Below are positions 1 to 64,000 of a DNA stretch of 64,000 bases, in pieces. Each line of letters opens with the position of its first letter. The first letter of the stretch is position 1. Source of the DNA: Pontibacter lucknowensis (GTDB lineage: Bacteria; Bacteroidota; Bacteroidia; Cytophagales; Hymenobacteraceae). The notes below the pieces were generated by a model. It made no database searches. It was not told the DNA's origin and worked only from the letters and a program-made list of their open reading frames with translations. Where the stretch lies: the NCBI RefSeq assembly GCF_900156415.1, contig NZ_FTNM01000005.1, forward strand, positions 248,001 to 312,000, in the 5' to 3' direction. A program made the translations under genes and the position numbers.

Positions 1-510
1 GAATTTCAGCTCTCCGGCTCCCAAATCTAAAGGCACACCACCAAAAGTCTGCACCAGCAGGAAGTAGTCGAAGGCACGGAAGAACCTGGCCTCGGCAATC
101 AGCGAAGCAGGTATAGAGCCTACTTCAGCGGCGTTTTCAATGATGCCACTGGCAGTGTTTATGTTTGGGAAAGCGGCGCCCCACAGCACGTCGGCACGGC
201 TGCTGGAGGAGTTGATTTCTCCCTGCCCCGAGAGGTCCATCACCAGGAAGTTCTGATCCGCACTCTGCGCGTAGGTTACTTCATCAGTACCTGTCTGGGT
301 GGCGTTGTAGTAGTAGGCCTGGCCGTAGATGTAGCGCAGGTGCGCGTACATGGAAGTTATGCCGCCCTGAACGCCTTTCTCCGTTCTGAAGAAGCCGGGC
401 TCGTAGATACTGCGTGGCTGTTCATCCAGAATGTGCTCGCAGGACCCCAGGGACAAGGCCATCATCAGGGCTGAGCCTATGTAAAATTTTCTATTGAAAC
501 GTTTCATCAT
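1..510 (-). CDS. SusD/RagB family outer-membrane glycan-binding lipoprotein, C-terminus beyond the left edge
   Basis: Reading leftwards from the paired ATGs at 505-510, an open frame runs off the window, so only about the first 170 residues are visible. They begin with a basic start, a hydrophobic stretch and a lipobox (LSLGSC, Cys24), followed by EHILDEQPRS, the usual start of mature SusD proteins, and later by AEARFFRAFDYFLLVQTFGGVPL, the conserved SusD N-terminal helix pair, shown here as a family signature. SusD proteins sit on the cell surface as the lid of a SusC channel and bind oligosaccharides. The gene starts 9 bp after susC ends, so the two form the usual susCD pair. Its place beside xylan-degrading genes suggests xylo-oligosaccharide or glucuronoxylan fragments as ligand; that is inference from context. 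Confidence 0.93.
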   Translation of the reverse strand, partial: MMKRFNRKFYIGSALMMALSLGSCEHILDEQPRSIYEPGFFRTEKGVQGGITSMYAHLRYIYGQAYYYNATQTGTDEVTYAQSADQNFLVMDLSGQGEINSSSSRADVLWGAAFPNINTASGIIENAAEVGSIPASLIAEARFFRAFDYFLLVQTFGGVPLDLGAGELKF

Positions 511-518
511 TATCTCTT

Positions 519-3500
519 TTAGAATGTCACATTAAGACCAACCAGGAAATTGCGGGTCGATGGTGAGTTTGTACCTATAGTCAGCAAGCGTGGACGGTAG
601 GCAGTAGTTACTGCCGCGTTTTCGTCGCCGTACGAGTTGGTCTCCGGATCCATGCCTGACTCTTTGTGGAATGGCGAGAATAGCACGAATGGGTTTTGTG
701 CCGTTACGTACACACGCAGGTTGCCAATACCGGCACGCTGCACCCAGTTGCTGCTTCCGAAGTTATAGCCAAGTGAGATGGTGCGGATCTTCATGTAAGA
801 GGCGTCAAAGTAACCGAGGGTGCTGCCGTATTTCGGGTTGTCACCGCTTGTTATGCCACCTGGTCTTGGATACTTGCCACCGGTGTTCTCCGGGGTCCAG
901 TAATCAACACTTACGTTGTTACGGCGTCCGCTCAGCATGTTGAGGTAGCCGGAGGCTGAGTGTAGCGTGCTAATCAGAATACCGCCGCTCTGGAAGGCAC
1001 CCACAGCGCTCAGGTCAAAGCCTTTGTATGATATGCGGGTATTGAAACCTCCCTGGAAGTCTGGATTCACGTTCAGTATCTGGCGGTCTTCAGGACCAAT
1101 GGCCCTGGTCGGTGTGCCGTCGGCATTGTAGTCGCCGGTATACTTCACCTTGATCATCCCTGCGTTTCCGCCTGGCTCCAGAATATCACGATGCGGGTCT
1201 TCTTCCTGCCAGATGCCGATACGCTCGTGGTCGTAGATCACATTGATCGGCTGGCCTACAAACCACCAGTTCTGCTCATCTCTCTCAGCTCCCGAGGCAA
1301 GGGCCACAATTTTATTGCGGTTGCCATACACGTTCAAGCCGGCTTCCCAGGTCCAGCCGTTCAGGTTCTCGATGATCACGCCATTCAAACCGATCTCAAG
1401 GCCCTTGTTTTGGGTAGCCCCGATATTCGACACCACCGAGTTCACACCTGATGTGGAAGGCAGATTCACTCTAAGAAGAATATCTTCCGTATTGGTCACA
1501 TAGTATTCTACAGTACCCGACAGGCGGCTATTCAGGATGGAGAAATCCAAACCGTAGTTCCAGGTTTTGGAGAACTCCCAGCCAAGACCGGCATTCGGCA
1601 CTTCGGTTACATACAAGCCCGTCTGATAGTTGTCAGGACCGAAATTGTAGGGTCTGGTGCCGAGGCGGCCGAGCGTTGCATAAGGTTCAACAGCCTGGTT
1701 AGAGGTTTGTCCGTAGCCTGCACGCAGTTTCAGCATGTTCACCAGGCTCACATTCTCCATAAAAGACTCTCTGACAATGTTCCAACCGGCTGATACGGCT
1801 GGGTAGGTATGCCACTTGTGGCCTGGAGCCAGACGCGAAGAACCATCTGAACGAACGGTGAGGCTCAGCATATAGCGGTCGTCGTAGGAATACATGGCAC
1901 GCCCCATGTAAGACAGCAGACCCCATTTCGTATAGTGCTGCTCACCCGGGTTGATGGTGATCTCGCCGGCGGCCTGACCCAGGTTGTAGAACTGAAAAGC
2001 GTCGGCCGGAATGTCTCTGGCTGCAATACGCGATCTGTTATAAGTGTTCTCGGAGGCAGAGTAAAGACCCACTAAGTTCACATTGTGCTTACCCGCAAAA
2101 GTGCGGTCGTACATCAACAGGTTTTCGATGGTCCAATCCACAGTCTGCGCGTTGCTGATCGAGGCAGTAGAAGGTGTTGTTTCGTTCACAGTGTTGATCC
2201 CCTGCCCTGTGTAGGCACCACCGTGGCTCTGGCGATAGTTCAAGCCCAGGTTGGCTCTGTATTTCAAACCCTCCACCCCAGGTATAGCCACTTCGCCATA
2301 CAATGTATTATAGGAGCCGAATGATCTTGTTTCACTCAACCACTGATCTCTTATCCCTTTAAGCGTCTCTCTTGTGTATAGCCACTGGTCATCCTGCGGC
2401 ATTCTGATAATGCGCTTAAAGGTTCCGTCCGGGTTGTAAGGATCTGCAAGAGGCGACATGCTCAGGATATTGTAAAGACCTATGTTAGAACCTTCGGTAA
2501 CATTGTAGTTGTTATAGGTCGTAAAGCCCACCCGGAAAAGCTTGCCAATGCCCTGATCAAGAGAACCACGGACAGAATAGCGCGTGTACTGCTGGGTAGG
2601 AACCACCCCTTTGTCATTAAAGTAGCCGGCAGTAAAGTTGTAACTCCCATTTTCCATCCCCCCTGATATACCAAGGTCATGGCTGGTGATGATGCCGGTT
2701 CTGTAAAAGAGGTCCTGCCAATCGGTGTCTACATCATCCGATTCGTCCAGTGAGTTAGTGAAAACACCACCTGCATCACGACGAAGCTGCGCAAATTCAG
2801 GCCCGTTCATCATCGGGTACTTGGCGAAAACATTCTTCACCCCAAAAAAGCTGTTGTAGTTGATGCTCGCTTTTTGCCCCGCATTTCCTCTGTAAGTTGT
2901 TACCAATATCACCCCGTTAGCACCACGTGAACCGTAAATAGCTGTTGCAGAGGCATCCTTCAGAATATCAATGCTTCTAATGTCATTGGGATTGATGTCG
3001 GCTATAGAACCGGCGAAAGGTATACCGTCAAGCACTACCAGCGGGTCGTTTTCGGCAGTAAGCGAGCGCGTGCCACGAATACGGATCTGCATGGCGGCAC
3101 CCGGCTGTGAAGAAGATTGTGTGAACTCAACACCTGGCAGACGCCCCTGCAGGGCCTGCGAGATGTTGGCTGATGGCACGTCACGCATGGCCTCTCCACC
3201 TATCGATGCGACTGAACCTGTCACGGCTTCAGCTCGCTGGGTACCATAGCCTACCACCACAACTTCCTGTAGCGCTTTGGCATCGGTCTGCAAACTCACA
3301 TTGACTGTAGAGCGCCCACTAACAGGCACTTCCTGAGAAGTGTAGCCTATATAGGTAAACACGAGTGTGCCGTTTCCGTCAGGCAGGTTGATCGTGTAGT
3401 CGCCAGTGGCAGTAGTCGGAGCGGCTGTGGTCGAGCCTTTCAACAGCACCGTCACCCCTGGCAACCCCTCTCCTGTTGCAGCATCTGTCACGCGGCCAGA

Positions 3501-3641
3501 AACACTGAATGCGTTCCCCTGTGCCAGCGCATGAAAGCCTGTTGCCATGCACATGAGCAGCACAGTTATTACTTTGAAAACCTTCGGTTCCCACAACCGC
3601 CTGGTTAACAATTTTAGATTTTCAGTAAAATCACATTTCAT
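519..3641 (-). CDS. SusC/RagA family TonB-linked outer-membrane transporter
   Basis: Outer-membrane TonB-dependent channel that takes up oligosaccharides with its SusD partner. After a signal peptide ending near FHALAQG comes a CarboxypepD_reg-like domain (VSGRVTDAATGEGLPGVTV), then the plug domain containing VVVVGYGTQ and ILKDASATAIYGSRGANGV, both SusC hallmarks, then a long beta-barrel ending in aromatic F (LNVTF). Length of about 1040 residues is normal. The frame is open 29 codons further upstream, but I place the start at the ATG ending at 3641 because it gives a plausible basic n-region (MKCDFTENLKLLTRRL) before the hydrophobic core. It is transcribed away from the LacI gene, with a LacI-type operator 344 bp upstream. 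Substrate (xylan fragments) is inferred from neighbouring genes. Confidence 0.95.
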   Translation of the reverse strand: MKCDFTENLKLLTRRLWEPKVFKVITVLLMCMATGFHALAQGNAFSVSGRVTDAATGEGLPGVTVLLKGSTTAAPTTATGDYTINLPDGNGTLVFTYIGYTSQEVPVSGRSTVNVSLQTDAKALQEVVVVGYGTQRAEAVTGSVASIGGEAMRDVPSANISQALQGRLPGVEFTQSSSQPGAAMQIRIRGTRSLTAENDPLVVLDGIPFAGSIADINPNDIRSIDILKDASATAIYGSRGANGVILVTTYRGNAGQKASINYNSFFGVKNVFAKYPMMNGPEFAQLRRDAGGVFTNSLDESDDVDTDWQDLFYRTGIITSHDLGISGGMENGSYNFTAGYFNDKGVVPTQQYTRYSVRGSLDQGIGKLFRVGFTTYNNYNVTEGSNIGLYNILSMSPLADPYNPDGTFKRIIRMPQDDQWLYTRETLKGIRDQWLSETRSFGSYNTLYGEVAIPGVEGLKYRANLGLNYRQSHGGAYTGQGINTVNETTPSTASISNAQTVDWTIENLLMYDRTFAGKHNVNLVGLYSASENTYNRSRIAARDIPADAFQFYNLGQAAGEITINPGEQHYTKWGLLSYMGRAMYSYDDRYMLSLTVRSDGSSRLAPGHKWHTYPAVSAGWNIVRESFMENVSLVNMLKLRAGYGQTSNQAVEPYATLGRLGTRPYNFGPDNYQTGLYVTEVPNAGLGWEFSKTWNYGLDFSILNSRLSGTVEYYVTNTEDILLRVNLPSTSGVNSVVSNIGATQNKGLEIGLNGVIIENLNGWTWEAGLNVYGNRNKIVALASGAERDEQNWWFVGQPINVIYDHERIGIWQEEDPHRDILEPGGNAGMIKVKYTGDYNADGTPTRAIGPEDRQILNVNPDFQGGFNTRISYKGFDLSAVGAFQSGGILISTLHSASGYLNMLSGRRNNVSVDYWTPENTGGKYPRPGGITSGDNPKYGSTLGYFDASYMKIRTISLGYNFGSSNWVQRAGIGNLRVYVTAQNPFVLFSPFHKESGMDPETNSYGDENAAVTTAYRPRLLTIGTNSPSTRNFLVGLNVTF

Positions 3642-3984
3642 AAGTGCTAAGGTTTGATTTGAATTTGCTTTAATGGTATTGCTTGGTATTATTGCCTTTG
3701 ATCTGGTATTATCAATTCCGACACGCACTGCTGCCGGACCACTAGAGCATTCTCTAAACCTTAGCCATTCTCACTTCCAATTCACACTTACCGGCTATAT
3801 CTAATCTTGCTCATCTGCTTACTCCATCACTTCCATCTCAGCACCCAAACCTCAAAATCACTATATTGCTCATGCTTATGGGTACTTGCACTGGCACTCT
3901 TATAACAACACCTCTTATAGGCGGCATTCTAAAAGTGAGTAATTGCTCAATAGCAAAGTAAACTTGTAACTTATTTTTATTAAT

Positions 3985-3998
3985 TGCAACCGATTGCA
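3985..3998 (-). promoter_or_regulatory. LacI-family operator on the susC side
   Basis: TGCAACCGATTGCA is a 14-bp near-palindrome with the central CG step typical of LacI/PurR-family operators; six of seven base pairs are symmetric. It lies upstream of a TTACTTTG -7-like word for susC and shares ten identical bases with the second site at 4221. The obvious binder is the LacI-family protein encoded at 4266; binding is inferred. Confidence 0.7.
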
Positions 3999-4220
3999 GA
4001 AACTTTTTTAAGATTTTATCCCTGATACGCTTTAAAAGCTGTTTGGTTGAGCAGATATTTTGCTATTAAAAATACAGCACAATCATACAAAAACACACAA
4101 AGCACCTTAACCTAGCACATAACTAAGCCAGATCGCAATATTTCGTATTATAAAAGGTGATTAAGTACTCAATTTTTTTAGTCTTCTTGCAAAACAAAAC
4201 CGTACATAGACTTTTATTAT

Positions 4221-4234
4221 TGCAACCGATTTCA
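4221..4234 (+). promoter_or_regulatory. LacI-family operator in front of the LacI gene
   Basis: TGCAACCGATTTCA repeats the first ten bases of the operator at 3985 and keeps the central CG, with a degenerate right half. It ends 31 bp before the LacI start codon and overlaps the position expected for its promoter (TTACTTTG follows directly), so it fits autoregulation and co-control of the downstream xylan genes. Confidence 0.65.
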
Positions 4235-4265
4235 TTACTTTGTTTAAACATGCTACGAACCCGCA

Positions 4266-5309
4266 ATGGAGAAGGAAATAACCATATATGATATAGCCAG
4301 GGAATTATCTATCTCCCCTACCACAGTAAGCAGGGGACTAAACAACCACCCGGCTGTAAACAAGAGTACCAAACAGAAAATATTTGATGCGGCAGCGCAG
4401 ATGGGCTACCGCTCCAATGCCTTCGCCAGCAACCTCCGAAAAAAGCGCACCAATACCATCGGTGTTATCGTGCCGCTCCTGAACAGTAATTTCCAGTCGT
4501 CGGTAATGGCGGGTATGGAAAAAGTGGCAAACGAGGCCGGCTATAACCTGATCATAAGCCAGTCACTGGAAAATGCGCAGAAGGAGATCGCCAATGCCAG
4601 AACCATGTTCGAGAGCCGTGTAGATGGGCTACTGGTTTCAGTGGCGTACGACACGGAGAATATCGACCATTTTGAGCCCTTCTTCAGCAAAGGCATACCG
4701 CTTTTGTTTTATGACCGGGTGCCAGAGCACAAGCAATGCACCAGTATTGTGATCAACAATATTCAGGCTGCGCACAAAGCTACCACACATCTACTCGAGC
4801 AAGGCTGCCAGCGCATTATACACATCAGCGGCAACCACCGCATCAATGTGTACAAAGACAGGCTCAAGGGATATAAATATGCTTTGATGGATCACAACAT
4901 CGCCTCTCGGGAGGATTATATCATAGAGACTGACCTAAGCGAGAAGGCGGGTGAAGAGGCAGTACAGAAAATTCTGGAGATGGACCCGCGGCCTGACGGC
5001 ATTTTCGTGGCCAACGACAACTGCGCCGTGAGCTGCATCAAGGCCCTCAAACAAGCCGGCATCGCTATACCTGATGATATTGCCGTCGTGGGCTTCAACA
5101 ACGACCCTATCACGCGCATCATCGAGCCTAACCTGACCTCTGTGAACTACCCTGGCTACGAGATGGGCGAAGTGGCTGTCAGAAGCCTGATCAATTATCT
5201 GGACGGCGTGTCAGATGTGAGCATCACCAACACTATCACACTAAACTCGGAACTGGTAGTGCGGGAATCTTCGCAGAAGAAAGAGAAAGCGAAGGCCAGA
5301 CTGGCCTAA
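4266..5309 (+). CDS. LacI-family transcriptional regulator of the xylan/xylose locus
   Basis: A 347-residue LacI/GalR protein. The N-terminus has the classic helix-turn-helix and hinge (YDIARELSISPTTVSRGLN, then an Asn-Leu-Arg-Lys-Lys segment), followed by the periplasmic-binding-like effector domain from about residue 62 (NTIGVIVPLLNS) to SVNYPGYEMGEVAV near the end. Such proteins bind palindromic operators and release or bind them on sensing a sugar. Two matching operators lie just upstream. It is divergent from susCD and heads the GH67-to-xylE series, so control of xylan use is the likely role; xylose, a xylo-oligosaccharide or a glucuronate derivative could be effector. A hairpin just after the stop separates it from GH67. 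Confidence 0.92.
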   Translation: MEKEITIYDIARELSISPTTVSRGLNNHPAVNKSTKQKIFDAAAQMGYRSNAFASNLRKKRTNTIGVIVPLLNSNFQSSVMAGMEKVANEAGYNLIISQSLENAQKEIANARTMFESRVDGLLVSVAYDTENIDHFEPFFSKGIPLLFYDRVPEHKQCTSIVINNIQAAHKATTHLLEQGCQRIIHISGNHRINVYKDRLKGYKYALMDHNIASREDYIIETDLSEKAGEEAVQKILEMDPRPDGIFVANDNCAVSCIKALKQAGIAIPDDIAVVGFNNDPITRIIEPNLTSVNYPGYEMGEVAVRSLINYLDGVSDVSITNTITLNSELVVRESSQKKEKAKARLA

Positions 5310-5319
5310 TTCTGTCGGG

Positions 5320-5350
5320 CAGGTATAGCACTGTAGTAGTGCTATACCTG
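5320..5350 (+). terminator. Perfect hairpin made of two inverted copies of the AGGTATAGC word
   Basis: Left arm CAGGTATAGCACT (5320-5332), 5-nt loop, right arm AGTGCTATACCTG (5338-5350): a perfect 13-bp stem 10 bp after the LacI stop. There is no strong T-run, so termination may be partial. The arms are two head-to-head copies of the repeat found throughout the window, an arrangement that parallels DNA uptake sequences doubling as terminators in Neisseria and Haemophilus. Confidence 0.7.
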
Positions 5351-5379
5351 TTCCGGTTTATACCTTAAAAGCAAACCGC

Positions 5380-7545
5380 ATGCACAAGAAACCTTTACTC
5401 GTTTTGCTTCTCTTGCTCCTGAGCCTGACCACGCACCAACAGGTATGCGCCGAAGACGGCTACAGACTCTGGCAGCGTTATGACCTGGTGCAGGACGCCG
5501 CCAAGTTGTCCGCTTACCGGCAGGCCATTGGTGAGCTGGTTGTTACCGGCGACTCCCCCACTATTGCCGCCGTACGCAAAGAGTTACAGTCGGGCCTGAA
5601 TGGCTTGCTGGGGCAGGCGGTGAAAGTGTCGCAGGCGCCCGGCCAATCACCTGCGCTGGTGGCGGGAACCCCTGCCAGCTCCGCTTTCATCAAAAACACA
5701 GGTATAACAGACCGCCTGAAACCGCTTGGTGACGAAGGTTACCTCTTGCTCAGCACACAGCAAAACGGCCGCTCCTATACCTTGATTGCAGCCAACTCAG
5801 ACATCGGGGTGCTCTATGGCAGCTTCCATTTCCTGAGACTCCTGCAAACGAACCAGGACATCAGCAAGCTCTCGTTGAGTAGCAAGCCAAAAATCCGGCA
5901 CCGCGTGCTCAACCACTGGGATAACCTGGACCGCACTGTGGAGCGGGGCTACTCCGGTTTCTCGCTCTGGGACTGGCACCGCCTTCCCGACTACATTGAC
6001 CAGCGCTACATCGACTACGCCCGCGCAAACGCCTCCATCGGCATCAACGGCACGGTGCTCACCAACGTAAACGCCAACGCCCTGGTGCTCACGGCAGACT
6101 ACATTGCTAAAGTGGCCGCGCTGGCTGATGCTTTCCGCCCTTATGGTTTGAAGGTATACCTGACTGCCCGTTTCAGTGCGCCCATCGAGATTGGCGGCCT
6201 GAAAACTGCAGACCCGCAGGAGCCACAGGTGCAAGCCTGGTGGAAAGAAAAATCAGACGAAATCTACAAGGCTATACCTGACTTTGGCGGCTTCCTGGTG
6301 AAGGCTAACTCCGAGGGGCAGCCGGGCCCTCAGAACTATGGCCGCAACCATGCCGAAGGTGCCAATATGCTGGCCGATGCCGTGGCCCCTTACGGGGGTA
6401 TTGTCATGTGGCGCGCCTTCGTGTACGACGACAAGGAGCCCGACGACCGCGCCAAGCAGGCCTACAACGAATTCAAACCACTGGACGGCACCTTCCGCGA
6501 CAATGTGCTGGTTCAGGTGAAGAACGGGGCCATCGATTTTCAGCCGCGCGAGCCTTTCCACCCACTGTTCGGTGCCATGCCGAAAACTCCGCTTATGATG
6601 GAATTCCAGATCACGCAGGAGTACCTGGGGCAGGGCACTAGTCTGGCCTACCTCTCCCCGATGTACAAGGAGACGCTGGACGCTGACACCCACGCCAAGG
6701 GCAAAGGCTCCACGGTGGCCAAAGACATAGACGGTACGCTGCACAAGCACTCGCTCACAGGTATAGCGGGTGTGGCCAACATCGGCACTGACCGCAACTG
6801 GACAGGTCACCACTTCGGGCAGGCCAACTGGTATAGCTTCGGCCGCCTCGCCTGGGACCACAGCCTCTCTTCTGAAGAAATCGCGGATGAATGGGTGCGC
6901 ATGACGTTTACGAACACCCTAGCCTTTGTGAAGCCGGTAAAGGAAATCATGCTGGGCTCACATGAAACGGTGGTGAACTATATGACTCCGCTTGGCCTGC
7001 ACCACATCATGGCCTGGGACCACCACTACGGCCCCGGCCCCTGGATAAAAGACAAGCACCGCGCCGACTGGACTTCGGTGTACTACCACAAGGCAGATGA
7101 AAACGGTATCGGTTTTGACCGCACCAAGACGGGTAGCAATGCCGTAGCACAGTACTTCCCTCCAGTAGCCAAGCAGTTTGGCAACCTGAAGCAGGTGCCC
7201 GAGAAATATCTGCTGTGGTTCCACCATGTGGGTTGGGACTACAAAGTAAAATCGGGCAGAACGCTGTGGGACGAGCTGTGCTATAGGTATAGCGACGGTG
7301 TGAAAGGCGTGCAGCAGATGCAACAGATCTGGGACAGCATGCAGGAGCAGGTGGACGAAGAGCGGTTCCAGCACGTGAAAACCTTCCTGAATATGCAGGA
7401 AAAAGAAGCGAAATGGTGGCGAGATGCCTGCCTCCTCTACTTTCAGACCTTCTCCAAACGCCCGATTCCGCAAGACTTAGAAAAGCCAGCCTATACGCTG
7501 GAGCACTATATGCGCCTGGACCCAAAATTTGTTCCTGGCATCTAA
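5380..7545 (+). CDS. aguA: GH67 alpha-glucuronidase
   Basis: Removes (4-O-methyl-)glucuronic acid from the non-reducing end of aldouronic acids released from glucuronoxylan. The 721-residue length matches GH67. A signal peptide (residues 1-24, long Leu run, ending VCA) points to periplasmic action. The catalytic region is clear: the acid candidate Glu312 in KANSEGQPGP, and Asp386 (AIDFQ) and Glu414 (QITQEY), 28 residues apart as in the characterised Cellvibrio enzyme. Other family signatures are DNLDRTVERGYSG, HNVL-type loop WRAFVYD and the C-terminal LWFHHVGWDY. It leads a tightly packed group with the SDR gene, and works after the GH10 xylanase has cut the chain. Confidence 0.96.
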   Translation: MHKKPLLVLLLLLLSLTTHQQVCAEDGYRLWQRYDLVQDAAKLSAYRQAIGELVVTGDSPTIAAVRKELQSGLNGLLGQAVKVSQAPGQSPALVAGTPASSAFIKNTGITDRLKPLGDEGYLLLSTQQNGRSYTLIAANSDIGVLYGSFHFLRLLQTNQDISKLSLSSKPKIRHRVLNHWDNLDRTVERGYSGFSLWDWHRLPDYIDQRYIDYARANASIGINGTVLTNVNANALVLTADYIAKVAALADAFRPYGLKVYLTARFSAPIEIGGLKTADPQEPQVQAWWKEKSDEIYKAIPDFGGFLVKANSEGQPGPQNYGRNHAEGANMLADAVAPYGGIVMWRAFVYDDKEPDDRAKQAYNEFKPLDGTFRDNVLVQVKNGAIDFQPREPFHPLFGAMPKTPLMMEFQITQEYLGQGTSLAYLSPMYKETLDADTHAKGKGSTVAKDIDGTLHKHSLTGIAGVANIGTDRNWTGHHFGQANWYSFGRLAWDHSLSSEEIADEWVRMTFTNTLAFVKPVKEIMLGSHETVVNYMTPLGLHHIMAWDHHYGPGPWIKDKHRADWTSVYYHKADENGIGFDRTKTGSNAVAQYFPPVAKQFGNLKQVPEKYLLWFHHVGWDYKVKSGRTLWDELCYRYSDGVKGVQQMQQIWDSMQEQVDEERFQHVKTFLNMQEKEAKWWRDACLLYFQTFSKRPIPQDLEKPAYTLEHYMRLDPKFVPGI

Positions 7546-7558
7546 ACACACAGAAATT

Positions 7559-8317
7559 ATGCATTCAGATTCAAACACAGGTATAAAAACAGCCATCGTA
7601 ACAGGCGGTGCATCCGGCTTGGGCTATGCCATTGCCCGGAAGTTCGTGCAAAACAACATCCGCACCATCATCATTGGCCGAAACGAAGAAAAACTGCAGG
7701 CAGCCAAAGAGGCTTTTGGGGAGCTGTGCACCTACATCGCCTTCGACCTGACTAACCTGCCACAGATACCGGAACTGGTAACGCACATTGTGGAGGAATA
7801 TGGCCGCATCGACATTCTGGTGAACAACGCGGGCATCAACATGAAAAAGCCTTTTACGGAAGTGACCGACGAGGAATTTCAGACGATACTCCTGACCAAC
7901 GTAAGCTCCGTTTTCGCTTTGAGCCGGGAAGTGGTGAAGACCATGCTCCCACACGGCAGCGGTGCCATCGTGAACATCAGTTCCATGGCGTCTCAATACG
8001 GTATACCGAAGGTGATTGCCTATACCGCCTCCAAAACAGCCATCGAAGGGATGACGAGAGCCATGGCTGTGGACCTGTCGCCGCAAGGTATACGCGTGAA
8101 CTGTGTGGCCCCTGGCTTCATTGCCACCGACATGTCGGCCAAAGCCCTGAACAACGATCCGGAACGCAAAAACAAGGTGCTCTCCAGAACACCGATGGGC
8201 AAACTGGGCGAACCTGCCGACGTGGCCGATGCCGTTTACTTTTTCTCAACCGAAGGCGCCCGCTACGTAACCGGCACCGTGCTGCCCGTTGACGGTGGCA
8301 ACTCCATCGGTTTCTAG
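7559..8317 (+). CDS. SDR-family oxidoreductase, possibly acting on a uronate
   Basis: Classical short-chain dehydrogenase of about 250 residues: cofactor motif TGGASGLG near the start, NNAG, and the catalytic Ser plus YTASK motif, ending in the substrate-loop and VDGG segment. It most resembles gluconate 5-dehydrogenase/KduD-like enzymes by eye. An in-frame TTG-type start at 7529 would overlap GH67; I prefer the ATG at 7559, 13 bp after that gene. Because GH67 yields glucuronate, a D-fructuronate/mannonate reductase role (UxuB-like) is a reasonable inference, but uxaC and uxuA are not in the window and a sugar dehydrogenase role cannot be excluded. Confidence 0.85.
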   Translation: MHSDSNTGIKTAIVTGGASGLGYAIARKFVQNNIRTIIIGRNEEKLQAAKEAFGELCTYIAFDLTNLPQIPELVTHIVEEYGRIDILVNNAGINMKKPFTEVTDEEFQTILLTNVSSVFALSREVVKTMLPHGSGAIVNISSMASQYGIPKVIAYTASKTAIEGMTRAMAVDLSPQGIRVNCVAPGFIATDMSAKALNNDPERKNKVLSRTPMGKLGEPADVADAVYFFSTEGARYVTGTVLPVDGGNSIGF

Positions 8318-8525
8318 AAAAGTAACGACAGCACAAGCTCTGATCGGTGCTTTGCCGCTTTTAAATAAGGGATACCGCCATCAGTAAGGCGCCTTGCTTA
8401 AAAGAGGAACAGAGAAACCAAGGTATAGAACGAGCTGATTGGTTTTGCTTAAAGCCCAGAAGCCTTTGACTTAAGTTCTTTTGTTAAGCTACTTAAAATT
8501 TTCCGAGACACTTAAAACCAACATT

Positions 8526-9707
8526 ATGCGCCTACACAAGACCTTACTCGCCTCTTCGCTCCTGACTGCCGCACTAACCTTTTCCTGTAACGATGCGCAG
8601 CAGAATGCCAACGCTACTACTACCGAAACAGAGGCAGCTATAGCAGCTCCGAACTCACTTAAGGCTGCTTTTGAAGGTGAATTCACAATAGGCGCGGCAC
8701 TCAACGGACGACAGGCGATGGGCCAGGATGCGGACGCTATACCTGTCATCACGCAGCATTTCAACAGCCTCACAGCAGAGAACATCATGAAGTGGGGTCC
8801 TATCCACCCGGAGCCGGACAAGTATAACTTCGAGCCAGCCGATGCGTTGGTGGCGCTGAGCGAGCAGCATGGCATGGAGCTGATTGGCCATACCCTGGTG
8901 TGGCACAACCAGACACCGGACTGGGTGTTTGAGAACGGCAAAGGCAAGCCCGCCAGCAAAGCGCAACTGTTGCAGCGCATGGAAGGGCACATCCGCACCG
9001 TGGCGGGCAGGTATAAGGGCAAGGTGCACGGCTGGGATGTAGTGAACGAAGCGCTAAACGACGACGGCACGCTGCGACAGTCCAAGTGGCTGACCATTGC
9101 GGGTGAGGAATTTCTGGAAAAGGCTTACCGCCTGGCCAACGAAGTAGACCCTGAGGCCGAGCTGTACTACAACGACTACAACATGTGGAAGCCTGCCAAA
9201 CGCGACGGGGCCATCCGATTAGTGCGAAACCTGCAGGAGAAAGGTATACGCGTAGACGGCATCGGCATGCAAGGGCATTGGGGGCTGGAGAACCCCAGTA
9301 TAGCGCAGATCGAAGAGAGCATCATCGCCTTCTCTAAACTAGGCAAAGTAATGATCACTGAACTGGACATTGACGTGCTGCCCAACCCGAGCAACCGTAA
9401 CGGCGCCGACATCGACGCGACATTTGAGTTTGACGAGCAGTATAATGTCTACACCAACGGCCTACCTGATTCTGTGCAGCAGAAACTGGCCCAGCGCTAC
9501 GCCGACATCTTTGCGCTCTTCCGCAAGCACAGCGACAAAATCAGCCGCGTGACCTTCTGGGGAGTGTCTGATGCGAACTCCTGGCTCAATGACTGGCCGA
9601 TCAAGGGCCGCACCAGCTACCCGCTGTTATTCGACCGCAACTACCAACCGAAACCAGCCTTGGAGGCGGTATTGCAACCTGTAAACAAACAAGCCAACGC
9701 ACAATAA
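8526..9707 (+). CDS. GH10 endo-1,4-beta-xylanase lipoprotein
   Basis: Cleaves internal beta-1,4 links of xylan. The chosen ATG at 8526 (not the open frame from 8481) gives a lipoprotein signal with lipobox LTFSC (Cys21), so the enzyme is membrane anchored, probably on the outer membrane. The GH10 barrel follows: HTLVWHNQTPDW, acid/base Glu175 in WDVVNEAL and nucleophile Glu279 in ITELDID, plus the late WGVSDANSWL motif. The catalytic domain fills the protein; no binding module is seen. A 208-bp gap precedes it, so it may have its own promoter, and xylB follows 6 bp later. Confidence 0.96.
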   Translation: MRLHKTLLASSLLTAALTFSCNDAQQNANATTTETEAAIAAPNSLKAAFEGEFTIGAALNGRQAMGQDADAIPVITQHFNSLTAENIMKWGPIHPEPDKYNFEPADALVALSEQHGMELIGHTLVWHNQTPDWVFENGKGKPASKAQLLQRMEGHIRTVAGRYKGKVHGWDVVNEALNDDGTLRQSKWLTIAGEEFLEKAYRLANEVDPEAELYYNDYNMWKPAKRDGAIRLVRNLQEKGIRVDGIGMQGHWGLENPSIAQIEESIIAFSKLGKVMITELDIDVLPNPSNRNGADIDATFEFDEQYNVYTNGLPDSVQQKLAQRYADIFALFRKHSDKISRVTFWGVSDANSWLNDWPIKGRTSYPLLFDRNYQPKPALEAVLQPVNKQANAQ

Positions 9708-9713
9708 TTCTTT

Positions 9714-11198
9714 ATGCTTTTACTAGGTATAGATATAGGCACATCGTCCATCAAAGTATCTGTAGTAGACGCCCAAACGCAGGATTGCCTGGCCTCGGCG
9801 CAGTATCCGGAAGAAGAATCCGACATCATCTCCCCGAAGGCGGGATGGGCCGAGCAGTCACCGGAGATGTGGTGGGAGCACGCCAAGGCCGCGCTGCAAA
9901 AAGCCAACGCCACCGGCAGGTATAATCCGCAGGAAATCGGCGCGATCGGCATCGCCTATCAGATGCACGGCCTCGTGGTAGTGGACAAAGCGCAGCAGGT
10001 ACTCCGCAACTCCATCATCTGGTGCGACAGCCGCGCCGTGGAGATTGGCAACAAGGCCTTCAAAGCCATCGGCGAAGAGCGAAGCCTGGCCCGCCTGCTC
10101 AACTCTCCTGGCAACTTCACGGCCTCCAAACTGGCCTGGGTGAAAGCCAACGAACCGGAACTGTACTACAACATCGACAAAATCATGCTGCCCGGCGACT
10201 ACGTGGCCATGAAACTGACGGGCAGCATCACCACCAGCGTATCGGCGCTGTCAGAAGGCGTATTCTGGGATTTTCAGGATGACCAGCTGTCGGAGGACGT
10301 GCTCAACTACTACAAATTCGACAGGAACCTTATACCTGACATCAAACCTGTTTTCTCGGAGCACGGCGTTGTGAGCAAAATTGTGGCCGAAGAGCTGGGG
10401 CTGAAAGCAGGTATACCCGTGACCTATAAATCAGGGGACCAGCCGAACAATGCGCTGTCGCTGAACGTGCTGAAGCCCGGTGAAGTAGCCGCCACCGCAG
10501 GCACCTCGGGGGTAATATATGGCGTGAGCGACAAACTGATCTACGATCCGCAGTCGCGTGTGAACACCTTTGCCCACGTAAACTATGCCGGCGACGAAAA
10601 ACGATTGGGTGTGCTCCTCTGCATCAACGGCACGGGCAGCCTCAACCGCTGGATAAAAACCATTGCCGGCACGGGTATAAGCTACGCCGAGATGAACCAA
10701 CTGGCATCTGCTATACCTGTCGGCAGCAACGGGCTGCGCGTTATACCTTTCGGAAACGGGGCCGAACGCATGCTCAACAACAAAATCGTTGGCACCCACT
10801 TCCACCACATCGACCTGAACCTGCACACCAAGGCGCACCTGTTCCGCGGCGTGCAGGAGGGCATCGCCTTCGCCTTCCGCTACGGCTTGGATATTATGCG
10901 CGAGAACGGCATGAACCCCAACATCATCCGGGCAGGCAAAGCTAACCTTTTTCTGAGCGATTCCTTTACCGAAGCCTTTGTGAACGCCACGCATGTGCCC
11001 GTGGAGCTGTACCAGAACGACGGCAGCGTAGGCGCCGCACTGGGGGCAGGCATCGGGGTGAAAGCCTTTCAATCAGAGGAAGAGGCCTTTACCAACAGCA
11101 AGAAAATACAGGTGGTAGAGCCCAAAGCCATCGACCAGTACGAACCGGTGTACCAAGAGTGGAAAGCGCTGCTGGAGAAACAACTGAATGAAATTTAA
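9714..11198 (+). CDS. xylB: Xylulokinase
   Basis: Phosphorylates D-xylulose to xylulose 5-phosphate, feeding the pentose phosphate pathway. A 494-residue FGGY-family kinase: N-terminal phosphate-binding DIGTSSIK, the AWAEQ-like GWAEQSPEMWW, substrate segment GIAYQMHGLV, presumed catalytic Asp242 in KSGDQPNN, and the ATAGTSGV nucleotide loop. The start ATG lies 6 bp after the xylanase stop and xylA follows 26 bp downstream, so the three are almost surely cotranscribed. The order kinase-isomerase-transporter is common in Bacteroidota xylose loci. Confidence 0.96.
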   Translation: MLLLGIDIGTSSIKVSVVDAQTQDCLASAQYPEEESDIISPKAGWAEQSPEMWWEHAKAALQKANATGRYNPQEIGAIGIAYQMHGLVVVDKAQQVLRNSIIWCDSRAVEIGNKAFKAIGEERSLARLLNSPGNFTASKLAWVKANEPELYYNIDKIMLPGDYVAMKLTGSITTSVSALSEGVFWDFQDDQLSEDVLNYYKFDRNLIPDIKPVFSEHGVVSKIVAEELGLKAGIPVTYKSGDQPNNALSLNVLKPGEVAATAGTSGVIYGVSDKLIYDPQSRVNTFAHVNYAGDEKRLGVLLCINGTGSLNRWIKTIAGTGISYAEMNQLASAIPVGSNGLRVIPFGNGAERMLNNKIVGTHFHHIDLNLHTKAHLFRGVQEGIAFAFRYGLDIMRENGMNPNIIRAGKANLFLSDSFTEAFVNATHVPVELYQNDGSVGAALGAGIGVKAFQSEEEAFTNSKKIQVVEPKAIDQYEPVYQEWKALLEKQLNEI

Positions 11199-11224
11199 CC
11201 TCATATAGCTAAACCGCAAACCTT

Positions 11225-12556
11225 ATGGCAAATCATACCTTATCCCAGACTGAATATTTCAAAGGCATCGACAAGATCAAGTTCGAGGGGCTTGAATCGG
11301 ACAATCCGCTGGCTTACCGCTGGTACGACGAGAACCGCGTGGTGGCAGGCAAAACCCTGAAAGAGCACATGCGCTTTGCCGTGGCCTACTGGCACTCTTT
11401 TAACGCCGACGGTTCTGACCCTTTTGGCGGACCTACGCTCAGGTTTGCCTGGAACAAACAGGACGACGTGATCGGCAGAGCCAAAGATAAAATGGACGCC
11501 GCTTTCGAGTTCATCTCCAAGCTGGGGCTGCCTTACTACTGTTTCCATGATGTGGACGTGGTGGACTACGGCAACGACATCCAGGAGAACGAGCGCCGAC
11601 TGCAGACCATGGTAGATTATGCCCAGCAAAAACAGCAGGAGACAGGTATAAAGCTCCTGTGGGGCACGGCCAACGTGTTTTCGCACAGCCGCTACATGAA
11701 CGGCGCCTCTACCAACCCCGACTTCCATGTGCTCACGCACGCGGCCGCGCAGGTAAAAGCAGCACTGGACGCTACCATCGCTTTGAACGGCGAAAACTAC
11801 GTGTTCTGGGGTGGTCGCGAAGGGTATATGACCTTGCTCAACACGAACATGAAGCGCGAACAGGAGCATTTTGCCCGCTTTCTGCACACGGCCAAAGACT
11901 ATGCCCGCAGCCAGGGCTTCAAGGGCACCTTCTTTATCGAGCCGAAGCCGATGGAGCCGACCAAGCACCAGTATGACTACGATGCCGCCACTGTGATCGG
12001 CTTCCTGCGCCAGTACGACCTGCTCGGTGACTTTAAACTGAACATCGAAGTGAACCACGCCACCCTGGCTGGCCATACCTTCCAGCACGAGCTGCAGGTG
12101 GCCGCTGATGCGGGTATGCTGGGCTCTATCGACGCGAACCGCGGCGACTACCAGAACGGCTGGGACACCGACCAGTTCCCGAACAACATCAACGAGCTGA
12201 CAGAGGCCATGCTGGTATTCCTGGAGGCGGGTGGTCTGCAGGGCGGCGGCATCAACTTCGACGCCAAGATCCGCAGAAACTCCACCGATCCGGCCGACCT
12301 GTTCTACGCCCACATCGGAGGTGCCGACACCTTTGCCCGCGCCCTGATTACGGCCGACAACATCCTGCAACACTCCGATTACAAAAAAATCCGGGAAGAG
12401 CGCTATGCCTCTTTTGACAGCGGCAAGGGCAAGGAGTTCGAGGAAGGCAAACTGACGCTGGAGAATCTGCGCGACTACGCTGTGGAGCAAGGTGAGCCGG
12501 AAGTGAGAAGTGGCCGCCAGGAGTACCTGGAGAACCTGATCAATCGCTTTATCTAG
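11225..12556 (+). CDS. xylA: Xylose isomerase
   Basis: Interconverts D-xylose and D-xylulose in the cytoplasm. At 443 residues it belongs to the longer class II xylose isomerases. Diagnostic motifs include FHDVDVVD with catalytic His108 and Asp111, VFWGGREGY, the metal-binding [17 protein letters not shown] and [10 protein letters not shown], and GSIDANRGD. It is followed after 24 bp by the transporter. A long open frame on the opposite strand across this gene is a shadow of its codon pattern. Confidence 0.98.
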
Positions 12557-12580
12557 TAGTTGTTTCTAAACCCCATCTCT

Positions 12581-14035
12581 ATGCTAAAGAACGAAAACCT
12601 ATCGGCGGAGCAGAACTTACCCTACATCGCTGGCATCACGTTAATCGCCACCCTGGGCGGCCTCCTTTTCGGTTACGATACGGCCGTGATATCTGGTGCC
12701 GAGAAATCGGTGCAGCAGTACCTGATCACGAGCCAGGGCCTGAGCACCTGGGTACACGGGGCGACTATTTCCAGTGCCCTGATTGGGTGTATCATTGGAG
12801 GTGCCATTTCAGGGTTCTTCTCTTCTGGCATCGGCCGTAAGAAAACGCTGATCCTGGCGGCGTTCCTGTTCTTTCTCTCGGCGCTGGGTTCTGCATATCC
12901 GGAGTTTTTGTTCTTTAACCAGGGCGAACCCACTATGGGCCTGCTGTACATGTTCAACTTTTACCGCATCATTGGTGGTATAGGGGTAGGTCTGGCTTCG
13001 GCGGTTTGTCCGGTATACATCGGAGAGATCGCGCCAGCCAACCTGCGTGGTCGCCTGGTGTCACTCAATCAGTTTGCCATCATCTTTGGTATGCTGGTGG
13101 TATATTTCGTGAACTGGGGCATTGCCAGCGGACAGTCACCGGAGTGGCTCAATGAAGTGGGCTGGAGAAGGATGTTCCTGTCGGAGGCTATACCTGCTGG
13201 TTTATTTGGTGTGTTGCTCTTTTTCGTTCCGGAGTCGCCCCGCTACCTGAGCATGGTGGGCAAGGACCGCGAGGCACTGCAAATCCTGACAAAAGTAAAC
13301 GGCCCGTCACGCGCCAGCCTTATTTTGGCAGACATTAAAAACACGGTGGAGCACCACTCTGGCAAACTCTTGTCGTATGGCAAAACGGTAATCGTGATCG
13401 GTATTCTGCTCTCGGTTTTTCAGCAGTTTGTGGGCATCAACGTGGCCCTGTACTATGCGCCGCGCATTTTCGAAAGCATGGGTGCCGGCAAGGACGCCTC
13501 GATGCTGCAGACAGTTGTGATGGGTATCATCAACGTGATCTTCACGGTCGTGGCTATACTTACCGTTGACAGATGGGGCAGAAAACCACTGCTGATGGTG
13601 GGTTCAGTAGGTATGGCCATCGGCATGTTCGCTATTGCAGGTCTCTCCTATTTTGAGGTGATCGGTATCAGCACGCTCGTTTTCATCATCATCTACACGG
13701 CATCCTTTATGATGTCATGGGGACCGATCTGCTGGGTATTGATCTCGGAAATTTTCCCGAACAAGATCCGGGGTAAGGCAGTCGCGGTGGCCGTGGCGGC
13801 GCAGTGGGCAGCCAATTATTTCATCTCCTCTACTTACCCATCCATGATGGAGTTCAGCGGGGCCTTCACATACGGTTTTTATGGTGTGATGAGTGTGCTG
13901 TCGCTGCTGTTTGTCTGGAAGATGGTACCAGAGACAAAGAACAAGTCGCTGGAAGAGATGGAGGCGCTGTGGACCGGCGAGGCAGCTTCAGTCCGTCACA
14001 AGGCACCTGCCATGGCCGCTAAAACCAAAGCATAG
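12581..14035 (+). CDS. xylE: MFS sugar porter, D-xylose:H+ symporter type
   Basis: Twelve-helix major facilitator of the sugar porter family, importing xylose across the inner membrane. Family signatures are GYDTAVISGA in helix 1, the long conserved helix 4-5 block with GEIAPANLRGRL, PESPRYL before the central loop, QQFVGINVALYYAP in helix 7 (very close to XylE), DRWGRKPL and the final PETKNKSLEEME. The frame opens with TTG at 12560, but the ATG at 12581 is the natural start. It ends the xyl series and is followed by a stem-loop with a T-run. Confidence 0.93.
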   Translation: MLKNENLSAEQNLPYIAGITLIATLGGLLFGYDTAVISGAEKSVQQYLITSQGLSTWVHGATISSALIGCIIGGAISGFFSSGIGRKKTLILAAFLFFLSALGSAYPEFLFFNQGEPTMGLLYMFNFYRIIGGIGVGLASAVCPVYIGEIAPANLRGRLVSLNQFAIIFGMLVVYFVNWGIASGQSPEWLNEVGWRRMFLSEAIPAGLFGVLLFFVPESPRYLSMVGKDREALQILTKVNGPSRASLILADIKNTVEHHSGKLLSYGKTVIVIGILLSVFQQFVGINVALYYAPRIFESMGAGKDASMLQTVVMGIINVIFTVVAILTVDRWGRKPLLMVGSVGMAIGMFAIAGLSYFEVIGISTLVFIIIYTASFMMSWGPICWVLISEIFPNKIRGKAVAVAVAAQWAANYFISSTYPSMMEFSGAFTYGFYGVMSVLSLLFVWKMVPETKNKSLEEMEALWTGEAASVRHKAPAMAAKTKA

Positions 14036-14067
14036 CATCTCGTATTTTTTGATTGTTTTTTTTGAAG

Positions 14068-14123
14068 AGTCTGTCAGGTATAGCAGGAGTGTTTCTTCTG
14101 ATTGTCTGGCAGACTTCTTTTTT
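14068..14123 (+). terminator. Terminator after the xylose transporter
   Basis: AGTCTGTCAG (14068-14077) pairs with CTGGCAGACT (14106-14115) with one G-U pair, and a run of seven T follows. The long loop carries a copy of the AGGTATAGC word. Confidence 0.65.
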
Positions 14124-14144
14124 ACCTTGCTTGTTGCTGAATAC

Positions 14145-14170
14145 AAAAAAAGGAGCTTCGTCCGCTCCTT
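14145..14170 (-). terminator. Terminator of the TetR gene
   Basis: On the minus strand AAGGAGC pairs with GCTCCTT (14150-14156 with 14164-14170, 7-nt loop) followed by seven T. It lies 35 bp beyond the TetR stop and faces the plus-strand terminator at 14068. Confidence 0.85.
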
Positions 14171-14204
14171 AAACCTGTAGTACAATAAAGGTCCGGCCTT
14201 GCCC

Positions 14205-14741
14205 TTACGACGCAGCGTACTTGGCTTTTATCAACTCCACCATTTTTCTGTAATGCTCTTTGTCACCGTTAGTCACGAAGAGTCGCCAGAGTCCTTCCAC
14301 GAGTAGCATCAACACTTCCGATTCCATTTCGGGATCTTTGTAGCCCAACTCCCTGAATGCTTCCACCAGTTTCTGCATCACGGAGTGGGTATAACGGTTG
14401 TGATGCTTCTGCGCGATCTCGTCATCAACCAACCGAAACTGCATACGCCAGAAATTCCTTTCGTCTTCTACCAGCCGCTGGGGCATATCCAGCACACTGC
14501 TGATCAGTTTCAGCGGGTCATTCTCCATGGCCAGGCCTTTACTCTTGTCCGTAATGCGCCTGTAACCTGCCTTGATTACTTCTTCCAGCAGGTTCGATTT
14601 GTTAATGTAGTGCTTAAAAATAAGTCCTTCTGAAACATCAGCTTCCCTGGCAATGAGACTTGTTGGAGTAGCCTCGTATCCCCTATCGGCAAACAGGTCC
14701 AACGCTGTTTCTAAAATATGCTCTTTCTTTGATTTATACAT
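14205..14741 (-). CDS. TetR/AcrR-family transcriptional regulator
   Basis: A 178-residue DNA-binding repressor. Residues 7-55 form the TetR helix-turn-helix (ILETALDLFADRGYEATPTS, then IAREADVSEGLIFKHY), with the usual invariant Gly and Phe-Lys-His-Tyr end. The all-helical C-terminal ligand domain is variable and gives no effector clue. It stands alone, with its own terminator and no obvious target operon nearby; the target is unknown. Confidence 0.9.
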   Translation of the reverse strand: MYKSKKEHILETALDLFADRGYEATPTSLIAREADVSEGLIFKHYINKSNLLEEVIKAGYRRITDKSKGLAMENDPLKLISSVLDMPQRLVEDERNFWRMQFRLVDDEIAQKHHNRYTHSVMQKLVEAFRELGYKDPEMESEVLMLLVEGLWRLFVTNGDKEHYRKMVELIKAKYAAS

Positions 14742-15051
14742 TCTGATGAAGGACTAAAGGTTTCTAAGGAAATGCAACCTAAAATGCACCAACGGTACAA
14801 TCCGGAAGCATGTAGATTGATTTTATGCAAAAATAAAAGCTTGCCAGACAAACTGAAAGTGCAACGCCGACGATCAGAATAAATTTAAAGATTATTTAAT
14901 AATAAAGCTATTCAGGCAGTGGCTATAGACTTATACATTCCGGTGATTTCTTACAAAAAGTAACCCCGCCAGTTTATCTCCAGCGGGGCTCTTTGCAATG
15001 CTGCTATACGAACTGCCAGGGTATACCCTGTTGCACAAATTTGCCACTAAC
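14742..15051. other. Gap between TetR and MreB genes
   Basis: 310 bp with no plausible gene. It contains the mreB-side terminator (14953-14990), a palindromic GGGTATACCC copy of the window-wide word at 15019, and an AT-rich segment near 14880-14940 that could hold the tetR promoter. Confidence 0.5.
14953..14990 (-). terminator. Terminator of the rnk-mreB unit
   Basis: On the minus strand CCCCGC pairs with GCGGGG around a 13-nt loop, followed by five T. The stem and loop are nearly the same as in the ssrA terminator at 34573-34607. Confidence 0.7.
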
Positions 15052-16074
15052 TCAGCGCATCAAAAACTGGAAGCGGTCGATATTTCGCATAGCCGTGCCC
15101 GTGCCCCGCACCACAGCGCGGAGTGGGTCTTCCACCACGTGGGTGGGCAGTTTCGTTCGGGCAGCTATCCGTTTGTCCAGACCACGCAGCAGAGCGCCGC
15201 CACCGGTCAGGTAGATACCGGTCTGGTGAATGTCTGCGGAGAGCTCAGGTGGTGTCATCTCCAGTGTTTTCATCACCGCCTCTTCTATTTTGGAAAGTGA
15301 GCGATCCAGAAAAAAAGCGACATCCGTATAGGAAACGTGTATCTGTTTCGGCAGACCTGTGAGCAGGTCACGGCCTTTGATGGCCACATCAGCAGGTGGA
15401 TCCTGCAGCTCAGGCAGGGCAGCACCTACTTCCAGCTTGATCCGTTCGGCGGTAGACTGTCCGATCAACAGGTTGTGGTGTTTGCGCATGTAGTGCACAA
15501 TATCGGCATTAAAGCTTTCGCCCGCTACCTTCAGGGATTGGTCGCAGACAATCCCGCTCAAGGCAATCACGGCGATTTCGGTGGTACCTCCCCCAATGTC
15601 CACAATCATGTGCCCGTTCGGTTCCTCCACATCCAGCCCGATACCGATGGCCGCAGCAATTGGTTCGTGCACCAGGTATAGCTCCCTCGCCCCAGAAATA
15701 ACGGCCGAGTCGCGTATAGCGCGTTTCTCTACCTCGGTTATACCGGAAGGCACACAAACCACCATCCGGAACGAAGCACCCAGCTTCCTTTTCCCTCCAT
15801 TAATGAGCTGCAGCATCCCCTTCATCATGTGCTCTGCGGCATGAAAGTCAGCGATCACGCCATCTTTCATCGGCCGCACAATACGGATGTCTTCATGCGC
15901 CTTTCCCTCCATCTGCATCGCCTTACGGCCAATGGCCAGCACTTTTCCTGATGAACGGCTGTAGGCTACAATGGCAGGCTCGTCCACCACCACCTTGTCG
16001 CCTTGCATCACCAGAAAATTGGCTGTGCCCAGATCAATGGCAATATCCTCTCTGAAAAAATCTAAAAAACCCAT
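15052..16074 (-). CDS. mreB: MreB/Mbl-type actin-like rod-shape protein
   Basis: Bacterial actin that forms membrane-attached filaments guiding cell-wall synthesis. The 340-residue protein has the N-terminal amphipathic-type MGFLDFFRED, phosphate-1 motif DLGTANFLV, VCVPSGITEVEKRA, phosphate-2 motif MIVDIGGGTTEIAVI, and the adenosine segment YLTGGGALLRGLD. It lacks neighbouring mreC, mreD, mrdA or rodA, unlike the standard mre operon, so it is probably a second, stand-alone paralogue. It starts 50 bp after the GreA/Rnk-type gene and probably shares its transcript. The paralogue claim rests on context only. Confidence 0.9.
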   Translation of the reverse strand: MGFLDFFREDIAIDLGTANFLVMQGDKVVVDEPAIVAYSRSSGKVLAIGRKAMQMEGKAHEDIRIVRPMKDGVIADFHAAEHMMKGMLQLINGGKRKLGASFRMVVCVPSGITEVEKRAIRDSAVISGARELYLVHEPIAAAIGIGLDVEEPNGHMIVDIGGGTTEIAVIALSGIVCDQSLKVAGESFNADIVHYMRKHHNLLIGQSTAERIKLEVGAALPELQDPPADVAIKGRDLLTGLPKQIHVSYTDVAFFLDRSLSKIEEAVMKTLEMTPPELSADIHQTGIYLTGGGALLRGLDKRIAARTKLPTHVVEDPLRAVVRGTGTAMRNIDRFQFLMR

Positions 16075-16123
16075 TCTTTATGGTAAAAATATTCTCCTCC
16101 GACAGACCAATCCGGCCGGTAAA

Positions 16124-16528
16124 TTAAAGGGCCAGATCGCCTGCAGCTTCGGGTTGATACAAAATCTCCAGCACCTCGTACACCACCGTGCCTTTAGGGC
16201 CCGGCCGCTCCACCTTGTCACCTACTTTGCAGCCCAGTATGGCCGTCCCCACTGGTGCCAGCACTGAGATTTTGAACTTCGGTAAGTCAGCGTCCTTGGG
16301 GTATACCACAGTCAGTTCCATCTCGGCACCGCTTTTCAGCTCCTTCAGCTTCACCAGCGAGTTCATGGTTACCACATTCTCCGGAATCTCCTCGGAGGCT
16401 ACCACTTTCGCTCGCTTCAGTTCCCTGCTGAGGGCCTCTACGGAATGGGCACCGCTTACCTGGCGCTGCACCTGTACCAGGTTGTGCAGCCGTTGTAAAT
16501 CCTTTTCTGTTACATAAATCGGGTTCAT
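16124..16528 (-). CDS. GreA/GreB C-terminal-domain protein (Rnk-like)
   Basis: A 134-residue protein with a short N-terminal helical region (EKDLQRLHNLVQV) and a GreA/GreB FKBP-like C-terminal domain: VTMNSLVKLKEL, ELTVVYPKDAD, LAPVGTAILGCKVGDKVE. It lacks the full coiled coil of GreA, so it fits the Rnk group that binds RNA polymerase near the secondary channel, rather than a transcript-cleavage factor. It lies directly upstream of mreB on the same strand. Confidence 0.85.
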   Translation of the reverse strand: MNPIYVTEKDLQRLHNLVQVQRQVSGAHSVEALSRELKRAKVVASEEIPENVVTMNSLVKLKELKSGAEMELTVVYPKDADLPKFKISVLAPVGTAILGCKVGDKVERPGPKGTVVYEVLEILYQPEAAGDLAL

Positions 16529-17037
16529 ATCATTGGTATTTTAAAGCTTTGAAAAATCTTGCAGGTATAGCGCCTTGCCATGCCCCAAAGGCAGACGCAA
16601 AACCTCCAGCGCATGCAGCACGGAGGTTTTAAAAAAATTAAACACGCAAAAACTCCCTTACTTGCAGCCTTTGTGCTGCGTAAAGGTGTTTTGCGAAAAG
16701 ATAAATGCTAGAATATTGAACAGGGATAACCTGTAGCAAGGTATGGTGGCTTGCGCCCGGGGCCGGAGGTTTCCGGCTTACTTAATGAAGGCCTTAGGGG
16801 CTGTATAAAAGAAAAGACAATAGCCATTCAGCACATCACTTTGAGATACGTGATGCGATGCCGCAACAAAGCCTGTAAGCGGCTCTGAAAAGAGATGAAT
16901 TTTTCTGTTAGGTGGCAGCACGGTTCTGATAGTATTCTTTCAAAGTAACGGATAAAGCCCCATAAAAGCAAGGAAACAACCACTTTACCGGCTATACTTG
17001 TCCTTACAGCAGCTACAATTGCCGCACAATGCTTCAG
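16529..17037. other. Gap between the Rnk-like gene and the porin gene
   Basis: 509 bp without a convincing gene. It holds the symmetrical hairpin at 16599-16630, copies of the window-wide word at 16563 and 16993, and presumably the rnk promoter. No clear terminator for the porin operon was seen next to 17038. Confidence 0.5.
16599..16630. other. Symmetrical hairpin upstream of the Rnk-like gene
   Basis: AAAACCTCC (16599-16607) and GGAGGTTTT (16622-16630) form a 9-bp stem with a 14-nt loop. Both flanks are A/T runs, so it could end transcription in either direction. No gene close by clearly needs it; it may mark the end of an unseen small RNA. Confidence 0.45.
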
Positions 17038-18261
17038 CTAAAGGGCATTCACAAAGTAAAGCACACCGACCGAGAACAAGTGCAGCTTCTGATTCGGGTT
17101 ACTTACCCCTACTGCATTGTTATACTGTGACGTGTTGTAGTAATAGTAACTAAACAACCGCATTTCCTGGCTGGCAATAGGCTTGTATTCAAGGCCTGCC
17201 AAAAGGCCGGTATGCTCTCTGAAATTGTCTCCGATCTCGCTGTCTTTTCGGTGACTGGCCGTTTCGTAAAAGCCTTTGGCAGTTACAAACCACTTGGGTA
17301 TAAACTCATAATCTACGCGGAGCACGGCTGTCTTGTAATTGATGTCTTGCAGAAAAACCGGAGTAAACCCCGGAGTAGGAGCCATAAATGTATTGACAGC
17401 CGGCGACCCAATATTAGGATAGTCCACGGACATGTTGGTGCTCTGCAAGTCGAGGTAAGCTTTAAACCGGTCGAGCACAACCTGGTTGCCGATGGATACG
17501 GCATGATCTGTTTTACCCCTGGCGAACTGCGAAATATTATAGCTGTAAAAAGTCTGCCATTTTTCATCCAATAGATTGCCCAGCCACGCAACGTATAAGC
17601 CAAAAGGTGTTTTTGACGGCCTTAGTCCGTCTGTGTTGTAGCCTGTCGTGTTGTAGATCGTGTTGAAATTGCTGTTAGAGGTATTGTGCAGTTGTAACTG
17701 GAAGGTATGGTTCTCAGTGACATCGTAGCCGAGCTTCATGGCGAGTAAAAACAGGTTCAGCTGCCTGTTCACGTATTCGGTATATTGGTATTCAAAAGTG
17801 GGGTTTTTGTCAAACTCCCAGCTCCCCACACTCGCGGATTGCTTTCCTGCTGTCAGATGCCATTTCTTTCCGGTGCCAAACCGATAAGTTAAATTCGCAT
17901 GATCAACAGCGCCTGGGGCATTATCTAAACTATTTTGAGCAAAGCTTCTGTTTAGCCGGTACCGTATGCGAAAACTCAGATCCGGCGTGACATCTCCCCT
18001 CAGTTCCATCCGTGCTTCGTTCAAATTAACGGATGCCTGATTGGAAGCACCACTCGGGAAATCTACTGAGCTTCGAAGTAGAAAATTCACATCTATCCTT
18101 TCGCTCAAACCCGATAAGCTGCCATCTGAGATTCCTTGAATTGTAGGCGTTTTATTAGAGCTTGTGCTATCCGTACTACTCTTCTCGATTCCGGTATTTT
18201 GAGCAAATACAGACTGAACTACAAATAGTTGGATAATAAAAGAGAGGAAATACTTATTCAT
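17038..18261 (-). CDS. Outer-membrane porin, phosphate-selective porin O/P-like
   Basis: About 407 residues: signal peptide (MNKYFLSFIIQLFVVQSVFAQ) followed by a beta-barrel rich in alternating aromatic strands, e.g. LNEARMELRGDVTPDLSFR, NLTYRFGTGKKWHLTAGKQ and a last strand LFSVGVLYFV. The residue pattern around AGKQ and FEYQYTEYVNRQ is that of the Porin_O_P family. The ATG at 18261 is preferred over the open frame from 18324 because it begins the signal peptide directly. It follows the TonB receptor by 81 bp on the same strand, so it may supply passive entry for the same substrate set; the actual solute is unknown. Confidence 0.8.
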   Translation of the reverse strand: MNKYFLSFIIQLFVVQSVFAQNTGIEKSSTDSTSSNKTPTIQGISDGSLSGLSERIDVNFLLRSSVDFPSGASNQASVNLNEARMELRGDVTPDLSFRIRYRLNRSFAQNSLDNAPGAVDHANLTYRFGTGKKWHLTAGKQSASVGSWEFDKNPTFEYQYTEYVNRQLNLFLLAMKLGYDVTENHTFQLQLHNTSNSNFNTIYNTTGYNTDGLRPSKTPFGLYVAWLGNLLDEKWQTFYSYNISQFARGKTDHAVSIGNQVVLDRFKAYLDLQSTNMSVDYPNIGSPAVNTFMAPTPGFTPVFLQDINYKTAVLRVDYEFIPKWFVTAKGFYETASHRKDSEIGDNFREHTGLLAGLEYKPIASQEMRLFSYYYYNTSQYNNAVGVSNPNQKLHLFSVGVLYFVNAL

Positions 18262-18342
18262 TGATATGGTTTTAGATAAACATTCCTGAAAGGCCGTAAA
18301 ACCTGTGCGTAAGTTTTGTTTCATGTTACTAGTATATTGGTT

Positions 18343-20790
18343 TTAAAAGGTATAGCCGACCGATAGAATAAAGTGGCGTGGGGCACCGGGAAAGGCCCGC
18401 TGATAATCGTAGCCGCCCACGAAGTAGAATTCATCGAACAGGTTGTTGACGTTCAGGCTCAGCCTAAACTTATTGGCACGGTAAAAGGCCGCCGCGTTCA
18501 GTACCGCATATTCAGGCCAGTAGCCCCAGACCCAATCTCCTGTGTGCGTGTCCTGCACCTGTCGCTCCATCTTACGCTCGCCCACGTAGTTGCCGCCCAA
18601 GGCCAGCCCGAAGCCTTCCAGACCAGCACCCGTGAAGGTATATTTAGCCCACAACCCAGCCGAGTGCCTCGGCGCATTGGGTGTCATGGTCCCTTTTTCG
18701 GATTCCATTTCAGTGGTCACTATTTCAGTATGGTTAAAAGCATAGTTCAGGCTCAGGTTGAAGGCGGCACTTACACTGCCGTTCATCTCCAGCTCCACGC
18801 CCTGAGACTTAATGCGCCCGTTCTGCCGGTAGATGGGGTTGCCCGTGTCTGTCACCTGCCCGGTGTTCACCAGCGTGTTCCGCTTCTCGATGTGGAAGGC
18901 CGACAGCGACGCGAACAGGCGCTTGTTCAGGAACTCACCCTTGAGCCCTGACTCCGCTTGAAAGCTGGTTTCGCTATTGAAAGGTGCGTCGCTGCCGTAA
19001 TTCTCGGGGTTGCGCACGAAAGCGGGATCAATGGGTTTGAAGCCATGGCTGTAGCTGGCGAAGTAGTTCAGGTTGTCGAGCAACTTGTAGGTGAGCCCCG
19101 CTCTTGGCAGGAGCACATTCTGATGCACCTTTTCTTCTCCGTTGTCATACACTCGCTGGTCACGGAAGAACTCCTGCCGCAGGCCCAGCAACAGGCGCAG
19201 GCGGTCGGTCACGGTGATTTGGTCTTGCAGGTATAGCCCTGTGGTGCTGTAGCTGGTGTTGAGGTAGTCTACAAAGAACGGCGACAGCGGCAGGCGAATG
19301 TACTTGCTCGGGTCGCGGAGTTCGTAGGTCGGGTTGTTGAGGTCGAAAGTAAGGGGAACAGGCTGTCCATCCACTTCCATCCGGCGCGCCTCCCACTGGT
19401 GTCCCCGCTTATCCGCTTCAAATTTGATGTAGTCCATACCTGCCACCACATCGTGACGCAACCAGCCTGTGTTGCCACTGAGGGCGAAGTATACGGAGAG
19501 GTTGTCGGTATAGTCGTTTATCTTTTTCTCCAGATACCGCATGTTCATGATGGTATTGGCAGGTGCATCGGCAAAGGTGTTGAGGGTACGGTGCTCGCTC
19601 AGTTCTTCGTGGTACACAAATTTCATGTAGGCCGCGTTGAAAGACAGCCAATCGGTGAGGCGGTGGTTGAGCGATCCGTTGAATGAGATGTCATTTACAC
19701 GATAGTAGTCGCTGGGCTGACTCAGGGTGAAAGAACGCGGCAAGGCATACAGGTCACCGCCCCGTATACCCATACCGCGGTCGAGGTAGCCGTCGAACTG
19801 GCTGTAGACCAACTCGGCGTTGACGGTGGTATTTGCGGTGGGGCGAAAGGTAACGGTAGGTGCAATCATCAGGGAGCTGCGGTCGTTCACGTCCCGGAAG
19901 GTCTTGGTGTCTTCGTAGCCGATGTTGAGCCGGTAGAGCAAAGACTTGTCTTCGTTGAGCGGACCTGTCAGGTCGAGCGTGGTGCGCATAGTCTGGAAAC
20001 TGCCGACAGAGAAACTCACCGCTTTGCGGCTTTCGTCCAGCGGCTTCTTAGTCACCAGATTCACTGTACCCCCCGGGTTGATGTCGCCGAAGAGGGCGGC
20101 ACCAGGACCTTTGAGCACTTCCACACTCTCAATGTTCACCGTGAGCGGCACCCGAAAAAAGCTCGTGCCAAACCCGTAGCCCGAGCGCAGTCCGTTCACC
20201 AGCCTATACCCTGTATCGTAGCCGTTGCGGAAGCCGCGGATAGTCAGGTCGTCGTAGGCCGAGTACTGGGTTACTCCCGCCAGGTTCTGCACCACATCCG
20301 TTACCAGAAAAGCTTGCTGGTCCTCTATCAGCTCCTTAGTCACCGAAGAGATGGTCTGCGGTACGTCCACCACCCTGCTCTGCAGTTTGGTGCCCAAAAA
20401 GCTGTAGTCGTTCACGTAGTTGGTTTCCTTGCGTCCCGTCACCAGCACCTCCTGCATCACGTGCGTCTGGCGGTCCAGCACCACGTCCAGCCATACATGG
20501 GGCGACTGTTCGGTCAGGGTAAAAGGAACGGTTTTGTCCACCATGCCCAGCCCTTTCACCAACAAGGTATAGCGTCCGTACGGCAGCCCGTCAATTTTGA
20601 AAGTGCCATCCAGGGCGGTTACATTCCCAACTGAGGCATCTTTTATACCTACCGAAACCCCGACTAAGGCTTCTCCTTTTCCGTCTTTCACCTTACCGCC
20701 CACACTGCCAGTTGGCTGGGCAAAGACAGGTATAGAAAGTAGGTATAGCACCAGCAGGCTCAGTATACCTTGCATCGATCTTGCAGACAT
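18343..20790 (-). CDS. TonB-dependent metal-chelate receptor, nickel candidate
   Basis: An 815-residue outer-membrane receptor: signal peptide to about residue 24, a CarboxypepD_reg-like domain (GSVGGKVKDGKGEALVGVSV), a siderophore-type plug (VDVPQTISSVTKELIED, LTIRGF, VEVLKGPGAALFGDINPGG) and a 22-strand barrel ending FILSVGYTF. By family alone it would be called a siderophore receptor (FhuA/FecA group). Its genes lie in one array with a FecBCD-type importer and the complete urease/nickel-chaperone set, so nickel or a nickel chelate is the more attractive substrate; that is inference. It starts 3 bp after the GNAT gene ends. Confidence 0.88.
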   Translation of the reverse strand: MSARSMQGILSLLVLYLLSIPVFAQPTGSVGGKVKDGKGEALVGVSVGIKDASVGNVTALDGTFKIDGLPYGRYTLLVKGLGMVDKTVPFTLTEQSPHVWLDVVLDRQTHVMQEVLVTGRKETNYVNDYSFLGTKLQSRVVDVPQTISSVTKELIEDQQAFLVTDVVQNLAGVTQYSAYDDLTIRGFRNGYDTGYRLVNGLRSGYGFGTSFFRVPLTVNIESVEVLKGPGAALFGDINPGGTVNLVTKKPLDESRKAVSFSVGSFQTMRTTLDLTGPLNEDKSLLYRLNIGYEDTKTFRDVNDRSSLMIAPTVTFRPTANTTVNAELVYSQFDGYLDRGMGIRGGDLYALPRSFTLSQPSDYYRVNDISFNGSLNHRLTDWLSFNAAYMKFVYHEELSEHRTLNTFADAPANTIMNMRYLEKKINDYTDNLSVYFALSGNTGWLRHDVVAGMDYIKFEADKRGHQWEARRMEVDGQPVPLTFDLNNPTYELRDPSKYIRLPLSPFFVDYLNTSYSTTGLYLQDQITVTDRLRLLLGLRQEFFRDQRVYDNGEEKVHQNVLLPRAGLTYKLLDNLNYFASYSHGFKPIDPAFVRNPENYGSDAPFNSETSFQAESGLKGEFLNKRLFASLSAFHIEKRNTLVNTGQVTDTGNPIYRQNGRIKSQGVELEMNGSVSAAFNLSLNYAFNHTEIVTTEMESEKGTMTPNAPRHSAGLWAKYTFTGAGLEGFGLALGGNYVGERKMERQVQDTHTGDWVWGYWPEYAVLNAAAFYRANKFRLSLNVNNLFDEFYFVGGYDYQRAFPGAPRHFILSVGYTF

Positions 20791-20793
20791 CGG

Positions 20794-21345
20794 TCAGGTC
20801 AGTTTTAGCTCCGTCGCTTTGTGTTGGTTTATATTGTTTTCGCTTAGCTCTTTCAGTTGCAGCTCCATGTGGATGGCCTGGTAAACAGGTGTTTCATCCT
20901 GACAAACCAGCCGGAAACCTTGCTTTGCCCAGAACTCCTGTGCTCCGGAAAGAAAAGGATGGGTATGCAGGTAGAGCATTTCGATGCCTTTGCGTTCGGC
21001 TTCTTCTTTCAGGGCGCTGACAAGGCAGGTCCCCAGACCGACTTTCCGGAGAGAAGGCTCCACGTAGAGCTTTTGCACTTCGGTAGTCAGCTGTCTTTCG
21101 TAGTTGAGATGGGTAAAGCGGTGGTCATAGGTCCGCATGCCGATGGTGCCAACGATAGTATCAGAAAGATCGGTAGCTACCAAAAAAACGGCATACTTGT
21201 CCTCGATGTAAGAAGCTTCGAAATGTGCCAGGTCGTGCGGCAATTTGCCATGGTCTATCATCGGGAACAGCTCCTTCCGGAAATCCATCACATAAGCGAC
21301 CAACTCTGGTATCAGCTCCTTTGCTATAGGTTTTATCTGTATCAT
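20794..21345 (-). CDS. GNAT-family N-acetyltransferase in the transporter operon
   Basis: A 183-residue GNAT enzyme. The acetyl-CoA site is visible as VEPSLRKVGLGTCLVSALKEEA (R/Q-x-x-G-x-G/A type), preceded by the strand with TIGMRTYD and followed by LYLHTHPFLSGAQEFWAKQGF. The acceptor is unknown. It sits without gaps between the ABC ATPase gene (its ATG abuts that stop) and the TonB receptor, so it is cotranscribed with both and may modify a metal chelator or transporter component; this is speculation from position. Confidence 0.85.
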   Translation of the reverse strand: MIQIKPIAKELIPELVAYVMDFRKELFPMIDHGKLPHDLAHFEASYIEDKYAVFLVATDLSDTIVGTIGMRTYDHRFTHLNYERQLTTEVQKLYVEPSLRKVGLGTCLVSALKEEAERKGIEMLYLHTHPFLSGAQEFWAKQGFRLVCQDETPVYQAIHMELQLKELSENNINQHKATELKLT

Positions 21346-22122
21346 TTAGTTTATCTTTCTGCCGGGTACCACCATCATTTTGTTGTTCACCTGCACAGTC
21401 GTAAAGTGCACGTCATACACATATTCCAGGAAATTGCTGTCGTGGTAGTCGAACGCTTCTGTTGGCGTCACCACGGTTTTGTCTTTCATGAAGTAGCACT
21501 GGTCGGCGTACAGGAAAGCCATATTCGGGTCGTGCATGATGGCGATCACCGTCAGGTCATTTTCCGTCAGCTTTTTTAGCTTCTCCAGCACGTAGGTCTG
21601 GTAGTACACATCGAGGTGGTTGGTGGGCTCGTCGAGCAAAATAATGCGGGGGTTCTGCACCAGCACCCGCGCAATCATGACCAGTTGCTGTTCCCCACCC
21701 GACAGCTCGGTATAAGGCCTGTCCGCCAGGTGGCTGATGCCCAGTTCCTCAATGGCCTGCCCTACTTTTTCCATGTCGCTCTTCTTCGGACTGAAAGCCG
21801 AGAAAGCCGCCCTGCCCGTCAACACCACGTCTTTCACCTGAAAAGGGAACACCGATTTGTGAAACTGCGGCAGGAAGCCGAGCACACGGGCGCAATCTGA
21901 GAAAGACATTTTGCTGCGCTCCTTTCCCATCAATTTCACGGAGCCATACTGGTACTTCTGCAGGCCCGCCATAATGTTGAAAAGCGTAGACTTGCCGCTG
22001 CCGTTGCGCCCGAGCAGTACCGAGAAACGGTTGGCTGGGAAGGCCACATCCACTCTCTCGAGTATGGGCGTTTTGCCATACCCGAAACTGAGGTTCTCTA
22101 CTTCTATCGCCACATCTGTCAT
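21346..22122 (-). CDS. FecE/BtuD-type ABC transporter ATPase
   Basis: ATPase of a type II ABC importer. Walker A LGRNGSGKST is at residues 38-46, the Q-loop LPQFHKSVFPF, signature LSGGEQQ, Walker B IILLDEPTNHLD and switch His in IAIMHD follow in order; length 258 is typical. It overlaps the permease gene by 4 bp, so translation is coupled. With the permease and the binding lipoprotein it forms a complete importer for a metal chelate; nickel is proposed from the urease genes upstream. Confidence 0.93.
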   Translation of the reverse strand: MTDVAIEVENLSFGYGKTPILERVDVAFPANRFSVLLGRNGSGKSTLFNIMAGLQKYQYGSVKLMGKERSKMSFSDCARVLGFLPQFHKSVFPFQVKDVVLTGRAAFSAFSPKKSDMEKVGQAIEELGISHLADRPYTELSGGEQQLVMIARVLVQNPRIILLDEPTNHLDVYYQTYVLEKLKKLTENDLTVIAIMHDPNMAFLYADQCYFMKDKTVVTPTEAFDYHDSNFLEYVYDVHFTTVQVNNKMMVVPGRKIN

Positions 22123-23126
22123 ACCCAGTTGATTTTGTTTTTCTTCATTAAGAAGAGGAAAAAAGGTGCCCCCAGCAGCATCGTGAAAATGCCGATTGGG
22201 ATCTCGAAGTCCATTAGTGAGCGGGAGAAGTTATCGATGATCACCAGAAAGGACCCGCCAAAGAAGATGTTGGCTGGCATGGCTTTGCGGTTATCCGGCC
22301 CCACCATCATGCGGGTGAGGTGCGGGATGAACAGACCATACATACTGATGACACCGGCCGCCGCCACTGAGGTGGACGTCGTGAGCGTAGCCAGCGCAAC
22401 CAAAGTCGCCTTATCTGCCGTCGGATTCACGCCCACGGCTTTTGCCTCCTGTTCGCCCAGTGCCAATAAGTTAAGGCGCCAGCGCATCAGGTACATGCCC
22501 ACAATGCCTATACCTACCGGCAATGCCGCCGTGTTGAGTTTATCCCAGGAGGCGTGGTGCAGGTTGCCCATCGTCCATTGCACAATCGCCTGTAATTTAT
22601 AAGGATCGCTGATGTACTGCACCACCGTGAGCGAGGCCGTAAAGATGCCCGACACAATCATACCTGAAAGGATGACCGCCACAATAGAGGATTTGTTGTT
22701 GCTAAAGGCAAAGGAGTAAGTCATAATAACAGAGGCCACTCCCAACACAAAGGCCATCACGTTGATGTGCAACAGCGGGAAGGCAATCGCCAGCGCCGCT
22801 CCAAAAGCAGAGCCCGAGGAAATACCCAGCACATAAGGGTCCACGAGCGGATTGCGGAAGATACCCTGCAAGGCTCCTCCCGAGGAAGCCAAGCCCGCAC
22901 CAATGATAAATGTGAGCAATACCCTGGGCAGGCGCACATTCTCGATGATGTTGTTGAGCATGTATACCTTGGTCGAGTTCTCGTGAATGCCGCCGTTCAG
23001 CGCGGCTTTGCCCCAATCCCAATAATCCGCGAACACCAGCCCCTGCGACGGACCTACCGTCAGGGAATACAGCAACAGCGGTATAGGCAGGCCGTAGATC
23101 AGGAAGCCAGTCAGTACTTTTCTCAT
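22119..23126 (-). CDS. FecCD/BtuC-type ABC transporter permease
   Basis: A 335-residue polytopic inner-membrane protein of the FecCD family. Signatures: ENVRLPRVLLTFIIGAGLA, then SGGALQGIFRNPLVDPYVLG, the GSAFGAALA helix, LGEQEAKAVGVN (ATPase-contact loop) and FIPHLTRMMVGPDNR near the end. Such permeases work as homodimers importing vitamin B12, haem or metal chelates. It overlaps by 4 bp both the binding-protein gene before it and the ATPase gene after it, giving a strictly coupled trio. Confidence 0.93.
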   Translation of the reverse strand: MRKVLTGFLIYGLPIPLLLYSLTVGPSQGLVFADYWDWGKAALNGGIHENSTKVYMLNNIIENVRLPRVLLTFIIGAGLASSGGALQGIFRNPLVDPYVLGISSGSAFGAALAIAFPLLHINVMAFVLGVASVIMTYSFAFSNNKSSIVAVILSGMIVSGIFTASLTVVQYISDPYKLQAIVQWTMGNLHHASWDKLNTAALPVGIGIVGMYLMRWRLNLLALGEQEAKAVGVNPTADKATLVALATLTTSTSVAAAGVISMYGLFIPHLTRMMVGPDNRKAMPANIFFGGSFLVIIDNFSRSLMDFEIPIGIFTMLLGAPFFLFLMKKNKINWV

Positions 23127-24160
23127 TCAAGCAAGGCAGTGGCTTTGGCACCATACAAATTCGTCATGATATCCCTTCGGTTCTCGTCGAGGTCGAAGTT
23201 CTCGCTGCCGCCATAAGCAACATTGTGCAGCTCGATAGCGGCATACATAATTTTGAGAGTATGTGGGTCGTAGAAAAACGGCGGATTCAGCACGTGCACG
23301 TTTTTGTTTTTCACAGCCTTGAGCACCGCCAGTTCTTTCTTGTCATACAGCACCTGCGGTTCGGTGCTCCAGAGCAAAATCAGGTCAGGATCCCATGCTA
23401 TCAGCGTTTCGGGGTTAATGTTGGGCTGGTCCAGTTCAAAGGTGCAGGCGTTGTTCACACCCGCTAACCGGAAGCACTCCGCCATGCGGCTGTTCTGGCC
23501 CGAAGTGGAGTAGATTCGCCCGCCTGACCACGCATAGTACACCGACTTTTTTTGCTCAATGTGATCTGTCGCTTTCGCAATCTCATCGAGCTTGCGACGG
23601 GTATAGCCCAGCAATTCTACGGCCCGCTCGTGCGTACCTGTCAGTTTGCCGATGCTCTCGATCTCCTCAAACAATTGCTCGTTGTTCTGCGGCGATACGG
23701 CAAACACGTTTATACCTAAACTTTCGAGCAAACGAATGGCGTCGGTCTGGCCGGAGGCGATGATCACCAGATCCGGCTTGAGGGCCAGCACACTTTCGAT
23801 GTTGGTGGAGGTTTCCCAGTTACCTGGAGCGGGCAGCTCTTTTCGGGCAATGCGTGGGTCCAGTTTGCTGAAATACTTAAAGGTCTCGGGGTTGGTGTAG
23901 ATGTTATTCTGTATACCTACCACGGTATGCTCCGCATTCAGCATATACATGCCGTCCAAAGCGCCCTGATACAGCACAATCACACGCTGGGCTGGCTCGC
24001 TCAAACGGATCTCCTTCCCCCGAATATCATTCACTACAATCGCATCAGCCGCTGTTGCCTTCACGTCGCCGCTCTCGCTCTGGCAGGCGCTCAACAAAAG
24101 CATACAAGCACACATAACCATCACCAGACGAGCGGCCATTCTCTCTCTCCAATACGTCAT
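23123..24160 (-). CDS. FecB/BtuF-type substrate-binding lipoprotein
   Basis: Binding protein of the metal-chelate importer. The preferred ATG at 24160 gives a lipoprotein signal with lipobox LLSAC (Cys26). The mature protein has the type III fold of the TroA/FecB group: VNDIRGKEIRLSEPAQRVIVLY, VLALKPDLVIIAS, and LIAWDPDLILLW on the second lobe. Residues that would show nickel binding cannot be named from sequence alone. A strong hairpin separates it from the upstream ureE paralogue, so the transport genes may have their own promoter in the 24161-24315 gap. Confidence 0.9.
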   Translation of the reverse strand: MTYWRERMAARLVMVMCACMLLLSACQSESGDVKATAADAIVVNDIRGKEIRLSEPAQRVIVLYQGALDGMYMLNAEHTVVGIQNNIYTNPETFKYFSKLDPRIARKELPAPGNWETSTNIESVLALKPDLVIIASGQTDAIRLLESLGINVFAVSPQNNEQLFEEIESIGKLTGTHERAVELLGYTRRKLDEIAKATDHIEQKKSVYYAWSGGRIYSTSGQNSRMAECFRLAGVNNACTFELDQPNINPETLIAWDPDLILLWSTEPQVLYDKKELAVLKAVKNKNVHVLNPPFFYDPHTLKIMYAAIELHNVAYGGSENFDLDENRRDIMTNLYGAKATALLE

Positions 24161-24246
24161 ACTTTCTTCACAAAATCGCTGAGTGCTTTTTCCTGAGACC
24201 ATTTTAATTATCCAGTCTTTATACCTTGACTCTTGCCTACCAAAAG

Positions 24247-24287
24247 GCAGACTGTTCCGCTTGCCTTGGCTGGAACAGTCTGCTTTT
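24247..24287 (-). terminator. 12-bp perfect hairpin between urease-accessory and transport genes
   Basis: GCAGACTGTTCC (24247-24258) pairs perfectly with GGAACAGTCTGC (24272-24283), 13-nt loop, with an A-run on one side and a T-run on the other. On the minus strand it follows the last urease-accessory gene and precedes the binding-protein gene. It could terminate the urease mRNA fully or partly and so set the ratio of the two halves. Confidence 0.75.
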
Positions 24288-24315
24288 CAGCTTTTAGCTA
24301 AACTTATATTTTCAT

Positions 24316-24819
24316 CTATACCTGTCGCTCGCTCTCAATCTGCCGCTTATTACCATAGGCCTTGACCATCTGCGCAGGGTGCAGCACCCGTTCCTCAATC
24401 TCAATCACGAATTCTCCGCTGAGCAGCAACTGGTACAGCGGCGCATCGTAGGCCACACATACCTCGTTCTGTTCGGTGATGAAAATCGGCACATGCTTGT
24501 TACCGATCTCGAAACAGATCGTGCCCACTTCCTGCAGACCCCGCGGGTATAGCACGATGCAGTCGCATGGCTTTATCTTCAGCATGATCGCCCGCTCCTC
24601 TGACAGGTATAGCAGGTCCCCGTCTTCCAGCGGGCCTCTATGCGACTTCTCCACCAGCACTTCTACTCCGCCCTGCGTCTTCTTTTTCATCCGCGACTTG
24701 GAGGCCTCGTACCATTCTATCTCGAAAAAGTCGATCATGCGGCCGCTCAGGTTCTGCTCCTTGGCAAGCGCCCGCGTCACCACTAGCGGCTCCGTCAGCA
24801 TAGATAACTCGGTTGCCAT
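24316..24819 (-). CDS. Second UreE-type urease nickel chaperone
   Basis: A 167-residue paralogue of the UreE encoded at 28267. Both share the line PLEDGDLLYL, the ERAI segment, a PC-x-CIV strand and GTICFEIGNKH, whose His corresponds to the conserved nickel-binding His96 of Klebsiella UreE. Neither has a His-rich tail. UreE delivers nickel to the UreG/UreF/UreD/apo-urease complex. This copy differs in its N-terminus and C-terminus (EIEERVLHPAQ) and is joined to hypB with 6 bp between, not to the ureEFG block, suggesting a role with HypA/HypB or as a nickel store. That division of labour is inference. Confidence 0.82.
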   Translation of the reverse strand: MATELSMLTEPLVVTRALAKEQNLSGRMIDFFEIEWYEASKSRMKKKTQGGVEVLVEKSHRGPLEDGDLLYLSEERAIMLKIKPCDCIVLYPRGLQEVGTICFEIGNKHVPIFITEQNEVCVAYDAPLYQLLLSGEFVIEIEERVLHPAQMVKAYGNKRQIESERQV

Positions 24820-24825
24820 GTACTA

Positions 24826-25545
24826 CTAAGCCGTCGCCAGCTTGGCTTTTTTCTTCTCTTCTACTTTGGCCAACAGCCAGTTGCACCAATCGTCCATGCC
24901 ATCGCCTTTCAGGCTGCTGATGCTTATCACTTCTATGGTCGGGTTCACTTCGCGGGCATCCTGCGTGGCGGCCTCTACCGAGAAAGGCACATAAGGCAGC
25001 AGGTCGGCTTTGGAAACCACCATCAGCTCGCTGGTCAGGAACATGCGCGGGTATTTCTTTGGCTTGTCGTCGCCCTCGGTCGCAGCCAGCACGGTTACCC
25101 GAATGTCTTCGCCCAGGTCAAAGGCGGCAGGGCAAACCAGATTGCCCACGTTCTCAATGAAGAGAAGATCAACGCCCGTCAGGTCGATGTGGTCGAGTGC
25201 CTGCAGAATCATCTGGGCCTCGATGTGGCACATGCCGCCTGTTACGATCTGCAGCGCGTTAATACCCACTTCTTTCATGCGGATGGCGTCGCGGTCGGTT
25301 TCAGGGTCACCTACCAACACAGCCATATTCAGTTTGTCGCTCAGGCGCTTGCCGGTTTCCTGCATCAGGGTGGTTTTGCCGCTGCCCGGAGAGGAACACA
25401 CGTTGATCACCAGCACATCAGGCAATCTGTCGCGGATGGCTTTGGCGACGAAGTCGTTAGCTTTTAACAGGTTGAGGGTGGTGTTATCGCACTGCACAGA
25501 GCCTACCGGCATTCTGTTGCTTTTAGGCATGGATGGTGTACTCAT
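24826..25545 (-). CDS. hypB: Nickel-insertion GTPase HypB
   Basis: SIMIBI-class GTPase that gives nickel to hydrogenase or, as in Helicobacter, also to urease. The 239-residue protein has the P-loop CSSPGSGKTT, the metal/dimer motif GGMCHIEA, switch region FIENVGNLVCPA, and a guanine motif VVSKADLLPY (S/N-K-x-D type). It lacks the N-terminal His-rich stretch of some HypB proteins. No hydrogenase gene is visible; its location between hypA and the second ureE, within urease genes, points to urease maturation. Confidence 0.95.
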   Translation of the reverse strand: MSTPSMPKSNRMPVGSVQCDNTTLNLLKANDFVAKAIRDRLPDVLVINVCSSPGSGKTTLMQETGKRLSDKLNMAVLVGDPETDRDAIRMKEVGINALQIVTGGMCHIEAQMILQALDHIDLTGVDLLFIENVGNLVCPAAFDLGEDIRVTVLAATEGDDKPKKYPRMFLTSELMVVSKADLLPYVPFSVEAATQDAREVNPTIEVISISSLKGDGMDDWCNWLLAKVEEKKKAKLATA

Positions 25546-25569
25546 ATCTATATCTTTTAAGTCTTAGGG

Positions 25570-25914
25570 TTAATTCTCTAAAAATTCAATGCGGCTGATC
25601 TGCAGCTCCTCTCCCTGCACAATGTTTTTGGAGGGAGTGCCGCAGTCGCACACAAACTTGTGCCGTTTCACTTCGAAGTCTTTGTCGCAGGCGGCACAGT
25701 GGGCGATAATGGGCAGCAAAAGCACCTCCAGCTCAATGTCGGCCAGTTGCGGCTCTTCCATGATCAGGGCCTCAAAGGCGTTCTGGATCAGGATGGGCTG
25801 TATATTGCTCAGCAAACCCGCCTCTATCTGCACTTTCGTTATCCGCTCAAACTTGTCGGGATAGGTTTCCTGCAGTGTTTCAAAGACGTTCCGTACAATC
25901 GAAATCTCGTGCAT
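25570..25914 (-). CDS. hypA: Nickel metallochaperone HypA
   Basis: A 114-residue partner of HypB. The N-terminal MHE (His2 binds nickel in HypA proteins) and EIxIV helix are present, and the C-terminal ribbon has CAAC then FVCDCGTPSKN. Typical HypA zinc sites are two CxxC pairs; here the second is shortened to CxC in the DNA. GEEL follows as normal. Its place after ureD and before hypB supports a urease role. Confidence 0.93.
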   Translation of the reverse strand: MHEISIVRNVFETLQETYPDKFERITKVQIEAGLLSNIQPILIQNAFEALIMEEPQLADIELEVLLLPIIAHCAACDKDFEVKRHKFVCDCGTPSKNIVQGEELQISRIEFLEN

Positions 25915-25923
25915 GGTTTCTCT

Positions 25924-26931
25924 CTATTTCTCTGCCACCACCTCGGCCAGCACTTCTTCCAAATCCTGTTGGGCTGGTGCCTCAGGCATAGCTTTTGCTT
26001 TTTTAGCTGAGCCTTTTGCGGTTGCGTCTTTTTTTGTTCGTTTGGCGCTGCTTCGCTTAGTTTGTTTTTCAGCTACTGGCGCCGCTTCTTCGGCTTCTGG
26101 TGCAGGTGCCTGCTCCGTTTCCAGCTTAGCTTGCTCCTCTTCCTGCTTGTGCACCGTAAACTCCCAGCACAGCTGCCCCATGGCGCTCAGCCAGTCATAG
26201 AGCATCACGCCCTCGTTGCCCAGTGCTCGTATCATCACGGCATTCGGTGCACACTGCGTGAAGCCAAAAGTGAACTCCTCGTACTGAGCCGTCAGGATCT
26301 CGTCCAGCTCTGCTTTCAGCTCCGCCGCATAAGGCGATACATAGATCAGCGTAGCCTGGTGGGTATAGCGCTCATAAAACAGGATCGAGTCAAATGGCTG
26401 GTTGCCGGGCTCGAGCAACTGGTTGTCGAACAGCACCAGCTTTTTGCCGCTGTATACCTTGGTGATGCTGTGCAGGCGCGTAAATTGAAACGATTCTCCC
26501 GAGTGCACTCGCCCCGAAGCGATGATGTCGCCCCAGATCAGGTTGGCGTGCTCATCCACATGGATCTCATTCACCGTCCTGAAAATAGAATTAGCAAATG
26601 GCGTGATCGGGTGTGGGATGAATTTGTAGATGCCGCCTTTCCTGACCAGCACATTCGTACGCTGCACAGCCCCTTTCTCCATGGGGTGCAGCCTGTTGAA
26701 GGACTGCGTAAACAGCTTCAGGCGGGCATCCTCATGCACGTTCACCTCAATGTCAATTTCATCCCCATCCATGATACCCGGAGAAGAGCTCATCATGATC
26801 AGCTCCAGATGCTCATGCAGATGTCGGGAGCCGTAGTGGATCACTTTGTAGGGCGCATTGTGGCAACTCTCTTTCAGGAGTGTCAGCGCCCCTTCCCTCT
26901 CCGCGTTAACCTTGATGGTACTTTTAAGCAT
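25924..26931 (-). CDS. ureD: Urease accessory protein UreD/UreH with a charged tail
   Basis: Scaffold that binds apo-urease and, with UreF and UreG, forms the nickel-insertion complex. The core (residues 1 to about 263) shows [31 protein letters not shown] and [20 protein letters not shown], normal for UreD. A tail of about 70 residues rich in Ala, Lys, Glu and Pro follows (for example [19 protein letters not shown]), absent from textbook UreD. It overlaps the ureG end by 8 bp. Confidence 0.93.
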
Positions 26932-27550
26932 GCGCCTCTGTTTTTTCTAGTAAAGCATACGTCTTGATCCAGTTGATCACATCATCCAAACCTTCCAGTT
27001 TCATCAGGTTGGTGAAGATGTACGGTCGCTCGCCGCGCATTCTCTTTGTGTCGCGGTCCATCATGTCCAGGTCGGCATTTACATAAGGGGCCAGGTCCGT
27101 TTTGTTTATGATCAGCAAATCAGACTTGGTGATGCCCGGGCCTCCCTTGCGGGGCATTTTGTCGCCCTCGGCCACGTCAATCACGAAAATGGTCACATCA
27201 GCCAAATCGGGGCTGAAGGTGGCAGACAGGTTATCGCCGCCGCTCTCTACGAACACGATCTCCGTATCGGGGTGGCGCTCTACCAGTTCTTCCACGGCCT
27301 CAATGTTCATCGAGGCATCCTCGCGTATGGCAGTATGCGGGCAGCCGCCCGTCTCCACACCCATGATGCGGTCGGCAGGCAGGCAGGAATTCTTTGTCAA
27401 AAAATCAGCATCCTCGCGGGTATACACGTCGTTGGTCACGACACAGATGCTGTACGCTTCACTCATCTTGCGGGTCAGGCGTTCAATCAAAGCCGTTTTT
27501 CCTGATCCTACAGGACCAGCAACCCCTATTCTCACATGTTTTTTTGACAT
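26924..27550 (-). CDS. ureG: Urease accessory GTPase UreG
   Basis: GTPase that couples GTP hydrolysis to nickel delivery. A 208-residue protein with P-loop [10 protein letters not shown], the conserved [15 protein letters not shown], metal-binding [16 protein letters not shown] (CPH motif), [15 protein letters not shown] and guanine motif NKTDLAPYV. All expected residues are present. It lies 24 bp after ureF and overlaps ureD. Confidence 0.97.
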
Positions 27551-27574
27551 AAAGTATCTGTTTAGGTGGTTTCT

Positions 27575-28261
27575 TTAGGATATATATAGTCTTGAGTATT
27601 GCTTTTCGTGCTGCATGCAACGTATCTCCTGCCCGATGCAGCAGAGCCCGACCATCTCCTCTTCCATGTTTTCCTGCTCATCCACCAGTTGCTTAATGGT
27701 GGCCTGCAGGTCGAAAAGGATCTTCTGGGCATCACCCTGCCCAATGGGCACCAGCTTGGCACAGTTGGTGACAATGCCATTGAGGGTGTTGTAGTAAAAG
27801 GCCAGCAAGGCGTCTTTCAGGGTGATGCCACTGGCATGCGCATACATGGCAAAGGCGACGGCATAGTGCCCGTGCAGCTTGCCCTCCTGAATTTTAGACA
27901 GGTAGTTACTGCAGCGCTTAACAGGGTGCAGCTCCTGCGTCAGCTTCAGGAAACGGACAGCCAGTTTTTTGCTCGCGTCCCGAATCTCGGCAGGTGCCTT
28001 CAGGGCTGTAATCATTTCGTCCAGCTTCTGAAATTCCCGCACCGATTTCTTCGCCTCCAGCAAGGCCCAGGCTTTTTGCAAAAAGGCCGCATCGTTGTAG
28101 TAAATGCTATGGCGCAGCATGTTGTTAGCATATACCTTGGCCGTTGGCGTGTTGTGCACAATGCCCTGACTCACGTAAGACTCCAGCCCATAAGAATGCG
28201 TAAAGCTTCCGATCGGAAACATGGAGTCGTTGATCTGCAGGAGGGTTAAGAGTGGCTGCAT
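27575..28261 (-). CDS. ureF: Urease accessory protein UreF
   Basis: All-helical 228-residue accessory protein that bridges UreD and UreG. Signatures are LLQINDSMFPIGSFTHSYGLE at the start, the GHYAVAFAMYAHASGI helix and ALLAFYYNTLNGIVTNCAKLVPIGQ. It starts 5 bp after the ureE stop and is certainly in the same operon. Confidence 0.95.
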   Translation of the reverse strand: MQPLLTLLQINDSMFPIGSFTHSYGLESYVSQGIVHNTPTAKVYANNMLRHSIYYNDAAFLQKAWALLEAKKSVREFQKLDEMITALKAPAEIRDASKKLAVRFLKLTQELHPVKRCSNYLSKIQEGKLHGHYAVAFAMYAHASGITLKDALLAFYYNTLNGIVTNCAKLVPIGQGDAQKILFDLQATIKQLVDEQENMEEEMVGLCCIGQEIRCMQHEKQYSRLYIS

Positions 28262-28266
28262 AGCTG

Positions 28267-28746
28267 TTATTTAATGGTTATTTTTCTGGTGTAATTGTTT
28301 CCATGCCGGCGCACACGCAAGGCATGTGTTTTCAGGAGCTTTCGCACCTCACGCCGTGGCTCGTAGCCTGAGCGCTCCAACAAGCGGTAAAGCGGGTTCT
28401 CAAACTCGACCAAGACCTCTGCCTCCTCGTTGATGAAAACAGGAATGTGTTTATTTCCGATCTCGAAGCAAATGGTGCCCATGTCTTTGAAGTTGTCGGG
28501 CTTGAACACGATGCACTCGCAGGGCAGTATGTTGATGGCAATGGCCCGCTCTCCGTCCAGGTATAGCAAGTCACCGTCTTCCAGCGGTGTCGAGTCTTTG
28601 CGTATACCGATCTCCTGTCCCGCCCTAGTCCGCTTTCGTAGGGTAGTTTTGCCCGTATCAAACCAATCGAGGTCCAAAAAATCAATCGAAAGGTTACCTG
28701 TATTGGTGTTGGATAGGTTGCCGATGACCTTTTCTACTAGTAGCAT
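28267..28746 (-). CDS. ureE: Urease nickel chaperone UreE
   Basis: Canonical-position UreE of 159 residues: MLLVEKVIGNL, PLEDGDLLYLDGERAIAINI and CFEIGNKHIPVF with the conserved nickel-binding His. The basic C-terminus (LRVRRHGNNYTRKITIK) lacks His repeats. I start at the ATG ending at 28746; the frame is open further but would overlap ureC. A hairpin lies between ureC and this gene. Confidence 0.93.
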   Translation of the reverse strand: MLLVEKVIGNLSNTNTGNLSIDFLDLDWFDTGKTTLRKRTRAGQEIGIRKDSTPLEDGDLLYLDGERAIAINILPCECIVFKPDNFKDMGTICFEIGNKHIPVFINEEAEVLVEFENPLYRLLERSGYEPRREVRKLLKTHALRVRRHGNNYTRKITIK

Positions 28747-28758
28747 AGGGTGATAAAG

Positions 28759-28794
28759 GTGCTGCCAGTTCAGGTATAACCCAGCCGGCAGCAC
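28759..28794 (-). other. Hairpin between ureC and ureE
   Basis: GTGCTGCC (28759-28766) pairs with GGCAGCAC (28787-28794) around a 20-nt loop containing one AGGTATA word. It may be a partial terminator or mRNA stability element that keeps the structural genes expressed above the accessory genes. Confidence 0.5.
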
Positions 28795-28808
28795 GTTTTG
28801 TAACAAGT

Positions 28809-30644
28809 TTAGAACAGGAAGTAGCGCTGCGCCATTGGTAGCACCTTCAGCGGCTCGCAAGTGAGTAACTCGCCATTGGCCGTTACGGCGTAGGTTTCTG
28901 GGTTTACCTCCAGTTTCGGTGTGGCGTTGTTGTGCACCATGTCTTTCTTGGTCACTTTGCGGCATCCTCTCACTGGCAGGAACCCTTTGCCCAGCCCCAG
29001 TTTGTTGATGCTGCCGTTCTCCATCGATATCTGCGACACGAAGTTGAAACCGCTTGTCTGGATAGACCTGCCGTAGTACCCCCACATCGGACGGTAAATA
29101 ACAGGCTGCGGCAGGGAAATAGAACCGTTCGGGTCACCCATACGGGCACCCACAGCCACGCCATTCTTGAAAATGATCTCTGGTTTCACCCCAAACATAC
29201 CTGGCTCCCACAACACGAGGTCAGCATACTTGCCTACCTCGATAGAGCCCACATAATCGGACACGCCGTGTGTTTTGGCTGGGTTGATGGTATACTTGGA
29301 GATGTAGCGCTTCACACGCAGGTTATCTGCCCCAGAGGCTTTATCCTCTGCCAGCGGGCCACGCTGCACTTTCATTTTATGAGCGGTCTGCCAGGTACGC
29401 ATGATGGTTTCACCAATACGCCCCATGGCCTGGCTGTCGGACGACATCATGCTGAACACACCCATGTCCTGCAGGATATCCTCGGCGGCAATGGTCTGCG
29501 GACGGATACGGGAGTCGGCAAATGAAACATCCTCCGGTATGCTCTTATCCAGGTGGTGCACCGACATCAGCATGTCCAGGTGCTCGTCCACGGTGTTGAT
29601 GGTATACGGCTTGGTTGGGTTGGTAGAGGAAGGCAGCACGTTCGGGTACATGGCAATCTTGATGATATCCGGAGCGTGGCCACCACCTGCACCCTCGGTG
29701 TGGTAGGTATGGATCACACGGCCGTTGATCGCTTTCACAGTGTCTTCAAGGAAGCCCGCTTCGTTGAGCGTGTCCGAGTGAATGGCGATCTGTACGTCAT
29801 ATTTGTCAGCCACCTGCAAAGCGATGTCGATCGTAGAGGGCGTAGTACCCCAGTCTTCGTGCAGTTTCAGGCCAAGTGCACCTGCCTCGATTGGCTGTGC
29901 AGCTGTTTTAAAGGTAGAAGTGTTGCCTTTGCCCAGGAAACCAAAGTTCATTGGGGTAGACTCCGACGCCTCGAACATGCGTTCCATCCACCACTTGCCT
30001 GGCGTTACGGTTGTAGCAAGGGTTCCGTCTGATGGACCTGTACCACCGCCGATCATGGTTGTAACGCCACTGAAAAGCGCTACCTCTACTTGTTGCGGCG
30101 CAATAAAGTGAATGTGCGTATCGATAGCTCCTGCCGTAACGATCTTGCCCGCACAGGCCTGCACCTCGGTGGCCGCACCGATGATCATGCCTTTGGTCAC
30201 ACCTTGTTGGGTATCGGGGTTACCGGCTTTTCCTATACCTACAATCTTGCCATCTTTTATACCGATGTCGGCTTTCACAATGCCCCAGTGGTCAATGATA
30301 ATGGCGTTCAACAGCACAAGGTCGAGCACTTCGTCCTGCCCTGCTGAGGTAGACTGGCCCATACCGTCGCGTACGGTTTTGCCGCCGCCGAACTTGTTTT
30401 CGTCGCCGTAAACGTTAAAGTCTTTTTCGATCTGTATGAAGAGCTCCGTATCGGCCAGGCGCACTTTGTCGCCCGTAGTTGGACCGAAGAGTGCAGCATA
30501 GCGGTCGCGCGGGATGTATAATTCGCCGTCTACATATTTTACCGAAGAAGAATCGCTTCCCAATGCATTGAAGTCAAGCAGTGAAAGCCCGGCGGTCGAG
30601 AGTCCGACCACTTTAATCCATTCGCGTCTATTCCAATTTGACAT
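28809..30644 (-). CDS. ureC: Urease catalytic subunit alpha with a Tat-like N-terminal extension
   Basis: Hydrolyses urea to ammonia and carbamate at a dinuclear nickel site. 611 residues, about 43 more than Klebsiella UreC (residue numbers are shifted by 43). The metal site is intact: DTHIHF pair, carbamylated Lys260 in GLKLHEDWG, His262, the DVQIAIHSD and HTEGAGGGH histidines, and the SSDSQAMGR aspartate. Two oddities: the N-terminus begins [11 protein letters not shown] followed by a hydrophobic [12 protein letters not shown], a twin-arginine-like signal; and the mobile-flap cysteine (Klebsiella Cys319) is Val362 in LMSVHHLD. No other Met occurs before the core, so the extension is probably translated. 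Confidence 0.97.
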
Positions 30645-30664
30645 GGTTTCCTGATTAAATGATG

Positions 30665-31075
30665 TTATTTTCTGTTTCTTCTACCCTTGGCAGGTGCGGC
30701 AGCACCTCCTGCGCCCTTAAATCCTTCCTTCTGTGCTTTCTGAATAGCGGCGTCGCGCACGTTCTTCTTCGTCACATCTCCTTCCGTCAGGTTGTTAAAG
30801 CCGCTGATCAGTTTGTTGCCCCCAAATTCTACCAGGAACACTGCCTTTTTCTCGCCTGGCTCGAAGCGCACAGCCGTGCTGGCAGGTATATTGAGGCGCA
30901 TGCCAAAGGCAGCTGCTCTGTCAAACTCGAGCGCCTTATTGGTCTCAAAGAAATGGTAATGCGAGCCTACCTGAATCGGTCGGTCTCCGGTATTGGCCAC
31001 GGTGACACGCACTGTCCTGCGTTTGTCATTCGCCTTTATCTCACCCTTCTGTAGTATATATTCACCCGGTTTCAT
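30665..31075 (-). CDS. ureB: Urease beta subunit
   Basis: Structural subunit of urease. The 136-residue protein contains [30 protein letters not shown] and [19 protein letters not shown], all conserved. A tail of about 30 residues rich in Gly, Ala, Lys and Arg follows the core. It lies 32 bp after ureA and 20 bp before ureC. It lacks any signal peptide. Confidence 0.96.
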
Positions 31076-31107
31076 AGTATAAATGTTTTAATTGTTCTTA
31101 GTCTGTT

Positions 31108-31413
31108 TTAGCGTATAGGGTGGTCGACCGTGACTAATTTTACACCATCCGGAAAGGTTGCTTCAATCTGCACATAGTGCAGCATGTCGGGCACACCTTC
31201 CATTACCTGATCCTTTTTCAGGAGCTTGGTTCCCTCTTCCATCAGCTGCGCCACCGTTTTCTTCCCATCACGGGCTTCTTCCATCAAAATGCCGCAGATG
31301 TAGGCAATGGACTCCGGGTAGTTCAGCTTCACGCCTCGCTTGAGCCGCTTGGCTGCAAGTTCACCTGCGAGGTGAAGCAATAGTTTTTCGTGTTCAATCG
31401 GATTTAAGTGCAT
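31108..31413 (-). CDS. ureA: Urease gamma subunit
   Basis: Small structural subunit, 101 residues: [40 protein letters not shown] and the late [20 protein letters not shown]. It is the first gene of the long minus-strand array and has no signal peptide. The array promoter should lie in 31414-32010; no clear TAnnTTTG site or nickel-regulator operator was identified. Confidence 0.96.
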
Positions 31414-32106
31414 ATAACTGTGTGTTAATAAGATTGACTATAGAAATATCTGAAACTGAACAATGAACCCATTCCGCCGCCCATCGGTCATTTCCGTGGC
31501 TATTAGTAAGGACTTAGTAAGTGTTGGAAGTTTATATGGGCACTATGCTGCTGAGTTAAGGGTTATTCTCTGTTGCACGGGCACAGATTTTTTGACTCCA
31601 GAGCATGAACCGGAGATAGTAATCTTTTCTTTCGTTGCTATTGAGTAAGGGGTCTCGCTGACAGCTGGGTGCATTTTGTGTACAGAGAGGCACAACCCCT
31701 AAAAGGTATGCTGAAACAAAAAAATCAAATACTCCTAAACGCCCCTGTATTGATATCATTATACCCGTATTGCTCTGTACTGAAATAAGTTTTACTTACC
31801 TTAGCATTAAAAGGTTGTAAGGCAACTAGCTCATACTCAAGCGCCAAGTTAGACATGACCTATTAAGCTGATTTAAGAGAGAGATTAGAATGAGATTAGA
31901 GAGAAGGAGTTTGCAGCCCTTTACATGGTGTGAGCTGCCTGTTTCTGTGTTTACCAGATCGTGTAGGGCATTGCGATAGCCAGACAGATAGATAGGAAAT
32001 ATAACCAAAATAAAAGCCCTACACTTGGTAGGGCTTCAGATAGATGATCCGGTAATAAATAAAAAAAATGATTTAACCTACATTCGGCAGGCCGCAGGCA
32101 GTCGGG
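31414..32106. other. Gap upstream of the urease operon
   Basis: About 690 bp with only short open frames that look non-coding. It must carry the ureA promoter and holds the kinase-operon terminator at 32011. No riboswitch, RNA gene or repeat beyond the window-wide word was recognised. Confidence 0.5.
32011..32036 (-). terminator. Terminator of the response regulator/kinase operon
   Basis: AAGCCCTAC (32014-32022) and GTAGGGCTT (32028-32036) form a perfect 9-bp stem with a 5-nt loop; on the minus strand a T-run follows. It lies 70 bp beyond the kinase stop. Confidence 0.85.
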
Positions 32107-33501
32107 CTATACCTGCATGGTAGCGTGATGGGCAGCATACGCCGCAGGCAGTACTACCTCCATGATAGTACCTTTACCAACCTGCGAACTTACCCGAATC
32201 GTACCTTTGTGCGTTTCAATGATTTTCATGGCCAGCGGCAGCCCGATGCCAAAACCTTCGTAATTAGCCGTGTTGGAACCCCTGAAGTAAGAATTGAAAA
32301 TTTTGCTCTGATCAGAAGCGGGTATGCCAATGCCTGAGTCTGTTATCTGCAAGCTTATCTTCTGCCCTGTTGAGGTTAGTTTCAGGTATACAGCCTGGTT
32401 ATCTGAGTACTTAAACCCGTTCAGAATGATGTTGCAGATAGCCAGAATCAGCAATTGCTCATTACAATTAACAAACAGCATCGCCTCGTTTTCCGGGAAT
32501 TCGCTGTAGTCCATCTTAAGCTTATACCGCTCATCCATCTTACTCACCACCTCCTGCACCGACTCCAGTATTTCATCCATCCTGCGCACACTCCAGCCCT
32601 GGTCCTGCCCGTTCCCCTCGGCTTTTGCCAATTCCAGCAAGGTATTGATGATGTGCTTGAGCTTTTCGGTTTCCTGCATAATCATCTGTATCGAGTAGGT
32701 AGCCGGGTGCCCCTGCTCCAGTCGAAAAAGGGCTATCTCAGCCTCCCCGGCAATAACAGTGAGCGGCGTGCGGAGCGAATGTGAGATGTTGCTGACATAG
32801 GCCTGCTGTGCTTTAAAAGCCGTTTCTATCCGCTGCAGCATATCATTCAACGTATCCTGCAGTTCACTGATTTCGTCCAGGCTATGTTCTTTCTCAAGTC
32901 TGTCGTTCAGGTTGAAGGCATTGATACTGTTCACCTTCTTTATGATCTTGACCATGGGGCCAAACAGTCTTTTAGAGAAAAACACGGTGGTGAGCGTCAT
33001 CACAAACACAGCCGCCAGAAAGGCAATGGCCAGCGTTGTTTTCAGGCGTTTACGGTAAGCGTCACCCTCCACATCCCGTGCCGAAGACACCACCAGTATA
33101 TCCTCTTCTCCGGTGACATTTTCTCTAAACAGTCCGACATAATGCACTCCGTTTTCATAATGCCGGGCTCTTCCGTTACGGATAGTCTCCCAGTAAAATG
33201 ACTCGTCGAGTGGCAGTGAGGCTGGAAAATGAATTTGTTCGCTTCCTTTGTTGATACGCAGGATGTATTCCTCTTCATCTGCCAAATGCTGCAGCATACT
33301 GTTCTTAACGGCATAGTAATCTTCCGCTTTCTCTTGCTGCAGCACGGCGCTTGCCACAACAGTGGAGCTGTTCTCCAGACTCAGGAAGAAGTTATGCTGC
33401 CTGTAGCCAGACGACATGGAGTACATCACCAGGTTTATACCTAGTAATATCAAAGCCATCAGGCCGGTAAATAAAACGATCAGCGAATACTGTAATCTCA
33501 T
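32107..33501 (-). CDS. Membrane sensor histidine kinase
   Basis: A 464-residue kinase: N-terminal membrane helix, an extracytoplasmic domain of about 135 residues, a second helix near 165-190, HAMP linker, dimerisation box YVSNISHSLRTPLT with phospho-acceptor His241, and ATPase boxes CNIILNGFKY (N), DSGIGIP (G1) and GFGIGLPLAMKII (G2). It lies one base after the response regulator stop. Layout resembles CusS/heavy-metal or copper sensors, but the stimulus is unknown. It is near the urease array yet has its own terminator, so a nickel link is not supported directly. Confidence 0.93.
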   Translation of the reverse strand: MRLQYSLIVLFTGLMALILLGINLVMYSMSSGYRQHNFFLSLENSSTVVASAVLQQEKAEDYYAVKNSMLQHLADEEEYILRINKGSEQIHFPASLPLDESFYWETIRNGRARHYENGVHYVGLFRENVTGEEDILVVSSARDVEGDAYRKRLKTTLAIAFLAAVFVMTLTTVFFSKRLFGPMVKIIKKVNSINAFNLNDRLEKEHSLDEISELQDTLNDMLQRIETAFKAQQAYVSNISHSLRTPLTVIAGEAEIALFRLEQGHPATYSIQMIMQETEKLKHIINTLLELAKAEGNGQDQGWSVRRMDEILESVQEVVSKMDERYKLKMDYSEFPENEAMLFVNCNEQLLILAICNIILNGFKYSDNQAVYLKLTSTGQKISLQITDSGIGIPASDQSKIFNSYFRGSNTANYEGFGIGLPLAMKIIETHKGTIRVSSQVGKGTIMEVVLPAAYAAHHATMQV

Positions 33502-33502
33502 G

Positions 33503-34180
33503 CTACTGCGTCCTCATCACATAGCCTATACCTACCACCGTGTGGATCAGGCGCGGGCTAAAGTCTTTGTCTATCTTCTTGCGGAGGTAGTTGATGTACA
33601 CATCCACCACATTGGTGCCCATATCGAAGTCAGCGCCCCATACATGCTCCAGAATGTCCAGCCGTGGGAGCACCTTGCGTTTGTTCTTGATCAGGTACTC
33701 CAGCAGTTTGAACTCCCGCACAGTAAGCGCAATGACCTTGTTGTTGCGGGTCACCTCCATTGTGTCGAGGTTAACGCTTAAGTCCGCTATGGTCATCACA
33801 TTCTGCTGCACCATACTTCTGCCCGATCTTCTCACGAGGCTCTGCATGCGTGCCCGAAGTTCAGCCAGGTTGAAAGGCTTCACCATATAGTCATCAGCCA
33901 GATTGTTAAAGCCAGCCACTATATCCTGTGTAGAACCCAAGGCAGATAAAATGAGAATTGGCGTATCGGGGTCTGCATCCCGGATGCTTTTGCAAACCTC
34001 TAGTCCGCTCATGCCGGGCACCATTACATCGAGTATGATCAGGTCATATTGGTTCAGCCCGGCCATCTTTACAGCCGTAAAGCCATCCATCGCCACCGCA
34101 AATTCAATTCCCTCACCTTCAAGCCCTCGTTTGACAAGAGAGACTACTTTGGGCTCGTCTTCTAAGAACAATACTTTCAT
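33503..34180 (-). CDS. OmpR-family response regulator
   Basis: 225 residues: receiver domain with acidic EDEP, phospho-acceptor Asp51 (LIILDVMVPGMSG) and MVKPFN lysine, then an OmpR/PhoB winged helix (LTVREFKLLEYLIKNK, VDVYINYLRKKID). It is the first gene of the two-gene unit with the kinase at 32107. Targets unknown. Confidence 0.95.
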   Translation of the reverse strand: MKVLFLEDEPKVVSLVKRGLEGEGIEFAVAMDGFTAVKMAGLNQYDLIILDVMVPGMSGLEVCKSIRDADPDTPILILSALGSTQDIVAGFNNLADDYMVKPFNLAELRARMQSLVRRSGRSMVQQNVMTIADLSVNLDTMEVTRNNKVIALTVREFKLLEYLIKNKRKVLPRLDILEHVWGADFDMGTNVVDVYINYLRKKIDKDFSPRLIHTVVGIGYVMRTQ

Positions 34181-34572
34181 AAATCAAAAACCGGTTAATG
34201 CAATTTCCCATTACGCAGAACACAGATCAGCTCTAATCAAAGCATCCTAAGCCTATATTAGTCAGACGAGACTTCTATTATATCGTTTAGGTCAAAATCA
34301 TGGGAGATGGTCATATATTCGTATTATGAACAGCAGCACCAAAATAACAGGTTCGAACGAACATTTGGGGATTTGCTCCATAAAAGTCCATGCCAGAAGG
34401 TTCATGGACCTACAAGCCGTGTTTCTATACCTGCGCTTTAGTAACAAGCGATTCTATCCGTTGCAGCCCCGGTTTACATTGATCTTGAGCAATAACAGAG
34501 ATAAAATGGCATAGTGCCTATTGGTATAGAAAGACACCCAACAAGGCTGTAGATGCCCTATACATAAAAAAC
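34181..34572. other. Gap between response regulator and tmRNA terminator
   Basis: About 390 bp with no credible gene; a 62-codon plus-strand frame at 34326 is not coding-like. It should hold the promoter of the regulator/kinase pair. One copy of the CTATACCTG word occurs at 34425. Confidence 0.45.
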
Positions 34573-34607
34573 AAAAAAAGCCCCGCCGGTTTATCACCAG
34601 CGGGGCT
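34573..34607 (-). terminator. Terminator of ssrA
   Basis: AGCCCCGC (34579-34586) pairs with GCGGGGCT (34600-34607); seven T follow on the minus strand. Begins 15 nt past the tmRNA 3' end. Nearly the same sequence, loop included, ends the mreB unit at 14953-14990. Confidence 0.92.
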
Positions 34608-34622
34608 TTCTGCTTAGGATTG

Positions 34623-34989
34623 TGGAGATGCAGGGATTCGAACCCTGGTCCAGACAAGGAAATCGACGGGCTTTCTACATGCTTAGACTTATTCGGATTG
34701 TCGGGAGCTTGCAAGTATAAGTCAAACTTATGCGCACTCCTTAGATGCTTTATTTCGCCTGTGCACCGCACCTTTACACAGACTAGTAAATCGGATCGAA
34801 GCCTCGTATGTGCAAGCAGATTCACGAAACCTGCACGAGACTATGGCTAGTGCTTAATACCTAGATTAAGCAGCCATGGCGTAGTTATATTCGCCAGTTA
34901 TTGTTCGAACGGATTTTTAACAGGTGGTACGTTCATCACCCGACATGCTTACACGCAATCTGCACAAGCTGTCAATTCCAGTCATCCCC
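34623..34989 (-). ncRNA. ssrA: Transfer-messenger RNA (tmRNA)
   Basis: Rescues stalled ribosomes and tags their products for proteolysis. The 5' end GGGGATG (34989 leftwards) pairs with the 3' CATCTCC to make the acceptor stem, and the T-arm GGTTCGAATCC is present just before it. The discriminator is A34623 and the CCA tail is not encoded. The tag frame, 34895 to 34866, reads GGC GAA TAT AAC TAC GCC ATG GCT GCT TAA, giving GEYNYAMAA. Size is 367 nt. Ends are assigned from base pairing. Confidence 0.95.
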
Positions 34990-35021
34990 ATAAATTAAAG
35001 AACGTCGTATTCCTACGCATT

Positions 35022-35070
35022 ATACTTCAAGAAGTATGCCACAAATATAAGCAATTTGCGGCATACTTCT
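35022..35070 (-). promoter_or_regulatory. ssrA promoter framed by inverted repeats
   Basis: A perfect -7 element TATATTTG lies on the minus strand at 35042-35049, about 50 nt upstream of the mature tmRNA. It is enclosed by an 11-bp perfect inverted repeat, AGAAGTATGCC (35030-35040) and GGCATACTTCT (35060-35070), and next to a second palindrome ATACTTC-AA-GAAGTAT (35022-35037). The symmetry suggests an operator or a processing hairpin for the precursor. Confidence 0.6.
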
Positions 35071-35131
35071 ATCTGTTTTCTGTGTATAGAACACAATTAA
35101 CTGGTTCTAGGTTTCATGCTTGCGTAGCCTT

Positions 35132-36268
35132 TTACTTTACGGTCAGCATTTCCTGCTTTGTCATTTTAGGCGCTTCGTACAGGTCAATCAGGGAGTGCGT
35201 GTACTTAAGGTATTCCATCGGGTACTTTATCTGAAACACCTTCGGGATGTTAGCGCCGGCAGGCACCAGCATCAGAGAAGACTTTCCGTCGATCTTTTCG
35301 CGCTGCAGGGCTATACCTTCGCGGTTGTCGAACTTCACGTCGAAGTAGTACAGGTATGGGTATACCCAGCTCACGTATTTGCTCTTGGAAGTACCCGATA
35401 GGCTTCTAATCTCCAGCGCTTCGTAGTTAGTGGCAATTGCCTGCTGGAATTCCACTGCGTTGAGTGGCACGTTGTTGAGCACTGGCATTACGTCGAACTG
35501 GCCGTCGAGCATTACCCATTTGTTCAGGTCCGGCAAGAACACCTCCAGTACCACGTGACCAGCTCCGTATTCTATGGTTTCAACCTCCTTCATTTTCAGA
35601 CCCATGGTGCGGGCAGGCAGGTCAATTGCATTCAGAGCAGCTGTCGTTACGATGCCGTATTCCACGCAGCGGAAGTTCTTGCCCTCTTTCACCTCGGCCA
35701 GAATGGTCAGGGCATCAGGGCTGCTTGGCTCGTTCATGCCATCGTGCTTCCACTGGCGGTGTACCCAATTCACAATACGCAGCGCCTTTTCAGTATCGTT
35801 TTTAGCACCGGCTACTAGCGCATCCAGCTGGTACTGCTTGCGCAGCGTTTGCAAAAACTCGTTATTCTGATTCTGCTCGTACAGGAAGGTATAGCCCGAC
35901 ACTTCCTGCGCCTTGTTGAATTTCAGAGCTTCGTGGCCGTAACCTTTAAACTTAGTCAGGGCATAGTCTTCCTCGTTGAGCTGCACATAGAACCGGTACG
36001 ACTTACCCGGCTTCACCTGGAAAGAAATAGAGTCCAGGTCGGTACGGAACATCACATACGTTTTCTTGTTGTGCACCGGCACCAACATTACATCAGGCGA
36101 AAGCTCTGGCATAATGCTCCAGGTACCTTTTGTCCACTCCTTACCGATCTTATAGTCGGCTTTGGCAGCGTTGGCTTTGATTACAGGCAGGCCTTTGTAC
36201 TTCTGCTGCGCTAAGGCAGGCATGGCCAACACGAACAACACGAACAGGATTGATGATAACTTTTTCAT
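35132..36268 (-). CDS. Secreted transglutaminase-like protein
   Basis: 378 residues with a signal peptide (ending AMPALAQ). The C-terminal half is a transglutaminase-like (papain-fold) domain whose triad is visible: Cys201 in NFRCVEYG, His238 in GAGHVVLEV and Asp255 in VMLDGQFD. The N-terminal part is probably a beta-sandwich. Such proteins usually act as peptidases or amidases on the envelope; the substrate is unknown. Its promoter region carries the same sigma-54-like element and paired boxes as the FtsX operon, so it should belong to that regulon although a terminator separates the two units. Confidence 0.87.
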   Translation of the reverse strand: MKKLSSILFVLFVLAMPALAQQKYKGLPVIKANAAKADYKIGKEWTKGTWSIMPELSPDVMLVPVHNKKTYVMFRTDLDSISFQVKPGKSYRFYVQLNEEDYALTKFKGYGHEALKFNKAQEVSGYTFLYEQNQNNEFLQTLRKQYQLDALVAGAKNDTEKALRIVNWVHRQWKHDGMNEPSSPDALTILAEVKEGKNFRCVEYGIVTTAALNAIDLPARTMGLKMKEVETIEYGAGHVVLEVFLPDLNKWVMLDGQFDVMPVLNNVPLNAVEFQQAIATNYEALEIRSLSGTSKSKYVSWVYPYLYYFDVKFDNREGIALQREKIDGKSSLMLVPAGANIPKVFQIKYPMEYLKYTHSLIDLYEAPKMTKQEMLTVK

Positions 36269-36394
36269 AATTTTATTTTGCGCTTAATACTGTGTTATAG
36301 ATGATTTTTTATTTCGCTTTTATGTGATCTTTATCTTTCTCTTACCTGCGGGCTTGGTCTCAACGCTATACCTGCTGGCCTGCTGAAAGAGTAT

Positions 36395-36411
36395 AAGAAA
36401 GATCGGTGCCA
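36395..36411 (-). promoter_or_regulatory. Sigma-54-like promoter of the transglutaminase-like gene
   Basis: Minus-strand TGGCACCGATCTTTCTT: a full TGGCAC -24 box and, at the right distance, TTTCT where the consensus has TTGC. The matching element before the FtsX gene is TGGCATTTTTATTTCTT. Confidence 0.65.
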
Positions 36412-36465
36412 AAAAAACACAAAATGCTATAAATCAATAAATTAACTATAAATAAAATACATACC

Positions 36466-36482
36466 TGTTCGCTTTCGATACA
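36466..36482. promoter_or_regulatory. Proximal activator box (TGTTCGCTTTCGATACA)
   Basis: One of four related 17-bp words in the window, consensus TGTnCGyTTyyGAnACA, placed 55 bp upstream of the sigma-54-like element. Likely binding site of the NtrC-type regulator at 41943. Confidence 0.65.
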
Positions 36483-36499
36483 CCTGCATCTGACACATC

Positions 36500-36516
36500 T
36501 GTGCGTTTCTGAGACA
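36500..36516. promoter_or_regulatory. Distal activator box (TGTGCGTTTCTGAGACA)
   Basis: Second box, start-to-start distance 34 bp from the proximal one, the same spacing as in the FtsX control region. Confidence 0.6.
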
Positions 36517-36572
36517 ATCTTTTACCTACCGGTTCGTCGCACAATTTCTGCTGCCAACAATAGCTACCAAAT

Positions 36573-36605
36573 AAAAAAACCCTGCAAGCTGGTTGCTTGC
36601 AGGGT
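36573..36605 (-). terminator. Terminator of the FtsX-S41-DUF4932 operon
   Basis: ACCCTGCAAGC (36579-36589) and GCTTGCAGGGT (36595-36605) give a perfect 11-bp stem with a 5-nt loop; seven T follow on the minus strand. Confidence 0.92.
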
Positions 36606-36651
36606 CTGTTTCTGACCTGATCAATCGCTCAGTCCAAAATGCTGTGCTGTT

Positions 36652-37845
36652 TTATCGTTTTGCCTGTAGCTCTTTGCTCCAGTCTAACATCTCTGTATAC
36701 AGTTCGTCTATGCTTATCTGTGGATTATCCTTGTAGAGTGAGATCAGCTTCTGGTTAAAATCACCGAACCGGGCAAAGCCTCTACTTTGCTCCATCTGGC
36801 GTTCCATCAAAGGTATAAACGTAGCAACATCCTCGGCAGAGAACTTGTCCAGGCAGTAGAGCGAATAGATACCCCAGGTCATGTACTCGTTGAACACGTT
36901 GTAAGGCGAGCTGTAGGCGCTGGTACCATTCATTTCCACAACCCACTTTCCTCTGTCTGAAAAAATCTCGTTAATCTGTTTAATGTACTTGTCTGATGTC
37001 GGATTCACGAAATTGTGATCGATTTCTGTGAATACCACACGCGTTTCCAGCATCTCATTTACCTGTGTGTTATATTGAGAATCGGACTCGGCTCTGCATA
37101 CGAACATTACTGTTTGGCTAAAGCCATTATCTTCGAAACTTTGGGTAGCATGCGCACCACCCACCAGGGGAGAAAACGTAACACGGTAGTTTCCATACTT
37201 AAATCTAAACTTACTCTCCAGCCAGGCCTGCATCTGGTCTATCGGATTCAGGGAGCGGTAAGTCTTTATCAACTCGTTATAATATGGCTGGTGCCGCTTG
37301 TAGAATTTTCGAAAATCAGACTTTTGGGCAAAGTCCTCAATCAATGCAAGATTGGCTTTGATGGGGTCGTCCTGATTATCAAAACCCATTTTCTGAATGA
37401 TGCCTTCGTTTTTAATGTTGCCTTTTTTATCGAACACGTAGGCGCAGGCATTCATTTTCATGGCATAGTAGTACCAGTAGCTGTCATTGTCGAACACCTC
37501 CGTAATGTGCTTGTTTACCACATCCATAACAGGGTGATTCTTGTACGGTGAGAAATGCGCCATCACCTCTCTATAGTAGGGTGTGGTCATATCCACCATG
37601 TTCGAGTCCTGCTGCCCTATGGTGGATATGGCCACCAGAATGTTTGCCAGTTCGTGCACTTCTGGCACCTCTACCGCAAATTTGCCTTGATGCTCACGAA
37701 TGTACTTCTCCGTAAAGTTTACGTTCTTAGGCACATCCACTATTCCGGCAATGGCTTTATCATGCCCTGCCTGCCATATATAGCCAGCAGATAGGACGCA
37801 GGCTAATGCTACTCCCAAAGTATATTTCAGGATCTTCTTCTTCAT
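36652..37845 (-). CDS. Secreted DUF4932-like protein, possibly a degenerate metalloprotease
   Basis: 397 residues with an N-terminal signal or anchor (ILKYTLGVALACVLSAGYIW). I recognise DUF4932-like features only loosely. The segment VVFTEIDHNFVNPTSDKY resembles the HExxH-NFVNP zinc region I associate with that family, but the first His is Thr (TEIDH), so activity is doubtful. A downstream EYMTWGIYSLYCLD segment could supply the third ligand Glu. It is the last gene of the operon, 24 bp after the S41 peptidase. Function unknown. Confidence 0.72.
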   Translation of the reverse strand: MKKKILKYTLGVALACVLSAGYIWQAGHDKAIAGIVDVPKNVNFTEKYIREHQGKFAVEVPEVHELANILVAISTIGQQDSNMVDMTTPYYREVMAHFSPYKNHPVMDVVNKHITEVFDNDSYWYYYAMKMNACAYVFDKKGNIKNEGIIQKMGFDNQDDPIKANLALIEDFAQKSDFRKFYKRHQPYYNELIKTYRSLNPIDQMQAWLESKFRFKYGNYRVTFSPLVGGAHATQSFEDNGFSQTVMFVCRAESDSQYNTQVNEMLETRVVFTEIDHNFVNPTSDKYIKQINEIFSDRGKWVVEMNGTSAYSSPYNVFNEYMTWGIYSLYCLDKFSAEDVATFIPLMERQMEQSRGFARFGDFNQKLISLYKDNPQISIDELYTEMLDWSKELQAKR

Positions 37846-37869
37846 GGTTTAGCTAAAAGTAGGTTTGGT

Positions 37870-39255
37870 TTATTTTGATGCCAGCTTCTGTCCTTTTAAG
37901 TGCTTAAGCGCACGCTCCAGTACCGGATCTTTCTTCTGGATGTAGTCCTGCAGCGTCCTTTTCACTTCTATGTCAGGCTTTACACCATAGCCCACAAACT
38001 CACGGCCGTCGGGGTAGGTGTCCTTCTTCGTACAGATCCTGGCTCCACCTCCTCCAGGCAGATCAAATATAAAAGGCTGGCCTGTGCTCCCAAAGGAGTT
38101 CTCGCCAATTTTGGTCATGTGCTTCTGGTTGTCGGCGTAGATCAGGAAATCTTCGGCGGCAGAAGCTGTGTTGTGCCCGATGAGTATGGCGGTAGGCACA
38201 ATTACCTTATCGTTCTGTTTTACTTTATTCTGGGCCGGACTGTAGTCAAACTCATGCATCAGCCTGTCCTGGAAAGCGTTCAATGATTTAGCGGCCCAGG
38301 CATTATCAACCGTATCTTTTGGAGCTGTAAATGCACCCCATGCTTTATAGCTAGCCAGGTGTTGGCGTGTGGAGTTTTTCGAACCGTACAGCAGCGTATC
38401 GGGGCTTAGGTAATCGAGTATCTCACGGCCTATGGTGGTAGAACCGCCGCCGTTGGAGCGCAGGTCTATTATCAGGACTTTCGCTTTGCGCAGCTCCGGA
38501 AGCTTCTCCAGGAACAGCTCATTTATCTTCGGATCATGGAAGCCATTCAGGGCCAGGTGTGCTGTCTGGTCGGGATACCACTTCAGGGTCAGCAGCTCCC
38601 GCTTTTCAACGGAAGGGAATACTTCCTTTTCGGCAGTTTTGTCATGCGTCAGTGTCAATGCTTTCACCTTACCTTTCGGGGTTCTGTAGGTGATGTCATA
38701 CTTTTCCCCTTTCAGACCTTTCAGCATATTACTAACGGCCCAATCCATCAGCACATAATCCGTAGAAGAGGAAATATAAGGCAACACGTGCTGCTTCAGA
38801 TAGTCCGCTGTCGGCTGTCCGTTCACCTCAATTATCTCACTGCCCACCGGCACCTCATCTTTTATGCTAAGGTTGGTCCTTGTGACAATGGCTTTGTTAT
38901 CGATGTTGCTCAGGAAAATCCTGTACTTGCCAAACATGTCGTTGTACAGCAGGGTATCGATGCTTTTCGGGAAATAGATGTTGGTGTGACCGTCGTTGAG
39001 CAGGGCACAGAACTTCTGCAGCTCGCGGTAGTACTCGTAATCGTTTTTGGTGTGCTGCACGATGTTGATCGCCTCACGGTAGGCATTGTCCCACTTGGTC
39101 CGGTCCACCTTATCTAGGTATACGAAATTATAATTTGCTTCCTGCCAGAACTTCGACAGCCCGTATACCTTATCAGCAGCAGACAGCGTGTTAGGAATCT
39201 GGGCTTTCGTGACAAAGCCTGTTAGCAACATCAGCAATAATAGAAACTTTTTCAT
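37870..39255 (-). CDS. S41-family peptidase (C-terminal-processing type)
   Basis: 461 residues with a signal peptide (LLLLMLLTGFVTKAQ). A PDZ-like part (VPVGSEIIEVNGQPT) precedes the tail-specific protease domain: VLIIDLRSNGGGSTTIGREI, the nucleophile region ILIGHNTASAAEDFLIYA with candidate Ser, and a Lys a short way on (NQKHMTKIGENSFGSTGQ). The late GGARICTKKDTYPDGREFVG segment is typical. It is periplasmic or surface exposed and lies 41 bp after the FtsX permease gene, in one operon. Confidence 0.9.
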   Translation of the reverse strand: MKKFLLLLMLLTGFVTKAQIPNTLSAADKVYGLSKFWQEANYNFVYLDKVDRTKWDNAYREAINIVQHTKNDYEYYRELQKFCALLNDGHTNIYFPKSIDTLLYNDMFGKYRIFLSNIDNKAIVTRTNLSIKDEVPVGSEIIEVNGQPTADYLKQHVLPYISSSTDYVLMDWAVSNMLKGLKGEKYDITYRTPKGKVKALTLTHDKTAEKEVFPSVEKRELLTLKWYPDQTAHLALNGFHDPKINELFLEKLPELRKAKVLIIDLRSNGGGSTTIGREILDYLSPDTLLYGSKNSTRQHLASYKAWGAFTAPKDTVDNAWAAKSLNAFQDRLMHEFDYSPAQNKVKQNDKVIVPTAILIGHNTASAAEDFLIYADNQKHMTKIGENSFGSTGQPFIFDLPGGGGARICTKKDTYPDGREFVGYGVKPDIEVKRTLQDYIQKKDPVLERALKHLKGQKLASK

Positions 39256-39296
39256 AGGGTTATTTTATACTTTTGGCTTGATTTTACATGAATGAC

Positions 39297-41705
39297 TTAC
39301 TCCGTCCGCAGCGAACCGATCGGGTCGGCCATGGCTGTTTTGATGGCGTGAAAACTGAGTGTAAACATGGCGATGATGATGGTGGCAGCAAAGGCTGATG
39401 CAAAGATCCACCAGCTAAGCTCAGTGCGGTGGGCATAATCGCTGAGCCAGGAGTTCATCATGTACCAGCTCAAAGGCAGCGCAATGACATTGGCAATGAG
39501 CACCAGCTTCAGGAAGTCTTTGCTGAGCATGAATACGATACCCGACACTGACGCACCCAGTACCTTGCGCACACCGATCTCCTTCTTGCGCTGCTCCGCT
39601 GTAAACAACGCCAGCCCAAACAGACCGAGGCAGGAAATCACGATGGCTATACCTGCAAAATAATTGGTCAGCTTTGCGATGATGACCTCACTCTTGTATA
39701 TGCGTTCAAAAACATCATCCAGGAAGTGATACTCAAAAGGGAAAGCCGGATTATACTTTTGCAACACTCCTTCAATGTCGGCAAGCGCACTTGATGTGTT
39801 TCCGGGCTCTACTCTGGCATACAGGTAGCTAACGTTATCCGGATCAAGCTTGATGATAAGAGGAGCAGCACCAACCTGCATTCTCCTGGATTGGAAATTC
39901 TCGATCACGCCAATAATGCGTCCTTCCACGCCCCACAACTTAAGCCACTGGCCCACTGGCTCACTCATCTGCATCAGCCGTACTGCCTCTTCGTTTATGA
40001 CATAGTTGGCAGTGTCTGCGCCAAAGTCTTTTGAGAAGGTCCTTCCTTCTTTCAACCTCATACCCATGGCCTCAATTAATCCGTAGTCTACGTGCATGAA
40101 GTCTATCAGCACATCTGCTCCGGACTCCTTCCCCTTCCACTCCACATCGCCTGTGTTAGACCCCATCCACAGTGGGTTCTGGTCTGATGCCGCTACTGCC
40201 GAAACACCATTTATTTTCAGCATGTCTTGTTTTATAACTTCGAGGCGGTCTCGTATTTGTCCTTCTATAGGTATGAGCACCACGTTTTCACGCTGCAGAC
40301 CGATGTCTTTGGTGCGAATGAAATGCAGTTGCAGGTATACAACCAGCGTACACACGATCAGCAATGCCGACAGCATGAACTGGAACACCACCAGTCCTTT
40401 GCGGAAGAGGGTAACACGATCGTTGAGCTTCACCGTGCCTTTGAGCACCACCACCGGATCGAAGGAGGACAGGAAGAAGGCCGGATAGCTGCCCGACACA
40501 ATGCCGGTGAACAAAGCAACTCCTACGAGCAGCAGGATAAGTTCTGGGTCGGTCAGATCAAAAACTACAGCCTTTCCTGTGAGCTCATTAAAAGCCGGAA
40601 CCAGCATGCCTGTCAGGTTGGCGGCAATAAATAGCGCCAGAAATGCGATCAGCACAGATTCTATCATAAACTGCCGCACCAGTGAGCCTTTGCTGGCGCC
40701 GATGGCTTTACGAACGCCTACCTCTTTAGCCCGCTTGGCGGATCGTGCTGTTGCCAGGTTCATAAAATTGATGCAGGCAATCAACAGCAGGAAAACAGCC
40801 ACTACCGAGAAGAGCCTGACATACATGATCACCCCGCTCTCTGTTTTCCCTTTCCGGAAGTCGGAGTACAGACGAATATCTTTTAAAGGCTGCACAAACA
40901 AGTCTGTATCACGGGTGCCTTTATCGCCCTGTTTCAGGAAGAGCTTGATCTTGTCGTTGAAAGCTTCGACATCTACCCCCGGCTGTAGCTGCACATAGGT
41001 CCGTATGGAGTAGTTGCCCCATTCATTGATCCAACTATGTTGCGCTTCGTAATCCACAAAAGGCATGATATAGTCAAACTGAAGGGAAGAGTTTTTCGGC
41101 ACTGTGTGCATCACGCCCGATACGGTATAGCTTTCGATATCATTCAGCTTCATCATGTTGCCTACCACCTCGGTAGTTCCGAATAATTTTCGGGCCAGGC
41201 TATCGCTGATGACTACTGACTTAGGTTGCATGAGTACTTGTGCTGCGTCACCGTGCAGCAGCGGGAAAGAGAATACCTGAAAGAAGGTGGAGTCTGCATA
41301 GTAGCCTTTTCCCTTTATTGCCTTCTCTTCATAGCTGAACAGGTTTTCCTGATCCCAGGTCACGCGAATGGCATGCTGCACCTCCGGCAGTCCCTGCTGC
41401 ATGGCCGGCCCCAACCTGCCCGGTCCGGACTCAGTCGTCAGGTCATCGGAGCCAGGGTAATGCTGCCTTCCCATCACCCGGTATAACTGATCCACATTGG
41501 CATGAAAACGGTCAAAACTTAACTCATCCTTCACCCACAGCAGGATCAGGATGCTACAGGTCATACCCAGGGCAAGTCCAGAGACGTTGATCAGGGAGAA
41601 ACCTTTGTGCCGCAGCAGGTTGCGGTAAGCCATTTTGAGGTAGTTCGTCAGCATACTATTCGTCATCAAATCATCAAACTCTTTTCTCAGGATACCAATC
41701 AGCAT
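39297..41705 (-). CDS. FtsX/MacB-family ABC transporter permease
   Basis: 802 residues: an N-terminal membrane helix after the motif YLKMAYRNLLRHKGFSLIN, a periplasmic MacB_PCD domain, a first FtsX block (FLLLIACINFMNLATARSAKRAKEVGVRK region), three further helices, a second periplasmic domain and a second FtsX block (EQRKKEIGVRKVLGAS). This duplicated layout is common in Bacteroidota, where the ATPase is often encoded elsewhere; none is seen here. Such permeases act in lipoprotein release, peptide efflux or envelope stress by mechanotransmission. The ATG at 41705 lies about 20 nt downstream of the predicted sigma-54 start, supporting that start. Confidence 0.92.
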   Translation of the reverse strand: MLIGILRKEFDDLMTNSMLTNYLKMAYRNLLRHKGFSLINVSGLALGMTCSILILLWVKDELSFDRFHANVDQLYRVMGRQHYPGSDDLTTESGPGRLGPAMQQGLPEVQHAIRVTWDQENLFSYEEKAIKGKGYYADSTFFQVFSFPLLHGDAAQVLMQPKSVVISDSLARKLFGTTEVVGNMMKLNDIESYTVSGVMHTVPKNSSLQFDYIMPFVDYEAQHSWINEWGNYSIRTYVQLQPGVDVEAFNDKIKLFLKQGDKGTRDTDLFVQPLKDIRLYSDFRKGKTESGVIMYVRLFSVVAVFLLLIACINFMNLATARSAKRAKEVGVRKAIGASKGSLVRQFMIESVLIAFLALFIAANLTGMLVPAFNELTGKAVVFDLTDPELILLLVGVALFTGIVSGSYPAFFLSSFDPVVVLKGTVKLNDRVTLFRKGLVVFQFMLSALLIVCTLVVYLQLHFIRTKDIGLQRENVVLIPIEGQIRDRLEVIKQDMLKINGVSAVAASDQNPLWMGSNTGDVEWKGKESGADVLIDFMHVDYGLIEAMGMRLKEGRTFSKDFGADTANYVINEEAVRLMQMSEPVGQWLKLWGVEGRIIGVIENFQSRRMQVGAAPLIIKLDPDNVSYLYARVEPGNTSSALADIEGVLQKYNPAFPFEYHFLDDVFERIYKSEVIIAKLTNYFAGIAIVISCLGLFGLALFTAEQRKKEIGVRKVLGASVSGIVFMLSKDFLKLVLIANVIALPLSWYMMNSWLSDYAHRTELSWWIFASAFAATIIIAMFTLSFHAIKTAMADPIGSLRTE

Positions 41706-41734
41706 AGGAGTGAGCAGTTAGTATGCAAAAGGGC

Positions 41735-41751
41735 AAGAAATAAAAATGCCA
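41735..41751 (-). promoter_or_regulatory. Sigma-54-like promoter of the FtsX operon
   Basis: Minus-strand TGGCATTTTTATTTCTT, matching the element at 36395 in the TGGCAy and TTTCTT parts and in spacing. Transcription would start about 20 nt before the FtsX ATG. Confidence 0.65.
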
Positions 41752-41804
41752 CAATCAAAAACCGCTGATTTAAAGGCACTTACCAAAACACCATCCTATC
41801 AATG

Positions 41805-41821
41805 TGTCCGCTTCCGATACA
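41805..41821. promoter_or_regulatory. Proximal activator box (TGTCCGCTTCCGATACA)
   Basis: Lies 54 bp upstream of the FtsX sigma-54-like element; related to the boxes at 36466, 36500 and 41839. Confidence 0.65.
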
Positions 41822-41838
41822 CATACTGACGATACACC

Positions 41839-41855
41839 TGTGCGCTTTCGCAACA
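41839..41855. promoter_or_regulatory. Distal activator box (TGTGCGCTTTCGCAACA)
   Basis: Start-to-start 34 bp from the proximal box, as in the other control region. Situated about 90 bp before the regulator gene on the plus strand, so autoregulation is possible. Confidence 0.65.
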
Positions 41856-41942
41856 TATGGTGCAGGGCGCAAAAAACTGGCTTTACCTAAGGTAAAATTG
41901 CGAAATACTAATTATCTTCGAATTGAAATTTAACTTTTGCAT

Positions 41943-43319
41943 ATGGCTGCAGTTAAAAACGGACGGGTATTGGTAGTCGACGATGAGACAGATGTGCTCT
42001 TCGCCATGAAAATGTTGCTGAAGGCGGAGGTAAAGGAGGTCGTAACGGAGAAAAACCCGGAGAACCTGATGAGGCTGCTGGATAAGGAGCGTTTCGATGT
42101 CATCTTCCTGGATATGAACTTCAAGAGCGCGCTGCACACCGGCAACGAAGGCATCTACTGGCTCAGCCGAATACGTGAGAAAGACCCTAACGCCACCGTG
42201 ATCCTGATCACAGCTTATGGTGATGTAGAACTGGCCGTGCGCTCACTCAAAGAAGGCGCTTACGATTTTATAGTGAAGCCCTGGCACAACGACAAGCTGC
42301 TCGAGACCCTGCACCATGCCCTGGAGTCCAAGCAGCTGAAACAGAAAGGCCAGGCTGCGAAGCTCAAAACTGACAATGCTATACCTATACTTGGTGAGTC
42401 TGACGCCATACGGGAGGTGCTGTATAAGATCGACAAGATAGCGCCTACAGAAGCCAATGTATTGATACTGGGTGAAAACGGCACTGGCAAAGAGCTGGTG
42501 GCTCGGGCATTGCACCAGAAGTCTTTCCGGGCCGACAAGCCATTTGTAAGTGTAGATGTCGGTGCTCTAACCGATTCACTGTTCGAGAGTGAGTTGTTCG
42601 GCTATAAAAAAGGGGCTTTTACGGATGCCAAGGAAGACCGCATCGGTCGCTTTGAGGCTGCCAATGGTGGCACGCTGTTTCTGGATGAGATCGGTAACAT
42701 TTCACTGCCCATGCAGGCTAAGCTGCTCACCGTGCTGCAAAACCGACAGGTAACACCGCTGGGTTCTAATCAGCCTATACCTGTTGATATCCGACTGATC
42801 ACGGCGACCAATGCGCCCATCTACCAGTTGGCAGCCCAGAACCAGTTCCGCAAAGATTTGATCTACCGTATCAACACGGTGGAGATTTTGCTGCCTCCTT
42901 TGCGCGAACGCGGTGCCGACGTGGAGTTACTGGCACAGCACTTTGCCGCTTACTACGCCCCTAAAAATCATAAGGCTATACCTGCGTTCGACCCTGCTAC
43001 GCTCAAGAAGCTGCGACAGCACGCCTGGCCGGGTAACATCCGTGAGCTACAGCATGCTGTGGAGCGGGCCATCATCATGGCTGAAGGCAATGTGCTACAG
43101 CCACAGGACTTCAGCTTCTCGGCCATGGAGTTTGATGCACCTCAGACTACACCTGCCGGTGCACTGGTGTTTGACCAGCAGATGCCGCTCAGCGAGATTG
43201 AACGGGAGACGATCCGCCGTGTGATTGAGAAGAACAAAGGCAACATTTCCAAATCAGCCAAAGAACTGGGGCTTACCCGTACCGCCCTGTACCGCCGCCT
43301 GAACAAGCATGAAATTTAA
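41943..43319 (+). CDS. NtrC-family sigma-54-dependent response regulator
   Basis: Receiver (VVDDETD, phospho-acceptor Asp57 in [22 protein letters not shown]), AAA+ domain (Walker A GENGTGKE, Walker [10 protein letters not shown], arginine-finger region [10 protein letters not shown]) and a Fis-type helix-turn-helix ([20 protein letters not shown]). The sigma-54 contact loop reads GAFTDA instead of GAFTGA. The frame opens with TTG at 41937; I take the ATG at 41943. It is divergent from the FtsX operon with paired boxes between, and overlaps its kinase gene by 11 bp. It is the likely activator of both the FtsX operon and the transglutaminase-like gene. Confidence 0.95.
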
Positions 43320-44667
43320 GCGCCTCGAGTTTGGCCTGCTGATCCGGTTCATCCTGCTGCTGGGCATGATGCTGCTGACTTCGCTATACCTGGTGAAGTT
43401 CACCTGGCTGCAGGTTGGGTCTGGCATCCTGGTCATGCTGGCGCAGGTATGGGAGTTGGCCAACTACGTCACCCGAAGCAATTACGAGATGGCTAAGTTC
43501 CTGCAGGCAGTCAGGCAGCGGGACTTTACGCAGCAGTTCAACGAAAACCCATCCAATCACTCACTACGGCCCCTCCACCAGGCTTTCAACCAGATCAGCC
43601 ATACCTTTAAGCAGCTGCAGATCGAGAAAGAGGCGCAGTTTCACTACATGCAGACCATCCTGCAGCTGATTGACACCGGCATCATGGCCTATGACGAGGA
43701 GGGGCAGGTAGAATGGGTGAACGATGCTTTTAAGAAGATACTAGGTATACCGCATCTCAAAAGTCTCGACAACCTGGAGCGTCGCTACCCACAGCTGCTG
43801 GAGGCGATCCTGGAGCTGCAGCCCGGAGAGAACAAACTGCTGAAGCAAAAGCTACCCCAAGGCACCACCCAGCTGCTCCTCTCCGCTACCGCTTTCAGCA
43901 TGCAAAACCATCACCTCACGTTGGTTGCCATCAAGAACGTGAGTTCTGCCGTGGATGAAACTGAAACGGAAGCCTGGCAAAAACTGCTGCGTGTAATGAC
44001 CCACGAGATCATGAACTCGGTGGCACCCATTGCATCGCTGGCCGACTCGCTGGGCAAGCACCTGCAGGCGGAGCGCGAAGAGCAGGAAGCACAGGGGCAG
44101 CTACTGCCGAACCACGAGCTGCTGCAGGACACGGAGGAGGGAATCGCTATCATCAGGAAGCGAAGCGAAGGCTTGCTGCGCTTTGCCCACTTCTACCGCA
44201 ACCTCAACAAGTCGCAGCAAATCCTGCTGACCACTGTTTATGTGAAGGAGCTGTTCAACAGCATCAATGCCCTTATGCGTCCCCGACTGGAGGAACAAGG
44301 TATAGCCCTCAGCTGCCAGGTGTCGTCGCCGGACCTGACCCTGAACGGCGATGTGAATCTACTGGAGCAAGTGCTGATCAACCTCATCCTGAATGCGGCA
44401 CGTGCTGTAAAAGAGGTGGCGGAACCACAGGTATGGCTAACTGCCGGTGAGTTGGAAAACGGCAAGGTATACATCCAGGTACGGGACAATGGAACAGGTA
44501 TACCCGAAGAACTGATGGAAAGTATTTTCATCCCGTTCTTCACCTCTCACAAAGACGGCTCAGGTATAGGCCTCAGCCTGGCCAAGCACATCATGCTGCT
44601 GCACAAAGGCTCCATTCAGGTCGAGTCGCAGGAGGGCGTGGGCTCTGTCTTTACCCTTACTTTCTAG
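43309..44667 (+). CDS. Membrane sensor histidine kinase, NtrB/NtrY type
   Basis: 452 residues: two closely spaced membrane helices near residues 8-25 and 30-50 with almost no outside loop, a PAS-like segment (MQTILQLIDTGIMAYDEEG, VNDAFKKILG), then phospho-acceptor His232 in MTHEIMNSVAP, N box NLILNAARAV, DNGTGIP and GSGIGLSLAKHIM. The small membrane part suggests sensing within the membrane, as for envelope-stress kinases. It is translationally coupled to the NtrC-type regulator. Confidence 0.93.
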   Translation: MKFKRLEFGLLIRFILLLGMMLLTSLYLVKFTWLQVGSGILVMLAQVWELANYVTRSNYEMAKFLQAVRQRDFTQQFNENPSNHSLRPLHQAFNQISHTFKQLQIEKEAQFHYMQTILQLIDTGIMAYDEEGQVEWVNDAFKKILGIPHLKSLDNLERRYPQLLEAILELQPGENKLLKQKLPQGTTQLLLSATAFSMQNHHLTLVAIKNVSSAVDETETEAWQKLLRVMTHEIMNSVAPIASLADSLGKHLQAEREEQEAQGQLLPNHELLQDTEEGIAIIRKRSEGLLRFAHFYRNLNKSQQILLTTVYVKELFNSINALMRPRLEEQGIALSCQVSSPDLTLNGDVNLLEQVLINLILNAARAVKEVAEPQVWLTAGELENGKVYIQVRDNGTGIPEELMESIFIPFFTSHKDGSGIGLSLAKHIMLLHKGSIQVESQEGVGSVFTLTF

Positions 44668-44752
44668 CACAGCACACTCATTACTAACCATTTACTTTCT
44701 CTTCCGTTCATAGGCAAACGAGTATATACCGCCTACCAAATACTCTTGTCTT

Positions 44753-45874
44753 ATGAAAAGCGCTTCCTTACAGCAGCAGGTGACTGCCATGCTGGCTACA
44801 GCCAATATCAAGGTCAATGGTCCTGATCCCTGGGACCTGCAGGTGCATGATGATCGCTTCTACAAACGGGTGCTTAGCCAGGGCTCCCTGGGTCTGGGTG
44901 AGGCCTACATGGACGGTTGGTGGGACTGTACGCGGATAGACGAGTTTGTAAACAAAGTCATGCGGGCAGATCTGTACAGAAGGACTAGGTTTGGCTGGCG
45001 GACGGTGCTGGAAGTGCTACTGGCTAAGGCGCTGAACCTGCAGGCCAGAGGAAGAGCGGCACGCAATGCCCAACGCCACTACGACATTGGCAACGGCCTC
45101 TACCAGCGCATGCTCGACAAACGCCTGGTATACAGCTGCGCCTACTGGAAAGAGGCTGACAATCTGGACCAGGCCCAGGAGCACAAGCTCGACCTCGTCT
45201 GCCGCAAACTACGGCTGCAGCCCGGACAGCGGGTGCTTGACATTGGCTGTGGTTGGGGAAGCTTTGCCAGGTATGCGGCCGAAAGGTATGGCGTGGAAGT
45301 GGTGGGCGTAACGGTATCGCGGGAGCAGGCGGCGCTGGCTCGGGAACTTTGCAAAGGACTACCCATCGAGATCCGGCTGCAGGACTACCGCGACGTGCGA
45401 GAGCAGTTCGACCACGTGGTCTCGATCGGTATGGCCGAGCATGTAGGCCTCCGCAACCACCGCACTTATATGCAAACAGCTGCCCGCTGCCTCAAAGACG
45501 ATGGACTTTTCCTGCTGCACACAATCGGCGTCAACTTCTCTAAAACAGCACCCGATCTTTTCATTGACCGGTATATCTTCCCGAACTGCCTGATCCCTTC
45601 GCTGCGGCAACTCACGGGTGCCATGGAGCACATCTTTGTGGTGGAGGACCTGCACAACTTCGGCCCTGACTACGACCGCACCCTGATGGCCTGGCATCAT
45701 AACTTCATCCAGCATTGGCCAGCGTTACAGGGAGAATATGGGGAGCGCTTCTACCGGATGTGGAACTACTACCTGCTCTCCAGCGCTGGTTCTTTTCGTG
45801 CCCGCAACAACCAGCTGTGGCAGTTTGTGCTCTCCAAGAAAGGTATACCTGGCGGTTACGAAGCAGTGCGTTAG
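44753..45874 (+). CDS. cfa: Cyclopropane-fatty-acyl-phospholipid synthase
   Basis: Adds a methylene from S-adenosylmethionine across double bonds of membrane phospholipid acyl chains. 373 residues: N-terminal lipid-binding part with GLGEAYMDGWWD, HYDIGNGLYQRMLDKRLVYSCAYW, SAM motif VLDIGCGWGSFARYAAERYG, GMAEHVGLRNH and LHTIGVN with FIDRYIFPN. All are family signatures. It is 85 bp after the kinase on the same strand; whether it is cotranscribed with it is uncertain. Confidence 0.96.
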   Translation: MKSASLQQQVTAMLATANIKVNGPDPWDLQVHDDRFYKRVLSQGSLGLGEAYMDGWWDCTRIDEFVNKVMRADLYRRTRFGWRTVLEVLLAKALNLQARGRAARNAQRHYDIGNGLYQRMLDKRLVYSCAYWKEADNLDQAQEHKLDLVCRKLRLQPGQRVLDIGCGWGSFARYAAERYGVEVVGVTVSREQAALARELCKGLPIEIRLQDYRDVREQFDHVVSIGMAEHVGLRNHRTYMQTAARCLKDDGLFLLHTIGVNFSKTAPDLFIDRYIFPNCLIPSLRQLTGAMEHIFVVEDLHNFGPDYDRTLMAWHHNFIQHWPALQGEYGERFYRMWNYYLLSSAGSFRARNNQLWQFVLSKKGIPGGYEAVR

Positions 45875-45988
45875 GTATATGGATCAGGTATAGCAAGTCA
45901 GAATCTGATCTGTTAAATCCCTACAAAAAAAAGGGCAGTTTGAACAGCTGAGGGGGGCAACTGCAGTGCCGCTTACAAGCTTTACTTA

Positions 45989-46021
45989 AAAAGCAAAGGC
46001 CGGCGAAATGAATCACCGGCC
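45989..46021 (-). terminator. Terminator of the first M36 protease gene
   Basis: GGCCGG (45998-46003) pairs with CCGGCC (46016-46021), extendable with one mismatch; on the minus strand a T-rich tract follows. It lies 29 bp beyond the protease stop. Confidence 0.75.
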
Positions 46022-46049
46022 CCGCCTCGTTAGGATAGTTAAACACGCA

Positions 46050-49000
46050 TTATTTTTGCATCACAATTCGGATAAAGGACACGCCTTCATCTGTCACCAG
46101 TCTGGCGATGTACATACCACCAGCCAGCTTGCCTTTCTCGAACTGGTAAGTTTTATGCTCACCCGCTCTGCCATTGCCTTGCGCCAGCACGGTAACCACA
46201 GAACCTCGCATATCCAGTACTTCCAGCTTGTAGCTGCCGTCCTGCGTCAGCGTGAAGCCGATGTCAGTCTTAGCACCGAACGGGTTAGGCACAGCACGCA
46301 GGGACATTTTCTCAGCGCTGATCTCTGCTTTGGCAGTAGCGGTTGCCGTCGCAGCCAGTCCGCAGTCACCCAAGCTTCCTTTAGCAGCTGTCAGCAGGTA
46401 TGGCACTGCATTCGGAGCCACGCACTCAGCTACACCATCTACACATACCAGCACTTTGTCTTTCTTCTTGCCATCGCCGCAGCGCACATCTACCACCGTG
46501 ATTGTGATCGACTGATGCTTGATGCAGCCATCGCCGTTCACGGCACGCACAGTGAAGGTATAAGTACCCGCTGCTTTCGGAGTGAAGATGACACTGGCAC
46601 CTGTCGTTGCGCTCAGGCCTTCTGCACCGCTCCAGGTATACTCGTTGTCAGCATCGCCGCCAGCCTGCAGACGCACGTTCTGCGGACCGTAACCCAGGTA
46701 TAGGTTTGATGCGACACCGCCTGTGTATACATCAGAAGTAGCTACTGCATCAAGTGTTAGAGGAGTTGTACAGGCGTAAGTTTCCGGCAGATCAAATGCC
46801 TCTACCTGGTCAAAGCGATTGAGGTTAGAACCCTGGTCGGCACTAAAGCCCAAACCTCTCCTGGCAAATACTTTCCAGATCAGTTCCTGGTTAGCTCCCT
46901 CGTAGTTCTGACGGTCAGCCAGCAGGATCGCATCACGACCATCTACAAAGCCAGGACGACAAGCCTGCAGTTTCAGTCCGTCGATCACCAGTTGCATGGC
47001 CATGTTGTTGCCACCTTTGCCATTGTAAAGATCAGCATCAAAGCCGTACTTGTCGATCAAGGCCCATGTCATATCCCACAGCATGGTAGACCATACAAAA
47101 CCAACGCCGTGCGGTTGGCTGATCGCTGCATTGTTAGTAGAAGCATAGGTATGCGGGTTCACACCGAAGTCAGTAGAATAAGGGGCAGGCCGGATGCCGG
47201 GGCCGTCTGTAGGCTGGCCTTTGGCATAAGTTCCGATGCCTCTTACTTTGGCACCTGTGTCACCTGGCTTCATGGTCATCATCAGGCCAAACCAGTCGCT
47301 CCAGCCTTCGCCCATCTGCTCGGCGTTGTTGAGGCAGTTTGCAACCGTGCGCCCACCAGTCAGACGGTTTGAGATACCATGGCCATACTCGTGCACGATA
47401 ATACCGTTGTCGAAGTCACCATCCAGTTCAGGTCTGCCATCATCTTTCAAACGAACGATCACTTCTTCACCAGCATCCATACGGGCTCTGAGCAGGGCGC
47501 CTGCCTCCTGGCTGATCATGACAGCAGGTATAGTGATTGGCATTGTTGGCGTTCCACCCATCGCGATTGGGTCTCCGGGAGCATTGTTGATCACAATCAC
47601 AGCAATGGCGCCTGCCAGCTGAGCGGCTTCCACTTTCTCCGTGAATGGACAGTTTCCTCTATACGCCACGGCGATGTTACCCGCTACGGCTGTAGTATTT
47701 GTCAGTGCGCCACAGCCTTCCTGCGGTAGTCCTACTGTGCCTTGTCCTACCACGAGTTTACCTACTACAGGGTCTGAGTTGAGTTTTCGTGCCCATGCTG
47801 CTTCTGTTGCCGGGTAGCTACCAGCCACTGACGACGGAGAGGTTACGGAAACCATGTCGGCATCAGGGGGGCTGCTCCACAGGTACATCTGCATACGGGG
47901 AGCGATGCCATCGACGTTAGTGGCAAAGTTTGCATTGTTGCGGGAGGTACCGTTTCGGTTATCCTGCGCTTCGGCTAGCACCGGATCACCTTGTGAACCA
48001 CCTCTGCCATAGTTATTGAGCTGGAAGTTACCGCTGGCCTCGTCGAAGCCATACTGATACCATACGTCGTGTACCACGTTGTTCCAATAGAACAGGTTTG
48101 TGATAGCGGCATCGCGGTTGGCAACCGGCTGCTTGTTGAAATCGATCGGGAAGTCAAAGCTCAGCTCAGAGCCACCATCCGGGCTATAATTCGTACTCCA
48201 GCTGTTATTGTTATTCGGGTCTTCGTAGGCATACACGTTGTTGCCGCGGGTTCTCGTTTCGGTGTGCCAGCCTTGAGGTGACGCCAGTTGATTCGCGGCA
48301 GAAGTGCTCACCATGGAACGTGGTCCGTGGCTAGGGCTCTCCACCGGCATCGCGAATACGTTGTAGGCATTGGAAACCCGCACAATACTTGCCTGCGGTG
48401 CCGCTACATAGGGTGATGCGGTGGTGTGGCTATGATCGTCGTGCAGAAACTTGCCTCCCGGACCATCATTCTCAAACTGGCAGTGCACCACCATGTTGTC
48501 TTTGTCCAACACAGCGCCCGTTGTGGCATCAAGCCGGAGATTCCACCAGTTCTGGCCATCCAGTTCATAGATCGAAACTTCCCAGGCCAGGCGCAGGCTG
48601 CCGTCTTCCATAGGTTGGTATACCAGTTTGGCAGGTATAGGCTCCAGAGAGATACCTGCTTTGGAAAAGGTAACCGCTCTGTTTCGGCCATTGCCTCGCT
48701 CCTGCACCGTGAGCGGCTCCTTCATGGCTATACCCAGGTGCTGTGCTGCAGCGGCCACGGCTCCTGCTGCATCCAAACCAGGCTGGTTTGACTTCGCTCG
48801 CTTGCCTACCTGCTTCTGCAATCGGTTGCCCATGGTGAGCACACGACCCTCTTTACTCATGCTGATGTTTGTCACCGCACCATGCACTTCAATGCCTCTG
48901 TAGAGCTGCTTGATGTACAGGTGCTTCATGCCACTCTTTGGACTTTCAGTCTCACTGGCCAGTTCAAGCTCAGCTACATCTTCATCTTCCAGTTCGAGTT

Positions 49001-49145
49001 GCTTTTTGTTTTTCTGAATGTGATTCAGAGCGGCTTGCGGGACTGGTCTTTGGTCAGACCTCCCCTGCCCGAAGGCGGTAAAAGTGCCGGATAAGAACAG
49101 GACCAGCAGCAACAGCTGCCAGTGCAATTGTAAACGTGTTTTCAT
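46050..49145 (-). CDS. Secreted M36 (fungalysin) metallopeptidase with PKD-like region and T9SS signal
   Basis: 1031 residues. Signal peptide ends near FTAFGQ; an FTP/PepSY-type propeptide follows (VHGAVTNISMSKEGRVLT). The M36 zinc site is HEYGH starting at His585 with the third ligand in EQMGEGWSDWF; a PA domain (GNCPFTEKVEAAQLAGAIAV) is inserted before it. After the catalytic domain come a PKD-like domain (AGTYTFTVRAVNGDG), a Cys-rich spacer (VLVCVDGVAECVAPNAVP) and a type A T9SS sorting domain (RAVPNPF to IVMQK). It should be exported to the cell surface or medium. Tandem paralogue at 49568. Confidence 0.94.
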   Translation of the reverse strand: MKTRLQLHWQLLLLVLFLSGTFTAFGQGRSDQRPVPQAALNHIQKNKKQLELEDEDVAELELASETESPKSGMKHLYIKQLYRGIEVHGAVTNISMSKEGRVLTMGNRLQKQVGKRAKSNQPGLDAAGAVAAAAQHLGIAMKEPLTVQERGNGRNRAVTFSKAGISLEPIPAKLVYQPMEDGSLRLAWEVSIYELDGQNWWNLRLDATTGAVLDKDNMVVHCQFENDGPGGKFLHDDHSHTTASPYVAAPQASIVRVSNAYNVFAMPVESPSHGPRSMVSTSAANQLASPQGWHTETRTRGNNVYAYEDPNNNNSWSTNYSPDGGSELSFDFPIDFNKQPVANRDAAITNLFYWNNVVHDVWYQYGFDEASGNFQLNNYGRGGSQGDPVLAEAQDNRNGTSRNNANFATNVDGIAPRMQMYLWSSPPDADMVSVTSPSSVAGSYPATEAAWARKLNSDPVVGKLVVGQGTVGLPQEGCGALTNTTAVAGNIAVAYRGNCPFTEKVEAAQLAGAIAVIVINNAPGDPIAMGGTPTMPITIPAVMISQEAGALLRARMDAGEEVIVRLKDDGRPELDGDFDNGIIVHEYGHGISNRLTGGRTVANCLNNAEQMGEGWSDWFGLMMTMKPGDTGAKVRGIGTYAKGQPTDGPGIRPAPYSTDFGVNPHTYASTNNAAISQPHGVGFVWSTMLWDMTWALIDKYGFDADLYNGKGGNNMAMQLVIDGLKLQACRPGFVDGRDAILLADRQNYEGANQELIWKVFARRGLGFSADQGSNLNRFDQVEAFDLPETYACTTPLTLDAVATSDVYTGGVASNLYLGYGPQNVRLQAGGDADNEYTWSGAEGLSATTGASVIFTPKAAGTYTFTVRAVNGDGCIKHQSITITVVDVRCGDGKKKDKVLVCVDGVAECVAPNAVPYLLTAAKGSLGDCGLAATATATAKAEISAEKMSLRAVPNPFGAKTDIGFTLTQDGSYKLEVLDMRGSVVTVLAQGNGRAGEHKTYQFEKGKLAGGMYIARLVTDEGVSFIRIVMQK

Positions 49146-49567
49146 GCGCTAATTTTTAAGGGTTAGACAATCGAGGTTGGAAGACTCAGACTGTTGGAGC
49201 GGAATAAATAACTCCCTAAAAGTAAATAGCTTAGAGCATGAAAAACAGGAATAATTCAGAGCAGAAGTAACTATAAAATTAGCACGATAAAATTTAACTA
49301 ATACGATACAAAAAGCCACAACAACTGCGGTGATCATTGTAAAGAAGTACCATTTAGCACACATAGTTTTATTCTTATATTTATATCTTAACTAAGATTT
49401 TCTACTATTTACTTTTAACTGTCTTGACCAGCACCCATTAAAAACGACACACAGATTAATTTAAATGGCTATTTTCCTGGTAATGAAGCTGCAAGAACAG
49501 GTATAGCATAAAGCAAGCAGGGCCGGTGAATTGCTTCACCGGCCCTGCTTCTTACTTAGTGTTATTG
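49146..49567. other. Gap between the two M36 protease genes
   Basis: 422 bp without a credible gene. It contains the terminator of the upstream protease gene (49517-49548), one AGGTATAGC word at 49499 and an AT-rich tract that should hold the promoter of the 46050 gene. Confidence 0.5.
49517..49548 (-). terminator. Terminator of the second M36 protease gene
   Basis: GCAGGGCCGGTGAA (49517-49530) and TTCACCGGCCCTGC (49535-49548) form a perfect 14-bp stem with a 4-nt loop. No strong T-run is present on either side. Confidence 0.75.
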
Positions 49568-52372
49568 TTACCTCAGCAATAGCATGGTTCCCGATCGGGT
49601 ACTGCCGCCATTCACAATTCTGTAGATGTACATGCCATTCTCACGGCCTTTCGCATTGAAGGTATTCTTATAAGTTTCACCTTGTTTTACATTTCCTTCG
49701 AACACTGTCTCCACCTCACGGCCTGTGATGTCATATACCTTGAGAATGGTATAACCCGTCTCTTTTGCCTTAAAGCTGATGGTGGTGCTTTCTGAGAATG
49801 GGTTAGGGTAGTTCAACAGAATCTCTCCGTTGTTCAGCTCAGAAGACCGCAAGGACTGATTTCCTGTCGCAGTAAGATTAAAGTTCTCAGGCAGATCAAA
49901 GGCCTCCACCTGGTCAAAGCGATAGTAGCTCAATCCCTGGCTGGCGCTGTAGCCTACACCTCTTCTGGCAAAGGCTTTCCAGATCAGTTCCTGGTTAGCA
50001 CCTCCGTAGTTCAACTGATCAGCCAGCAGGATCGCATCGCGGCCGTCTACGAAGCCTGGGTAACAAGGCTGTAGTTTCAGACCGTCGATCACCAGTTGCA
50101 TCGCCATATTGTTACCGCCGTTGCCATTGTAGAGGTCCTCATCAAAGCCGTACTGATCGATCAGGTCCCAGGTCATCTCCCAAAGGATAGTGGCAAACAC
50201 AAAGCCGATGCCGTGCGGAGCTGACAAAGCAGAATTATTAGTCGCACCATAGGTATAGTTGTTTACGCTGAAGTCTGTGGTGTACGGAGCCGGTCTGATG
50301 CCGCGGCCGGTGGTTGGTTCACCTACCGCATAAGTACCTATACCTCTGATCTTCTCGCGGGTATCGCCTTTTTTCATGGTCATCATCAGGCCGAACCAGT
50401 CACTCCAGCCTTCACCCATCTGCTCAGTTGTCAGCACCATGCCGCCAGCCAGTACCTGTGTTGGCAAACAGGAGGTGGTGTTCGGACCGCCCGTCAGGCG
50501 GTTGGAGATACCATGACCGTACTCATGCACAATAATGCCGTTATCGAAGTCACCGTCGATCTCAGGGCCTGATCCGTCGTCTTTTAATGCCACGATAACC
50601 TCTTGGTTTGCATCAAGCAAGGCTCTGATACTTGCGCCTGTTACATCTGTTATCATGACAGAAGGGATGGTAATAAGCGCTGGATTAGTAGCACCAACCC
50701 CCATCACCGTAGGCGTGCCAGGAGCGTTGTTGATCACGATGACAGCTATGGCACCGGCGTTCTGAGCATTCAGTACTTTCACACCAAACTCACAGCTTCC
50801 TCTGTATACCACTGCTATGTTCCCTGCCATTGCACCTGCATTTGTCAGTGCATCGCAACCTTCAACCGGGTTACCGCTAGAGGCCGCCGCCAATACAAGT
50901 TTACCTGTGATCGGCGTTGAACTAAGTGGCGTCCCGAATGATGACTGCACTGCCAGGTAGCTGCCAGCAATAGAAGAAGGTGAAGTAACTCTGAACATGT
51001 CAGCATCGGGCTTGCCACTCCATAGGTACATCTGCATTCTTGGACGTCTGCCATCGATAGGTGTTGCAAAGTTGGCGTTGTTTCGCGAAACACCGTTCCT
51101 GTTATCCTGAGCCTCTGCCATTACATGGTCACCACCAAGACCACCTTTCCCAAAGTTGAAAGATTGGAAGTTGCCGCTTTCCTCATCGAAACCATATTTG
51201 TACCATACATCATGCACCAGGTTGTTCCAATAGAAAAGATTGGTGATAGCCGCATCCCGGTAAGCTTCCGGCTCCTGTGAGAAGTCAACCGGGAATTTGA
51301 AAACACGCTGGGTACCTCCATCAGGACTATGCCCGTGTACCACGTCTGCCCCATCGTCGGTGTTACTGGCGATATGACCAGTATTGTTAGGGTCTTCATA
51401 GGCATACACGTTGTTGCCACGGGTAATGGTATAGCTCATTTTATCGGTAGTATGCCAGCCGGAAGGCGACGCGACCCTGTCTGCTACGGCTGCGGCGTTC
51501 ATCGGCTTTCTGCCGCCATGGCTTGGACTCTCAATCGGCATAGGGTATACCTCGTACAAGCCAGGTGTTTTCCCGTTGTTGACAGGTCCTGCTGCCTGAG
51601 CGTAAGGCGTCATATCCAGTTCCTGCACTGCTGGTGCAGCTGTTGTGTGACTATGGTTGGCATGCAGAAAGTCACCACCCGCTCCATCATTCTCAAACTG
51701 GCAGTGCACGACCATGTTATCCTTGTCCAGCAGTTCTCCCGTGCTGGCATCCACTCTGATGTTCCACCAGTTCTGAGCATCCAGTTCATAAATGGAAACC
51801 TCCCAGGCCAGACGCAGCGTCCCATCCAGCATGGGTTGATATACCAGTTTGGCAGGTATAGGCTCCAGTGAGATACCACCAGTAGAGAGCAGTACCTCTC
51901 TGTTTTTAGCGTTGGCACTTTCGAGCACCGTCAGAGATTCACTAACAGTAGTACCCAGATGACGGGCCGCCGCTGCCACGGCGCCGTTTGCATCAAGAGC
52001 AGGCTGCTTTCCATTGATTTTCTGGTTAATGTCCTCCTGGAAGCGATTACCAACTGTTACCACCTCACCACGGCTGTTCACACTGATGTTTGTAATAGCT
52101 CCATGAATCTCAATACCATCCACTTGCTGTTTGATGTAGTAGTGTTTTAGACCACTTTTTTTACTTTCAGACTCACTGCTCAACTCCAGATCAGCTACAT
52201 CCTTGTCTTTTACTTTTAGCTTCGCTTTGTTTTTGTTGATGTGATCAAGTGCTACCTGGGGTACTTGCTTTTTACCGGCAGGCCTTTTCCCTTGCGCAAA
52301 AGAGACGGTGGATCCGAACAGCATAGCCACAATGAGGACTAGCTGCAAATACATGCGTAATGCTCTGGTCAT
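49568..52372 (-). CDS. Secreted M36 (fungalysin) metallopeptidase with T9SS signal, paralogue
   Basis: 934 residues, clearly homologous over most of its length to the protein at 46050: same propeptide order, PA domain (GSCEFGVKVLNAQNAGAIAV), zinc motif HEYGH starting at His616, and EQMGEGWSDWF. It lacks the PKD-like and Cys-rich regions and passes straight to a T9SS sorting domain (NYPNPFSEST to GTMLLLR). Two small insertions occur after the propeptide. It lies directly upstream of the other copy with its own terminator, so this is a tandem duplication with later divergence of the C-terminus. Confidence 0.94.
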   Translation of the reverse strand: MTRALRMYLQLVLIVAMLFGSTVSFAQGKRPAGKKQVPQVALDHINKNKAKLKVKDKDVADLELSSESESKKSGLKHYYIKQQVDGIEIHGAITNISVNSRGEVVTVGNRFQEDINQKINGKQPALDANGAVAAAARHLGTTVSESLTVLESANAKNREVLLSTGGISLEPIPAKLVYQPMLDGTLRLAWEVSIYELDAQNWWNIRVDASTGELLDKDNMVVHCQFENDGAGGDFLHANHSHTTAAPAVQELDMTPYAQAAGPVNNGKTPGLYEVYPMPIESPSHGGRKPMNAAAVADRVASPSGWHTTDKMSYTITRGNNVYAYEDPNNTGHIASNTDDGADVVHGHSPDGGTQRVFKFPVDFSQEPEAYRDAAITNLFYWNNLVHDVWYKYGFDEESGNFQSFNFGKGGLGGDHVMAEAQDNRNGVSRNNANFATPIDGRRPRMQMYLWSGKPDADMFRVTSPSSIAGSYLAVQSSFGTPLSSTPITGKLVLAAASSGNPVEGCDALTNAGAMAGNIAVVYRGSCEFGVKVLNAQNAGAIAVIVINNAPGTPTVMGVGATNPALITIPSVMITDVTGASIRALLDANQEVIVALKDDGSGPEIDGDFDNGIIVHEYGHGISNRLTGGPNTTSCLPTQVLAGGMVLTTEQMGEGWSDWFGLMMTMKKGDTREKIRGIGTYAVGEPTTGRGIRPAPYTTDFSVNNYTYGATNNSALSAPHGIGFVFATILWEMTWDLIDQYGFDEDLYNGNGGNNMAMQLVIDGLKLQPCYPGFVDGRDAILLADQLNYGGANQELIWKAFARRGVGYSASQGLSYYRFDQVEAFDLPENFNLTATGNQSLRSSELNNGEILLNYPNPFSESTTISFKAKETGYTILKVYDITGREVETVFEGNVKQGETYKNTFNAKGRENGMYIYRIVNGGSTRSGTMLLLR

Positions 52373-52685
52373 AGTTAATAATTTAAGTTAGGAATAAAAG
52401 AATAATGGATAGAATTTTACTACGCCATTTAATTACTATAGTTATATTATAATACTTTATTTTATAAAATAATTTTACATACTAACTTATTGAGCTCCAA
52501 CTAACTATTGCATAAGCAATACTATATTTCTATATATGAATTGGATTAGAATTAACATATAATACAAAACACACCTCCCTTTTAAACACCCTGTGTTATA
52601 GAATCAACTTTGTGGATAAACCCTTGGAAAACTACTGGATAAAAAGCTCTCCCATCTGAGCTTCAGATTGATTATCTTTGTAGTA
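52373..52685. other. AT-rich divergent gap before dnaX
   Basis: 313 bp, very AT-rich between 52430 and 52560, no gene. It should carry both the M36 and dnaX promoters. A -7 word TATCTTTG lies just before dnaX. Confidence 0.5.
52673..52680 (+). promoter_or_regulatory. -7 promoter element of dnaX
   Basis: TATCTTTG matches TAnnTTTG exactly and ends 5 nt before the dnaX ATG, so the mRNA would be almost or fully leaderless. No clear -33 element was found. Confidence 0.45.
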
Positions 52686-54584
52686 ATGGAAAATTTTGTA
52701 GTATCAGCGCGTAAATACCGTCCGTCCACGTTCGACAGCGTGGTGGGACAGCACCATATCACCAACACCCTCAAAAACGCTATCAGCAGCCATCATCTGG
52801 CGCAGGCTTTTTTGTTCTGTGGACCGCGTGGTGTGGGCAAGACAACCTGTGCCCGTATCCTGGCAAAGACCATTAACTGCCAGAACATCACCCCGGAGGT
52901 AGAGGCCTGCAACGAGTGTGAATCGTGCCGCAGCTTCAACAGCAACAGCTCTTTCAACATACATGAGCTTGATGCCGCCTCCAACAACTCCGTAGAGGAC
53001 ATCCGGAACCTGGTGGAGCAGGTGCGCTACGCTCCGCAGACCGGCAAATACAAGATCTACATCATAGATGAGGTGCACATGCTCTCGAACCAAGCCTTCA
53101 ACGCCTTTCTGAAGACGCTGGAGGAGCCGCCTGCCTATGCCATTTTCATTCTGGCGACCACCGAGCGCCACAAGATTATACCAACTATTCTGTCGCGCTG
53201 CCAGATCTTCGACTTCAACAGAATCCGGATCGAGGACATGGTGCGCCACCTGGGTAATATCGCCCAAAAGGAAAGTATACAGGCAGAACCCGATGCCCTG
53301 CACCTTATCTCGCAGAAAGCAGACGGAGCACTACGCGATGCTTTGTCAATCTTCGACCAGATGGTGACCTTCTCGGGCAGCAACGTGACCTACAAGGCTA
53401 CGGTCGAGAACCTGCACATCCTGGACTACGACTACTACTTCCGGCTCACCGACCACCTTCTGGAGCAAAACCTGTCAGGGTCACTGCTATTGTTTGACGA
53501 GATTCTGAAGAACGGTTTCGACTCGCACAATTTCCTGATCGGTATAGGCGAACACTTCCGCAGCCTGCTCGTGTGCAAAGACCCACAGACAGTGCAGCTA
53601 CTGGAGGTGTCTGATAACATCAAAGCCAAGTATGCGGAGCAGTCGCAGAAGTCATCGGTTTCGTTTTTGCTTTCGGGACTGAACCTGGTGAGCACCTGCG
53701 ATACCAATTACAAGAGCAGTAAAAACCAGCGCCTACATGTGGAGCTGTGCCTGATGAAGATGGCGCACCTGAACGCGGCCTTTAGTTTCGCGCAGGAAGG
53801 AGCCGAATTAAAAAAAGCTAAGGTAGCAGCCCCGGCACCAGCCGCTACCAAACCAGCAGGTGCCCCGGCTATACCTTCTGCAACGATGCAGCAGTCAACT
53901 GCCGGCACAGTGCCATCGGCTGCCATGCAAGGCGGTGGCGTGCCTTCCGTTGGCTTGCAGCAGCCGCACCAGCAGGGCCATGTGCCGTCGCAAGATTTGC
54001 AGCAGCCTCCTAAGCCGCAGCAGGTCACGCCAGATGCGCACCTCACACCGCCTCAGGCACAGGCAGCTCCCGAACCAGTCGTAAAGCGTCCATCTATACC
54101 AGTGCCACCACAGAAGAAGCTGGGCAAACTGCCAAGTCTGAAAGATCTGCAGAACCCACCTGCAGCAGTAGCCGAGGTGGCTGTAGCGGAGGAAGAAGAT
54201 GAAACCAGCTACGGTGCTGTCATGCCGGTAGATGCAGACCGTCTTAAGACAGTGTGGCATGCCATTCTGCGCCGCAAGAAGGCAGAGAACATGATGGAGT
54301 ATACCCTCCTGAACCGACAGTACCACATCGGCGAGGACAACGAGATTATCCTGCACCTGGAGAACCATGTGATGATGGACCAGTTCACGAGTCTGCGCCC
54401 GGAGATACTCCGTGAGCTGAAAGCACAGACCGGCAACCGAAGTATCAAGCTGAGAGCTGAAGTAATGGAGATACAGGAAGGAAACAAACTTTACACTTCA
54501 CAGGACAAATTCAACTACCTAGCCGAGAAATATCCGGTGCTCGTCGATTTGAAGCAACGCTTCGGCCTGGACACTGACTTCTAA
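52686..54584 (+). CDS. dnaX: DNA polymerase III subunit gamma/tau
   Basis: Clamp-loader ATPase of the replisome. From the ATG at 52686 (MENFVVSARKYRPSTF, preferred over the open frame at 52668) the protein has 632 residues. P-loop GPRGVGKTT lies at 46-54, a four-Cys zinc module follows (CNECESC part), Walker B IIDEVHML, sensor-1 LATTERHKIIPTILSRCQ, then a Pro/Gln/Ala-rich linker of about 130 residues and a C-terminal tau-type domain. No frameshift slippery run was noticed. A stem-loop follows the stop. Confidence 0.96.
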   Translation: MENFVVSARKYRPSTFDSVVGQHHITNTLKNAISSHHLAQAFLFCGPRGVGKTTCARILAKTINCQNITPEVEACNECESCRSFNSNSSFNIHELDAASNNSVEDIRNLVEQVRYAPQTGKYKIYIIDEVHMLSNQAFNAFLKTLEEPPAYAIFILATTERHKIIPTILSRCQIFDFNRIRIEDMVRHLGNIAQKESIQAEPDALHLISQKADGALRDALSIFDQMVTFSGSNVTYKATVENLHILDYDYYFRLTDHLLEQNLSGSLLLFDEILKNGFDSHNFLIGIGEHFRSLLVCKDPQTVQLLEVSDNIKAKYAEQSQKSSVSFLLSGLNLVSTCDTNYKSSKNQRLHVELCLMKMAHLNAAFSFAQEGAELKKAKVAAPAPAATKPAGAPAIPSATMQQSTAGTVPSAAMQGGGVPSVGLQQPHQQGHVPSQDLQQPPKPQQVTPDAHLTPPQAQAAPEPVVKRPSIPVPPQKKLGKLPSLKDLQNPPAAVAEVAVAEEEDETSYGAVMPVDADRLKTVWHAILRRKKAENMMEYTLLNRQYHIGEDNEIILHLENHVMMDQFTSLRPEILRELKAQTGNRSIKLRAEVMEIQEGNKLYTSQDKFNYLAEKYPVLVDLKQRFGLDTDF

Positions 54585-54598
54585 TTCAGGAAAAATTT

Positions 54599-54606
54599 TA
54601 TATTTG
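54599..54606 (+). promoter_or_regulatory. Possible -7 element for the M16 peptidase gene
   Basis: TATATTTG matches the -7 consensus and lies 110 bp before the M16 ATG, upstream of the hairpin at 54628. If used, that hairpin would be in the leader; no clear -33 box. Confidence 0.35.
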
Positions 54607-54627
54607 TAAAGTTCTAATTAAAACACA

Positions 54628-54683
54628 AGGTGAGTCATGAGGTTTTCTTCAAGGAAGCTTCGTGACTCAACCTGTTTGTTTTG
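54628..54683 (+). terminator. Stem-loop after dnaX
   Basis: AGGTGAGTCATGAG (54628-54641) pairs imperfectly with CTTCGTGACTCAACCT (54658-54673), followed by the T-rich GTTTGTTTTG. Fits a dnaX terminator, or a leader hairpin of the next gene. Confidence 0.6.
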
Positions 54684-54716
54684 CTGTACCCTATACTGTA
54701 TCCTAACTAAAAACCC

Positions 54717-57674
54717 ATGAAAAAAGGATTATCGTTGTTTCTGGTTGCGTCGGCGCTCACGCTCACGCAATGCAAGAACGAAACGTACCAAACATCGTCA
54801 GCCACTGACAGTGCGGTAGCCTCCTCTGCGCAGAAGGAGTATAAATACGAGACCGTCCCAAATGACCCGCTAAACGCCCGCGTCTATACCCTGGACAATG
54901 GCCTGAAGGTATACCTGACAGATTATGAAGATGCGCCGCGTGTGCAGACTTTCATAGCGGTGCGTGCAGGCTCTAAAAACGACCCTGCTGATGCCACAGG
55001 TTTGGCCCACTACCTGGAGCACATGGTGTTCAAGGGCACCAGCCAGCTTGGTACACAGGACTGGGAAAAGGAAAAAGCAGAACTCGACAAGATCGAAGCA
55101 CTGTATGAGCAGCATCGCAACACCACCGATCCGGCACAGCGCAAGAAAATCTACCACCAGATCGACTCCATCTCTGGCGTGGCAGCTACTTATGCCGTGG
55201 CAAACGAGTACGACAAGATTCTGGGGGCGATCGGCGCCAAAGGAACGAATGCCTATACCTCTGTGGAACAGACGGTGTATACCAATGACGTTCCGAGAAA
55301 CCAACTAGAGCGCTGGGTAGCCCTCGAAGCACACCGTTTCGGTGAACTCGTGCCCCGCCTGTTCCACACAGAATTGGAGGCAGTGTACGAAGAGAAAAAC
55401 CGTACCCTCGACAACGACGGCTGGAAAGTAATGGAGACGCTGAACGCGGCCATGTTCCCGACGCACCAGTACGGCACGCAAACCACTATCGGTACCATCG
55501 AGCATTTGAAAAACCCGTCGATCACAGAGATCAAGAAGTATTTTGATGCTTACTATGTACCGAACAACATGGCCATCGCACTGAGCGGTGACATCGATTT
55601 TGACCAAACGATCCGCATGATCGACGAGCACTTCGGCAAACTGAAGCCTGGCACCGCCCCTACTTTTAACGTATCACAGGAGCAGCCAATCGCAAAGCCG
55701 ATCGTGAAAGAAGTGACAGGCCCAAGCGCTGAGAACATCTCAATTGCCTACCGCTTCCCGGGCATGAGCTCACGCGACGCGCAGGTGCTGAGCATGATCA
55801 GTGCCATTCTCTACAACGGGCAGGCTGGTCTGATCGACCTGAACCTGAACCAGCAGCAGAAAGTGTTGCAGGCCTATGGCTATGACAATCAGATGAAAGA
55901 TTACTCTGTGTTCCGTTTGGGTGGTTCGCCACGCCAGGGCCAGAGTCTGGATGAAGTAAAAGACATGCTGCTGGCGCAGGTAGAATTGGTGAAGCAGGGC
56001 AAGTTTGACGATGACCTGATCCCAGCCATCATCAACGACAACAAGATCAGCCTGATGCGTGCCTACGAGCGCAACTCAGAGCGTGCCGATGCCTTTGTAA
56101 CGGCATTTATCTATGACATTCCGTGGGCAGACTATGTGAACCGTCCGGAGGAGTTTGCCAAGATCACGAAGCAGGATGTGATGGCCGTTGCCAACAAATA
56201 CCTCAACAACAACTATGTGCAGGTATACAAGCGCACCGACAAAAACGCAGCTAGCCTAAAAGTAGAAAAACCAAGCATCACACCGGTACCTGTAAACCGT
56301 GAGGCGCAGTCAGCTTACTACAGCGATTTCATGGCCAAAGGCCCTTCTGAACTTTCGCCTGTGTTTGTAGACTATAAGACTGACATCAAAGAGGCGAAAC
56401 TGAAAAACGATATTCCGTTACTGTACACGAAGAACAACGAAAACGGCCTGTTCCAGATGTACTACATCCTGGACATGGGCAGCGACAACGACCCGAAGTT
56501 GGGTATGGCTGTGAATTACCTCAAGTTCCTGGGCAACGACAAGTATACCGCTGAAGAGCTGAAGAAGGAGTTCTACAAGCTGGGCACATCTTTCAACGTG
56601 TCTGCTTCAGGCGACCAGGTATACGTTTCACTGTCTGGCCTTGACGAGAACTTTGAGCCGGCGCTGGCTTTGTTTGAGAGTGTGCTGCAAAACCCGAAAG
56701 CTGACCAGAAAGCACTGGATGACATGGTACAGGGAATGCTGAAGGCCCGCAACGATGCGAAGCTGAACAAAGGCGTGATCCTGAACCAGGCGTTAGTGAA
56801 CTATGCGAAGTACGGACCTAAGAATCCGTTCACATCGGTGCTGTCGGAGAAGGAGCTGAAGGCTGTGAAGCCACAGGAGCTGGTGAATCTTATCAAGAGC
56901 ATCCCGACCTATGAGCACCGCGTGCTGTACTATGGCCCACGTGAAACAGATAAACTGGTAGCAACACTTAATGCCGGCCACATCGTGCCAGCCAAACTCA
57001 AGCCGGTTCCTGCCGAGAAGGTATACGCCGAACTGGACATCAAGCAGCCGATGGTATACTGGGTAGATTATAACATGGTGCAGGCCGAACTGATGTTCCT
57101 GACAAAAGCAGATGCCTTTAACAAAGCCATGGTACCAACGATCCGTCTGTACAACCAGTACTTCGGAGCAGGTATGAGCTCGATCGTATTCCAGGAGCTG
57201 CGCGAGTCAAAGGCGCTCGCCTACTCTGCTTATTCCAGCTACAGTACAGCCGCCAAGAAAGACCGTTCGAACTACATCATGTCCTACATCGGCACACAGT
57301 CAGACAAGCTGCCGGAGGCGATGGCAGGTATGCAGGAACTCCTGACCAACATGCCGCTAGCCGAGGAGAATTTCAACCTGGCGAAAGCTTCGTTGCGTAA
57401 TAGTATCTCTTCAGAGCGCATCACTAAGTCGTCCATCCTATTTGACTATGAGCGAGCCAAGCGCCTCGGCCTGGATTATGACATCCGCAAAGACGTATAT
57501 GAAAGTGCCAACAGCCTGACCTTCGACCAACTGCAGGCATTCCAGAAGAAATTTGTGAGCGGCCAGCCACAGGCAATTCTGGTAATCGGCTCAAAAGATA
57601 GATTGAACTTCAAAGAGCTGGAGAAATACGGCAAAGTGAAGCAACTATCACTAGAGGAAGTATTTGGGTACTAA
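54717..57674 (+). CDS. M16 (insulinase-family) zinc peptidase lipoprotein
   Basis: 985 residues, two tandem M16 halves as in pitrilysin-type peptidases fused in one chain. The signal has a plausible lipobox (LTLTQC, Cys19). The inverted zinc motif HYLEH starts at His98 with Glu101 and His102, and the distal Glu is expected in the LEAVYEEKNRTLD segment. The second half (from about residue 540) lacks a zinc motif, as in the inactive partner domain. Likely periplasmic peptide degradation. Strong terminator follows. Confidence 0.94.
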   Translation: MKKGLSLFLVASALTLTQCKNETYQTSSATDSAVASSAQKEYKYETVPNDPLNARVYTLDNGLKVYLTDYEDAPRVQTFIAVRAGSKNDPADATGLAHYLEHMVFKGTSQLGTQDWEKEKAELDKIEALYEQHRNTTDPAQRKKIYHQIDSISGVAATYAVANEYDKILGAIGAKGTNAYTSVEQTVYTNDVPRNQLERWVALEAHRFGELVPRLFHTELEAVYEEKNRTLDNDGWKVMETLNAAMFPTHQYGTQTTIGTIEHLKNPSITEIKKYFDAYYVPNNMAIALSGDIDFDQTIRMIDEHFGKLKPGTAPTFNVSQEQPIAKPIVKEVTGPSAENISIAYRFPGMSSRDAQVLSMISAILYNGQAGLIDLNLNQQQKVLQAYGYDNQMKDYSVFRLGGSPRQGQSLDEVKDMLLAQVELVKQGKFDDDLIPAIINDNKISLMRAYERNSERADAFVTAFIYDIPWADYVNRPEEFAKITKQDVMAVANKYLNNNYVQVYKRTDKNAASLKVEKPSITPVPVNREAQSAYYSDFMAKGPSELSPVFVDYKTDIKEAKLKNDIPLLYTKNNENGLFQMYYILDMGSDNDPKLGMAVNYLKFLGNDKYTAEELKKEFYKLGTSFNVSASGDQVYVSLSGLDENFEPALALFESVLQNPKADQKALDDMVQGMLKARNDAKLNKGVILNQALVNYAKYGPKNPFTSVLSEKELKAVKPQELVNLIKSIPTYEHRVLYYGPRETDKLVATLNAGHIVPAKLKPVPAEKVYAELDIKQPMVYWVDYNMVQAELMFLTKADAFNKAMVPTIRLYNQYFGAGMSSIVFQELRESKALAYSAYSSYSTAAKKDRSNYIMSYIGTQSDKLPEAMAGMQELLTNMPLAEENFNLAKASLRNSISSERITKSSILFDYERAKRLGLDYDIRKDVYESANSLTFDQLQAFQKKFVSGQPQAILVIGSKDRLNFKELEKYGKVKQLSLEEVFGY

Positions 57675-57694
57675 GCCTTCGTGCTATACCTTGT

Positions 57695-57734
57695 AAACAA
57701 AAGCGGCAGCCTGGTTGGGCTGCCGCTTTTGTTT
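57695..57734 (+). terminator. Terminator after the M16 peptidase gene
   Basis: A 17-bp perfect stem, left arm 57695-57711 and right arm 57718-57734, 6-nt loop, GC core GGCAGCC and flanking A/T runs, so it can work in both directions. Confidence 0.93.
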
Positions 57735-57758
57735 AATTTAATCCGCATGCAGTTAAGC

Positions 57759-58016
57759 TTATTTCCTTGTAGCCAGCACTTCTGCTACACTGGTCCATTT
57801 AATCTCAGGGTAGCGGTCGTTATCGAGCGGCTCGAGTTTAGGAAGCCCTGTGAACATGTCACGCATATACTGCATGCCCTCCCAGGCCGGAAAGACCTCA
57901 TTATTAGCAGGAGTAAGCGCTTTGGTAACTTTTATGATAGCACTCAGCAAACCCACTCCGCCAACTCGTAGCAAACTGAACTCTTCTCCAGTAGCCTTGG
58001 TGGCTGCCTCTCTCAA
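57759..58016 (-). pseudogene. Probable 3' remnant of an NmrA/SDR-like gene
   Basis: An 85-codon frame with coding-like composition that starts only with TTG. It begins abruptly right after the helicase stop: the same frame is open back to a stop within the helicase end, with no ATG. The protein (GEEFSLLRVGGVGLLSAIIK, PAWEGMQYMRDMFTGLPKLE) looks to me like the C-terminal part of NmrA-type NAD(P)-binding proteins, recognised by eye only. The missing Rossmann half suggests a truncated gene left at the junction. A genuine small protein starting at TTG cannot be excluded. Confidence 0.45.
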
Positions 58017-58063
58017 ACCATGGGCATTCCCTGAAGAAAGGACATTGGTTAAAGACTCATTTC

Positions 58064-60994
58064 TTATTTGCTACTGCTATTACTACTTAAGTTCAGCCAA
58101 TCATCTTTGGTAAGCGACCTGAAGAAGCTATTGTCAGCCGTTACCAGATCAGTGGCGAGCTTCGATTTGTTCTGTTGCAGGATCTGGATCTTCTCCTCCA
58201 CGGTGTTGGGACAAATAAGGCGCACGGCGATCACCTTCTTCGCCTGCCCGATTCTGTAGCTGCGGTCGATGGCCTGATTCTCTACGGCTGGGTTCCACCA
58301 TGGGTCTACCAGAAACACGTAATCGGCTGCTGTTAAATTCAGTCCCGTTCCGCCAGCTTTCAGACTCACCAGGAACACACGAATCTCCTCGTCTGCCTGG
58401 AACTGATCTACGACCTCGCCCCTATTGCGGGTGCTGCCGGTGAGGTAAGAGTACTTGATATTTTCCTTTATTAACTCCTCCTTGATCAAATCCAGCATCC
58501 CTACAAACTGAGAGAATACCAGCACCTTGTGGTGCCGCGCTACATTCTGAATCTGCTGCATGAGCACCTGAATTTTAGCAGACGTATCCGAGAAAAGCTT
58601 CGCATCGCCAATTAATAAAGGCGAGTTGCAGATCTGGCGCAGTTTGGTGATGCCACGCAACACATGCATTGGGTGCTTTGCCAGCTCCTCTTCTCCACTG
58701 GCGTTGATGTAGTCTCTGAATTCCTGCTCGGCAGTGTCGTATACCTTGCGCTGCTCCTCTCCCATTTCGCAATACAGAATCATCTCTGTTTTGTCGGGGA
58801 GCTCTCTGGCTACCTCGGCCTTTGTTCTTCTCAGCACAAAGGGGCCAATCTTTTCCTGTAAGGCTTGCGCACTTCGCCTATCCTTAAACTTATCGATGGG
58901 CATGGAATAGGTATTCCTGAAGTAGGTTCTGGTGCCTAGCAAACCCAGATTGACAAAGGAAAGTTGTGCGTAAATATCAAAGGTGTTGTTCTCGAAAGGC
59001 GTACCTGTGAGCACTACTCTGTTATAGGACTGCAGCAGGCAGGCCGCTTTGTAGCGCTGCGAGTTCGGGTTTTTAATGTTCTGCGACTCATCCAGGAAGG
59101 TATAGCCAAACAGATACTTCTTTAGAAAGACAATATCAGAGAGCAGGGTGTTATAGGTCGTGATGACAACATCATACTCCTGAAAAGCAGCCGTATCTTT
59201 TGCTCTGTTCGGGCCATGATGTACGTGCACTTGTAGAGATGGGCCAAACCGCTGCAGCTCTGCCTGCCAGTTTGATATAAGCGATGTCGGTACGACCAGC
59301 AGGTGTGTTTGTCGCTCCCTTTTTTCGCGCAATAACAGTATAAAGGCGATAATCTGGACTGTTTTACCCAGGCCCATATCGTCGGCGAGGCAGCCGCCAA
59401 ACTGCAGGTCATCTAAAAAGTTGAGCCAGCTGAGCCCTTGCCACTGGTATGGTCTCAAAGTGGTTTGCAATCCTGCAGGTATAGGAGCCGGGGCCAGCTT
59501 CTCCACGTTGTTCAGCTGATCCTGGTACCACCACAGCTCTTTGTGCACCTGCTCGTCCAGCATGTAGTCCTCGAACAACTCCGTGAGCGCCGCAAAGTTC
59601 GTTTTAGGGATCTGCAGTTCCTCCTCACTTACCACCGCGCCCGTTTCGAAATAGAGCTGCAGTCGCTGGAGCCATTCTTCAGGTATAATGCCCATCGTGC
59701 CGTCGTCGAGCAGCACATACCTGCTTTTGTTCACGACGGACTTCTTCAGCTGCTTGAGGGATGCTTTTTTGCGACCGAATTTTACCTGAACCGTTACATT
59801 GAACCAGTTTAGACCACTGTCCACGTTGATGGAAACAGCGGCTTTGTGCTGGTTGAGTTTATTCCCCTGCAGGTCATTAAAGCCAAGGATGGTAACCCCA
59901 TGCGCCGCCAGGTTGTCGAAGGCATCGAGAAACCACGCCTCGTCCAGGAACCTGTCTTTGTGCAGGTAAAAGTAATCGAGCATATTATCCAGCTGCTCCC
60001 AGAAGTGCGGGTGCTGTTGAATCAGCAATTTGGTGAAGGCCGCTTCCATCTCGGTGTTACGCGCTACAAAAAAAGGCCTGCCCATATTATCCTGATCATA
60101 GATCAGCTTATTCGACAGCAGCGGGATCTCGATTTCGCCGTAACGCATGAAAGGCTGCAGCAACACATAGTTCTCCGACTCGATCAGGTATAGCAGCTTT
60201 TCCAGCGGCTGGTTAAAACCTTTGCTGCGTAGCTGGACTTTAGTGGCAGGCTTCAGATAGGTATGCTCCACGGGCACATGTGACTCCATTTTGGCCAGAA
60301 CCTGCTGCTGGAACTTCAAAAAAGCATCGTGTGGCAGTTGAAGCTCGCCATCGTGCTTTTTGAAATAGGCAATCACAGCTGGCAAGTGTGGGTTGGTGCA
60401 CAGATACCAGGCATTATCGGCTACCAGGAAATGATCGTAGTGGACGCTGATGCGACTGAGAGGATAATACGTACCGTTGATGAACAAATCGCTGGTGACG
60501 CTGAACACGTCGCTGTTCAGCCCAATGCGCACTTTGAAATCCATCTGTGGCTGCGTGACCTGAACAGGCGCAATAGAGCGAGGCGTTATTTTCTCGGAGA
60601 CATTGCTATCATGCAGGTAAAAGGCATAGCGGAGCGGGTTACGCACCAGCGCCTTCAGACTGGCTGTATCTGTAGCTGACTTTTCGTAAAAACTCTGAAA
60701 GCGGGCAATGGCGCTATAGAACTTCAACTCGTCTGGCTTATCAGTTCGCCATACCTGTTCCAACGGATTAAGGACCGTAAAAGGGGCTTTGAGTTCACCA
60801 GTGCTGCTAAGGCTGCAAGAGACAAGCTGGGCACTGAACAGGTTATAATAGCGGTGCCTGCCTATTACAATGATCGTTCTGGAATCAGAAGAAGCTCCGG
60901 TTATCTGTGGCTGGGAAGCAAGGTATGCAGCAAACAGCGACTCCGGGTCGTCTGTGCTATCGAAAGGTTCGAACGGTGGGTATTGCTCTTCCAT
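58064..60994 (-). CDS. SNF2-family helicase-like ATPase
   Basis: 976 residues. The C-terminal half is a complete SNF2 motor: motif I DDMGLGKTVQ, TYNTLLSD, DESQNIKNPNSQR (DExH-type box with Ser), VLTGTPFENN, then helicase C motifs VFSQFVGMLD, SLKAGGTGLNLTAADYVF and DRSYRIGQ. The N-terminal 480 residues are family-specific, with no SWIM zinc motif seen. Typical roles are remodelling of protein-DNA complexes or transcription recycling (RapA/HepA-like); exact role unknown. Confidence 0.94.
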   Translation of the reverse strand: MEEQYPPFEPFDSTDDPESLFAAYLASQPQITGASSDSRTIIVIGRHRYYNLFSAQLVSCSLSSTGELKAPFTVLNPLEQVWRTDKPDELKFYSAIARFQSFYEKSATDTASLKALVRNPLRYAFYLHDSNVSEKITPRSIAPVQVTQPQMDFKVRIGLNSDVFSVTSDLFINGTYYPLSRISVHYDHFLVADNAWYLCTNPHLPAVIAYFKKHDGELQLPHDAFLKFQQQVLAKMESHVPVEHTYLKPATKVQLRSKGFNQPLEKLLYLIESENYVLLQPFMRYGEIEIPLLSNKLIYDQDNMGRPFFVARNTEMEAAFTKLLIQQHPHFWEQLDNMLDYFYLHKDRFLDEAWFLDAFDNLAAHGVTILGFNDLQGNKLNQHKAAVSINVDSGLNWFNVTVQVKFGRKKASLKQLKKSVVNKSRYVLLDDGTMGIIPEEWLQRLQLYFETGAVVSEEELQIPKTNFAALTELFEDYMLDEQVHKELWWYQDQLNNVEKLAPAPIPAGLQTTLRPYQWQGLSWLNFLDDLQFGGCLADDMGLGKTVQIIAFILLLREKRERQTHLLVVPTSLISNWQAELQRFGPSLQVHVHHGPNRAKDTAAFQEYDVVITTYNTLLSDIVFLKKYLFGYTFLDESQNIKNPNSQRYKAACLLQSYNRVVLTGTPFENNTFDIYAQLSFVNLGLLGTRTYFRNTYSMPIDKFKDRRSAQALQEKIGPFVLRRTKAEVARELPDKTEMILYCEMGEEQRKVYDTAEQEFRDYINASGEEELAKHPMHVLRGITKLRQICNSPLLIGDAKLFSDTSAKIQVLMQQIQNVARHHKVLVFSQFVGMLDLIKEELIKENIKYSYLTGSTRNRGEVVDQFQADEEIRVFLVSLKAGGTGLNLTAADYVFLVDPWWNPAVENQAIDRSYRIGQAKKVIAVRLICPNTVEEKIQILQQNKSKLATDLVTADNSFFRSLTKDDWLNLSSNSSSK

Positions 60995-61063
60995 TGTTGC
61001 TTCTCAGGTCGCCGTTGTGCTCCAAACTATGGCTAGCGTCTAGCTTCAAAGTTAATAGTTTAA

Positions 61064-61100
61064 AACAAGAAAAGGCTGCCCGATCGCTCAGGCAGCCTTT
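61064..61100 (-). terminator. Terminator of the isocitrate dehydrogenase gene
   Basis: AAAGGCTGCC (61071-61080) and GGCAGCCTTT (61091-61100) form a perfect 10-bp stem; on the minus strand TTTTCTTG follows. It starts 23 bp after the icd stop. Confidence 0.9.
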
Positions 61101-61122
61101 CTTTTAAACTTTAAACCTTAGA

Positions 61123-63351
<2,229 letters not shown>

Positions 63352-63446
63352 TTAGGTCAGTGTTTAATTAGTTAATTTCGGAGCTCATAGCCTGCCGCCA
63401 TTTCCTGGCTGGCGAGCCAACAATTCCCCTGCGCTAGTTTAAGAAG

Positions 63447-63454
63447 CAAATATA
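63447..63454 (-). promoter_or_regulatory. Possible -7 element of icd
   Basis: On the minus strand TATATTTG, an exact TAnnTTTG match, about 95 bp upstream of the icd ATG. The -33 part is weak. Confidence 0.45.
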
Positions 63455-63636
63455 AGAGTCTTTTTCGATAAGGCTAAACCTTCGCCCGGTGTTTCATTTG
63501 CATCATTCTCCAAGCTCTTCTTTTTTGCAAAATTGGACAATTATAAGGTCCCACCCCTCACTCAAATGCAACCGAATTTTATACTTCTCGTTTTTAGCCA
63601 ATGTGCTTACCTTATCAGAAATTTGTACCCTTAGAT

Positions 63637-64000
63637 ATGTTTTCGAAATTTAAGATTAACTATAGCTATTTATTATTTCTTTCATTTATCCTATTTTCTA
63701 CCGCCTGCACAGATAATCAGACAGAAGAAGAAATAGAACCCCAACTGGAAGAGTCCCCGCTTCGAATCCTGCCTTTGGGCAATTCCATTACGCAGGGAGG
63801 TGAAACGCATCCCAGTTACCGGTACGAACTCTGGAAAATGCTGGTGGATGCCGGACTGGACTTTGAGTTTGTAGGCTCTATGGATACGAACTGGCACTTT
63901 GATGCAACCAACCCGGAACGGAGTGCCGATGCAGCCTCGCCTGTAATCGGGCAGGAATATAAAGGTGCTAAATTTTCTAACAAGCATGAAGGTCATTGGG
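63637..64000 (+). CDS. SGNH/GDSL hydrolase lipoprotein, cut by the right edge
   Basis: The ATG at 63637 opens a frame running off the window. Residues 1-24 are a lipoprotein signal with lipobox FSTAC (Cys24); a short acidic linker follows, then LRILPLGNSITQGG, a GDSL-type block I motif with candidate nucleophile Ser, and YRYELWKMLVDAGLDFEFVGS, typical of SGNH hydrolases acting as carbohydrate esterases. Could deacetylate xylan, but this is only suggested by family. Confidence 0.85.
   Translation, partial: MFSKFKINYSYLLFLSFILFSTACTDNQTEEEIEPQLEESPLRILPLGNSITQGGETHPSYRYELWKMLVDAGLDFEFVGSMDTNWHFDATNPERSADAASPVIGQEYKGAKFSNKHEGHW

Follow-up and report, generated by a model that had tools for sequence, protein, structure and literature searches.

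In Pontibacter lucknowensis, a tandem pair of 17-bp boxes at matching distances from two sigma-54-type promoters is predicted, with high confidence, to be the upstream activating sequence of the adjacent NtrC-type regulator (REG) at the FtsX operon and at a transglutaminase-like gene (Table 1). The window, that is the whole stretch of 64,000 nucleotides analysed, carries the two promoters on its minus strand, 5.3 kb apart and with the common word TGGCAY-N5-TTTCTT. Tandem sites, a fixed promoter distance and co-occurrence with the regulator, by which an upstream activating sequence is recognized, are all found.

Table 1. Features of the two control regions, the regulator locus and the target genes (window positions; mismatches are to the box consensus TGTNCGYTTYYGANACA of the initial annotation)
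Feature	Position	Strand	Remarks
Sigma-54-type promoter word, site 1	36395–36411	-	TGGCAC-N5-TTTCTT, upstream of transglutaminase-like gene
Site 1 box 1, promoter-proximal	36466–36482	+	TGTTCGCTTTCGATACA; 0 mismatches
Site 1 box 2, distal	36500–36516	+	TGTGCGTTTCTGAGACA; 0 mismatches
Sigma-54-type promoter word, site 2	41735–41751	-	TGGCAT-N5-TTTCTT, upstream of FtsX operon
Site 2 box 1, promoter-proximal	41805–41821	+	TGTCCGCTTCCGATACA; 0 mismatches
Site 2 box 2, distal	41839–41855	+	TGTGCGCTTTCGCAACA; 1 mismatch
Candidate -7 element of regulator promoter	41913–41920	+	TATCTTCG
Regulator (REG)	41943–43319	+	Receiver, sigma-54 activator AAA+, Fis-type HTH; GAFTDA motif; likely start ATG 41943, ORF listed from TTG 41937
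Partner sensor kinase	43309–44667	+	PAS, HATPase_c; overlaps regulator gene
FtsX/MacB_PCD permease gene	39297–41654	-	First of target operon; ORF opens 41705, start 41654 fits relatives' N-terminus
S41 peptidase gene	37870–39255	-	Target operon; protein domain scan
DUF4932 gene	36652–37845	-	Target operon; protein domain scan
Transglutaminase-like gene	35132–36268	-	Second target, downstream of site 1

The promoter words and boxes reported by the initial annotation are all present, and the box starts lie 34 bp apart at both sites, as it had claimed. Its figures of 55 and 54 bp from word to box are coordinate differences, the actual gaps being 54 and 53 bp. Conservation extends in part to the DNA that separates the boxes, with AGGTGT adjoining the distal box, a feature absent from that annotation.

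Allowing up to two mismatches, a box scan of the window gives four matches, a number reached in none of 100 shuffles (mean 0.75, maximum 3). In the whole genome, the box pair (N17 gap, up to three mismatches) occurs at two places only, which are sites 1 and 2, with no match in the backwards-read control, so that the random scatter which would speak against the initial annotation is not seen. Single boxes with up to one mismatch stand at chance level (15 places, 16 in the control); the pair therefore carries the signal, and a wider regulon of single boxes in this genome was rejected. A chance origin of the pair was likewise rejected by the whole-genome scan, the backwards-read controls and the co-occurrence described below. 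A mobile origin was also considered and set aside, as region 36380–36520 finds no match in the plasmid collection, the sole collection queried.

Within the genus, the pair is present upstream of the orthologous FtsX operon in 34 of 50 genomes, exactly those with a regulator orthologue (at least 77% identity), and both are absent from the other 16 (Fisher p 2e-13). The conservation upstream of FtsX that the initial annotation predicted thus holds. The word TGGCAY lies 51–54 bp from the pair at all 43 genus sites, in contrast to the offset between array and regulator gene, which varies from 138 to 670 bp. Genus sites average 1.29 bits per array column and 0.17 in the upstream flank. At the level of the family, the pair is found in 37 of 204 genomes, the backwards-read control giving one match (G163). 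Excluded before counting were a three-mismatch match (G180:C14), G081 (three mismatches, on a contig other than that of the regulator), G141 (both pair and regulator at contig ends) and the 33-bp-spaced pairs, found later, that precede the transglutaminase gene of L107 and L114; L131 (genus g3, distance 62, weak promoter) enters neither the 43 genus sites nor the 46-locus promoter count given below. A third box in some arrays (L111, L116 and L117, pairs with four or six mismatches) is taken as chance.

The two 51-bp arrays of the window are alike beyond the boxes too, as they would be if the control regions resembled each other only through recent duplication of a segment, without shared function. 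Across the 43 genus sites, however, the arrays share a mean ungapped pairwise identity of 0.76, as against 0.32 for the 20-bp flank and 0.42 for the initial 45 bp of the spacer. Moreover, the second copy precedes the transglutaminase gene mainly where no other cassette gene stands immediately upstream of that gene: its own pair is found in none of 13 cases at no more than 105 bp from the preceding cassette gene and in 10 of 12 at 278 bp or more. As array conservation exceeds flank conservation in many species, duplication, already disfavoured, is scarcely credible.

The NtrC-type regulator and kinase claimed beside the second site are borne out by their domains. REG matches Response_reg, Sigma54_activat (PF00158 AAA+) and HTH_8 above the cut-offs, and its partner matches HATPase_c and PAS, with no HisKA match at E 0.001. 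In place of the exact GAFTGA loop, REG has GAFTDA, keeping the threonine; among 73 pair-bearing entries, 62 have GAFTDA, GSFTDA or GAYTDA, two have GAFTGA and nine show no match to the search word. The genome encodes nine sigma-54 activators by the count made here. REG itself is probably transcribed from its own promoter at TATCTTCG, a sequence similar to the -7 element found in housekeeping promoters of Bacteroidota; of 35 loci, 33 have TAnnTTYG in the interval from the pair to REG. Autoregulation via a sigma-54 promoter was rejected, since TGGCAY points toward REG in none of the 35.

With respect to the sigma factor, the -24 element TGGCAY is present at both window sites, while the -12 word deviates from canonical GC: instead of TTGC, TTTC stands at 41 of 43 genus sites. 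An improbable alternative is that the boxes are indeed the operator of the adjacent regulator, with TGGCAY-N5-TTTCTT being the promoter of another sigma factor or a further activator site. It would account for the complete lack of G at -13 (0 of 43 genus sites) and for other lineages, which retain TGGCAY yet are more degenerate at -12; TTGGCAY-N5-TTNC also lacks clear enrichment in the genome (23 places, 18 in the control), for which reason this count is not used as support for sigma-54. It accords poorly with the full sigma-54 activator domain of REG with its FTDA loop, with the one RpoN of the genome (a single PF04552 match, E 3.7e-58), with the retention of C at -12 (42 of 43 genus sites) and with TGGCAC being described as a sigma-54 -24 word in the parts consulted of PMC12316311. 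What points to sigma-54 at both promoters is the conservation of the -24 word, the fixed distance at which it lies and the class of the activator.

Beyond Pontibacter, the boxes recur beside related regulators of Hymenobacter, Adhaeribacter, Flavobacteriaceae, Mucilaginibacter and others, mostly at a spacing of 21–23 bp, about one helical turn below 33–34 bp, and TGGCAY then lies some 53 or 62 bp away. Non-genus regulators of 62–74% identity have the pair in 43 of 46 loci; the orthologues L133, L134 and L140 show none within 4 kb. Of a further 20 loci at about 58–63% identity, four bear it, three from genus g6 and one from Hymenobacter, and 16 do not (13 genus paralogues, three of genus g5). 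Between 20 and 130 bp off, TGGCAY is found on the promoter side versus the mirror side in 41 versus three of 46 loci, 28 of them at exactly 62 bp. The corresponding figures are 17 versus one for 22 phylum matches (L306, a repeat of L146, left out, and four of the remaining 26 places below the score limit) and 13 versus zero for 13 named loci (L230, a repeat of L194, left out; L220–L227 not in the set). L192–L195, from a mixed batch kept apart from the orthologues, have CGGCAC rather than TGGCAY at 53 bp.

A phylum scan by DNA alone finds 27 pair places in 14 of 395 genomes, with none in the control; a regulator homologue adjoins 12 of these places, another 12 precede an FtsX-like gene, one precedes an ABC-ATPase-like gene and two adjoin neither. 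A close regulator homologue is present in 13 of the 14 pair-bearing genomes versus 21 of the 381 others (p 2e-14). The initial annotation had spoken of a local regulon, which holds in its own genome, but in other genomes FtsX-like genes away from the regulator also bear the pair. In a tree of 85 chosen regulator-like proteins, including 11 of the 34 genus rows and with the pair defined as a score above 20 within 1 kb upstream, all 39 pair-bearing proteins fall into one clade of 62 (support 100/100) and none among the 23 outside.

This distribution bears on the very improbable alternative that a different regulator encoded elsewhere binds the boxes, which were inherited with the cassette by coincidence. 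Binding by REG is itself predicted, and the scored pair is absent in 23 of the 62 clade members, including all ten from Sphingobacterium and the paralogue in the P. lucknowensis genome. On the other hand, the pair follows the regulator through the genus without exception and adjoins it even where the neighbouring targets differ, the first target gene being FtsX in Pontibacter and HlyD-like in Hymenobacter and Flavobacteriaceae. As the switch travels with the regulator through several Bacteroidota groups, this two-part element very probably serves that regulator itself in the control of genes for cell-envelope transport, and the interpretation of the initial annotation is supported, the contact of REG with the boxes being deduced from sequence.

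In the proposed mechanism, the kinase would phosphorylate REG, and REG dimers would occupy the pair of 17-bp TGT-N11-ACA boxes, whose centres are estimated to lie near -88 and -122 relative to the expected start of transcription. The AAA+ ring would then assemble, contact the sigma-54 RNA polymerase at TGGCAY-N5-TTTCTT and open the promoter, turning on the FtsX-S41-DUF4932 operon and, through the second copy of the control region, the transglutaminase-like gene. REG itself would probably be expressed from an ordinary promoter. Elsewhere in the Bacteroidota, related members of this regulator clade may drive MacA/HlyD-MacB-FtsX exporter operons and scattered FtsX-like genes, which makes a response to envelope stress or exported toxicants the likely role.

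The glnAp2 NtrC enhancer of enteric bacteria likewise pairs dyad-like boxes of 17 bp, separated by some three helical turns and lying about 90–120 bp upstream of a -24/-12 promoter, with a receiver-AAA-Fis HTH activator and its partner kinase. The half-site TGT-N11-ACA is unlike the NtrC consensus, and the Pontibacter system also differs in its FtsX/MacAB-type envelope targets, its -12 word TTTC and its GAFTDA loop. Checked loci of other genera have the order MacA/HlyD adaptor, ABC ATPase, FtsX permease, and the likeness to MacAB-TolC tripartite exporter operons is found in the target operons of L132 (HlyD, ABC ATPase and MacB_PCD/FtsX genes) and L244 (these and an outer-membrane efflux gene). 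The window operon differs in having FtsX, S41 peptidase and DUF4932, with no HlyD or ABC ATPase match, and hence no complete MacAB-type set, among the nine window proteins scanned.

A published prediction that sigma-54 controls FtsX-like permeases (COG0577) in Bacteroidia, there termed first evidence, concerns the same broad target class, the same inferred sigma factor and the same phylum (PMC12316311). The parts of that study examined give no activator, enhancer or geometry for these genes; they state that activator-promoter specificity was not available for all its organisms, and describe an activator filter that kept only GAFTGA sequences, unlike the GAFTDA of REG. In Flavobacterium psychrophilum, a sigma-54 regulon whose promoters were mapped by 5'-ends has been linked with protein quality control, with envelope stress and with gliding (PMC9723704). 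In the parts seen, that study mentions three candidate activators without assigning promoters to them. An NtrC-type sigma-54 enhancer is a known kind of system; the literature searches found no published description of this regulator or its operator.

Bacteroidota carry many FtsX/MacB-like permease genes and several sigma-54 activators, and little was found in print on which of these activators controls what. One activator would now gain a specific operator together with a promoter geometry and a set of targets open to gene-by-gene testing in many species. The box and promoter spacings across species would form a natural series of helical-turn changes. The system may also account for some of the statistical association published between sigma-54 and FtsX permeases of Bacteroidia, as far as the parts of PMC12316311 consulted describe it. 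More tentatively, and somewhat short of an even chance, one sigma-54 activator clade may command a MacAB/FtsX envelope regulon across the Bacteroidota, its spacings shifted mainly by about one helical turn at a time (boxes from 22–23 to 33–34 bp, enhancer to promoter from about 53 to 62 bp) and the G at -13 given up. If so, these promoters would constitute a relaxed class, lacking the -13 G normally needed by the sigma-54 polymerase and paired with GAFTDA-type activators.

The two control regions of the window, upstream of the transglutaminase-like gene (site 1) and of the FtsX operon (site 2), carry the promoter words and distances that the initial annotation had read as two sigma-54 promoters with paired boxes. 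Two 17-bp TGT-N11-ACA boxes, 34 bp apart, are present at both sites, the first being separated from the promoter word by 54 bp at site 1 and 53 bp at site 2, and the box consensus proposed at the time recovers four of four boxes, one with a mismatch. This shared geometry of promoter and boxes is real. When the 4.47-Mb genome is scanned for the pair with an N17 gap and up to three mismatches, just these two sites are retrieved, so that the pair is not scattered; the pattern read backwards gives no match genome-wide, and single boxes occur at chance level. The spacer between the boxes contains AGGTGT adjoining the distal box, which is kept across the genus and possibly represents an extra half-site.

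Features of the two control regions and of the surrounding cassette
Feature	Position in window	Strand	Basis
OmpR-type response regulator and HAMP-domain kinase, downstream of the transglutaminase-like gene	32107-34180	-	
Transglutaminase core gene	35132-36268		Pfam
TGGCAY-N5-TTTCTT, site 1	36411-36395	-	
Spacer between boxes, with conserved AGGTGT, site 1	36483-36499		
DUF4932 gene	36652-37845		Pfam
S41 peptidase gene	37870-39255		Pfam
MacB_PCD/FtsX permease gene (start probably 41654)	39297-41705		Pfam
TGGCAY-N5-TTTCTT, site 2	41751-41735	-	
Spacer between boxes, with conserved AGGTGT, site 2	41822-41838		
Receiver-AAA-Fis HTH regulator gene	41943-43319		Pfam
Kinase gene of the regulator	43309-44667		Pfam

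Among 204 genomes of the family, 37 possess the pair, while the backwards-read control yields one match, in G163. Within Pontibacter, the genus name being assigned through loci L220-L224, the pair is found in 34 of 50 genomes, a set identical to the 34 encoding the regulator at 77-100% identity; the other 16, of which G163 is only 87% complete, have no pair and at most a regulator homologue of approximately 60% identity (search at E 1e-150). Conservation upstream of FtsX, as expected from the initial annotation, extends to all 34 neighbourhoods, where the pair lies between the regulator and the divergent FtsX gene. A second pair precedes the transglutaminase gene in eight loci of this neighbourhood survey. 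In G160, a second pair is located on a different contig (L119, G160:C15:70397-80447; 34-bp array at 5001-5051 (-), TGGCAT at 52 bp); as it is followed by a 74-residue FtsX-like match alone, for which no covering ORF of at least 60 residues was found, this unlinked copy is a remnant at best.

Across 43 genus sites (34 on the FtsX side and nine second ones), TGGCAY is found 53 bp from the array in 30, 52 bp in 11 and 54 and 51 bp in one each, with TTTC following in 41, and the mean information per array column is 1.29 bits versus 0.17 in the 40-bp upstream flank. As this distance is near-constant while the offset to the regulator start varies between 138 and 670 bp, it is the target promoter, not the regulator gene, to which the array is tied. 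In the interval separating the array from the regulator, TAnnTTYG, which we take to be a housekeeping promoter motif, occurs in 33 of 35 loci (34 of the genus and L131) and TGGCAY in none, which suggests that the regulator is made from a housekeeping promoter. Unlike the window regulator, a paralogous activator (approximately 60% identical; L177-L191 and L196, own copy at G000:C8:3325-4668) looks self-activated: in 15 of 16 loci, TGGCAY with an 11-letter continuation, positioned between -48 and -67, is aimed at its own gene, the last 700 bases before the gene lack the TGT-N11-ACA pair, and most loci have a second TGGCAY near -210 in the opposite orientation, the stretch between the two words showing GTGCG/CGCAC palindromes by eye.

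Of the 50 genus genomes, 24 carry the transglutaminase-like gene (E 1e-60), always less than 8 kb from the regulator; the 16 without the regulator orthologue all lack it. Comparing 25 loci with the gene (24 of the genus and L131), an own pair is found in 0/13 genes that lie no more than 105 bp from the preceding cassette gene and in 10/12 at a distance of at least 278 bp, the exceptions being L099, where inspection by eye shows a degenerate pair plus TGGCAT, and L131, with none visible. As the own pair tracks distance, the gene seems to be kept under the same control, via operon membership or its own array.

In other genera of the family, the pair is found at 43 of 46 loci upstream of regulators with 62-74% identity; the three others (L133, L134 and L140, Adhaeribacter-group orthologues) show no pair in 4 kb upstream, and L133 and L134 no FtsX-like match in 9 kb. 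Of 20 loci in a mixed batch with regulators of about 58-63% identity, four (L192-L195) carry the pair and 16 do not, namely 13 genus paralogues and three loci of another genus, g5. The reversed control finds none in this upstream DNA. Box spacing in the 47 pairs is 22-23 bp in 44, 33 bp in two and 34 bp in one. Measured at 46 sites, L131 being left out, TGGCAY occurs at 20-130 bp on the promoter side in 41 (62 bp in 28, 75 bp in 11) and on the mirror side in just three. Where the word is at 75 bp, in a Hymenobacter subgroup (L165-L176), RGGCAY at 62-63 bp in 9 of 12 is taken for the true -24 word; L192-L195 have CGGCAC at 53 bp as their best word.

In named genomes, the pair adjoins a regulator homologue at 22 of 80 loci, against one for the reversed control (L257, weak), and bearers outside the family include Mucilaginibacter, Sediminibacterium, Leadbetterella, Aequorivita, Cryomorpha and Leeuwenhoekiella, at 21-22-bp spacing; three more Flavobacteriaceae loci (L235, L238, L243) score weakly. 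TGGCAY is at 53 bp in 12 and 51 bp in one of 13 measured sites, and in 0/13 on the mirror side. A DNA-only scan with the 22-bp pattern retrieves 27 places in 14 of 395 genomes (control 0). A regulator homologue is adjacent to 12 of these, an FtsX-like gene follows another 12 and an ABC-ATPase-like gene, judged from its translation, follows one, whereas two (L300, L301) have no such neighbour; TGGCAY lies at 50-53 bp in 16 of the 22 passing the score limit. A close regulator homologue, at a threshold (E 1e-155 or better) that also admits paralogues, is encoded by 13 of the 14 pair genomes versus 21 of 381 others (Fisher p 2e-14). In a midpoint-rooted tree of 85 chosen regulator-like proteins, with some long branches, all 39 with the pair fall into one clade of 62 (100/100) and none of the 23 outside has it. 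As no scored pair is seen in 23 clade members (10 from Sphingobacterium, 10 from Flavobacteriaceae, L133, L134 and L055, the paralogue in the window genome itself), the operator has been lost or altered in these. In Hymenobacter, Adhaeribacter and Flavobacteriaceae, the first ORF past the array is mostly a conserved HlyD/MacA-like adaptor by translation, Pfam-checked in two loci; in L132 and L244 ABC ATPase and MacB_PCD/FtsX permease genes follow, in L244 with an outer-membrane efflux gene. Among the window cassette proteins scanned with Pfam there is no adaptor or ATPase.

With the -24 word as anchor, the boxes would be centred at about -88 and -122 relative to the expected start, estimated positions in which the layout resembles that of NtrC sites. 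The two box spacings, 22-23 and 33-34 bp, differ by close to one helical turn, as do the two distances to the promoter, about 53 and 62 bp. The window genome encodes one RpoN and has 13 PF00158 matches, four of them weak and nine scoring well enough (E 1e-65 or better) to be counted as true activators. The weak point of the sigma-54 reading is the -12 element. As G at -13 is absent in 43/43 genus sites, the -12 word is variable outside the genus (TTTC, TTAC, TTCG, TTGA, TTCC and others, with TGGCAY kept in 71 of 81 sites scanned, L132-L326) and the window genome has no clear excess of sigma-54 words, we only infer sigma-54 use, phosphorylation and binding of the boxes by the regulator. This variability could reflect a relaxed -12 rule in Bacteroidota.

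A recent survey reports predicted sigma-54 promoters enriched at FtsX-like permeases in Bacteroidia, termed first evidence, and its passages on these permeases name no activator or enhancer (PMC12316311, 2025). A 5'-end study in Flavobacterium psychrophilum associates sigma-54 with envelope stress, with protein quality control and with gliding (PMC9723704). Two-component sigma-54 enhancer systems are of a known kind; in the open-licence literature we recognised no paper describing this regulator or operator, nor a description of its geometry. Cumulatively, co-occurrence in the genus and in other genera, the phylum scan and the tree uphold the first reading and extend it to several groups of the phylum, and the box pair is very probably the enhancer of the adjacent two-component sigma-54 activator.
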